The notes under the pieces: model-generated
The model's input: only the letters and a program-made list of their open reading frames with translations
Database searches by the model: none
What the model was told of the DNA's origin: nothing
Source: Lachnospiraceae bacterium
GTDB taxonomy: Bacteria; Bacillota; Clostridia; Lachnospirales; Lachnospiraceae
Direction of reading: 5' to 3'
DNA: 45,595 nucleotides
NCBI GenBank assembly: GCA_011959925.1
Contig: BLMD01000181.1
Location: forward strand, 1 to 45,595
Made by a program: the position numbers and the translations under genes
Part shown: in pieces, positions 1 through 45,595 of the stretch
Layout: each line of letters opens with the position of its first letter
Position numbering within the stretch: the stretch's first letter is position 1

Positions 1-535
1 TAAAGACGGAATGGAAAACGGAATGTACCTTATGGTAGCAATTGCGCTTTTGATTCCGATTACTTCTTATTTAACGCAGGCTCTGAATTTAAAGCTGATG
101 CCTCAGGCAGCCGGCGGAGAAGACGCTATGGGAAATCAAATGAAGATGATGAATAAGATTATGCCTTTGTTTTCTCTGTTTTTTGTATTTTCCATGCCGG
201 TCGGACTCGGTGTTTACTGGATCATCAGTTCTGTTGTCCGCAGCGTTCAGCAGGTTGCATTAAATAAACACTTTGAAAAGATTAATTTAGATGATATTAT
301 AAAAGAGAATCAGGAAAAAGCCAAAAAGAAGCGTGAGAAAAAGGGAATTGCCGAAAATCAGATCAATCAGGCTGCAAGAGTCAATGCAAGAAGGATTCAG
401 GAATCAAAAATGTCTGAGAAGGAAAAAGAACAGATCCTGGAGAAGGCAGCGGCTGCCAGAAGTAATGCAAAAACCGGCAGTATGTCTGAAAAAGCGAATC
501 TTGTAAAAAAATTCAATGAGAAAAATTCAAAGTAA
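1..535 (+). CDS. yidC: Membrane protein insertase YidC/Oxa1, C-terminal part (5' end outside window)
   Basis: YidC/Oxa1 proteins insert and fold membrane proteins, alone or with the Sec translocon. The frame is already open at base 2, so the true start lies upstream and about 177 residues are visible. Two or three hydrophobic segments are seen: one near the left end (MVAIALLIPITSYL), then a pair around IMPLFSLFFVFSMP and VGLGVYWIISSVV, which match the last transmembrane helices of the family. A long Lys/Glu-rich tail follows, as in many Gram-positive YidC proteins, where it can contact ribosomes. The next gene is jag, the usual partner in rnpA-yidC-jag clusters beside oriC, and this supports the call. 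The stop is followed directly by the jag ribosome binding site, so the two are co-transcribed. Confidence 0.93.
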   Translation, partial: KDGMENGMYLMVAIALLIPITSYLTQALNLKLMPQAAGGEDAMGNQMKMMNKIMPLFSLFFVFSMPVGLGVYWIISSVVRSVQQVALNKHFEKINLDDIIKENQEKAKKKREKKGIAENQINQAARVNARRIQESKMSEKEKEQILEKAAAARSNAKTGSMSEKANLVKKFNEKNSK

Positions 536-548
536 GGGGGCAGATCGT

Positions 549-1172
549 ATGGATTTTATTGAAATATCAGCGAAAACTTATGATGAAGCTGTAACAGACG
601 CACTGGTACAATTAGGTGTGACAAGCGACCAGGTGGAAATTGAAGTAATTGATAAAGGAAGCGCGGGATTTTTAGGAATCGGATCCAGGCCTGTAAAGAT
701 TAAAGTATCCAAGAAACTTACAGTAGAAGGATATTTAAAGAAATTTTTATCGGATATATTTGCAGCAATGAAGATAGAGGCTGAAATTATTACAAAGTTA
801 AATGAGGAAAATCATTCGATTGAAGTTGAGTTAAAAGGCGATGAGATGGGAGTTTTAATCGGAAAGAGAGGACAAACCTTAGATTCCCTTCAGCTTCTTG
901 CAAATAATGCAGTTCATAAGAATTTTGAGACTTATTATAAAGTGAAGCTGGACACGGAAAATTATCGCATCAGAAGAAGAGAGACTTTAGAGAATCTTGC
1001 AAAAAATATTGCTTATAAAGTAAAAAGAACAAAACGTTCTGTTGCCTTAGAGCCGATGAATCCATTTGAAAGAAGAGTGATCCATTCGGCGCTTCAAAGC
1101 GATCGATATGTGGTTACTCACAGTGAGGGAGAAGATCCGTTTCGTCATGTGGTTGTTTCTCTGAAAAGATAA
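549..1172 (+). CDS. jag: RNA-binding protein Jag/KhpB (Jag_N, KH, R3H)
   Basis: Jag (KhpB) is a small cytoplasmic RNA-binding protein linked in Gram-positives to cell elongation, division and sporulation. The 207 residues show the family order: a Jag_N domain (about 1-50, with SAGFLGIG), a KH domain carrying the GKRG loop (about residues 104-107), and an R3H domain in the last 60 residues (NPFERRVIHSAL, then the basic end). The ATG at 549 is chosen because AAGGGGG at 534-540 sits 8 bases upstream. The in-frame codon at 516 lies inside yidC and has no such site. Its place after yidC is the standard one. A hairpin with a T-run follows the stop. Confidence 0.93.
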   Translation: MDFIEISAKTYDEAVTDALVQLGVTSDQVEIEVIDKGSAGFLGIGSRPVKIKVSKKLTVEGYLKKFLSDIFAAMKIEAEIITKLNEENHSIEVELKGDEMGVLIGKRGQTLDSLQLLANNAVHKNFETYYKVKLDTENYRIRRRETLENLAKNIAYKVKRTKRSVALEPMNPFERRVIHSALQSDRYVVTHSEGEDPFRHVVVSLKR

Positions 1173-1184
1173 TAAACGAATTTT

Positions 1185-1252
1185 AAGGCTGCTGCAGTAT
1201 ATGATACTTTCGTATGTTTCGTAAGTTTGTGTCTGCAGCAGCTTTGTTTTTT
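1185..1252 (+). terminator. Intrinsic terminator after jag, with a long loop
   Basis: The arm AAGGCTGCTGCAG (1185-1197) pairs with CTGCAGCAGCTTT (1233-1245) and is followed by a T6 run (1247-1252). The 35-base loop holds a smaller hairpin, ATAC-TTTC-GTAT (1204-1215). It sits between jag and mnmE and probably ends the yidC-jag transcript or attenuates it into mnmE. Confidence 0.75.
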
Positions 1253-1297
1253 GGAAATTTTTATTTCTTATTTATAAAAGAAAAGGGGATTTATTCT

Positions 1298-2674
1298 ATG
1301 GGAGGAGATACCATTGCTGCAATAGCTACGGCAATGACAAATGCGGGCATTGGAATTATAAGAATCAGCGGAACAGAGGCTGTGCATATTGCGGATCAGA
1401 TGATTCGTTTGAAAGGGAAGAAGAAAAAGATTTCGGAGTGCGGTACACATACGATTCATTATGGATTTGTAATGGATGGAGAACGTATCGTAGACGAAGT
1501 GATGGCGGTAATCATGAAAGCTCCGCGAAGTTATACAAAGGAAGACACGATAGAAATTGACTGTCATGGCGGAACACTTGTTATGAGAACAATTTTGGAT
1601 TTGGCAATTCGCTGCGGGGCAAGAGCGGCAGAACCGGGCGAGTTTACAAAACGGGCTTTTTTAAATGGAAGAATTGACCTTGCGCAGGCGGAGTCCGTGA
1701 TCGATCTGATCAATGCAAAAAATGAGTTTGCCTTAAAAGCTTCTGTGGATCAGTTAAACGGAATCGTTTCAGAAACGGTAGAGAAGATGCGGAAAAAAAT
1801 TCTTTATGAAATTGCATATATTGAGTCTGCAATTGACGATCCGGAACACTATGATTTGGAGGATTACGGAGAACGTCTTTTATCTGTGTCAGAAGATTTG
1901 CTGTCGGAAATTTCAGGTCTTTTGAATAATGCCGAAAACGGTTCTTTGCTGAAAGAGGGAATCCATACTGTAATTGTAGGTAAGCCAAACGCAGGAAAGT
2001 CTTCTTTGCTCAATGTTCTTGCAGGTAAGGAGAGAGCCATTGTAACCGAAGTTGCCGGAACAACCAGAGATGCAATTGAAGAACAGGTTTTGTTAAACGG
2101 AATCTGTCTGAATGTGATCGATACTGCGGGAATACGCAGTACAGAAGATCTTGTAGAAAAAATAGGAGTAGATAAGGCAAAAGAATATATAGAAAAAGCG
2201 GAACTTGTGTTATATCTTGTGGATGCGTCCATTCCGATGGATACGGATGATTATGAGATTATAGAACATATCCGGGATAAAAATGTGATTATTCTTCTGA
2301 ATAAGTCGGACCTGGATGCAGTCGTTACAAAAGAAGAAATCATAAGCCGGCTGGATAAAAAAATTCTTTTTATTTCCGTAAAAAACAGAGAGGGAATGGA
2401 TAAATTGTATACCGCAATTGAAGAGATGTTTTTTCAGGGAAAGATTCAGATGAATGACCAGGTATTTCTTCACCACGCCCGCCATAAACAAGCGCTTGCA
2501 GAAGTGCAGAAAAGTCTTATTCTCGTAAAGAACAGTATAGAAGAGGGGCTGCCGGAAGATTTTTATTCGATTGATTTGATGCATGCATATGAAGAACTTG
2601 GAAAGATTATCGGAGAATCGGTAGAAGATGATTTGGTAAACGAGATTTTCAGTAAATTTTGTATGGGTAAATAA
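1298..2674 (+). CDS. mnmE: tRNA uridine-5-carboxymethylaminomethyl(34) synthesis GTPase MnmE
   Basis: MnmE works with MnmG to add the carboxymethylaminomethyl (or aminomethyl) group to C5 of wobble uridine U34 in certain tRNAs, using a folate one-carbon unit and GTP. The 458 residues show the N-terminal folate-binding domain (IAAIATAMTNAGIGIIRISG...), a helical domain split around the G domain, and G motifs GKPNAGKSS (P-loop), AGTTRD, DTAG and NKSD. The C-terminal CMGK matches the family CxGK motif, whose Cys is needed for activity. The ATG at 1298 follows AAAAGGGGA (1281-1289); the upstream extension lies in the terminator region and is not family-like. mnmG follows 60 bases downstream and rsmG after it. 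Confidence 0.96.
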   Translation: MGGDTIAAIATAMTNAGIGIIRISGTEAVHIADQMIRLKGKKKKISECGTHTIHYGFVMDGERIVDEVMAVIMKAPRSYTKEDTIEIDCHGGTLVMRTILDLAIRCGARAAEPGEFTKRAFLNGRIDLAQAESVIDLINAKNEFALKASVDQLNGIVSETVEKMRKKILYEIAYIESAIDDPEHYDLEDYGERLLSVSEDLLSEISGLLNNAENGSLLKEGIHTVIVGKPNAGKSSLLNVLAGKERAIVTEVAGTTRDAIEEQVLLNGICLNVIDTAGIRSTEDLVEKIGVDKAKEYIEKAELVLYLVDASIPMDTDDYEIIEHIRDKNVIILLNKSDLDAVVTKEEIISRLDKKILFISVKNREGMDKLYTAIEEMFFQGKIQMNDQVFLHHARHKQALAEVQKSLILVKNSIEEGLPEDFYSIDLMHAYEELGKIIGESVEDDLVNEIFSKFCMGK

Positions 2675-2734
2675 AAACACTTATAAACAAGTAAAGCGGA
2701 ATTAAGATACATTTTGTGGAAAGAAGGAAGAAAT

Positions 2735-4651
2735 ATGCCTTATGTTGTGGAACATTATGATATTTGTGTTGTCGGAGCCGGACATGCCGGATGTGAAGCA
2801 GCTTTAGCTGCAGCAAGGCTGGGACATAAAACGATTTTGTTTACAATCAGTATAGACAGTGTTGCTTTGATGCCGTGTAATCCAAATATTGGCGGAACGT
2901 CAAAAGGACATCTTGTACGTGAGATTGATGCTTTGGGCGGAGAAATGGGAAAAAATATTGATCAGACATTTATTCAGTCAAAAATGCTGAATAAGTCAAA
3001 GGGTCCTGCCGTGCATTCTTTAAGAGCACAGGCAGATAAAGCGGCTTACAGTATGCAGATGCGAAAAACGCTGCAGTCGCAAAAAAATCTTACACTGCGT
3101 CAGTCGGAGGTATCTGAAATTTTAACGGAAAAAGAAAACGGTCAGGATCGCATCATAGGATTGAAGACAAGTTCCGGGGGAGTTTATTATTGTAAATCTG
3201 TGATTTTATGCACAGGTACTTATCTGAATGCAAGGTGCCTGACTGGTGAGATGGTGACGCATACCGGACCAAATGGTCTTTTGGCAGCAAATCACTTGTC
3301 GGATTCGTTATTGGATCATGGAGTAGAATTATTCCGCTTTAAAACTGGAACACCGGCAAGAATTGATGGAAATACGATTGATTATTCGAAAATGAAGGAA
3401 CAGTTTGGAGATGAAACCATTGTGCCTTTTTCGTTTACTACCGATCCGAAGGATGTTCAGATCGATCAGGTTTCCTGCTGGCTGACCTATACAAATGAAA
3501 CGACGCATGAAATTATTCGGAATAATCTAAATCGTTCTCCTTTGTTTGCGGGAGTAATTGAAGGGACGGGTCCAAGATATTGCCCGTCAATCGAAGATAA
3601 GGTTGTTAAGTTTGCGGATAAGGAAAAACATCAGGTGTTTATTGAACCAGAGGGACTTCATACAAATGAAATGTATGTTGCGGGAATGTCAAGTTCTCTT
3701 CCGGAAGACGTACAATATCAGATGTATCGAAGCGTTCCCGGACTGGAACATGCCGAGATTGTAAGAAATGCGTACGCAATTGAATATGACTGCATCAATC
3801 CGAACCAATTATATCCGACATTGGAAATGAAGCATGTGAAAGGTCTTTTTTGCGGAGGACAGTTTAACGGAAGTTCTGGGTATGAAGAAGCAGCCTGCCA
3901 GGGATTAATTGCAGGAATCAATGCAGCTATGTATATTCAGGGGAAAGAACCTTTGGTTTTAGATCGCTCGGAAGCTTATATCGGTGTTTTGATCGATGAT
4001 CTTGTAACAAAAGAAAATCACGAACCTTACCGCATGATGACTTCAAGAGCGGAATATAGACTCATTTTACGTCAGGATAATGCAGATCTGCGTCTGACAA
4101 AAAAAGGATATGCGGTCGGTTTGATTCCAAAAGAGCGGTACGAGTGGGTTTTGAAAAAAGAAGAAATGATTCAACAGGAAATGGAACGTATTTCAAAAGT
4201 GATGATAGGCGCCAGTAAAAAGGTTCAGTCATTATTGGAATCTTTCGGAAGTATTCCTCTTAATACAGGAACTTCATTGGTAGAATTGATTCGTCGTCCG
4301 GAATTAAATTATGATTTGTTAGCTCCAATTGATGTCAATCGTCCAAAACTTCCGGATGAGGTGACGGAACAGGTAAATATTAATGTAAAATATGAAGGTT
4401 ATATCAGCAGGCAGATGAAACAGGTTGGGCAGTTTAAAAAACTGGAGAAGAAGAAACTGCCTTTGGATTTGGATTATGAAGACATCCACGGTCTTCGGAT
4501 CGAAGCGGTTCAGAAGTTAAATTTGGTGAAACCGGTTTCCATCGGACAGGCTTCCAGAATTTCCGGTGTGTCACCGGCAGATATTTCTGTTATTCTCGTA
4601 TATCTGGAACAAAGAAAATATGAAAAAGAAAGGAAGAGCAATGGCAGATAA
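2735..4651 (+). CDS. mnmG: tRNA uridine-5-carboxymethylaminomethyl(34) synthesis FAD enzyme MnmG (GidA)
   Basis: MnmG is the FAD- and NADH-using partner of MnmE in wobble-uridine modification. The 638 residues begin with the FAD dinucleotide-binding motif [10 protein letters not shown]. They continue with the family block around [17 protein letters not shown], the central [18 protein letters not shown] block and the C-terminal helical domain used to bind MnmE and tRNA. The length is typical. The ATG at 2735 follows AGAAGGAAG; a TTG at 2714 in the same frame would add seven non-conserved residues. The 3' end overlaps rsmG by 11 bases, so translation of the two is probably coupled. Confidence 0.96.
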
Positions 4652-5357
4652 TTTTGCATATATGACGGAACAGTTTGAATCTTTTGGATTTGCATTTTCT
4701 GAATTACAGAAGCGGCAATTTTATACATTTTATACGATGTTGATAGAAAAGAACAGGGTGATGAATCTGACTGCAATCACGGAGTTTCAGGAAGTTGTGA
4801 AAAAGCATTTTCTGGATTCTCTGTTTTTGAACCGGGTTGTGAATTTAGAGAAAAATCTTACGATTTTAGATCTGGGTACAGGAGCAGGGTTTCCTGGGAT
4901 ACCGCTGAAAATCGCATATCCTCATCTTTCAATCACTTTGATGGATTCTTTGAATAAAAAAGTAAATTTTTTACAGGAGGTTATACGGGAATTGGAATTG
5001 AGCGGTGTGGACGCCATTCATGCCAGAGCGGAGGAATTGGCACATAGAAAAGACTATAGAGAACAATATGACCTATGTATCTCGCGAGCCGTGGCAAATT
5101 TATCCACATTAGAAGAATATTGCCTTCCGTTTATCCACATAGGCGGCACGTTTGTCTCTTATAAATCCGGAGAGATAAAGGAAGAAATTCAGGAATCTAA
5201 AAAGGCCTGTTATTTATTGGGAGGAAAATTAAATCAGATTTATCCGTTTGATCTGGCAGAACATAGACGTTCTTTTGTCATTATTGACAAAGTAAGAAAT
5301 ACGCCCAAGAAATATCCCAGAAAAGCCGGTACTCCTTCAAAGATGCCTCTGGTATAA
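4641..5357 (+). CDS. rsmG: 16S rRNA (guanine(527)-N(7))-methyltransferase RsmG (GidB)
   Basis: RsmG methylates N7 of G527 in the 530 loop of 16S rRNA, using S-adenosylmethionine. The 238 residues carry the SAM-binding glycine motif [17 protein letters not shown] and later family blocks: [10 protein letters not shown], the ISRAVANL region and a basic C-terminus ending in a [15 protein letters not shown]-type tail. The ATG at 4641 follows AAAGGAAGAG within the end of mnmG. It is the last gene of the mnmE-mnmG-rsmG run and is followed by a strong hairpin terminator. Confidence 0.95.
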
Positions 5358-5391
5358 TAGAGCATCGAACCAGAAGAAAAAAGTTATAAGA

Positions 5392-5444
5392 AATCGCCGT
5401 AAAGACAGAACAGAAAATTTTGTCTTTGCGGCGATTATTATTTT
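5392..5444 (+). terminator. Intrinsic terminator after rsmG, possibly bidirectional
   Basis: AATCGCCGTAAAGACA (5392-5407) pairs almost perfectly with TGTCTTTGCGGCGATT (5421-5436), followed by TATTATTTT. It lies between convergent rsmG and the reverse-strand hydrolase, so it could serve both transcripts. Confidence 0.85.
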
Positions 5445-5471
5445 ATGATATATTGCGATAGCCTATAGGAT

Positions 5472-6431
5472 TTAGTCTTCGTAGAACATACGGATGATTT
5501 CAAATAATTTATCCGGAACTTCTAACTGGGGCAGTTTTTTACAATTGGATACATATGCGGTTTCTATAATTTCATCGTATTTTACATAAGAGTCTAAGAT
5601 ACGAATGGAAGAATCGGATTCTCGGCTTCCGATGATAAAAATTGGATGTTCTATTTTTTTCAAAGCAGGTATGATATTAATATTTGTATAGTTTCCGATC
5701 ATGCTTCCGTAAAGGAATCTTCCTCCGGAATGATCCAGATGTGCCGCTTCATAATAGGAATCTTCTAAATTTCCGGATATCAAAGATTTGCGGAAATAAA
5801 ATTCTTTTTCAAAAGTTTTACGTATTTTATCTTCTGTCATCTGAAGATTATAAAGAAATGTCCCAATGATAGGTAATTCTAATATGTTTTTCAACCAATT
5901 GGTCTGACGAGCAGGATTTTTCTGTAGTGACTCCAGAGAAGGAGGACTGATGAAAAATAGCTTTCCGAAAATTGTATCATCCATGTGTGCTGCCATTAAA
6001 CTAAACGAACAGGAGCTTCCTGTTGCAATAAGGTCTGATTTCTGCTGAATATTTTTTTTTACAAAATCGGTGATCAATTGTACATACATATAGTTTGTGT
6101 AAGTAAGATTTGGTTTATCCGACCGGCCGCATCCTAACAAATCAATGGCATATACCGTATGGTACTTTGCAAGTTTTTTTAAGATCTGATTCCATTCTAT
6201 AGAGGAGCTTGCCGGATGAAGGTCGTGGATGAGAAGAATGGGAGAACCGGTTCCCTGTTTTGTGTAAAAAATTTTTCCATACCGCCATTCAAAATAATAC
6301 CCATCTTGTACTGTCAATCTTTTTTTGATGCATGAAGTCGTTTCTATTAATTTATTGAAGCCATACATGCAGCCTGCAGCCAGACCTGACAGCAAAAAGA
6401 AATGTCTGATGTTTTTCTTTATATTTTTCAT
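5472..6431 (-). CDS. Membrane-anchored alpha/beta-hydrolase-fold protein with atypical active site
   Basis: The 319-residue protein has one hydrophobic N-terminal segment (about residues 11-26), which suggests a membrane anchor. An alpha/beta hydrolase fold follows: an oxyanion HD motif (LLIHDLHP), the AIDLLGCGRSDKP block typical of the superfamily, and a nucleophile elbow GSSCS with Ser140 as candidate nucleophile. The C-terminal segment that normally holds the catalytic His (usual form GHLPHLE) reads CKKLPQLE, so Lys299 stands where His is expected. It may therefore be inactive, or use a different residue. The ATG has AAGGAGGT upstream and its own TATAAT promoter. It is convergent with rsmG and divergent from the DegS-like gene. 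The substrate cannot be told. Confidence 0.8.
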   Translation of the reverse strand: MKNIKKNIRHFFLLSGLAAGCMYGFNKLIETTSCIKKRLTVQDGYYFEWRYGKIFYTKQGTGSPILLIHDLHPASSSIEWNQILKKLAKYHTVYAIDLLGCGRSDKPNLTYTNYMYVQLITDFVKKNIQQKSDLIATGSSCSFSLMAAHMDDTIFGKLFFISPPSLESLQKNPARQTNWLKNILELPIIGTFLYNLQMTEDKIRKTFEKEFYFRKSLISGNLEDSYYEAAHLDHSGGRFLYGSMIGNYTNINIIPALKKIEHPIFIIGSRESDSSIRILDSYVKYDEIIETAYVSNCKKLPQLEVPDKLFEIIRMFYED

Positions 6432-6467
6432 AATGAACCTCCTTTATTTAAGTTACTTCTATATATT

Positions 6468-6496
6468 ATTATATCTGAAAATTGTTGTAGATACAA
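6468..6496 (-). promoter_or_regulatory. Sigma-A type promoter for the alpha/beta hydrolase gene
   Basis: On the reverse strand, -35 TTGTAT (6491-6496) is separated by 17 bases from a perfect -10 TATAAT (6468-6473), about 35 bases before the start codon. The ribosome binding site AAGGAGGT lies at about 6436-6443. Confidence 0.75.
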
Positions 6497-6591
6497 TTAG
6501 AAATATATTCTTTCTTTTTTTAGAAAAGTGGAGTAGAATAATTTCAGAGACAAGTTGTAGTGATGAAGAATATATGTTCTAAGAGGGTATT

Positions 6592-7155
6592 ATGGTAAAT
6601 GAGTTTTTAAAAAGCATTCGTTCCGGTTGTATGGAACAAAAAATGGAATTGGAAACAGAATATAATCGAATCCTGATCAAGCAAAAAGAAAATGAAAAAC
6701 AAATGCTTAGATTAAAAGAAGAGGAAATGCAAAATTTTGATGCTTTTTCTCCGAGAAAGCAAAAATCAAATTTGAAGGATACGATCAGTAATCTGGAAAA
6801 AGAAAATCAAATGTTTCATCAAAAGATCGAAGAGATGAAAGAGCAGAAGAAGAAATTAGATGCTGAAATTTTGAAAATTTCTTCTGTTTTGAAGTATTTC
6901 AAAGAAAATTATATGGAAAAAAAGGATCTTACATTATCTTCGAAAGGAAAGAAAAAGTATCAGAAGTTACAGGAAAGATACCAGGGAGAACTTGGAGAAT
7001 TGATACATAAAATAGAGTTTTGTTTCACGTTGATTGATTTAGATCCGGTTCGTTGTAAAATAGAATTATCAGCATTATTGAATCATTTATACTCAAAAAA
7101 AGAAAAACGAGAGGAAACGGAAAGGGCAGAATTGGTGAAGGATAAGGAGGAATAA
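6592..7155 (+). CDS. DegS-like coiled-coil protein, kinase domain missing
   Basis: The 187 residues are almost entirely coiled coil up to about residue 110 (repeated Lys/Glu heptads), resembling the cytoplasmic sensor of DegS-type histidine kinases. The segment LIHKIEFCFTLIDLDPVRCKIEL (about 137-159) resembles the first part of a HisKA_3 dimerisation domain. By my alignment, the phosphoacceptor His 12 residues before His139 is replaced by Gln127 (LQERYQ). No ATP-binding HATPase_c domain follows; the protein ends in a charged tail. It is followed after 2 bases by a DegU-like regulator, so the two are one operon. It looks like a remnant or repurposed sensor. The family reading is inference from pattern; the coiled coil is plain. 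Confidence 0.7.
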   Translation: MVNEFLKSIRSGCMEQKMELETEYNRILIKQKENEKQMLRLKEEEMQNFDAFSPRKQKSNLKDTISNLEKENQMFHQKIEEMKEQKKKLDAEILKISSVLKYFKENYMEKKDLTLSSKGKKKYQKLQERYQGELGELIHKIEFCFTLIDLDPVRCKIELSALLNHLYSKKEKREETERAELVKDKEE

Positions 7156-7157
7156 AT

Positions 7158-7811
7158 TTGAAGAAAATTAAGATTCTTTTGATCGACGACGCTCACTTGA
7201 TTCGAGAAGCACTTAAGTATTTGTTGGAATCGGAAGATAATTTTCTGGTAGTTGCAGATACTTCGGACCTTTTGGAATGTGAAAATATTTTAAAAGAGAG
7301 ACGTCCTGATATTATACTGTATCATTTCAATATGAATAAAGAACTAGAACTGGAATTTTTATTGAAAATAATTGACCAATATCCGTTGATAAAGATATTG
7401 ATTTTATATGATAGCTTTCATACATGGTTTCTGCAACATTCGGTTTTACACCAGAGGTTTTCAGTTTATATATCAACAGAAGAAAAGTTCTCTGAGATAA
7501 AAGAGTTGATTTATCGTATGTGGAAGGGACAGTCAGATATTATTGTGGAAGGTAAATTTTTTGATCAATCTAAAATAAAAGTAAGAGAGGAAGATCAAAT
7601 AAAAATTCAATCTTTAACAAAACGAGAGATGGATATTTTAAGAAATGTTGCCTTAGGAATGTATAATAAAGAAATTGCTCTGAAATTTGAAATCAGTGAA
7701 CGTACCGTTAAGAATCATCTGTCAAATATATTTAAAAAAATCAGTGTTTCAGATCGAACTCAAGCAGCTGTATTTGCAATTAAAAATCATTTGGTAAATA
7801 TCTATGGATAA
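7158..7811 (+). CDS. DegU/NarL-type response regulator with degenerate receiver
   Basis: The 217 residues comprise a CheY-like receiver (1 to about 120) and a LuxR/NarL helix-turn-helix (about 150-217). The C-terminal sequence, running from LTKREMDIL through ERTVKNHLSNIF to SDRTQAAVFAIKN, is very close to DegU. The acidic pair Asp10-Asp11 is kept. At the phosphoacceptor position the block PDIILYHFNMN has His56 where DegU-type proteins have Asp56. The usual Thr/Ser is Tyr84, and the usual Lys is Thr107 (VYISTEE). It is therefore probably a phosphorylation-independent DNA-binding protein. The TTG start at 7158 is set by AAGGAGG (7144-7150). It overlaps the parS palindrome at its stop and lies directly upstream of parA. 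Confidence 0.85.
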   Translation: MKKIKILLIDDAHLIREALKYLLESEDNFLVVADTSDLLECENILKERRPDIILYHFNMNKELELEFLLKIIDQYPLIKILILYDSFHTWFLQHSVLHQRFSVYISTEEKFSEIKELIYRMWKGQSDIIVEGKFFDQSKIKVREEDQIKIQSLTKREMDILRNVALGMYNKEIALKFEISERTVKNHLSNIFKKISVSDRTQAAVFAIKNHLVNIYG

Positions 7812-7813
7812 AA

Positions 7814-7829
7814 TGTTTCACGTGAAACA
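7814..7829 (+). promoter_or_regulatory. parS centromere site
   Basis: The 16 bases TGTTTCACGTGAAACA are identical to the parS consensus known from Bacillus subtilis. The palindrome is perfect for 24 bases (7810-7833) and begins on the stop codon of the DegU-like gene. It lies about 140 bases before parA. ParB is expected to load here as a CTP-dependent clamp and recruit SMC. The adjoining T-run means the same palindrome could also act as a weak terminator. Confidence 0.95.
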
Positions 7830-7907
7830 TTTTTTAGAGATAATTATCGAATAGAAAATTAAACAAAGAAAACATATAGAAATTAGCCTTATTCATCTTA
7901 TTTACTA

Positions 7908-7936
7908 TAGAAATAAAAAAGAATAAATGATATAAT
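7908..7936 (+). promoter_or_regulatory. Promoter for parA-parB
   Basis: A perfect -10 TATAAT (7931-7936) lies 17 bases after TAGAAA (7908-7913), which matches four of six -35 positions. AAAGGA precedes the parA ATG at 7971. The promoter is downstream of parS, so spreading ParB could affect it. Confidence 0.6.
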
Positions 7937-7970
7937 TCAACCAAGAAAAAAGAAAGGATTATACAAAAAA

Positions 7971-8738
7971 ATGGGAAGAGTGATAGCCATCGCAAATCAA
8001 AAAGGCGGTGTGGGCAAGACGACGACGGCAATTAATTTATCGGCATGTCTGGCAGAAAAAAACAAGAAAATATTGACCATTGATATCGATCCTCAGGGAA
8101 ATACGACCAGTGGACTCGGTGTAGATAAAGATGATCTGGAAAATACAGTATATGAATTGATGCTGGATGAGTGCACCATAAAAGAATCTATCGTAAAGAC
8201 TGAAATAGATAACTTAGACTTAATGCCTACAAATGTCAATTTGGCAGGTGCTGAAATTGAATTACTGGGAATCAATGATAAAGAATATATTTTAAAAAAT
8301 GCGGTAGATTATATCAAAGATGATTACGATTTTATTATCATTGACTGTCCTCCTTCTTTAAATATGCTTACGGTAAATGCCATGACAACGGCGGATACGG
8401 TATTGGTTCCGATCCAATGTGAATATTATGCGTTGGAAGGTCTGAGCCAGTTGATACATACGATCAATCTTGTGCAGGAAAGATTGAATGCAGATCTTCA
8501 GATAGAAGGAATTGTTTTTACTATGTATGACGCCAGGACAAATTTATCCCTCCAAGTTGTTGAAAATGTAAAAAACAATTTAAATACAACGATTTACAAA
8601 ACGATCATTCCAAGAAGCGTCAGACTTGCAGAGGCTCCCAGCCATGGTCTGCCGATTAATAAGTATGATCCGAAATCGACCGGAGCGGAGAGTTATCGTA
8701 TGTTGGCAAAAGAAGTAATAGGAAGAAAGGACTTATAA
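7971..8738 (+). CDS. parA: Chromosome partitioning ATPase ParA (Soj)
   Basis: ParA/Soj is a Walker-type ATPase that binds DNA as an ATP sandwich dimer. It moves ParB-parS complexes and, in Bacillus, regulates DnaA. The 255 residues have the deviant Walker A KGGVGKTTT (about residues 11-19), DIDPQGN (A' motif) and the IIDCPPS Walker B, followed by the IPRSVRLAEAPSHGLP block typical of Soj. The length matches the family. parB starts one base after the stop codon, so the pair forms an operon, and parS lies just upstream. Confidence 0.96.
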   Translation: MGRVIAIANQKGGVGKTTTAINLSACLAEKNKKILTIDIDPQGNTTSGLGVDKDDLENTVYELMLDECTIKESIVKTEIDNLDLMPTNVNLAGAEIELLGINDKEYILKNAVDYIKDDYDFIIIDCPPSLNMLTVNAMTTADTVLVPIQCEYYALEGLSQLIHTINLVQERLNADLQIEGIVFTMYDARTNLSLQVVENVKNNLNTTIYKTIIPRSVRLAEAPSHGLPINKYDPKSTGAESYRMLAKEVIGRKDL

Positions 8739-8739
8739 A

Positions 8740-9633
8740 ATGGCAGGAGTAAAAAAAGGCGGATTGGGAAAAGGACTGGGAAAAGGAATTGGAATCGATT
8801 CACTGATTCCTCCGGAAAAGGCTAAAAGTAAAGATGCCGTAATGATAGATATTCAAAAAGTAGAACCAAACAGAGAACAGCCAAGAAAGAATTTTGATGA
8901 AGATTCCCTGTTGGAATTATCCGACTCAATTAAACAATTTGGAATTTTACAGCCTCTTTTAGTACAGGATAAAAACGACTACTATGAGATTATTGCCGGA
9001 GAACGTCGATGGAGGGCAGCAAAATTAGCTGATTTAAAAGAAGTTCCGGTTATCGTTAAAAAGCTTACGGATCAGGAGATTGTTGAAATATCTCTGATTG
9101 AAAACATTCAAAGAGAAGATTTAAATCCAATTGAAGAAGCAATTGCATATAAACGTCTGTTGGATGAGTTTCATTTAAAACAGGATGAGGTAGCAGAGAG
9201 AGTTTCCAAGAGCAGAACTGCAGTGACAAATTCTATGCGTCTTCTAAAGCTTTCGGATCAGGTTCAGCAGATGGTGATCGATGATCTTCTGACGACGGGA
9301 CACGCAAGGGCTCTGCTTGGCATTGAAGATAAGGACAAGCAATATGCACTTGCACAGAAAATTTTTGATGAAAAATTAAGTGTAAGAGAGACTGAAAAGC
9401 TTGTAAAGAAAATGCAGAACGAGAAAAAAGAAACGCCTGCAAAAGAAACTCCAATAGATCCAAAGATGGATATTATTTATCAGGATCTGGAAGAAAAGAT
9501 GAAAGACATCATGGGAACCAAAGTGAGTATTCGCAGAAAAGATGCAAAAAAGGGAACAATTGAAATAGAGTATTACTCACCGGAAGAACTGGACCGGATC
9601 ATGGATTTATTCCAGTCAGTGAAAACAATTTAA
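8740..9633 (+). CDS. parB: Chromosome partitioning protein ParB (Spo0J)
   Basis: ParB binds parS, uses CTP to close into a sliding clamp and loads SMC at the origin. The 297 residues open with the family KKGGLGKGLG leader. Next come the ParB/Srx CTPase domain with GERRWRAAK and ENIQREDLNPIEEA, a central helix-turn-helix (about 135-190, with QDEVAERVSKSRTAVTNSMR) and a C-terminal dimerisation domain. The family and the presence of a perfect parS 0.9 kb upstream make the call secure. Confidence 0.96.
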   Translation: MAGVKKGGLGKGLGKGIGIDSLIPPEKAKSKDAVMIDIQKVEPNREQPRKNFDEDSLLELSDSIKQFGILQPLLVQDKNDYYEIIAGERRWRAAKLADLKEVPVIVKKLTDQEIVEISLIENIQREDLNPIEEAIAYKRLLDEFHLKQDEVAERVSKSRTAVTNSMRLLKLSDQVQQMVIDDLLTTGHARALLGIEDKDKQYALAQKIFDEKLSVRETEKLVKKMQNEKKETPAKETPIDPKMDIIYQDLEEKMKDIMGTKVSIRRKDAKKGTIEIEYYSPEELDRIMDLFQSVKTI

Positions 9634-9651
9634 TAGAAAAGGAAGAAGATT

Positions 9652-10161
9652 ATGATAGAGTATTATTTAGGATTTGATTCAGACTATATACTGCTTGGAC
9701 TGGCAGGATTGGCATTGATTTTGTTGATTATACTATTAATAAATTCCATTCAAATGCATAAGCTGAAAAAGAAATATAAAATGTTTATGGATGGAAAAAA
9801 TGCAAAAACTTTAGAAGAATCTATTATGAGCCGAATGGATCAGATTGATTATCTGATTTCCTCCAATCAGAAAAATGAAAGCGATATCAAAACCATATAC
9901 CAAAAAATGAAGAATACATTTCAAAAGGTAGGTTTGGTAAAATATGACGCTTTTCAGGAAATGGGAGGAAAACTGAGCTTTTCGCTTGCTTTGTTAAATG
10001 AAGCAAACGACGGATTTATTATTAATGCGATGCACAGCAGAGAAGGATGTTATACTTATATCAAAGAAATCATAGACGGTAATTCAATTATTGCTTTAGC
10101 AGAAGAAGAGAAGGAAGCATTGGATATGGCAATGTCATATTACTCCAAAGAACAGATTTAA
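9652..10161 (+). CDS. DUF4446 family membrane protein
   Basis: The 169-residue protein has one transmembrane helix (about residues 14-33, LLGLAGLALILLIILLINSI). A Lys-rich and coiled segment follows (about 35-90), then a conserved C-terminal domain containing KVGLVKYDAFQEMGGKLSFS, the DUF4446 hallmark. Genes of this family regularly follow parB in Clostridia. Nothing in the sequence gives a catalytic role. The membrane anchor and position suggest some link to origin or chromosome positioning, but that is only inference. AAAGGAAGAAG precedes the ATG. Confidence 0.85.
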   Translation: MIEYYLGFDSDYILLGLAGLALILLIILLINSIQMHKLKKKYKMFMDGKNAKTLEESIMSRMDQIDYLISSNQKNESDIKTIYQKMKNTFQKVGLVKYDAFQEMGGKLSFSLALLNEANDGFIINAMHSREGCYTYIKEIIDGNSIIALAEEEKEALDMAMSYYSKEQI

Positions 10162-10204
10162 AACATATGTTTGCCTATTCTGATGCGGAAAAGAAAGGAA
10201 AAGA

Positions 10205-11086
10205 ATGCATAGCTATTTAAGGACAGTTGGATTTGAACAAATGAATCATGCAAAGATTGATGAAATTTTAAATAAAGTAGCGGAGCAGCCAAATTATATG
10301 AATCATACAAAGGATTCTCAGGGAAATGATTTCGTGGAATTTTCTAAAGATTTCGGCGATTCCATAGGCATTACCGTATGCGGCAGTTATTCGGAAGACG
10401 GATCTTTTCGGATGGATTACTATTATCCGTATTTTCGGGGAACCGGAATTACAAGCGAAGAACATATAGAAATTGAAAAGCATTCAGACAAAGAATCCTA
10501 TGCTGCAGTTTGTGATGATATTAAAGTTGGAATTACTTTGATTTTCTATTTGCAGAACGTATCGGAATATCTGAAAGAAAAAAGCCATTGGAAGAAGGAT
10601 CAATATCCGAAAATGACGGCTACGCTTGCAGGACTTTCTTTGAGCGGCAAGATCCTGTTTCCGATCAATAAAAGTCAGGGGCAGATTTTAAAACATGAAG
10701 AACTGACACAGAACCGCAATCACTTGCTTGCTGCAGCAAGAGAGGGGGATGAAGATGCAATCGAAAGTTTGACACTGGAAGATATTGATATGTATTCTAT
10801 GCTTTCTAAAAGAATTGTGCATGAAGATGTTTTGAGTATTGTGGATTCTTACTTTATGCCTTTTGGTATTGAAAGCGACCAGTATTCGGTATTGGGAGAA
10901 ATTTTAAATGTCTGTTATACGCAGAACATGGAAACGGGACAGCGGGTATGTATTATGACAGTAGATACGAATGATTTGATCTATGATATCTGTATCAATG
11001 AAAATGACTTATTAGGTGAACCGGTCGTCGGAAGAAGATTTAAAGGAAATATATGGCTTCAGGGATCCGTTCGTGTAAAAAATTGA
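10205..11086 (+). CDS. DUF3881 family protein
   Basis: The 293-residue cytoplasmic protein begins MHSYLRTVGFEQM, which I recognise as the start of DUF3881 proteins found in Lachnospiraceae and relatives. There is no signal peptide, no transmembrane helix and no catalytic motif I can name. Acidic residues are common throughout, and there is a hydrophobic core segment KVGITLIFYLQNV. AAAGGAAAAG gives the ribosome binding site. It sits between DUF4446 and tRNA-Arg, and its stop codon lies just before the -35 box of the tRNA promoter. Confidence 0.75.
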   Translation: MHSYLRTVGFEQMNHAKIDEILNKVAEQPNYMNHTKDSQGNDFVEFSKDFGDSIGITVCGSYSEDGSFRMDYYYPYFRGTGITSEEHIEIEKHSDKESYAAVCDDIKVGITLIFYLQNVSEYLKEKSHWKKDQYPKMTATLAGLSLSGKILFPINKSQGQILKHEELTQNRNHLLAAAREGDEDAIESLTLEDIDMYSMLSKRIVHEDVLSIVDSYFMPFGIESDQYSVLGEILNVCYTQNMETGQRVCIMTVDTNDLIYDICINENDLLGEPVVGRRFKGNIWLQGSVRVKN

Positions 11087-11115
11087 TTGATTTTTCTTAG
11101 ATAGAGTGATAGAAT
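11087..11115 (+). promoter_or_regulatory. Promoter for tRNA-Arg
   Basis: TTGATT (11087-11092), a 17-base spacer and TAGAAT (11110-11115) end 15 bases before the mature tRNA 5' end. Confidence 0.7.
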
Positions 11116-11130
11116 GTAATAGTGTCAAAT

Positions 11131-11204
11131 GTCGCTATAGCTCAGCTGGATAGAGCGACCGCCTCCTAAGCGGTAGGCCGGAGGTTCAAATCCTCTTAGC
11201 GACG
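11131..11204 (+). tRNA. tRNA-Arg (anticodon CCT)
   Basis: This is a complete cloverleaf. The acceptor stem GTCGCTA (11131-11137) pairs with TAGCGAC (11197-11203), discriminator G follows, and CCA is not encoded. The D arm is GCTC...GAGC. The anticodon stem ACCGC/GCGGT encloses the loop CTCCTAA with anticodon CCT, which reads AGG codons. The T arm contains TTCAAAT. The 41 bases from the anticodon loop to the acceptor end are repeated exactly at 12918-12958. Confidence 0.95.
11163..11203 (+). repeat. Left copy of 41-bp tRNA-derived direct repeat (putative att site)
   Basis: These 41 bases, from the anticodon loop to the 3' acceptor strand of tRNA-Arg, are identical to 12918-12958. Ends of tRNA genes are common targets of tyrosine integrases, and such duplications mark the edges of integrated elements. 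Weaker similarity, about four in five bases by eye, continues through the terminator to about 11333. Confidence 0.8.
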
Positions 11205-11211
11205 TCTAAAG

Positions 11212-11252
11212 AAATACCGAGAATACTGGGTTTCCAGAGTTCTCGGTATTTT
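11212..11252 (+). terminator. Intrinsic terminator of tRNA-Arg
   Basis: AAATACCGAGAA (11212-11223) pairs with TTCTCGGTATTT (11240-11251), ending in the T-run. A diverged copy lies at 12966-13006. Confidence 0.85.
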
Positions 11253-11440
11253 ACTATATCTGAGTTTGCTAATCAAAATAGCGGTTCTGCTAATTGTCCG
11301 AAAAATTTTGCTGAAAATCTTGTTAATTGAAAAGGCGAGAGTTTTTAGTTCAAAAATATCAAATTTGTCACAAGTTGGGACGAAGTTATGACACCTACGA
11401 AGATGCTTCTTTGAAAAATTGTAGAAAAATAATTTCTGTA

Positions 11441-11449
11441 TGATATATT
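11441..11449 (+). promoter_or_regulatory. Candidate extended -10 promoter for the ORF6N gene
   Basis: TGA followed by TATATT forms an extended -10 (TGnTATATT). A weak TTGTAG lies 19 bases upstream. Transcription would start about 155 bases before the ORF6N ATG and pass through the palindrome at 11531. Confidence 0.4.
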
Positions 11450-11530
11450 GTAAAAACAAACAATAAGCGTACATAAAACTTGGTATTCCGATTTAGAATT
11501 TCGAGTTTAAGGTTAGAGAAAGTAACAGAA

Positions 11531-11557
11531 CTTGAAGTCGCAAATTGTGATTTCAAG
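11531..11557. repeat. ORF6N-associated palindrome, copy 1 (upstream)
   Basis: CTTGAAGTCGCAA, one central base, then TTGTGATTTCAAG: two 13-base arms with two G/A differences. The flanks AGTAAC (11521-11526) and GTTACT (11557-11562) extend it. It lies about 57 bases before the ORF6N start codon and matches the palindrome inside that gene. Confidence 0.75.
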
Positions 11558-11613
11558 TTACTCAGAGTTTCGAGGTTCCAATCTGGCACTTCAAAATAGA
11601 AAGGACGATAAAG

Positions 11614-12579
11614 ATGGCTGATACAAAACAAACAGCTCTGGCAAAGGCAAATAATGATACCCAAGAAATAAGCATTGAATCAGTAGAGTCCGATATAAAA
11701 ACCATGATATATGTTATCCGTAACCAGCAGGTTATGATAGACAGCGATTTAGCGATGCTGTATCAAGTAGAAACAAAGCGATTAAATGAAGCGGCAAAAC
11801 GTAATATCTCAAGATTTCCAGAAAGATTCCGATTCCAACTGACGAAAGAGGAATATGAAATCTTGAAGTCGCAAATTGCGACTTCAAGTTCGGAGGATGA
11901 TAATGGATATGGCGGGCGTAGGAAACTGCCATTTGTTTTTACAGAACAAGGAATTGCAATGCTTTCTGCGGTTTTGCGTAGTGATGTTGCTATCCGAGTA
12001 AGCATTAGGATTATGGACACTTTTGTAGAGATGCGGAAGTATATGGCAAATACACCTTTGTTGTATGATCGGTTAAAGGAAATAGAGGTTCGCCAGATAA
12101 ATTACCAAACGGAAACAGACGACCGTTTTGAGAGAGTTTTTGCGTACATATCCGAGCATGAGGAATCCAGTCAAAAAGTATTTTTTGACGGACAGATTTA
12201 CGATGCGTTCAGTCTGATCGTAAGTCTAATTCAAAAAGCAAAGAAAGAAATCACTCTGATAGACGGATATGTAGATGTTGGGACATTGAATCTGCTTTCA
12301 AAGAAAAATTCTGATGTTGCAGTTACAATTTATACACAGAAGAAGACCAAGCTAACGAAAGATGATGTTAAAAATTTCAATGCACAGTACCCGATATTGA
12401 AAATAAAATATACCAAAGTATTCCATGACAGGTTTTTGATTCTTGACCAAGCGACAGCCTATCATGTAGGAGCGTCTTTGAAAGATGCAGGAAAAAAGTG
12501 TTTTGGAATCAATTTAATTCAAGATGCAGGCATCATCAAAGACATCCTGCAAAGGTTGGAACTGGAAACGGAGAAATAA
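11614..12579 (+). CDS. ORF6N-domain DNA-binding protein with PLD-like C-terminal domain
   Basis: The 321-residue protein has an ORF6N domain at about residues 25-130. It runs from IYVIRNQQVMIDSDLAMLYQ through NISRFPERFRFQLTKEE and LKSQIATSS to GRRKLPFVFTEQGIAML. This family is typical of phages and mobile islands and is related to KilA-N DNA-binding proteins. A short coiled linker (about 145-185) leads to a C-terminal domain (about 190-318). There ITLIDGYVDVGTLNLL and FHDRFLILD resemble a phospholipase-D-type fold, but no HxK motif is seen, so nuclease activity is doubtful. The gene lies between two copies of the tRNA-Arg 3' end and is surrounded by copies of a palindrome that it also encodes at its LKSQIATSS motif. 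A regulatory or anti-repressor-like role is possible; function is unproven. Confidence 0.8.
   Translation: MADTKQTALAKANNDTQEISIESVESDIKTMIYVIRNQQVMIDSDLAMLYQVETKRLNEAAKRNISRFPERFRFQLTKEEYEILKSQIATSSSEDDNGYGGRRKLPFVFTEQGIAMLSAVLRSDVAIRVSIRIMDTFVEMRKYMANTPLLYDRLKEIEVRQINYQTETDDRFERVFAYISEHEESSQKVFFDGQIYDAFSLIVSLIQKAKKEITLIDGYVDVGTLNLLSKKNSDVAVTIYTQKKTKLTKDDVKNFNAQYPILKIKYTKVFHDRFLILDQATAYHVGASLKDAGKKCFGINLIQDAGIIKDILQRLELETEK
11862..11888. repeat. ORF6N-associated palindrome, copy 2 (inside the gene)
   Basis: CTTGAAGTCGCAA (11862-11874), one central A, and TTGCGACTTCAAG (11876-11888) form a perfect 13+1+13 palindrome. It encodes the LKSQIATSS motif of the ORF6N protein. Confidence 0.85.
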
Positions 12580-12590
12580 GAAGTTCTTTG

Positions 12591-12662
12591 AGGTCACAAT
12601 TTGTGACCTTAGAAAAAAGCAAAGAGGAATGATAAACTCTTTGAGGTCGCAATTTTCGACCT
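12591..12662. repeat. ORF6N-associated palindromes, copies 3 and 4 in tandem
   Basis: AGGTCACAA-T-TTGTGACCT (12591-12609) is a perfect 9+1+9 palindrome. AGGTCGCAA-T-TTTCGACCT (12644-12662) has one mismatch. Each is embedded in a direct repeat of roughly 40 bases beginning CTTTGAGGTC and ending TTAGAAAAAA plus GCAAA, offset by 53 bases. They begin 11 bases after the ORF6N stop. Confidence 0.75.
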
Positions 12663-12917
12663 TAGAAAAAATGCAAACAGCTTAAACTATTCTGGGATTC
12701 GTTGTGAAATGCAGGTATTAATTGGGAAAGATTTTACACCGTAACATTTCCCTAAATTCAAGCCCCTTGCTAATCGCCTGCTAAAAGGAGCATTTAAAAT
12801 ACCTTAAAATCAGCAGTCACACGGAGGTACGAGATAACATTCTGATTCCGTGACAAGCAAGGAAATAAAGGGATTATATAACACTAAGAGGGAGCTGCTT
12901 ACTGGCAAATGGTTCTA

Positions 12918-12958
12918 CTCCTAAGCGGTAGGCCGGAGGTTCAAATCCTCTTAGCGAC
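12918..12958 (+). repeat. Right copy of 41-bp tRNA-Arg direct repeat (putative att site, not a tRNA)
   Basis: Identical to 11163-11203 but without the 5' half of a tRNA: the upstream bases do not form an acceptor or D arm, so it is not a functional tRNA. A diverged copy of the downstream sequence follows to about 13088. The distance between repeat copies is 1755 bp. Confidence 0.8.
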
Positions 12959-12965
12959 ATCTTAA

Positions 12966-13006
12966 AAATTCCGGGAATACTGGGATGCCAGAGTTTCCGG
13001 TATTTT
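12966..13006 (+). terminator. Diverged copy of the tRNA terminator
   Basis: AAATTCCGGGAA pairs with TTTCCGGTATTTT in the same arrangement as 11212-11252, with several base changes that largely keep pairing. It may insulate rdrA from upstream transcription. Confidence 0.6.
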
Positions 13007-13178
13007 ATTATATCTAAGTTTACTAATCAAAATGGCAATTCTGCTAATGGTTCAAAAAATTTTACTGAAAACCTTGTTAATTAAAATAGAATAAGTACAT
13101 AAACGTATCGGCGCTATGAAAAGATGGCATAGAATTAATAAACAAATACTGCAAAAGCTTTTTCATTCTTTAAAAATA

Positions 13179-13187
13179 TGATATGAT
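13179..13187 (+). promoter_or_regulatory. Candidate extended -10 promoter for rdrA-rdrB
   Basis: TGA plus TATGAT forms an extended -10. No good -35 is seen (TTTTTC, 17 bases upstream). The predicted leader of about 70 bases ends at AAGGAGG (13248-13254). Confidence 0.45.
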
Positions 13188-13263
13188 ACAGTCAGATGTT
13201 TAAGTTGTTTCGAGATGATTATTTTTTTATCATATGCTCATAAAGCAAAGGAGGAAAAGTAAG

Positions 13264-15966
13264 ATGCGTGAAATTACAATCCTAAAGGGAGATGAATTTA
13301 AGATTGCGGTAAAAGATAAGATTGAAGAGAATGATATCTTTTTTGAAGAATACAGGCGTGCTGCAGAGATGCTGAATGAAATCACAGGGGCGTGGATCAG
13401 TAAAAAAGCGAGGCAGAGAGAATGGTCCTGGAAAGAGCAGGATTTTGAAAATAACATCATTGCATTCTGCGGTGAACGGGGAGAAGGAAAAAGCAGCGCG
13501 ATGATGACCTTTGTCAATGCAGTATATGAGGATAAGAAAAAAGAAAATAAGGTTTTTTCAGCGTGCAGATTCTTAAAAGAAGTGCGCTTTTTGACACCTA
13601 TCCTGATAGATCCCACGCAATTTGACGATGTACATAACGTATTGGATATTGTTTTGGCAAAGATTTTTCAGAATTTCTATATGGAATGTAACGATGATAC
13701 CAGTTCTTATGAAAGAAACAGAGAACAGCTTTTGGATCGGTTTCAAAAAGTTTACCGTTATATTTCTCTGATCAATAACCAGAAACAAATGCTGGATGAT
13801 GAATTTGATTATGAGGGGAACATCAGTAAATTGACAAAACTGGGAGAAAGTACAAGATTAAAAGAAGAACTCTCAAAATTGATTGCAGAGTACCTTGCCT
13901 TTATGGATCAGAGTGAAAAACAGCATCAGCTGATCATTGCCATTGACGATTTGGATCTTTGCAGTGCAAATGCCTATAAAATGGCGGAGCAGATCCGAAA
14001 ATATCTGATGATTCCGAATGTATCGATTGTGATCAGTGTAAAGATCGACCAGCTGGAATTATGTATCCGGGAAAAGAATCTGAAAGATTTTGAAGAAATC
14101 TATAAAAACAAAGAAGAAGCCGTATACAGACAGTTAAATAATGAAGTCAGTACAATGTCGGAACGTTATATTTCTAAGCTGATTCCGAAACAAAGACGAA
14201 TTTATCTTCCGAAAGTGCAGAGTTTTGATCAGATCCATATTACATACAAAGACAGAGAAAACGATACCATAATCTGGGAGTCGGTTCAGCCGGAAGAAGG
14301 AGAAAAAAATTTCACCTCCGTTATGCTGGATATGATTTATAAAGCTACGGGAATGCGGTTTCTACCGGAAGAAGGTGGAAAGAGTTATTTGTTTCCGAAT
14401 AATCTTCGGGATATGATCAGCTGGATTGCCTTAATCGGAAATTTCAGTAAAACAGAAAACAAAGAAAACGGTTATCTTGAGAATATTCAGGAATTTGAGC
14501 GTTATGTACAAAGAGAGTGGACAGAAGATCATTTAAAGCTGTATGAAGGCCTCACCTTACAGGATATTGAAACCATGGATGCTTACCACATGCATATTGC
14601 GGTAAAACGCATATTGGAAGGAATTTACAGTGAAATCAATCCAGGCTATGATCCGAAATATCATGTTCCCACACATGATCGTATGGACAGTTTTTATCAG
14701 GTCATCGGCTGGTTTTATATTTTTAAAAAAAATGTGGTGGATATCGGTACAGAAGGCTATATCAGCCGGCTGCGCACCATCTATACAATACGAATGAATC
14801 GGTGGCTGAACAGCGGAGAACAGACGGAACTGACAGAATTTATGAACGGATATTTGTTCGGAGAATATTTTTCAAATGTACTGCCTGCGCATGCAAATAG
14901 CGGTATGGACCGTTCCCGGTTTCCGGTTCCAACCATAGAATGTTATAATCAGATATTAAAGATGATCAAAAGTAACTTGCCTGAACTTTCGGTTCCGGAA
15001 TACGGAAAGATTTACAAGATTTCTAAAATCAAACAGGATGAAAACAGGACCTGCTGTTTACAGGCATGGATTGTGCTCGGATTATTGTCGAACATATTTT
15101 ATACCAATAATAATCAGGTGATCTTTTCTTCTGACGGAACTGTCATTTATGATAACAACAGCATCAATTATTTTATTCATGTCAGCTTAGAAAATTATCT
15201 GGTTGGGTTAAGCGATCTGGATGCGATCTATGATAAGGTAAATATGGCAAGGCTGGGAATCAAGGAAGAAGAATTTAAAGAAACGATCCGCAGGATGCAG
15301 GAAGAAAATAAGGAAATTATAGAGTGTGCAAAAAAACTTATCTGTAATGTAGATTTAATTCTGGGAATGAAAGATTACTGTATCAAACACCGGGATTATA
15401 AAGAAGATACAACGGATGATACGGACAGGTGCCGAAAGCTTGCAGATACATTTTTGAAAAATACTGCAGAGTATATGAATCAAAACGGGATCGCATGCAC
15501 GCCCGAAAAATTTCAAACATTTTCTTTGGGAGACGAAAAAGAACCGATGGCTGTGAGCAGCCTGTACGCAGAATTATTTGATTTAAGCCTGGCAAATAGA
15601 AATGTTCAGAAAGAATTTGAAAGAAAGAAAAAAGTAGACGATCTTGTTTCGGAATTTCGAAGAAAATTGGTTGAAATGCCGGATTACTGGAATCCCAAAG
15701 AAGTTGCGGTTCCAAAAACATTGAGAAAATTAACGGCAGAGAATTTGAAACTGCATTTGGATGATTTGGCGTCTAATATTCAGCGGTATAACGGAATTAC
15801 GAAAAAGCCGCTGGAACATGTGGATGTAGAAGGATTGTGCCGGTTATACGGAGCAATTGCGGATCTGTATATCAGAAATAAAGAATTAAATGTTCCTGAA
15901 GAATTGTATGGAGAATATAAACGCCTGGTACTCATTCAGGATCAAATAAAACTTGAGGAATCTTAA
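13264..15966 (+). CDS. rdrA: RADAR system ATPase RdrA
   Basis: In RADAR anti-phage systems RdrA is a large P-loop ATPase that assembles with the deaminase RdrB, which on infection converts adenosine to inosine. This 900-residue protein has a Walker A GERGEGKSS (residues 70-78) and a Walker B LIIAIDDLD with Asp228-Asp229. A KAP/AAA-like N-terminal half and a long helical C-terminal half with no motif I recognise make up the rest. Size, a single N-terminal ATPase domain and direct pairing with a deaminase of about 850 residues match RdrA. The ATG at 13264 is set by AAGGAGG at 13248-13254; an upstream in-frame ATG at 13234 lacks such a site. rdrB follows after 70 bases. No transmembrane accessory gene such as a SLATT protein is present. 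Confidence 0.85.
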   Translation: MREITILKGDEFKIAVKDKIEENDIFFEEYRRAAEMLNEITGAWISKKARQREWSWKEQDFENNIIAFCGERGEGKSSAMMTFVNAVYEDKKKENKVFSACRFLKEVRFLTPILIDPTQFDDVHNVLDIVLAKIFQNFYMECNDDTSSYERNREQLLDRFQKVYRYISLINNQKQMLDDEFDYEGNISKLTKLGESTRLKEELSKLIAEYLAFMDQSEKQHQLIIAIDDLDLCSANAYKMAEQIRKYLMIPNVSIVISVKIDQLELCIREKNLKDFEEIYKNKEEAVYRQLNNEVSTMSERYISKLIPKQRRIYLPKVQSFDQIHITYKDRENDTIIWESVQPEEGEKNFTSVMLDMIYKATGMRFLPEEGGKSYLFPNNLRDMISWIALIGNFSKTENKENGYLENIQEFERYVQREWTEDHLKLYEGLTLQDIETMDAYHMHIAVKRILEGIYSEINPGYDPKYHVPTHDRMDSFYQVIGWFYIFKKNVVDIGTEGYISRLRTIYTIRMNRWLNSGEQTELTEFMNGYLFGEYFSNVLPAHANSGMDRSRFPVPTIECYNQILKMIKSNLPELSVPEYGKIYKISKIKQDENRTCCLQAWIVLGLLSNIFYTNNNQVIFSSDGTVIYDNNSINYFIHVSLENYLVGLSDLDAIYDKVNMARLGIKEEEFKETIRRMQEENKEIIECAKKLICNVDLILGMKDYCIKHRDYKEDTTDDTDRCRKLADTFLKNTAEYMNQNGIACTPEKFQTFSLGDEKEPMAVSSLYAELFDLSLANRNVQKEFERKKKVDDLVSEFRRKLVEMPDYWNPKEVAVPKTLRKLTAENLKLHLDDLASNIQRYNGITKKPLEHVDVEGLCRLYGAIADLYIRNKELNVPEELYGEYKRLVLIQDQIKLEES

Positions 15967-16002
15967 AGCACAGGCGCTTTGAATGACATGAGAAACAGAT
16001 TC

Positions 16003-16018
16003 TGCAGCGGGCGCTGCA
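16003..16018 (+). other. Hairpin between rdrA and rdrB
   Basis: TGCAGC, loop GGGC, GCTGCA: a compact perfect 6-bp stem in the 70-base gap, a few bases before the AGAGGA ribosome binding site of rdrB (about 16022-16028). There is no T-run, so it is not a terminator. It could tune rdrB translation or mRNA stability. Confidence 0.5.
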
Positions 16019-16036
16019 TAAGACAGAGGAAACCAT

Positions 16037-18595
16037 ATGGATATTGAAAAAGGAAATCTGGAACTGTTATTTTTAAAAATACCATATACGAAGATAACAA
16101 AAAAACCGACATTAGAGAAATCAGGGCATGATTACAGACAGGTAAATAAAGATCTTTATATGCAATATGCCCAGAATGTATTTTCCAATTATTCGGAAGA
16201 TGAACGATATCATCATTATCAAAAACTGCTTCAGGATATGAAAAACAATCCGCAGGGAAATTGCAGCATCTTTCACTTTATTATGACAATTGCAAAAAAA
16301 CTTCTGGTCTATGACGGAAACGAAATGACCTGCCGGTTTCAGGAAATCCTGCGCTGGCGGGAAGTTTCTTTTTTGCTGGGGCAGGATTTTTTCACCTGTG
16401 CGTTTTTGGCGGCGCATGATCTGGAAAAAGGATATCAGTCGAAAAATTTTTCCTGGCTGCCGATCATACGCAGCAACGACAATCGCCTGCATAATATTTT
16501 AAAACGCGGCATGGCTGAGAATCATTTTCATTTGGCAGGATCTACCAAGGTATTTGAATTAAACTGGATCTGTCTGATGAACTTAATCGAAGGCAGAATG
16601 CACGATTTTAAGAAACTGCCTGCGGCGCTGCAGGTTCATTCTGTGGATCGGATTCGGAGTGAGGGAAACAGAGAAAGCTTTTATGCAGAATGCCAAAGAG
16701 CGGCGCTTTACCGGGTCTATCTGTTTTCAGTCCTCAAGCAGGATTACGCACTAAAGGAAAGAATAGAAAAACTGGTGCAGAAAGCAGACCGGGAAGAACC
16801 GATGGAGCGTCTGACGGCAGAGATTCAGGATATGATCGTGCTGGCAAAATATTTGTACGGGGCAAAAATAGAAAGCGCCGGTTCATCAGAGACCGACAGA
16901 ACGATAAAATGGAAGCAGATTAAAAAAGGTTCTGTTCTGGATTATGCATTTGAAAAGGATATGGCAGATAAAAATGACAGAGATTGCTGTCTTTTAACGG
17001 GAGAACGGCGTTTTTTGTACGAATGTTACAAAGCGTCTGTCACCGGAGCATTTAGCGGATATCAAAAAAATCTGTTTTATATCTATTTATCGATCCGCAC
17101 CCATTTCCGCGGAGAATTGATACAAATCAACAGACAGGTGGGATTTGCAAATTTCAGCAATTATCAGGACAGAAAAGAGATTTTTATTGAAGGACAGAAA
17201 GAATACGAAGATGAATTGATTCGCCTGGCGTTAAATGAAACGATGCGGAAACAAAATATCGTTTCCCTGGAAGCAAGGATCTGCCCAAAAAACAGCGCGG
17301 CAAAATTATATCAAAGTATTACAAAAAGCCAGAATATTGCAAAAAGCGAAACAAAAGCAGAAGAAAAAGTGATCTATGTGCTGCATTTTCCGAAAAAGAA
17401 AGATCAGGCGTTTAGTGCAGGTACGCCGCGCAACCAAAACGTTCGAATGGCTTCGTTTCGACAGGCAAGAAGCATTGCGGCTTTGTTGGAAAAGGAAACG
17501 GATATCAATGAAAAGATTCGTGGAATTGATGCCTGTTCCAGTGAAATTGCCTGCCGTCCGGAAGCGTTCGGACAGGTATTCCGTTATTTGCTGGATTTGG
17601 AATTTCCATGTAAGAAAGGCGGTATGAAAACAAAACTGCATGCAACATATCATGCCGGTGAAGACTTTTTGGATATTGCAGACGGGCTTCGTGCAATCGA
17701 CGAGGCAATAGAATTCTGCGGGCTGGAACGAGGAAGCAGGATCGGACATGCGCTGGCGCTTGGTATTTCTCCCTGGGATTACTATAAATATAAAGGATGT
17801 AAGCTGACACTTCCCAAGCAGGTTCTGTTGGATGATCTTGCCTGGATATTAGCCAAAGCAGACGAAACGGGATGCATCATAGAAAATCAGTTGCGAGCAG
17901 AATTAAAAGAACGATTTTATCATCTTTATGAAGAAATATACGGAGAACATGTGAGTACAAAAAACAAGGTATCTGTATGGGATTATTATCAAAGCTGGAA
18001 ACTGCGGGGCGATCAGCCTGCTTTTTACCGGTTAGAAGAGGAGGAATTTTTAAAACAGCTGACAAGGAAGCAGATTCAAAGATTTGACAGATACGGGTGG
18101 AACCATAAGGCAGGCAGTCATATCAGAAAAACGGAATGCGCCAGAAATTTATATTTTGCCTACCATTATAATCAAAACGTCAGACTAACCGGCGATGAAA
18201 AGACAGAATGGAAAATGGATCAAAGATACGCGGATCTTATTTATCAGCTTCAGGAAAAAATGATACAAAAACTGGTGCAGGAGGGAATCGGAATCGAAAC
18301 AAATCCGTCGTCGAACTATCTGATCGGTACCATTCAAAAATACGATGAACATCCCATCTTACGTTTTAACTCCAGAAAATTAAAAGATGTTCCGAAGAAC
18401 ATGTCGTTACATGTATCCATGAATACGGATGATCAGGGGGTATTCGATACATTGCTGGAAAATGAATATGCATTGATGGCCATGGCTTTGAAAAAAGCAA
18501 AAGATGAGAATCATCAGCCGTTATATGATATCGAAGATATTTACGAGTGGATCGATTATGTGCGGAAAATGGGAGTTGAGCAGGTGTTTGTATAA
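16037..18595 (+). CDS. rdrB: RADAR system adenosine deaminase RdrB
   Basis: RdrB is the deaminase half of RADAR; known homologues form large shells and deaminate adenosine or ATP. This 852-residue protein keeps every metal and catalytic motif of the adenosine deaminase superfamily. These are HFH at residues 163-165, HAGE at 539-542 (metal His and catalytic Glu), RIGHALALG with His571, and NTDDQG with Asp798-Asp799. The long insertions between HxH and HAGE and the extended N-terminus make it far larger than housekeeping adenosine deaminases (about 330-350 residues), as expected for RdrB. It is co-transcribed with rdrA and not part of any purine operon. Activity is predicted because no key residue is missing. 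Confidence 0.87.
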   Translation: MDIEKGNLELLFLKIPYTKITKKPTLEKSGHDYRQVNKDLYMQYAQNVFSNYSEDERYHHYQKLLQDMKNNPQGNCSIFHFIMTIAKKLLVYDGNEMTCRFQEILRWREVSFLLGQDFFTCAFLAAHDLEKGYQSKNFSWLPIIRSNDNRLHNILKRGMAENHFHLAGSTKVFELNWICLMNLIEGRMHDFKKLPAALQVHSVDRIRSEGNRESFYAECQRAALYRVYLFSVLKQDYALKERIEKLVQKADREEPMERLTAEIQDMIVLAKYLYGAKIESAGSSETDRTIKWKQIKKGSVLDYAFEKDMADKNDRDCCLLTGERRFLYECYKASVTGAFSGYQKNLFYIYLSIRTHFRGELIQINRQVGFANFSNYQDRKEIFIEGQKEYEDELIRLALNETMRKQNIVSLEARICPKNSAAKLYQSITKSQNIAKSETKAEEKVIYVLHFPKKKDQAFSAGTPRNQNVRMASFRQARSIAALLEKETDINEKIRGIDACSSEIACRPEAFGQVFRYLLDLEFPCKKGGMKTKLHATYHAGEDFLDIADGLRAIDEAIEFCGLERGSRIGHALALGISPWDYYKYKGCKLTLPKQVLLDDLAWILAKADETGCIIENQLRAELKERFYHLYEEIYGEHVSTKNKVSVWDYYQSWKLRGDQPAFYRLEEEEFLKQLTRKQIQRFDRYGWNHKAGSHIRKTECARNLYFAYHYNQNVRLTGDEKTEWKMDQRYADLIYQLQEKMIQKLVQEGIGIETNPSSNYLIGTIQKYDEHPILRFNSRKLKDVPKNMSLHVSMNTDDQGVFDTLLENEYALMAMALKKAKDENHQPLYDIEDIYEWIDYVRKMGVEQVFV

Positions 18596-18672
18596 AAAAT
18601 ACAATAAGTACAGGGAATTTCCGGAAATAATCATAACAATTTTTATATTTTGCACAAACAATGAGGATAAAC

Positions 18673-18688
18673 TTGTGAAAATTCACAA
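18673..18688. promoter_or_regulatory. Candidate operator upstream of the GH95 gene
   Basis: TTGTGAA-AA-TTCACAA is a perfect inverted repeat with 7-base arms. It lies about 30 bases before the -10 box, overlapping and just upstream of where a -35 region would be. It lacks the central CG of a CcpA cre site, so another regulator is more likely. Confidence 0.45.
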
Positions 18689-18716
18689 AAATAAAGTAGA
18701 AAAGCATGTTTTTTTG

Positions 18717-18725
18717 TGATATACT
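18717..18725 (+). promoter_or_regulatory. Extended -10 promoter for the GH95 gene
   Basis: TGA directly before TATACT gives an extended -10; no clear -35 is present. AGAAGGGAG (about 18755-18763) precedes the ATG at 18770. Confidence 0.5.
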
Positions 18726-18769
18726 GAACACAGATTTATCAACTTTTATAGAGGAGAAGGGAGTATAGT

Positions 18770-21700
18770 ATGAGGATAAAAACAATTACAAAGCTGTTGT
18801 CAGCAGTGTTATCGGCTTCGATATTAGCCGCATCCGTGCCGACGGCATTACTGGCGGAACCTGCGGTGCCGGCAGAAGCCGGTGAAACAACAACGGAAAG
18901 AAATCCGCTGAGGTTATGGTATAATACCGCGGCTGAAAATTGGCAGGAGCAGACGCTTCCGATTGGAAACGGTGATATCGGAGCCAATATTTACGGCGGA
19001 ATTGCAAGCGAACATCTGACATTTAATGAAAAGACCTTATGGACAGGAGGTCCCAGCAATTCCAGACCAAACTATAACGGGGGTAATTTAGAAAACGTAG
19101 GAAACGAGGGGCAGCTGGTAAAAGAAATTCAGGAGTTGTTTGCGGCGGGAAATTCAACGGCAGCCACTAACAAATGCAGTACACTGATCGGTGCGCAAAA
19201 TGGTTATGGCGCTTATCAGGCGTGGGGAGATATTTATTTTGATTATGAGGGAGTGACTGCCTCAGCCGCACAGGAGTATGTCAGGGACCTTGACCTTGAG
19301 ACAGCATTGTCAACGGTAAGCTTTCAGGCAGACGATACGAGATATACGAGAGAATATTTTGTCAGCAATCCGGATAATGTTCTGGTGGCAAAGCTTTCTG
19401 CAGAGGGAAGCCGGAAATTGAATGTAAACGTCCGGTTTACATCGAAGCAGGGTGTTACGGCAATGGCTTCCGGCGATACGCTTCTGGTAGCGGGAAGCGT
19501 TTCTGACAATCAGTTAAAATTTGATTCTGTGTTAAAGGTGGTAAATGAAGGAGGAAGCGTAACGGAAGACGGAGCGAGTCTTCAGGTTCGGGATGCTTCA
19601 TCGATTACCGTCTATGTATCAGCAGCGACGGATTATAAAAATATTTATAAAACTTATCGTACAGGAGAAACGAGCGAAGAACTTCATGCCAGAGTGGCAG
19701 AAGATGTTGATGCAGCGGCACAGAAAGGATATGACGCGGTAAAAAGAGATCATATTGCAGATTACAGGGAATTGTTTTCACGCATGACGTTAGATCTTGG
19801 GGCTGAGGTTTCCGATAAGCCGACGAATGATCTGTTAGCTGCATATAAGGAAAATACTGCAAGTGAAGCGGAGAGAAGGCAGTTAGAAACGATGCTGTTT
19901 CAATATGGAAGGTATCTCACCATTGCTTCTTCCAGAGAAAACTCTCAGCTTCCGTCCAATCTTCAGGGTGTCTGGAATGATTCAAATTCACCGCAATGGG
20001 CTTCGGATTATCACTTAAATGTAAATCTGCAGATGAATTACTGGCCGACATATGTGACAAATCTGTCGGAATGCGCAGATCCACTGATCCGTTATGTAGA
20101 CTCTCTGCGCGAGCCGGGAAGGGAGACGGCAAGAATTTATGCGGGTATTGTAACAGATGAAGAGCATCCGGAAAACGGATTTATGGCGCATACGCAGAAT
20201 ACGCCGTTTGGATGGACCTGTCCGGGCTGGGATTTTTCCTGGGGCTGGTCGCCGGCGGCAGTACCGTGGATTTTACAAAATTGCTGGGATTATTATGATT
20301 TTACAAGAGATGAGGAGTATCTGAAAGAAAATATCTATCCGATGATGAAGGAAGAGGCTGTGCTTTATGACCAGATGATGATCGAAGATGAAGACGGTAA
20401 GCTGGTATCTTCGCCGTCTTTTTCACCGGAGCACGGACCGTATACAAGCGGCAATACCTATGAGCAGTCGTTAATCTGGCAGCTTTACGAAGATGTGATT
20501 GAAGCGGCAGAAATTGTAGGGGAAGAAGATACGGAAAAAATAAACGGCTGGAAATCCAATCAGGAACGGTTAAAGGGACCGATTGAAATCGGTACGGACG
20601 GACAAATCAAAGAGTGGTATACAGAAACTACGCTGGGAAGCGTAGGAGGAGAAGGATACGGGCACAGACATCTTTCCCATATGCTTGGGCTGTTTCCCGG
20701 AGATTTGATTTCGGTGGAAACGCCGGAATGGCTGGAAGCGGCAAAAGTCTCCATGAACAACAGGACGGATGCAAGCACAGGCTGGGGCATGGGACAGAGA
20801 ATTAACACCTGGGCTAGGCTCGGAGAAGGAAATAAGGCATATAAGCTGATCACGGACTTGTTCAAAAACGGTATTTATGCAAATCTCTGGGATACGCATC
20901 CGCCGTTCCAGATTGACGGTAACTTCGGTTATACCGCAGGCGTAGCGGAGATGCTGGTTCAGAGCAACGTAGGGTATATCAATCTGCTTCCGGCGCTTCC
21001 GGACGTATGGCCCAAGGGAGAAGCAAACGGTCTGCTGGCAAGAGGAAATTTTGAAATTGACATGAGCTGGAGCAAAGGTCAGGTAGATACGGTAACCCTT
21101 ACATCCAATAAGGGAAATAAAGCAGTCATACAGTATAAAAACGTGATTCTGGCTATGGTTACAGATGCAGAAGGCAATCCGGTAGAAGTGGAAAAATTAA
21201 GCAATAACAGAATCTCATTTGACACGGAAGCAGGGAAAACATATAAAATTTCCGGTTTACCGGAAAAAGAAGAAGTCCCGTCTAATCTTAGAATTGAAAA
21301 TAAGGCAAAAGATACGGTAACACTTGCATGGGATGCAGTGGAATCGGAAGATGCGGTATATAATGTATACCGCAAAACAGAAGGCGGTGTGATCACACAG
21401 ATCGCTTCCGGAATCTCAGATACTTCTTATACGGATGCAGAAGCGTATGATATTTTAGGAACGCTCACGTATCAGGTAACGGCGGGTTCCGGAATGACTG
21501 AATCCATTATGAGCGCATCGGTCGAGAAAACAGAAGAGAGCCAGATGGTAGACGATACCAGTTCTGACATTACATATAGCGGCTGGGCAAAATGGGACGC
21601 AACCGGACATTACGGAGGATCCATTCAATATGTACAGAATCCGAACGGCAACGAAACCATAACACTCACTTTTACCGGATGCGGGATTGAAGTCCTTGCT

Positions 21701-23185
21701 CCGAAGAATGCAGACAGAGGATTTTTGGAAATCAGTATTGACGGTAAGGTTGTGGAAAAAGCAGATACCTATGCGTCCGGAGATTTGAAACAGCAGGTTG
21801 TATTCAGTAAAAAAGATCTGGATGCAGGAGAGCATACCATTGTTGTTAGAGCTGCCAATGAAAAAAATAGCAGCAGCAGAGGAACCAAGGTTGAATTTGA
21901 TGCATTCCGAATTTTTACATCAATAGTTACCCCGCCGTCACTTCCGTCAGACAGCCGATATCATGTACTTGCAGTAGAAGAGGGACGCGTGATGGCACAG
22001 TGGGAAGAGACAGAAGGTGCAGATTCCTATAACATCTATGTGAACGGGGAACTTGTAAGTACATCAGATAAACCATATGCATGGATTGCAGTGGAAGCAG
22101 GAGCGGAACGTACGATTGAAATTAAATCGGTGGCAAACGGCGTAGAATCCTCAGATGGTATTTCCTTTGGTACGACGGTACCGTCAGAACCGAAGACACC
22201 TGAAAAAGTAACCGGTCTTACCGCGGTAAGAGATACATCGGATCCTACTCTTGTACGGATTTCCTGGCAGGCGTCGGAAGGCGCAGAGAAATATCTGGTT
22301 TATCTGGATAATAAGCAAGTGGCAGTTACAGAAAATACCGAATTGTCGCTCGGCGGATTTGATACGGCGAAAGAATATACCATCTTAGTCTATGCAGTGG
22401 CAGGTCAGGACAATATCTCAGAATTTACAGAAGTTACGGTGGAAGCATGGAAAGAGATATCGGTGTCCATTTCGGTAGCTCAAAAGAGCAAAGAATTAAA
22501 GCCAGGAGAAATATATGTGATCAAAGCGTCTGCTGCACCGTCTGATGTTCATCTGATCTATCGCTCTTTAAATGATAAGATTGCAGCAGTAGATCAAAAC
22601 GGAAAAGTTACCGCAATTGCGGAAGGTGAAACGGATATTGCGATTACATGTATGGAAGATGCAAAGGCTTCGGTAACCGTACATATTAAAGTAATAAAAT
22701 CAGAAAGCAGCGGTTCCGATTCTGTTCCCACATTAAACAGTAAGGTGGAAGATGCAAATCTTGAGTACAGAGTGACCAAATCAGACGCCGTTAACGGTAC
22801 GGTAACAGTCTCCGGCGTAAAAGCGGCGGGCAAGAAGAAAAGTACGATCACAATTCCTGCGACGGTATCCAAAAATAATTATACCTTTAAAGTTACGGCA
22901 ATTGATAAAAATGTCTTTAAAAGCTGTAAGAAAAAATTAAAGAGTGTGATTATCGGAGCAAATGTGAACGAAATCGGAGCAAACTGCTTCCAAAAATGTA
23001 CGAAGTTAAAAAGTATTCGTTTTATGGGCACAATTGCACCGAAGAAAGTCGGAAAAAATGCATTTAAGAGAATAAAATCGAACTGCAAGATTTACTATCC
23101 AAAGAATATGCGCAAATCGGAACTCAAGAAATTAAAGAGTAAAATGAAGAGCGCAGGCAAAAAAGTAATATATAAGAAAAAGTAA
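18770..23185 (+). CDS. Secreted multidomain GH95 alpha-L-fucosidase
   Basis: GH95 enzymes remove terminal alpha-1,2-linked L-fucose (some prefer L-galactose) by inversion, as in mucin O-glycans. This 1471-residue protein has a signal peptide (about 1-35, cut near ALLAEP). The N-terminal sandwich contains PIGNGDIGANIYGG, and the helical barrel runs to about 720. Candidate catalytic residues are Glu554 (SFSPEHG), Asp716 (FQIDGNFGY) and Asn417/Asn419 (YHLNVNLQMN), by analogy with Bifidobacterium AfcA. Next come a fibronectin-III domain, a sugar-binding-like sandwich (GWAKWDATGHYGGS), two more FN3-like domains, a Big_2-like domain (about 1235-1315) and a terminal LRR_5/BspA-type module ending in a Lys-rich tail. 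No LPxTG anchor is seen. The enzyme probably acts outside the cell. Confidence 0.9.
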   Translation: MRIKTITKLLSAVLSASILAASVPTALLAEPAVPAEAGETTTERNPLRLWYNTAAENWQEQTLPIGNGDIGANIYGGIASEHLTFNEKTLWTGGPSNSRPNYNGGNLENVGNEGQLVKEIQELFAAGNSTAATNKCSTLIGAQNGYGAYQAWGDIYFDYEGVTASAAQEYVRDLDLETALSTVSFQADDTRYTREYFVSNPDNVLVAKLSAEGSRKLNVNVRFTSKQGVTAMASGDTLLVAGSVSDNQLKFDSVLKVVNEGGSVTEDGASLQVRDASSITVYVSAATDYKNIYKTYRTGETSEELHARVAEDVDAAAQKGYDAVKRDHIADYRELFSRMTLDLGAEVSDKPTNDLLAAYKENTASEAERRQLETMLFQYGRYLTIASSRENSQLPSNLQGVWNDSNSPQWASDYHLNVNLQMNYWPTYVTNLSECADPLIRYVDSLREPGRETARIYAGIVTDEEHPENGFMAHTQNTPFGWTCPGWDFSWGWSPAAVPWILQNCWDYYDFTRDEEYLKENIYPMMKEEAVLYDQMMIEDEDGKLVSSPSFSPEHGPYTSGNTYEQSLIWQLYEDVIEAAEIVGEEDTEKINGWKSNQERLKGPIEIGTDGQIKEWYTETTLGSVGGEGYGHRHLSHMLGLFPGDLISVETPEWLEAAKVSMNNRTDASTGWGMGQRINTWARLGEGNKAYKLITDLFKNGIYANLWDTHPPFQIDGNFGYTAGVAEMLVQSNVGYINLLPALPDVWPKGEANGLLARGNFEIDMSWSKGQVDTVTLTSNKGNKAVIQYKNVILAMVTDAEGNPVEVEKLSNNRISFDTEAGKTYKISGLPEKEEVPSNLRIENKAKDTVTLAWDAVESEDAVYNVYRKTEGGVITQIASGISDTSYTDAEAYDILGTLTYQVTAGSGMTESIMSASVEKTEESQMVDDTSSDITYSGWAKWDATGHYGGSIQYVQNPNGNETITLTFTGCGIEVLAPKNADRGFLEISIDGKVVEKADTYASGDLKQQVVFSKKDLDAGEHTIVVRAANEKNSSSRGTKVEFDAFRIFTSIVTPPSLPSDSRYHVLAVEEGRVMAQWEETEGADSYNIYVNGELVSTSDKPYAWIAVEAGAERTIEIKSVANGVESSDGISFGTTVPSEPKTPEKVTGLTAVRDTSDPTLVRISWQASEGAEKYLVYLDNKQVAVTENTELSLGGFDTAKEYTILVYAVAGQDNISEFTEVTVEAWKEISVSISVAQKSKELKPGEIYVIKASAAPSDVHLIYRSLNDKIAAVDQNGKVTAIAEGETDIAITCMEDAKASVTVHIKVIKSESSGSDSVPTLNSKVEDANLEYRVTKSDAVNGTVTVSGVKAAGKKKSTITIPATVSKNNYTFKVTAIDKNVFKSCKKKLKSVIIGANVNEIGANCFQKCTKLKSIRFMGTIAPKKVGKNAFKRIKSNCKIYYPKNMRKSELKKLKSKMKSAGKKVIYKKK

Positions 23186-23189
23186 AAAA

Positions 23190-23229
23190 AGCAGAGAAGC
23201 TTGTTGCTTTGCAACGGCTTCTCTGTTTA
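23190..23229 (+). terminator. Terminator-like hairpin after the GH95 gene
   Basis: GCAGAGAAGC...GTTGC (23191-23207) pairs with GCAACGGCTTCTCTGT (23211-23226) around a TTT loop. Only a short T-run follows. Confidence 0.7.
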
Positions 23230-23268
23230 CAATTATAGTAAGATTGTTGTGAAAAAGGGGAAACAAAC

Positions 23269-26200
23269 ATGCAAAGAAAAACAATCTTAAAGTTATGTTC
23301 TGGAGTTATTTCGGCGGCTGTGCTGATGACTTCCATACCTGTATCGATGTTGTCGAAACCGGCAGAAACGGGAAAGGCTAAAGCAGAGAAAAAAGAGGAA
23401 AATCTGCTGAAACTTTAGTATGATGAATCAGCCGTTGAGGGGGCTGCACAGGCACAACTGACTGCCGAAAACGATATCTGGGAACAGTACACACTTCCGA
23501 TCGGCAACAGTTTTATGGGAGCAAATGTTTACGGCGAAATTGTAAACGCATTTATTGCAGGAGATATCGAAAATGCGGAGACGATCTGCGGGCAGCAGCT
23601 GGTAGGGATATCAAGCGGATACGGCGAGTATCAGTCCTGGGGCGATCTCTATCTGACGTTTCAAAACCTGAATGCGGATAAGAGCACAAATTATGAACGT
23701 AATCTGGACTTAACAACCGGTATTGCAAATGTGGATTTTACTATCGGAGATACGGATTATCACAGAGAATACTTTGTCAGTTATCCGGACAATGTTCTTG
23801 CCATGAAACTGACGGCAACGAAAGAGACGCTTGATTTTAATGTCCGGTTTCCTGCGGATAACGACGATTTGAATGAAAACCAAAAAAAGTTGTTGCTTAT
23901 GAAACAGAAGCCGCATCCAATGTAGGAACGATTGTAATGGCAGGGCATCTGCCGGACAATCAGATGAAAATGAATTCCATGCTGAAATTGGAGACAAACG
24001 GAACGGTTACGGAAGGTGAGGACGGAGAATCGCTGAATGTTGCCGGGGCAGGCGAAGTAATCATTTATATTTCGGCGGACACGGATTACAAAAATCAATA
24101 TCCGCATTGCCGTACCGGAGAAACCGATCAGCAGCTTGCAGAAAGCGTTGCAAAAGACGTTCTGGATGCGTCGGAAATGGGATTTGAGGTAGTGAAAAAC
24201 AGACATTTGACAGATTATCAGAGATTATTTGGAAGAGTGAAGTTGGATATCGGATAGACGTTTTCCGAAAAACGACAGACGAGCTGCTTACGGCATATAA
24301 GACGGATGCAGCTTTGGAAGAAAAGAAACTCTATGAAGCATTGCCGTATCAGTACGGCAGGTATCTGACGATTGCCTCTTCCAGAGAAGGAGATCTGCCT
24401 TCTAATCTGCAGGGAGTATGGCAGAACCGGACAACAGGCATAGAATGGGGCAGTGATTATCATATGAATGTAAATCTTCAGATGAATTACTGGCCGACAT
24501 ATTCTTCTAATCTTTCGGAATGTGCAATACCGCTGATCGAGTATGTGGATTCCCTAAGAATGCCGGGGCGCGTCACGGCGGAGTCTTATTTCGGAATTGA
24601 AAGCAAACCGGGAGAAGCAAACGGATTTAGTGCACATACGCAAAATACCCCGTTTGGCTGGACCTGTCCCGGCTGGAGTTTTGACTGGGGCTGGTCGCCG
24701 GCAGCGGTACCATGGATCCTGCAGAATTGCTGGGAATATTATGAGTATACCGGTGACGTAGAATATATGAGAAAGAATCTTTATCCGATGCTGAGAGAGG
24801 AAGCGATTCTCTACGATCAGATACTGGTAGACAGCGGCGTGAAAATCACGTTGGAAGACGGTACGGAAAGCACGCGTTTAGTTTCCGCACCGGCATATTC
24901 GCCGGAATGGGGTGAACGTACCTTAGGTAACGTTTATGAAAACAGTTTGATCTGGCAGCTGTATGAAGATGCAGCGATAGCGGCAGATATTTTAAATGTA
25001 GATGAAGATCTGGCGGAGCATTGGAGAGAAAACCAGAGCAGGCTTTCCCCGATTGAAATCGGCGACAGCGGTCAGATTAAGGAATGGTTTAATGAAACCA
25101 CGGTAAATCTAGGGCAGCATCGTCATATGTCTCATCTTTTGGGGTTGTATCCGGGAGATCTGATCGCAATGGATAACGAGGAATGGCGCGAGGCAGCGCA
25201 GGTGTCTCTGGGATACGCATCCGCCGTTCCAGATTGACGGAAACATTGTGCTTACATGGGACGCGGTAGCAGGCGCTGCTTCTTATCATGTCTACCGAAA
25301 AACAGCAAACAGTTATGAGAAAATCCGAACGACGGCAAATCTTACTTATACGGATGCCGGAAGAGTTGATTTTGCAGAAGCTGAAAAATACTATGTTGCA
25401 GCCGTATCTGCGGACGGAAAGGAAGGAGAGCATTCCGAAATCGTCAGCATCAAACGTCCGATCCGATGGGTCGACAACACGAATGAAGGAATTGAATATA
25501 ACGGAAATTGGGGTACATGATCCGATGGCAAGCATTACGGAGGATCGATACACTTTGTGGAAACGATGACCGGGGATGAAACCATTGAATTTGCATTCAA
25601 AGGAACAGGGATCGATGTCATAGCTCCTAAAAACTCCGGACGTTACGGAGAACTCAAAGTATATATTGACGAAGAAGAAACGGGCATTGCAAACTGCAAC
25701 TCCGACAGCGGCCTTGCCAAGCAGGTCGTTTTTTCTAAACGGGACCTGGAGGACGGAACCCATACCATTAAATTAACAGCGGAAGGGCAGTCAGGCAGAA
25801 AAATAGAATTTGATGCATTTACGGTATACGAAAAAGGATGGGAGAACATTCCCGAAATTAATGTTTCGTTTGATTTAGAAAAAACGCCGTTGTCCGGTTC
25901 TGCGCCTGCGTCACAAACCGTGCTGGCAGGAAGCAGTATCGTATTGCCTGCCTGCAGCGCATCCGTGACGGATTATCGGTTTGCCGGATGGAACGACGGA
26001 AAAAAAGTTTATGCAGCAAACAGAGAATATAAAGTATTGTCGGCAGACATGACATTTACAGCCGTATGGGAGCGGACAGCGCAGACGGTTACAAAGCAGT
26101 GTACCATGACGGTAAATCCGCCTGCAGCCGCAGCTGTCACAGAGGTTAGTCTGGAAAAAGACAGAATCGTTTTAAAGAAAGAAGATACGACTTCTCTGGT

Positions 26201-26831
26201 TGCCACGGTAACGCCATATTTTGGAACGGAAAAAAATATTGCGTGGTCGGTAGATGACAGTTCTGTTGCAGAAGTTAATGAAGACGGAGTGATTACGGGC
26301 AAAGCTGTCGGTAAAGCGACTGTCACGGCTACGGCAAATGGAAAATCGGATTCCTGTGAAGTATATGTTGTGGAGCATATAAACATATCCGGCAGGCAGG
26401 AATTGCTCTTTACGCTTCAGACACTAAAGGATCTTGCGGAAAAATACGGAACGGATGATTACGATGCACAGGTTGCAGAAATAGAGAAGCTGCTTGAGAA
26501 CGGAGATGCCCTTTTACAGACAGAAATAGAAGAGAGTATAACAAAAATCGACAGGGCAGAAGCCACACTGATCAAGAAAGGATTGAATCTTGCAATTACA
26601 GATGCAGATCATCTTGATTTGAACGGATATACCGCCGATACCGTGCAGGCAGTCCGCGATGCGTTGGAAAAGGCAAAAGTCGTACAGAGTAAAGAAGATG
26701 CAACGGTTAGCGAGATGAAAATAGCGCTTCAGAAGCTGCCGTTTATTCGGCAGCTTCTGTTCATGATAAGCAGGCAGATAAAAGAAAAGGAAGGAAGATA
26801 TGCGAAAAAAACAAAATTAAAAATATTGTAG
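23269..26831 (+). pseudogene. Decayed GH95 paralogue (multiple stops, frameshifts and deletions)
   Basis: It begins with an intact start and signal peptide (ATG 23269, after AAAAAGGGG) and follows the neighbouring GH95 protein along its length. Lesions seen: TAG at 23416 where Trp is expected (LKL*YDE); loss of about 40 codons after GANVYGEI; a frameshift at an A7 run (23882-23888); and a frameshift near 24255. A large deletion leaves only a 36-base scrap (25205-25240), identical to 20884-20919, around the catalytic Asp codon and out of frame. TGA at 25518 replaces a Trp. The remaining 3' frame encodes a sugar-binding-like domain, an InlB/Flg_new-type repeat, a Big_2-like domain (TEVSLEKDRIVLKKEDTTSL onward) and a FIVAR-like helical segment. 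No functional enzyme can be made. Confidence 0.88.
26730..26759. repeat. Perfect inverted repeat at the end of the GH95 relic
   Basis: CAGAAGCTGCCG, loop TTTATT, CGGCAGCTTCTG: a 12-bp perfect stem. It lies where the FIVAR-like reading frame stops making sense. It has no clear T-run, so termination is uncertain. It may mark a deletion junction or be an old terminator. Confidence 0.6.
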
Positions 26832-26928
26832 GTTCTGTCGTCTGCAGCAATAAGTGCAACATTACTTCCGGCAGATCTTCCGGCGGCAGGTCTAAAAAAA
26901 GACTCTTTTTACATATAATGGCAGTAAA
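26800..26928 (+). pseudogene. Signal-peptide stub of a third secreted protein
   Basis: AAAGGAAGGAAG precedes ATG at 26800. Allowing one frameshift in an A7 run and one TAG at 26829, the bases read MRKK, TKLKIL, stop, VLSSAAISATLLPADLPAAG. This is a clear signal peptide with Ala-rich cleavage region, followed by about 10 residues and another stop. The rest of the gene is gone and the YkfC-like gene starts 20 bases later. Confidence 0.6.
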
Positions 26929-26948
26929 AAATCCATAGGGAGAACTGT

Positions 26949-27818
26949 ATGAAAACAGGAATTATTACAAAACCCTCCGCATGGCTTTCGTCCGTATCCG
27001 GCGGCGGGCATACCGACGAACTTTTTATGGGATGGGCGGTCGGTATTTTAAAAGAAGAAGGCGAATGGATGCAGGTTGTAACGCATTACGGTTACAGGGG
27101 CTGCCTGAAAAAAGAGGGAGTGGAGGTAGGAAATGCAAAAGAGCTGCAGAAACGGGAACAGACAGAAAAAATGCTCATAATCACAAAAGCGTTTACCGAT
27201 GTCATGGAAGAAGCAGATGTACACAGCCGTATTCTCTGTACGCTGCACCGCGGCAGTTTTGTGTCGGCGCTGCCAAAGTCAGAAAATGGATACCGCAGGA
27301 TTCGTCTAACGGATCAGACAGAAGGTTATATACCCGCAGTTTCCTGCAAAGACAGGAAAGACGGCGACGGATATCTTTATGAAGAAGATCCGGATACTTA
27401 TTTTCTGCGCCAAAGAAGCGACCGGATCTTTACGGAAGAGGTTTTTCGCCGGCAGGTCATTCTCAGTGCAAAAAGCTATCTGGGAACGCAGTACCGATGG
27501 GCGGGCAAATCCGCGGAAGGGATCGACTGCTCTGGTCTTGTGTTTATGAGTTATTTAATGAACGGTATATTGATTTACCGGGATTCCGAACGAAACCATG
27601 CATATCCCGTTCATGAAATCCCGCCGGAACGAATGAAACCGGGAGACCTGTTATATTTTCCCGGGCATATCGCAATGTATCTGGGAGAAAAAGAGTATAT
27701 TCATGCAGCCGGAAGAGAAGACAGTTTCGGATGTACGGTTAACAGCTTTTCTCCGGAAGCATGGAACTACAGAGAAGACTTGGCAAAGTCGCTGCAGGCT
27801 GCCGGCAGCATCTGGTAA
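26949..27818 (+). CDS. NlpC/P60 family endopeptidase, YkfC-like
   Basis: NlpC/P60 peptidases of the YkfC type cut between gamma-D-Glu and the diamino acid in murein stem peptides. The 289 residues show SH3-like N-terminal domains (about 1-60 and 75-130) and a C-terminal NlpC/P60 domain. The catalytic Cys194 sits in GIDCSGLVF, with His in PGHIAMYLG and a further YIHAAG. There is no signal peptide, which fits cytoplasmic recycling rather than wall cleavage. The start follows AGGGAG. An M19 dipeptidase follows 9 bases downstream, so one enzyme could release L-Ala-D-Glu and the next split it. That coupling is inference from context. Confidence 0.82.
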   Translation: MKTGIITKPSAWLSSVSGGGHTDELFMGWAVGILKEEGEWMQVVTHYGYRGCLKKEGVEVGNAKELQKREQTEKMLIITKAFTDVMEEADVHSRILCTLHRGSFVSALPKSENGYRRIRLTDQTEGYIPAVSCKDRKDGDGYLYEEDPDTYFLRQRSDRIFTEEVFRRQVILSAKSYLGTQYRWAGKSAEGIDCSGLVFMSYLMNGILIYRDSERNHAYPVHEIPPERMKPGDLLYFPGHIAMYLGEKEYIHAAGREDSFGCTVNSFSPEAWNYREDLAKSLQAAGSIW

Positions 27819-27827
27819 GGCGCGGGT

Positions 27828-28766
27828 ATGTTTGCGGCGGATATGCATTGCGACACGATTTCCGAAATGTATCACGACAGAAAGCGGGGAAAACATACGA
27901 ATCTGCTTTCAAATGATCTTCAGGTAGATCTTTTTCGATTAAAGCGGGGCGGATATGTGCTGCAGAATTTTGCGGTATTTGTGGATATAAAAGAAGAACC
28001 GGATCCGTATCGGTGTGCAAACGGGCAGATCCGTCTGTTTCGGGAGGAAATCGAAAGATATAAAAATCAGATTCGTCCGGCTGTAACGGCTGAAGAATTG
28101 GAACAAAACCGCAGGGAGGGATATATTTCTGCCGTATTAACACTGGAAGAAGGGGAAGTCTGCGCGGGCAGTTTAAAAAAACTCAAAGCGTTTTACACAA
28201 AAGGCGTACGGATGATGACATTTACCTGGAAATACGAAAATTCCCTGGCGGCAGCAGGCGGTCTGACAGATCTGGGCTTTATGTTTCTGGAAGAAATGGA
28301 GCGGATGGGAATGGTTCCGGATGTGTCGCATTTGTCTGATGCCGGAATTTTCGACGTCTGCCGGCATGCCAAAAAACCTGTTGCGGCAAGTCATTCCAAT
28401 GCAAGAGCGCTCTGCGGCAAAGCGCGCAATCTGACGGACGAAATGATCCGCGCCGTTGCATCCGGCGGCGGAGTGATCGGCGTAAACTATTATCGTCCGT
28501 TTTTAAACGAAAAAACGGATTATGCCGACGAGTCCGAGGGAGTCGCCTATATTGCGGACCATATCATGCATCTGATCCGGACGGGCGGGATCTTATGCGC
28601 GGGGCTCGGCTCGGACTTTGACGGCATACACGGCATGGGCGGCATGGCGGATTGTTCAAAGCTTCCGCGGCTTGCAAAAGAGCTTTCCGGGCGCGGGCTT
28701 TCCGAGAGAGAGATTGAAGCCGTATTTTACCAAAATGTTTTAAGATTATATAAAGAATGCTGGTAA
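27828..28766 (+). CDS. M19 family membrane dipeptidase-like enzyme
   Basis: M19 dipeptidases are dizinc enzymes that cleave dipeptides, often with a C-terminal D-residue. The 312 residues include the zinc motif HCD (His7, Asp9), LTLEEGE with the bridging Glu, a downstream metal-binding-type VPDVSHLS block, AASHSNARAL and GLGSDFDG near the C-terminus, all family hallmarks. It has no signal peptide or anchor despite the family name, so it should be cytoplasmic. It is translated directly after the YkfC-like gene, with a weak site (AAGGCGCGGG). Together they probably recycle murein peptides or scavenge D-amino-acid dipeptides. Confidence 0.88.
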   Translation: MFAADMHCDTISEMYHDRKRGKHTNLLSNDLQVDLFRLKRGGYVLQNFAVFVDIKEEPDPYRCANGQIRLFREEIERYKNQIRPAVTAEELEQNRREGYISAVLTLEEGEVCAGSLKKLKAFYTKGVRMMTFTWKYENSLAAAGGLTDLGFMFLEEMERMGMVPDVSHLSDAGIFDVCRHAKKPVAASHSNARALCGKARNLTDEMIRAVASGGGVIGVNYYRPFLNEKTDYADESEGVAYIADHIMHLIRTGGILCAGLGSDFDGIHGMGGMADCSKLPRLAKELSGRGLSEREIEAVFYQNVLRLYKECW

Positions 28767-28781
28767 AGGATGGCTTAAGGT

Positions 28782-28810
28782 TTGACGGTTGCTGCTAGAT
28801 TCATTATAAT
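28782..28810 (+). promoter_or_regulatory. Strong sigma-A promoter for the flippase gene
   Basis: TTGACG (28782-28787), a 17-base spacer and TATAAT (28805-28810): 11 of 12 consensus positions. The leader is about 75 bases. Confidence 0.85.
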
Positions 28811-28834
28811 AAAAATAATAGACTGATACATAAA

Positions 28835-28856
28835 TGCCCGGCGGGGCATAATTTTT
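28835..28856 (+). terminator. Small leader hairpin, possible attenuator
   Basis: TGCCC-GGCG-GGGCA (28835-28848), then TAATTTTT, lies between the promoter and the flippase gene. It could end a fraction of transcripts early. The stem is short, so this is tentative. Confidence 0.35.
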
Positions 28857-28892
28857 ACAGAGCGTTTGCAGGGAGAAAAAGAGAGGTCTTTT

Positions 28893-30533
28893 ATGGCTAA
28901 AAAGAGCAGCAGCAATCATTATCTGAAACAGGCGGGGATTCTTGCCGCAGCAGGTATTCTTTGCCGGATTATTGGAATATTATACAGAAGTCCGCTGACA
29001 AGCATTATCGGTGACGAGGGAAACGGATATTATACGTCGGCGTATAATATCTATACGATCATTCTGTTAATCTCGTCCTACAGCATCCCGTCTGCAGTTT
29101 CCAAGATCATAGCGTCGAAGCTGGCATTAAAAGAATACCGAAATGCGCACAGAATTTTCCGCTGTGCGCTGCTCTATGTCTGCGTCATCGGAGGAGCGGC
29201 AAGCCTGTTTACATTTTTCGGCGCAGAGCTGTTTTTGGAAGGGGAAGCCGCGATAGTCCTCCGCGTATTTTCACCGACGATTTTTCTTTCCGGTTTTGCG
29301 GGTGTGCTGCGCGGTTATTTTCAGGCGCATGGCTCGATGGTACAGACTTCGTTTTCTCAGATCGCGGAACAGATTTTAAATGCAGTGATCAGTATTTTTG
29401 CGGCGCATATGCTGATTCAAACAGTGCAGACAAAAAGTTCTACGACGCAGGCGATTTACGGAGCTGCCGGAAGCGCTCTGGGCACGGGCAGCGGCGTGGC
29501 AGTCGCACTGCTGTTTATGCTGTTTGTGTATGTCTTAAACAGGAATATGTTAAACGGCAGGATCGAGAAGGACAGGCATCGGTATACGGATACTTACGGA
29601 GATATTTTAAAAGGAATGCTGCGTACCGTAACGCCGATCATCTTAAGTACGTTTATCTATAATTTTTCTACATCTTTTAACCAGACCGTATACGCGAAAG
29701 TAATGATGAATGTCAGAGGGATGAGTCTTGCGCAGACGGCGACGGCGTATGGGGTATTTGCCGGAAAAGCAATGGTGATTATCAATATCCCGATCGCCCT
29801 TGCGGCGTCTTTGTCTGCCGCAATGATTCCGGCGATTTCCAAAAGTAATGCGCTCGGCAGCGACATGGGAACGCGGAAAAAAGCCGAAGATGCAATGCTG
29901 ACGACGATGCTGATTGCGATCCCTGCCGCAGTCGGCTTGTTTGCACTTGCAAGACCGATTATGCAGTTGTTGTTTCCGCAGCCTGATTCTTTGGAATTGG
30001 CGTCTGAACTGCTGGCAATGATTGCGGTAACGGTGATTTTCTATTCTCTGTCTACTCTGACAAACGGAATCTTACAGGGAATCGGCAAGGTGAACCTTCC
30101 GGTTCGCAATGCCGGAATCGCGCTTGCCGTACAGACGGCGCTTCTGATTGGGATCCTGATGTTTACAGAGCTGGATTTATATGCGCTTGTAATCTGCCTA
30201 ATTGTGTATTCGCTGTTGATGTGCGTGTTAAACAGTATTTCCGTCCGGCGCTGTATCGGCGTAAAGGAGGATTTTAAAACTATGTTTTTTTTGCCCTCTC
30301 TTGCCGCAGCGATTATGGGGCTGGCTGCAAAAGGCACATATATGGGTCTGAACCAGCTGATTGAGAGCAATGTGATCTGTTTGATTCCCTCCATGATCGT
30401 CGCCGTCTGCGTATATGCAGCAGCCGTTTTAAAATTCGGAGCGATCAAAAGAGAACAGCTTTTGGGTTTTCCGAAAGGGGATCTGATCGTGCGGATCGCC
30501 GGGAAATGCCATTTATTAAACGAGAAAAAATGA
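28893..30533 (+). CDS. MurJ/SpoVB-type polysaccharide or lipid flippase (MOP superfamily)
   Basis: The 546 residues form an integral membrane protein with about 14 hydrophobic helices, in the pattern of MurJ/SpoVB/RfbX-type lipid-linked oligosaccharide flippases. The N-terminus runs LKQAGILAAAGILCRIIGILYRSPLTSIIG, very like SpoVB/MurJ proteins of Clostridia. It would move lipid II or another lipid-linked sugar across the membrane; which one cannot be told. The ATG at 28893 follows GAGAGG by 6 bases. An in-frame TTG at 28866 is less likely. It has its own strong promoter and no close partner gene. Confidence 0.85.
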   Translation: MAKKSSSNHYLKQAGILAAAGILCRIIGILYRSPLTSIIGDEGNGYYTSAYNIYTIILLISSYSIPSAVSKIIASKLALKEYRNAHRIFRCALLYVCVIGGAASLFTFFGAELFLEGEAAIVLRVFSPTIFLSGFAGVLRGYFQAHGSMVQTSFSQIAEQILNAVISIFAAHMLIQTVQTKSSTTQAIYGAAGSALGTGSGVAVALLFMLFVYVLNRNMLNGRIEKDRHRYTDTYGDILKGMLRTVTPIILSTFIYNFSTSFNQTVYAKVMMNVRGMSLAQTATAYGVFAGKAMVIINIPIALAASLSAAMIPAISKSNALGSDMGTRKKAEDAMLTTMLIAIPAAVGLFALARPIMQLLFPQPDSLELASELLAMIAVTVIFYSLSTLTNGILQGIGKVNLPVRNAGIALAVQTALLIGILMFTELDLYALVICLIVYSLLMCVLNSISVRRCIGVKEDFKTMFFLPSLAAAIMGLAAKGTYMGLNQLIESNVICLIPSMIVAVCVYAAAVLKFGAIKREQLLGFPKGDLIVRIAGKCHLLNEKK

Positions 30534-30562
30534 TTCACTTTTTTCGTTTAATGTGATATATT
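30534..30562 (+). promoter_or_regulatory. Promoter at the sua5 start codon (leaderless arrangement)
   Basis: TTCACT (30534-30539), 17 bases, and TATATT (30557-30562) preceded by TGA (extended -10). The ATG at 30570 is 7 bases past the -10 box, where transcription should begin. No ribosome binding site precedes it. Confidence 0.6.
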
Positions 30563-30569
30563 CTAGTAT

Positions 30570-31622
30570 ATGGAAACAAAAATTTTAAAATTGGACAGTC
30601 AGGCGCTGGGATGCGCGGCAATTGGGGAGGCCGCAGAAGTTATCCGCAGCGGCGGGCTGGCAGCATTTCCGACCGAAACGGTTTACGGACTTGGTGCGGA
30701 TGCGTGCAATCCAAACGCGTCAAAAAAAATATACGAGGCGAAGGGACGTCCGTCGGACAATCCGCTGATCGTGCATATTTCATCATTTGAAGATCTGATA
30801 CGGATCGCAAAAGCCGTTCCGCATACCGCAAGGCTTCTGGCAGACGCATTCTGGCCGGGACCTTTGACGATGATCGTGAAAAAGAACAGGGCAGTGCCCG
30901 ATGAGACAACCGGGGGGCTGGATACGGTGGCTGTCCGTATGCCAAATCATCCGGCTGCTCTGGCATTGATCCGCGAGAGCGGCTGTCTGATCGCGGCTCC
31001 GAGCGCAAATACGTCCGGGCGTCCAAGCCCTACGTTAGCGGAGCATGTAGCGGAAGATCTAAACGGAAAGATTCCGGTTATATTAGACGGCGGGGAAGTC
31101 GGGATCGGCATAGAATCTACGATCGTTGATTTGACCGAAGAGATACCTTTGATTTTAAGACCGGGATATATTACGCAGGCAATGATAAAAGAAGTGATCG
31201 GAGATGTTCGTGTGGATCCGGGACTGACCGCAGAAGACTCTGAAATTCCGCCGAAAGCGCCCGGCATGAAATACAGGCATTACGCGCCGCAGGCGGGGCT
31301 GATGATTGTAGACGGTTCAAAAGATGCGGTCATTCAAAAGATCAATGCGCTGACGGATCAGATGCATGCCGCAAAGAAAAAAGTCGGCATTATAGGAACG
31401 GATGAGACGGCTTTTGCTTATCATGGGGATGTGGTTCTAAGTGTAGGAGCCAGAGAAGAGGAAGATGCCATTGCAAGGCATCTGTACCGCATTTTGAGAG
31501 AGTTTGATTCGGTCAGTGTGGACATCATTTATTCGGAAAGTTTTCAGACGCCTAAGATGGGACAGGCTATTATGAACCGCCTGCTGAAAGCGGCAGGCCA
31601 TCAGGTGCTTATGGTGCAGTAA
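30570..31622 (+). CDS. ywlC: L-threonylcarbamoyladenylate synthase, long Sua5/YwlC form
   Basis: This enzyme makes threonylcarbamoyl-AMP from threonine, bicarbonate and ATP, the first step of the universal t6A37 modification of ANN-reading tRNAs. The 350 residues contain a YrdC domain (about 20-205) with FPTETVYGLGADA, KGRPSDNPL and APSANTSGRPSPT. A linker with PKAPGMKYRHYAPQ and a Sua5 C-terminal domain (about 235-350) follow. It is the long form, like B. subtilis YwlC. The ATG at 30570 lacks a ribosome binding site but aligns with the expected N-terminus. The phosphatase-like gene follows, as in the ywlC-ywlE neighbourhood of Bacillus. Confidence 0.93.
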   Translation: METKILKLDSQALGCAAIGEAAEVIRSGGLAAFPTETVYGLGADACNPNASKKIYEAKGRPSDNPLIVHISSFEDLIRIAKAVPHTARLLADAFWPGPLTMIVKKNRAVPDETTGGLDTVAVRMPNHPAALALIRESGCLIAAPSANTSGRPSPTLAEHVAEDLNGKIPVILDGGEVGIGIESTIVDLTEEIPLILRPGYITQAMIKEVIGDVRVDPGLTAEDSEIPPKAPGMKYRHYAPQAGLMIVDGSKDAVIQKINALTDQMHAAKKKVGIIGTDETAFAYHGDVVLSVGAREEEDAIARHLYRILREFDSVSVDIIYSESFQTPKMGQAIMNRLLKAAGHQVLMVQ

Positions 31623-31642
31623 ATACAGTGGGGGAAAGAAAA

Positions 31643-32095
31643 GTGTATACAAAGATAGTATTTGTAGCGGAAAGCGGGACCTGCAGAGAACCGATGGCAG
31701 TTGCTATTTTCAATCAGATCGGATGCAGGTATCCGATGGAAACGGCTGCCCGCGGGCTGGTCGTACTGTTTCCGGAACCTTTAAATCAGAAAGCGGAGGC
31801 GGTTATGATCAGCAACGGGCTTCCGACAGAGGGATATATGTCGTCTCCGCTGACAAAAGAGGATTTGGAAGGCGATACATTGATACTTACGATGGAGCGC
31901 AGACAGCGGGAGAAAGTTTTGGAAAAGTTTGAGGAGGCAGATCCCGGAAACGTATATGTCTTGACGGAATTTGTAGGCGACGAGCTGGAAATCGTCAATC
32001 CGTACGGAGGAACGCTTCAGATGTACGGGCTCTGTTATGAAACGCTGCTGACATCGATCCATAAATTAGCGGCTATATTAAACGAAGGAAAATAA
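31643..32095 (+). CDS. Low-molecular-weight phosphatase-like protein lacking the catalytic Cys
   Basis: The 150 residues resemble low-molecular-weight protein tyrosine/arginine phosphatases (YwlE type), but the active-site loop is changed. The family signature CxGNTCRSPMA reads [11 protein letters not shown], so Ala9 replaces the nucleophilic Cys while Arg15 is kept. The DPxG acid loop reads NPYGG, with Asn119 for the general-acid Asp. The central [20 protein letters not shown] and the C-terminal fold look intact and the gene has no lesions, so it is under selection as a protein, probably not as a phosphatase. GTG at 31643 is preferred, as GGGGGAAAG precedes it. Position between ywlC and upp matches ywlE in Bacillus. 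Confidence 0.8.
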
Positions 32096-32105
32096 GGAGA
32101 AAAAA

Positions 32106-32735
32106 ATGTCAAAAGTGATTGTAATGGACCATCCTTTAATTCAGCATAAGATCGGCTGGCTGAGACGAATCGAGACGGGTTCCAAAGATTTTCGGACCCT
32201 GGTCAGTGAGATTGCAATGCTGATGTGTTATGAAGCGACCAGAGATTTAAGGCTGACGGACGTAGAGATCGAGACGCCGATCTGTAAAACGATCGTCCGG
32301 GAACTCAGGGGCAAAAAACTGGCGGTCGTTCCGATCCTGCGGGCGGGACTTGGGATGGTAGACGGTATGTTAAATTTAATTCCTGCGGCAAAAGTGGGAC
32401 ACATCGGGCTTTACCGGGATCCGGAGACGAAAAAACCGGTGGAATATTACTGCAAACTGCCCGAAGACTGTTCGGAAAGAGAAGTATTTGTCGTAGATCC
32501 CATGCTTGCAACGGGTGGATCTGCCGTGGAAGCGATACAGATGTTAAAAGACAAAGGTGTAAAAAATATCCGTTACATGTGTATTATCGCCGCTCCTGAA
32601 GGAGTGAAGCTGATGCAGGAGGCACATACTGACGTAGACGTATATATAGGGGCTTTGGATGATCACCTGAACGAAGACTGTTATATTGTTCCGGGTCTTG
32701 GAGATGCGGGGGATCGTATTTTCGGAACAAAATAA
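32106..32735 (+). CDS. upp: Uracil phosphoribosyltransferase
   Basis: Upp salvages uracil by joining it to PRPP to give UMP. The 209 residues match the family in length and motifs: the N-terminal [13 protein letters not shown]-like block, [13 protein letters not shown], the PRPP-binding loop [12 protein letters not shown] and the C-terminal uracil-binding [18 protein letters not shown] lies 7 bases before the ATG. It is close-packed with the phosphatase-like gene upstream and the deaminase downstream. upp next to the ATP synthase operon is a familiar Firmicutes arrangement. Confidence 0.96.
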
Positions 32736-32745
32736 GGAGGATGTA

Positions 32746-33231
32746 GTGAGCGATAAACGCCAGGATTATATCAGCTGGGATGAATATTTTATGGGGGTGG
32801 CAATGCTTTCTTCCATGCGTTCCAAAGATCCGCACACACAGGTGGGAGCCTGCATTGTCAGCAAAGACAATAAGATTCTTTCCATGGGATACAACGGGTT
32901 TCCGGCGGGTTGCTCGGACGATGCCTTTCCATGGGCAAGAGAAGGAGAACCACTGGATAATAAATATCTCTATACCACACACAGTGAATTAAACGCAATC
33001 TTAAATTACCGGGGCGGCAGCTTAGAAGGAGCGAAACTATACGTTTCATTATTTCCCTGCAACGAATGCGCGAAAGCGATCATACAGTCAGGGATCCAGA
33101 CGATTATATATGATTCGGACAAGTACAAACATACGCCTCCGGTCATGGCGTCGAAAAGAATGTTTGACGCCGCAGGCGTACGCTATTATAAATATGAGCA
33201 CACAGGGCGTGAGATTTGCTTAAACGTATAG
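32746..33231 (+). CDS. dCMP deaminase family protein (ComEB-like)
   Basis: The 161 residues have the cytidine/deoxycytidylate deaminase zinc site. THSELNAIL supplies His and the catalytic Glu (HSE, a variant of HAE), and PCNEC supplies two Cys ligands. Upstream, MGVAMLSSMRSKDPHTQVGACIV and NKILSMGYNGFPAGCSD are typical of dCMP deaminases. Conversion of dCMP to dUMP would feed thymidylate synthesis, which fits its place beside upp. The GTG start at 32746 is set by AAGGAGG (32734-32740), which overlaps the end of upp. An earlier in-frame start lies inside upp and is unlikely. Confidence 0.9.
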   Translation: MSDKRQDYISWDEYFMGVAMLSSMRSKDPHTQVGACIVSKDNKILSMGYNGFPAGCSDDAFPWAREGEPLDNKYLYTTHSELNAILNYRGGSLEGAKLYVSLFPCNECAKAIIQSGIQTIIYDSDKYKHTPPVMASKRMFDAAGVRYYKYEHTGREICLNV

Positions 33232-33247
33232 CGGGAGTGAGGGCTGT

Positions 33248-33499
33248 ATGAAATACAGAAAAAATGTATATCAGTCTTTTACCATGGTGATGCAGTTCGG
33301 TCTCAACATGATCGTTCCGATTTTGATGTGTACGATGTTGGGAGTATATATCGGAGAGAAATATGATATATTGTTTATAGTAGCGCCTCTGTTTTTTATC
33401 GGGGCGCTGGCTGGGTTCCGCAATATCTACAGGATGGCAAAAAAAATATTTGAACAGGAAAGCGACAGGGACACAAAGGATGTTAAGAAGACTGAATAA
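33248..33499 (+). CDS. atpZ: AtpZ/AtpI-family small membrane protein
   Basis: The 83-residue protein has two hydrophobic helices (about 14-34 and 41-57) with a GVYIGEKYD turn and a charged tail, the usual form of AtpZ/AtpI-like proteins at the head of F-type ATPase operons. Such proteins are thought to assist c-ring assembly or ion (Mg or Ca) supply. GGGAGTGAGGG precedes the ATG. Its end overlaps the next gene by about 20 bases. Confidence 0.8.
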   Translation: MKYRKNVYQSFTMVMQFGLNMIVPILMCTMLGVYIGEKYDILFIVAPLFFIGALAGFRNIYRMAKKIFEQESDRDTKDVKKTE

Positions 33500-33896
33500 G
33501 GTTCTGCCGGAATTGATTTTGGAAATTTTCATATATGGCGTTCTTCTTCAGCTTACCGGTGTGTGGCTGACGGAGGACAAATGGATGTATTCCTCCGGTT
33601 TATGGATCGGTATCTTCACGGCAGCGGGGATGGCAGTTCATATGGCGGCAGTGCTGGAAGATGCCGTAAGCGGAAGCTCGGGCAGAGGAAAGTTAATCAC
33701 CATGTCCCTGCTTCGTTATGCGGTTGTCGTTGTTGTATTTTTTGGTATGATTCAATTTCGGCTGGGCAATCCGATCGCCGCGTTTTTCGGAGTAATGGGA
33801 TTGAAAATAGCTGCTTATATGCAGCCGTTTTTTCATAAAATGATTTTAAAATTGCAAGGAAGGGAGGAGTATTCCGCAGACAATGGAATAGAATAA
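33480..33896 (+). CDS. atpI: ATP synthase subunit I (AtpI-like)
   Basis: The 138 residues form about four transmembrane helices (starting LILEIFIYGVLLQLTGVWL), as expected for ATP synthase subunit I, an assembly factor for the c-ring. It lies between atpZ and atpB. The ATG at 33480 is the best start, with CAGGGA about 10 bases upstream; a TTG at 33450 in frame is possible. The sequence of this family is poorly conserved, so the call rests largely on position and topology. Confidence 0.72.
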   Translation: MLRRLNKVLPELILEIFIYGVLLQLTGVWLTEDKWMYSSGLWIGIFTAAGMAVHMAAVLEDAVSGSSGRGKLITMSLLRYAVVVVVFFGMIQFRLGNPIAAFFGVMGLKIAAYMQPFFHKMILKLQGREEYSADNGIE

Positions 33897-33918
33897 AGCA
33901 GTATAAGGAGGTGAGAAC

Positions 33919-34937
<1,019 letters not shown>

Positions 34938-35037
34938 GCAGCGCTTTCCGGTATGCCTTTATGCGCAGGAAGATGCGCAGATATATGGAAAGATCAGGAA
35001 GTTGAATACGAAAAAAAGGAGGGTGAACTTCTAAATT

Positions 35038-35540
35038 ATGGACAGGTTGTTTGGACTTGATATGCAGCTTTTGATGGACGCCCTGCAATTTGGGGCTTCT
35101 GTATTCGTGCTGTTTACGCTTGCCAGCTATCTTCTGTTTAATCCGGTCCGCAAGCTTTTAAAAGACAGGCAGGAAGGGATCAGGAAAGACCTTGACGATG
35201 CCAGTGCAGATAAGAAGAGCGCGGCTGATTTAAAAAATCAATATGAAGAAAAGTTAAAAGGCATAGATAAAGAGGCGGAGCAGATTTTAAGCGAGGCACG
35301 TCAGAAAGCTTTAAAGAATGAAGCCAGGATCATAGAAGAGGCGAAAGAAGAAGCCGCCCGCATTATTGGGAGAGCAGAAGAAGAGATCGTATTGGAGAAG
35401 AAACGCGCGATGGATGAGGTAAAACAGCAGATGATTTCCATTGCGTCCATGATGGCAGCCAAAGTGGTTGCGGCTTCGATCAATACGCAGATCCAGGATA
35501 CGCTTGTGGATGAGACATTGAAAGAAATGGGTGATTCGAC

Positions 35541-35553
<13 letters not shown>
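35038..35553 (+). CDS. atpF: F-type ATP synthase subunit b
   Basis: Subunit b is the peripheral stalk. The 171 residues have one N-terminal transmembrane helix (about 13-35) and then a long charged coiled coil (RKLLKDRQEGIRKDLDDA onward), the family pattern and length. AAAGGAGGGTGA (about 35018-35029) precedes the ATG. The 3' end overlaps atpH by 13 bases, which suggests translational coupling. Confidence 0.94.
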
Positions 35554-37609
<2,056 letters not shown>

Positions 37610-37678
37610 AACGCCCTGCGGGCATCCCTCTATGTGCAGAAAAAAAGCACAATAAAATAAAAAAGGGCGGTGAGAGAA

Positions 37679-38533
37679 ATGGCCTCGATGCGGGACATAA
37701 AGCGAAGAAGAAGCAGCATACAGAGTACGCAGCAGATCACAAAAGCCATGAAGCTTGTATCTACCGTTAAATTGCAGAAAGCAAAAAATCGTGCGGAAGA
37801 GACGAATCCATATTTTAATCATATGTATCAGACAGTCGTTTCCATGCTGAAACGTTCGGGGACGATTATGCATCCGTATCTGACGGCGGGAGAGTCGTCA
37901 AAGAAAGCGGTTGTTGTCATTACGTCTAACCGCGGGCTTGCAGGCGGTTATAATTCCAATGTTGTAAAGCTGATTACCGACAGCGGATGGAACAAAGAAG
38001 ACGTGACGGTCTATGCGATCGGAAATAAAGGAAAAGAAGCATTGGAACGCAGAGGCTATACGGTTTTGGTGGATTACTCCGAGGTAATCGAGTCTCCGGT
38101 ATATGAAGATGCGGCAGCCGTCTGCGGACAGGTACTTAAAGCGTTTCAGGAAGGGGAGATCGGAGAGATTTACCTGGCGTATACCCATTTTAAAAATACG
38201 GTGAGCCATGAACCTACTCTGATGAAACTGCTTCCGGTAGAAATCGACGAAACAGAAGAAACGGAAAATTCCAATATCTTGATGAATTATGAGCCGAACG
38301 ACGAAGAAGCTTTGGATATGATCATTCCGAAATATATTACAAGCTTATTCTACGGCGCGCTGGTAGAAGCAGTTGCCAGTGAAAACGGAGCCAGAATGCA
38401 GGCGATGGATTCGGCGACAAGCAATGCGGAAGAGATGATCAGTGACTTGTCACTGAAATACAACAGAGCGCGTCAGGGCTCGATTACACAGGAATTAACA
38501 GAAATTATAGCAGGAGCGTCAGCGATATCCTAA
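37679..38533 (+). CDS. atpG: F-type ATP synthase subunit gamma
   Basis: Gamma is the central rotor shaft. The 284 residues start with MASMRDIKRRRSSIQSTQQI, continue with KAMKLVSTVKLQKAK and end with the conserved YNRARQGSITQELTEIIAGA, all family hallmarks at the two shaft helices. The ATG at 37679 is chosen over the GTG at 37670, which would lie inside the AAAGGGCGGTGA ribosome binding site. A 138-base gap before atpD follows. Confidence 0.96.
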   Translation: MASMRDIKRRRSSIQSTQQITKAMKLVSTVKLQKAKNRAEETNPYFNHMYQTVVSMLKRSGTIMHPYLTAGESSKKAVVVITSNRGLAGGYNSNVVKLITDSGWNKEDVTVYAIGNKGKEALERRGYTVLVDYSEVIESPVYEDAAAVCGQVLKAFQEGEIGEIYLAYTHFKNTVSHEPTLMKLLPVEIDETEETENSNILMNYEPNDEEALDMIIPKYITSLFYGALVEAVASENGARMQAMDSATSNAEEMISDLSLKYNRARQGSITQELTEIIAGASAIS

Positions 38534-38665
38534 GGACTGCCAGAGGGCAGAACGGTATGCCCACAGGGGGATTCCCAATGATTGCGAACAGGCACAAAGG
38601 GATATCCGCAGGGGAGTTTGGGATCGTGACGTACACAGGAAACTGAAAAAATTAAGGAGTGATAG

Positions 38666-40063
<1,398 letters not shown>

Positions 40064-40074
40064 GGGGTGATGGT

Positions 40075-40488
40075 ATGGCAGATAACGAGAAGATGTTTCA
40101 GGTAAAGATTATTACGCCGGATCGTGTGTTTTACACCGGTGAGGCGGAAATGATCGAGTTTATGACAAGCTCGGGACAGATCGGTGTGTATAAGAAACAT
40201 ATTCCGCTGACTACCGTATTGGCGCCTGGAGCGGTAATGATCCATGAAGAAGGCGGAGAGAAGGTAGCAGCAGTACATGCGGGATTTGCGGAAGTGCTGC
40301 CCGATCAGGTGACGCTTTTGGCAGAAGTTGCAGAGTGGGCGTCGGAAATAGACATCGACCGTGCGGAAGCTGCGAAACAAAGAGCGGAAGAACGCCTGCA
40401 GGCAAAGGCGGCGGATCTTGATATTGCGCGTGCGGAATTTGCGCTGCGCAGGGCGTTAACGCGTATTGACGTAAAAGAAATGAAATAA
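40075..40488 (+). CDS. atpC: F-type ATP synthase subunit epsilon
   Basis: Epsilon is the small regulatory subunit of the rotor. The 137 residues have the N-terminal beta-sandwich (FQVKIITPDRVFYTGEAEMI, SSGQIGVYKKHIPLTT, HAGFAEVLPDQVTLLA) and a two-helix C-terminal domain that can inhibit ATP hydrolysis in other species. AAGGGGTGAT precedes the ATG. It is the last gene of the operon and is followed by a strong terminator. Confidence 0.95.
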   Translation: MADNEKMFQVKIITPDRVFYTGEAEMIEFMTSSGQIGVYKKHIPLTTVLAPGAVMIHEEGGEKVAAVHAGFAEVLPDQVTLLAEVAEWASEIDIDRAEAAKQRAEERLQAKAADLDIARAEFALRRALTRIDVKEMK

Positions 40489-40497
40489 ATAGACGGC

Positions 40498-40533
40498 AAA
40501 AAGCCGGGCGATAGAAACGCGCCCGGCTTTTTT
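40498..40533 (+). terminator. Intrinsic terminator of the ATP synthase operon
   Basis: GCCGGGCG (40503-40510) pairs with CGCCCGGC (40520-40527), preceded by A5 and followed by T6. Confidence 0.93.
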
Positions 40534-40572
40534 GCTGTTTTTTAGAAGACTTCAAGAGCCGGAAAAAGATTC

Positions 40573-40601
40573 TTGACGTATAGAAAAAAAGGAAGTAAAA
40601 T
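40573..40601 (+). promoter_or_regulatory. Promoter for the sialidase gene
   Basis: TTGACG (40573-40578), 17-base spacer, TAAAAT (40596-40601). Transcription from here would give a leader of about 268 bases through the inverted-repeat segment. Confidence 0.65.
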
Positions 40602-40715
40602 TAAAAATGTAAAAATTAATTTCATTTTCAAATCTCATGAAGTGTCGCAAAAAGTACACAATTTGAGACGGGGAAAATTTATACCAAACAAAAAATTTTC
40701 GTTACATTAAAAAAA

Positions 40716-40747
40716 GCTGTTTTACAGCAAAAAGCCTGTAAAACAGC
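40716..40747 (-). terminator. Perfect 12-bp hairpin, terminator form on the reverse strand
   Basis: GCTGTTTTACAG (40716-40727), an 8-base loop, CTGTAAAACAGC (40736-40747). On the reverse strand the stem is followed by T7, so it would stop leftward transcription. No reverse-strand gene needing it is visible. Confidence 0.6.
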
Positions 40748-40755
40748 CTAAAAGA

Positions 40756-40783
40756 GACAGATTATTAAAATCTGTCGATTTTT
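40756..40783 (+). terminator. Terminator-like hairpin in the sialidase leader
   Basis: GACAGATT, loop ATTAA, AATCTGTC, then GATTTTT. It is downstream of the proposed sialidase promoter, so it could attenuate that transcript. Confidence 0.5.
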
Positions 40784-40875
40784 CACATATTTAAATACTT
40801 TCAGACTTTTCCAAATCTTTTTTTGTGTACAATTTGCGACAGAAATGTGGGAAAACAAAAGGAGGTAAGGAGTTA

Positions 40876-43800
40876 ATGAAGCAAAAATTTGCACCCGGAT
40901 TTTGGAAGCGCAGCTTATGTAAAGGGCTTTCTCTGGCTGTAGCGGTTACAATGATTCCGTCAGTCGGAGTACAGGCGGCTCCAAAAGAAGGGGAAGGACA
41001 ACCGGAAGCGGCTGGTAGCGTGGAAGCAACGGAATCTATGACGACAAGGGAACAGCCGTTTACGGTAAAAACGGGAAGCGCCAATTTCAGCTCACCGGCA
41101 TTTGTTGTCCGTCAGATCGTAGAAGGTGAACGGGCATCGGGTACAACGGTTCGTCCAGTCAGGCCCACGGACCCGGATATGGGCGTAACTGGGGCGCAGC
41201 AATCCGATTTATTGATTGCAGCGGCAGAAATGAAATACGATACAACGGCAGACGGAGGCGGACAAGATATTATTACATCCGTATCAAGCGACAACGGAGC
41301 AACATGGAAATACAGTTTTCCGTTCTATTTCCCGGATAGTGTGGGCAACGGTGTAGAAGGGGCTACATCGGTGAGCAATCCGGTTGTGGCAGATGCAGAA
41401 CGACTGAATAATCCCTCCGGAACCGGCGGCGATGTAAAACCGGGATTTGTAATGGGCGGAACCACTTATTTATTTGCTAATGTATATCCGGGAGGCGTCG
41501 CAGTTTCGTCAGACAGCCGTTTTGAGGCGCCAAAAGCGGGATCCGGTTATATTGAAATCGGAGAGGACGGAAGTAAGACAAAGAGGCTTGCCTTAACGGC
41601 ATCCCTTGATAAAACAAGTACAAATCCAACGGCATCCGGCGCAGGCTACGAGTATTATGTAGGCGATTTCGAGAGTGACGGATATGCAAAAGTATTGAAC
41701 GTTTCCGACAATACAGAAAGCAATTACAAAGTAGACAAGTGGTATAATATTTATAAAAAAGAAGAGAACAGATCTAACTATACGGCACTTACGCAAAATC
41801 AGCTTGGATCCGCAGCCAGCAGTAATGCACCTGTGTTAGTGCAGCAGAATGTTTTTTATAAGGATTCCGAACTTCACGTTTATAAAACAGGCTATGTGAT
41901 GTGCGTAACGTCTGAGGACGATGGAGACACATGGAGCGAGCCGGAGATCTTAAACGCGTCTTTGTATGAAACGGAAGACGTTCTTTACACTCTGGAGTCC
42001 GGAAAAGGTTTATATACCAGCGGAAAACGAATTGTAATTCCGGCTACCGTGCAGAAAGGGGATACCCAGGCGGCAGCAATGCTCTGGAAATGTACGACGG
42101 ATGAGTCGCATGGCTGGCATCATGCAGATGTGCCGGCAATTTCGGCAGAAGAAGGAAATTCTTCTCCGACATGGACCAAGGGCGGAGAAATTGTGGAATT
42201 GAGTAAAGGACACCTCCGTATGTTTGTCAGAACCGGCAGGACAACTGTGTATTATGCAGATGCGGCCAGAGGGCTTTCCAAAGAAGAAGGCGAAGCAAGC
42301 GGTAATTCGGATATGTTTACCTTTACGGCTCCGGTATCTACCGCAAGCAGTATAACGGCAGACGCTAAAATCACCGCCATCGATTATTCCAGGCAGGTAA
42401 ACCCGGGAGCGGACAATGCCGGAAAGGTAATTTTGGCTGCTATGCCTACAGGTTCGGGCCATACAAACGGACTGCTTCTGACCTTTGAGAAAAACGGCGG
42501 TACGGATGAAAATCCTACGATTACACGTCATGGGAACGGATATTCCCTGTACAGAGGCAACTTTGCAATGGCTTCGCTGGATGAAATGTACTACGGCAGC
42601 AAAATAGGTATGCTTTGGGAACACGGAAAAGGCACGATACGTTATGAGCAGTACCAGACATTAGATGTTTTGGATAACGATCTGTTCGTTCCGTATCTTG
42701 AGTATGATCTTGAACTGGATCCGGATGATGATCCTTATACAAGAAGTTATCAGGTGACGGGAACGGAGAATTTTGAATCGGCAGACAGAGACTGGGCGGC
42801 GGCAGGAAATGCATCCGTTGGAGTTTCATTTAATGCAGGTACGGCGACAAAGAAAAAAGTTCCTTCTCTGTACTCTATTTCCACGCATAACAATACTGCA
42901 AAGAAACTGGAGCAGGCGTTCGGAGCGGCGCCGGATGCTTCCGTAAGAATTGAAAATGCCGAATTTACACTGACGAGACCGTCGGAAGCAAATACAGACG
43001 TTTATACGGTCTATAGTGAAGCGGCACAGAGATATCTGACAAACGCGGTAGACGGAAGTACATTTTTTACAACAACGCTCCGGAACAATATGAAAGTAGT
43101 AGGATACGATACAGACCGGGAAAACGGTTTTGGAGAAGGATGGATGGTTTACAGGGATAACGATACCAGATGTATTCTGTTCGATCCCGCAAAATTTTAC
43201 AGTTTTGATTCCAATTCCAGTATTGGAGGATTAACAGCAAATACGCAGTGGACCATGCATCTGCAGCTGTTAAAGAAGCTGACGGCAGCGGAACTGGCAG
43301 CGATGGAAGATAAGTCAAACGTAGTCGATTTCACAGGCGAAGCAGGGGATTTATATAAATACCTGCCGTTGGGAGCAGACGATCAGATTCAATCGGGCCG
43401 TCAATATTTAATCGGGTATAAAGTGGATGCAAATGCGGAAGATACCAGATTCCCGGAAGGCGGATATGTCATTTTGTATCCGCGCAATATGAAGCAGAAT
43501 TATGGTAAATTGATTTATGGCGTACGCGAAGCAGATGTTGCAGCACAGAAGACGCTGACAATTACGCCGAAAGCAGCGGCAGACGGTGTACATGATCTTA
43601 CCGTAAACAATATTACTTATCACATTACAGTAAAATATGAGACCATTCAGATCAATAAAAACGGAAGCGCATTTATTGATAACGTTTCATTAGAAGATGT
43701 TGATTTAGGCGAGACCACGATTGTAACGCCGCAGGGAGCTACGGAAGAACGAAGAGTGCTGTTTGACTGTAAAGGCGAGGCGGATAACAATTTAAGCGGG

Positions 43801-45595
43801 TATGACACAACGCCGAACTGGAATGCGAATGTGGAAAATGCAGAATTTATTTTTACAAAAGTCGGAGAGACGGACGACGGCAGAACGACCTATCATATTT
43901 TCAATGAACTGGAAAATAATTATCTGGTAAATCAGAATGCAACCAATTATTTTACATCGACGGCAGTAGCGCAGTCGGTTGAGGCACAGCCGGACGGTGA
44001 GAATATTTCGTTTGAAATCCGCAGGTATGATCCGAATAATACAAATGCGGAACAGCGAAACAGGTACATGTATTTCTACTATAAGAGAATGGCATTTGAT
44101 GCGCTGGATAGAAAAAATGCTGATTTTGAGAGCAAGGGCGATTTTAAGTTTGAACTTCTGACAAAGAAAGCGAACGGAGTAGAATCCTATACGGATCCGA
44201 TTCCGGGTTATGAACGTGCAAGTAAGGTCGAATCCGGCAAAAGCTACCTGATTACGGAATTTTATACGGACCGGGAGCGTGGAGATGTCGTGCTTGTTAT
44301 GTATCCGAGAACCGGAATTGTAAATCAGTCTAAACTGTTTGCATCCACAGAAGTAGAAGGCGTCAGGCTGTCAGCTTCAAATGCAAACGAAGGCGACAAG
44401 GCGAATATTACAATCGACGGTAAGACGTATACGATTGAAATTATAGGCGAATGCGATCACAGCGATTACGGCGTTACCATTACCGAAAAGCCGGCAACCT
44501 GTCTGGAAGAAGGATATCGGGACAGAACCGTATGTAAAAACTGCAAATCTATTGTGAATGAAGGAACGAAACTTGAGAAGCTGGATCATACCTGGGATGG
44601 TGAATGGGAAGTGACTACGGCGCCGACGTACAATACGGATACGCACGCAACAACAGACGGCGTGAAAACACAAACCTGCAGCGGCGGGGAATCAACAAAG
44701 ACGAAACCATATCCTGCAACAGAGAAAATCCAGGAAGATATGGAAGCTTTGATCACAGCAATCAACGCATTAAAGACCGGAGATACAGAGTATGCCAAGG
44801 AAACGTTGGCAGCGCTGGATACAGCGCTTGCAAAAGCAGACGGCATTACGGAAGTTACAGCGGAGAACCAGAATGCGGCAATGGATGCGATTGCGGCAAT
44901 GAGGGAAGCGTCAGATGAAGATAACCTGATCACAAAATCTGAATATACAGAAAAAGAGACTGAGTTCCTGACGCTTTATAATGCTGCAAAAACGGAAATA
45001 GCGAAAACGGATCTCTATACACAAACATCAATCGATGCATTACAGCAGGTTCTGGATGACATTGATGAGATGAAAGATGAAGAAGGAAATTTAAATTATG
45101 CAGATTTGCTGACAGCGATTGAACGGCTGCAGGAGAATCCTCTGAAAACAAAAGAATCGGAAACATGCGAAAAACTGGTTCAGGATCTGAAAGCGGCACT
45201 GACAGATCAGGTGAAAGCCATTGCAGAAGCAGGACAGAAGAATTATACGGATGAAACATGGAAACCGTTTAAAGCGGCTTATGACGCAGTCAACGGAAAA
45301 ACAGACGAAGAGCTGATGGCGCTCGGTTCCGAACAGCTGGCAAAACTGTTGAGTGATTTGAAAATTAAACTGGTAGAAAAAACATCCAGCCCGCAGACAG
45401 AGACACAGGTAAAAGACGGTCAGGTCTTTACGATTGCAAGTGGCACATACCAGGTAGCAAGCGCAAAAGATAAAACCGTCATTATTACAAAAGGCAAAGA
45501 TGCAAAAACCGTGAAAGTAGGACCAACAGTAGTCATCAACAAAGAGACTTATAAAGTGGTCGGCATCGGCAAAAAAGCATTCAGCGGATTGAAGA
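40876..45595 (+). CDS. Secreted multidomain GH33-type sialidase (3' end outside window)
   Basis: The frame is open from ATG 40876 to the window end, at least 1573 residues. A signal peptide is present (about 1-35, cut near GVQAAP). The catalytic region has Asp-boxes SSDNGATW (137-144) and SEDDGDTW (346-353). An Arg-containing FVRTGR (Arg452), GYSLYRG with Tyr556 as candidate nucleophile, and IGMLWE with Glu582 read like the C-terminal half of GH33 sialidases. Downstream are beta-rich modules of unclear type (about 700-1190), a segment with paired Cys (ECDHSDYG, CLEEGYRDRTVCKNC), FIVAR-like helices (about 1270-1490) and the beginning of an LRR_5-type module like that ending the GH95 protein. 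It would release sialic acid from mucin outside the cell. Whether it is hydrolytic or intramolecular-trans cannot be told. AGGAGG lies 10 bases upstream. Confidence 0.85.
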   Translation, partial: MKQKFAPGFWKRSLCKGLSLAVAVTMIPSVGVQAAPKEGEGQPEAAGSVEATESMTTREQPFTVKTGSANFSSPAFVVRQIVEGERASGTTVRPVRPTDPDMGVTGAQQSDLLIAAAEMKYDTTADGGGQDIITSVSSDNGATWKYSFPFYFPDSVGNGVEGATSVSNPVVADAERLNNPSGTGGDVKPGFVMGGTTYLFANVYPGGVAVSSDSRFEAPKAGSGYIEIGEDGSKTKRLALTASLDKTSTNPTASGAGYEYYVGDFESDGYAKVLNVSDNTESNYKVDKWYNIYKKEENRSNYTALTQNQLGSAASSNAPVLVQQNVFYKDSELHVYKTGYVMCVTSEDDGDTWSEPEILNASLYETEDVLYTLESGKGLYTSGKRIVIPATVQKGDTQAAAMLWKCTTDESHGWHHADVPAISAEEGNSSPTWTKGGEIVELSKGHLRMFVRTGRTTVYYADAARGLSKEEGEASGNSDMFTFTAPVSTASSITADAKITAIDYSRQVNPGADNAGKVILAAMPTGSGHTNGLLLTFEKNGGTDENPTITRHGNGYSLYRGNFAMASLDEMYYGSKIGMLWEHGKGTIRYEQYQTLDVLDNDLFVPYLEYDLELDPDDDPYTRSYQVTGTENFESADRDWAAAGNASVGVSFNAGTATKKKVPSLYSISTHNNTAKKLEQAFGAAPDASVRIENAEFTLTRPSEANTDVYTVYSEAAQRYLTNAVDGSTFFTTTLRNNMKVVGYDTDRENGFGEGWMVYRDNDTRCILFDPAKFYSFDSNSSIGGLTANTQWTMHLQLLKKLTAAELAAMEDKSNVVDFTGEAGDLYKYLPLGADDQIQSGRQYLIGYKVDANAEDTRFPEGGYVILYPRNMKQNYGKLIYGVREADVAAQKTLTITPKAAADGVHDLTVNNITYHITVKYETIQINKNGSAFIDNVSLEDVDLGETTIVTPQGATEERRVLFDCKGEADNNLSGYDTTPNWNANVENAEFIFTKVGETDDGRTTYHIFNELENNYLVNQNATNYFTSTAVAQSVEAQPDGENISFEIRRYDPNNTNAEQRNRYMYFYYKRMAFDALDRKNADFESKGDFKFELLTKKANGVESYTDPIPGYERASKVESGKSYLITEFYTDRERGDVVLVMYPRTGIVNQSKLFASTEVEGVRLSASNANEGDKANITIDGKTYTIEIIGECDHSDYGVTITEKPATCLEEGYRDRTVCKNCKSIVNEGTKLEKLDHTWDGEWEVTTAPTYNTDTHATTDGVKTQTCSGGESTKTKPYPATEKIQEDMEALITAINALKTGDTEYAKETLAALDTALAKADGITEVTAENQNAAMDAIAAMREASDEDNLITKSEYTEKETEFLTLYNAAKTEIAKTDLYTQTSIDALQQVLDDIDEMKDEEGNLNYADLLTAIERLQENPLKTKESETCEKLVQDLKAALTDQVKAIAEAGQKNYTDETWKPFKAAYDAVNGKTDEELMALGSEQLAKLLSDLKIKLVEKTSSPQTETQVKDGQVFTIASGTYQVASAKDKTVIITKGKDAKTVKVGPTVVINKETYKVVGIGKKAFSGLK

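Follow-up and report, generated by a model that had tools for sequence, protein, structure and literature searches.

The gene pair rdrA-rdrB at positions 13264 to 18595 of the window, the whole 45,595-nucleotide stretch of contig BLMD01000181.1 (assembly GCA_011959925.1) that was analysed, very probably represents a RADAR of the stand-alone kind (rdrAB), complete and carried by a bacterium of Lachnospiraceae type; it would act as in the proposed RADAR mechanism. RADAR is a known anti-phage system which is thought to poison infected cells by conversion of ATP into inosine nucleotides, and by homology the window pair most likely works like RADAR, turning ATP into ITP upon infection. Protein identity, intact motifs, fold match, gene pairing and the charge pattern of the crown have been computed here. 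A core RADAR of two genes, as it had been claimed from a sequence-only reading of this DNA, emerges from profile matches, from family matches to solved RdrA and RdrB, from the predicted folds and from the conserved pairing of the two genes.

Both rdrA and rdrB are uninterrupted open reading frames on the same, forward strand. The mechanical rdrA frame begins at 13234 (910 aa) and its stop codon ends at 15966; since a strong ribosome-binding site is situated just 5' of the ATG at 13264 (aaaggaggaaaag), the latter is probably the correct start of the RADAR AAA+/KAP-type ATPase gene (13264-15966, 900 aa). A spacer of 70 bp (15967-16036), with a likely ribosome-binding site (gaggaaa), leads to rdrB (16037-18595), which encodes the RADAR adenosine/ATP deaminase of 852 aa. 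The two frames, the 70-bp gap and all six motifs that had been read from the sequence, GERGEGKSS and IDDLD in the rdrA product and HFH, HAGE, RIGH and NTDD in the rdrB product, were found intact. Compared with two relatives (L014 and L015), differences at codon position 3 amount to 2.2-3.3 times those at position 2 in both rdrA and rdrB, and both frames are therefore under protein constraint. A possible promoter (TTTTCA-16-TATGAT, with TG before the second hexamer) lies on the forward strand at 13160-13187, 76 bp 5' of the rdrA ATG; the 23 candidates that a promoter scan of the region 5' of rdrA returned, versus a mean of 19.1 (sd 4.0) in shuffled sequences, are not above background.

The deaminase is recognized almost from end to end. 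The NCBIfam RdrB profile covers residues 28-849 of 852 (E 4.1e-55, 187.7 bits) and the PADLOC RdrB model matches with E 4.4e-31, while the strong matches in a PDB sequence search are exclusively E. coli RdrB (8fnv, E 1.4e-27), which also tops the search with the RdrB family profile (E 2.8e-54). An AlphaFold2 model built on a 17-row alignment (mean pLDDT 80.9, pTM 0.80) was matched by Foldseek to E. coli RdrB 8fnv with TM 0.71/0.78 and an rmsd of 6.5 A over 908 alignment columns, at approximately 18% identity. Eight chains of RdrB or RdrA-RdrB entries are found at E<=1.2e-25, followed by the human adenosine deaminase-like protein at E 6e-3 (TM 0.26/0.59). H163, H165, H539, E542 and H571 correspond to H152, H154, H498, E501 and H530 of the E. 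coli enzyme, the zinc ligands and catalytic Glu according to the available part of PMC9994260, and this His tetrad and the catalytic E542 are invariant across 22 aligned rows. The Glu triad E595-E597, located at a three-fold contact of E. coli RdrB, where a charge-reversing mutation abolished defence as stated in the same partially available source, has no counterpart in the aligned segment of window RdrB, which reads K-N-K in the PDB alignment, a site for which the E. coli positions were counted by eye and the family-profile alignment has a gap, so that its position is uncertain. As the triad is absent, an RdrB shell, if formed, would use other contacts.

RdrA has diverged further. The NCBIfam RdrA profile matches the ATPase part only (residues 40-346 of the 910-aa form, E 1.6e-17, 63 bits), no RdrA match was obtained in the PADLOC scan of the window, and a PDB sequence search with window RdrA alone returned nothing at E<=10. 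Of 16 aligned RdrA rows, the window counted in the scan, 15 match the NCBIfam model at E<=0.001; a single PADLOC RdrA model is matched by 11, to which the window does not belong. A family profile of 21 rows, comprising the window and its relatives, aligns to RdrA of Streptococcus suis (8fnu) with E 2.2e-41, the match spanning positions 67-872 of the 883 in the profile and running through the C-terminal lobe, and to E. coli RdrA at E 2.5e-19 to 6.1e-19 in the ATPase part. Chains of RdrA or RdrA-RdrB entries, the S. suis protein first, occupy Foldseek ranks 1-20 for the AlphaFold2 model of RdrA (16 rows, pLDDT 82.1, pTM 0.70); the fold match itself is modest, with TM 0.49/0.54, an rmsd of 13.2 A and 15% identity to S. 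suis RdrA. Walker A, Walker B and the sensor-2 Arg are invariant in the 21 aligned rows.

Two of the checks proposed along with the sequence-only reading point in the same direction, as in the profile search NCBIfam RdrA and RdrB and PADLOC RdrB were matched, below the curated cut-offs and with no PADLOC match for RdrA, and RdrB and RdrA entries top the respective fold searches among solved structures. The NCBIfam thresholds which window RdrB (188 of 800 bits) and window RdrA (63 of 600 bits) do not reach are database cut-offs and not biological features.

In E. coli, the crown residues K150, E151 and R162 dock RdrA on RdrB according to the available part of PMC9994260; the equivalent positions in window RdrA are occupied by R153, E154 and R165. 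The basic/acidic/basic pattern is present in eight of eight aligned rows of the window's clade, but not one of the other 13 aligned rows retains all three charges, so that the pattern is not a family-wide mark. Identity of window RdrA to L014 and L015 is 0.60-0.78 in the first three deciles of the protein and 0.36-0.54 in the last five. The lower conservation of the last half compared with the ATPase part is fitting for a fast-evolving phage sensor, a function that has been proposed for the C-terminal half of RdrA (PMC9994260, available in part).

A scan of genome contigs for RdrB relatives recovered 19 loci, 18 of which carry an rdrA relative directly upstream of rdrB, partial or broken in three; at the remaining locus (L030) the contig begins inside rdrB. 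In one of the relatives rdrA is split in two frames (L019:7181-9981), in another the C-terminal part only of rdrA stands beside an intact rdrB (L020:8832-9980), and in L022, the contig of which begins inside rdrA, likewise the C-terminal part only is present. At L028:5293-7882 it is rdrB that is split in two frames. In the RdrB tree of 40 rows, in which the midpoint root serves drawing only and a few long rows are of unsure place, window RdrB falls into a clade of 13 rows (support 98/100), composed of eight named Lachnospiraceae, two rows labelled Eubacteriaceae, two further genomes of the window's family and the window itself. Around 11 of the 13 loci of this clade, L095 and L096 having been left out of the clustering, no neighbour gene family is common to more than two loci; among individual members, L017 has a serine-recombinase gene upstream, L016 a small membrane gene for an MscS-type channel 86 bp downstream, and L021, at 314 bp downstream, the gene for Lamassu LmuA, which counts in favour of the RADAR reading.

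Within the window's family, 16 of the 397 genomes scanned gave an RdrB-like match at E<=1e-20, in one case as a short fragment; within its genus, RdrB matches are present in six of 15 genomes, its own included. As RdrB of the other five genomes of the genus is merely 32-40% identical over the matched pieces, the rdrA-rdrB pair was probably acquired horizontally. No match to RdrB was obtained in the phage records searched, and one relative was confirmed among 14 candidate stretches of viral contigs. This IMG/VR contig of 9763 bases (L068) bears a RADAR-type gene pair of which rdrB runs off the end, and groups with L063 in the tree. A gut habitat of the host is suggested by the names of its relatives only. 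In the open-access library searched, no RADAR paper for Clostridia or Lachnospiraceae was retrieved, and Table S1 of PMC9994260 with its 270 systems may include Lachnospiraceae.

Transferred from published work on the E. coli and S. suis systems, from which oligomer state, substrate, trigger and defence are inferred, the mechanism would be as follows. RdrA would assemble into a ring-shaped AAA+ ATPase, the divergent C-terminal lobe of which would sense a phage cue, and its helical crown would dock on the hollow RdrB shell to switch on the deaminase. RdrB would then convert ATP/dATP into ITP/dITP, whereby nucleotide pools would be poisoned and phage replication stopped at the cost of the cell.

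It is unlikely, though more readily imagined than the other alternatives, that the pair is RADAR by descent with other chemistry or use, with either an RdrB that acts on another adenine compound (AMP, a signal nucleotide or RNA) or an RdrA that gates it for a non-phage stress. The low identity between RdrB and its E. coli counterpart in the fold comparison and the absent Glu-triad contact would be in line with such a change, as would a literature that is divided between RNA editing and ATP deamination (PMC9994260, available in part); however, every zinc and catalytic residue of RdrB is kept, and according to the same article the RADAR of S. suis, likewise a Firmicute, protects E. coli from T-even phages. 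That the copy is decaying and inactive seems quite improbable, because, in spite of the broken relatives L019 and L020 (rdrA) and L028 (rdrB), both window frames are intact with all catalytic residues present and constrained codon positions. Pfam alone would propose a KAP/STAND ATPase without relation to RADAR, placed next to an adenosine deaminase of housekeeping type, with A_deaminase (E 4.4e-13) as the sole match to RdrB at E<=1 and weak AAA/KAP matches to RdrA. The end-to-end RdrB profile, an RdrB fold far ahead of adenosine deaminase folds, the RdrA family profile that leads to solved RdrA and the pairing at nearly all loci speak against it so clearly that this explanation, hardly credible, was rejected. 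A complete RADAR with the proposed mode of action stays the preferred reading of the pair, although the lack of PDB and PADLOC matches for RdrA by itself, the scores below the NCBIfam cut-offs, the low TM of the RdrA fold match, the absent Glu triad and the restriction of the crown charges to one clade count against it.

The sequence-only reading had also placed RADAR in a tRNA-linked island next to an ORF6N gene, of which the adjacency stands and the RADAR-bearing island was not borne out. A tRNA-Arg(CCT) gene was predicted by ARAGORN at 11130-11206 (forward strand), and the order DUF3881-tRNA-Arg is kept in the three genomes of the same genus examined (G003, G004 and G008). The 3' part of the tRNA together with about 120 bp beyond is duplicated on the same strand at 12918-13086 (repeat families D1 and D2), and the resulting repeat pair, 11163-11332 and 12918-13086 with a spacing of 1.75 kb, encloses the ORF6N gene alone and leaves RADAR immediately outside; in the window's own genome no third copy turned up with as many as 2 mismatches allowed. 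The ORF6N gene (11614-12579, forward strand) is therefore the likelier insertion at the tRNA site, and the RADAR pair may be older than, or separate from, this insertion. RADAR as cargo of a tRNA-Arg element was considered and is unsupported by this repeat structure, and no RADAR insertion border was found at the tRNA-Arg site. Relatives of one gene that follows tRNA-Arg in G004, matching in pieces of 67% and 36% identity, lie on contig C322 of the window's own genome, which suggests rearrangement at the tRNA-Arg site.

The ORF6N gene product, with an N-terminus of the phage anti-repressor type (Pfam ORF6N E 1.5e-33, PHROG anti-repressor 2.5e-26, PADLOC PDC-S05 1.3e-126), has a match in only one of 20 other genomes searched, a fragment in G008, and the gene is probably separate from RADAR. 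A palindromic piece of its coding sequence, around LKSQIATS (11862-11891), is also repeated upstream of the gene (11528-11559), and a tandem pair resembling this piece lies just downstream (12571-12671; repeats D3, D5 and I1). On the other side of RADAR, 174 bp downstream of rdrB, an intact GH95 glycosidase gene (18770-23185, 1471 aa) is located, behind which a decayed second GH95 copy with stops is found at 23539-25829. With the ORF6N and GH95 genes as the neighbours of RADAR, the absence of a membrane accessory gene that had been read from the sequence was confirmed.

Other RADAR loci are differently equipped. In every one of the 11 rows of a separate RdrB clade (support 100/99), rdrA is immediately preceded by a TPR-repeat gene in the same orientation; this also holds for L067, which is too short for the RdrB tree. 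At these 12 loci (L025, L031, L064, L066, L067, L097, L098, L100, L101, L102, L103 and L105) the TPR proteins comprise 398-538 aa, and their genes lie -89 to +171 bp away from where the mechanical rdrA frame begins; the window's clade shows the gene in none of its 13 rows, of which one (L022) is a contig that starts inside rdrA. Pfam matches to TPR, mostly weak, were obtained for five of six copies scanned and none for L025, TPR structures were matched clearly by the profile of the gene family, and three copies tested did not match any PADLOC model. In the window's family the TPR gene is present in seven of 397 genomes (E<=1e-15), each time with RADAR on the same contig, and looks like a candidate third core gene of RADAR. 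A search of the open-access literature with the term tetratricopeptide gave no paper on a TPR gene of RADAR, the founding RADAR paper being outside the coverage.

Downstream, a small gene with 2-4 transmembrane segments overlaps the rdrB end at five of the 12 TPR loci (L064, L097, L098, L100 and L102). The product is Csx27-like in L064 (E 2.7e-9) and weakly so in L100, and matches DUF4231 in L098 and, below the cut-off, in L097, while that of L102 could be assigned to no family. A gene for a SIR2-like protein with a STAND ATPase overlaps the rdrB end by 4 bp at L031:9345-11969. In two distant genomes, large genes of one shared cluster follow rdrB at 6-24 bp (L026:12599-15850 and L027:10845-13793), of which the copy scanned, that of L026, contains leucine-rich repeats.

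A tentative reading of these loci, which we lean against, is that Clostridial RADAR is a modular radiation with an extra gene that varies by clade, a TPR gene upstream in one and leucine-rich repeat or membrane genes downstream in others, the window's clade being a stripped two-gene form in which the RdrA C-terminal lobe would be the sole sensor and the RdrB shell would have different contacts. If it were true, RADAR would have a third core gene so far unlisted, that of the TPR protein, and the trigger could be located by comparison of the two clades. A two-gene clade and a clade with a constant TPR partner would make the question of the RADAR trigger testable by comparison. RADAR has been reported as rare, with 270 systems-bearing genomes of approximately 38,000 in the available part of PMC9994260; the 16 of 397 family genomes with an RdrB-like match differ from this in sampling and thresholds, so that the rates are not strictly comparable. 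The window pair is too divergent for the usual annotation cut-offs, and, in view of these counts, sequence cut-offs may hide part of RADAR.

Among known systems, the RADAR of S. suis SS993 (RdrA 8fnu), also a Firmicute and a system that has been tested (PMC9994260), is nearest to window RdrA by family profile and as top fold match, although window RdrA alone is undetectable against 8fnu by sequence, and the comparison covers RdrA only. That the divergent window version might differ in trigger or substrate, as suggested in the sequence-only reading, is a conjecture. With the E. coli/Citrobacter RADAR (RdrA 8fnt/8hr7, RdrB 8fnv) the window shares the RdrB fold, the zinc and catalytic residues and charge-conserving crown positions, whereas the likeness of RdrA in sequence is limited to the ATPase part and the Glu triad is missing from window RdrB. 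Cad1 or CARF-ADA, an effector of type III CRISPR which also makes ITP according to the available part of PMC11645235, has a related deaminase C-terminal domain, and the PADLOC CARF_ADA model matches window RdrB with E 7.3e-8 and the best stretch at residues 739-815; in contrast to this fused one-gene effector, the window has separate ATPase and deaminase genes, and Pfam detects no CARF domain in RdrB.

Three RADAR subtypes have been distinguished, stand-alone rdrAB, Csx27-associated and SLATT-associated (PMC7699616, available in part). The Aureibacter plasmid pAT1 (L089), an example of SLATT- or Csx27-associated RADAR, encodes an RdrB that is 35% identical to window RdrB over 88%; there, an annotated SLATT gene overlaps the rdrB end, while in the window no small membrane gene is found by rdrB. 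Flanked by the ORF6N gene upstream and the GH95 glycosidase gene downstream, the window pair is, as judged from its sequence, assigned to the known stand-alone rdrAB subtype, as a sequence-divergent member within a mainly Lachnospiraceae clade.
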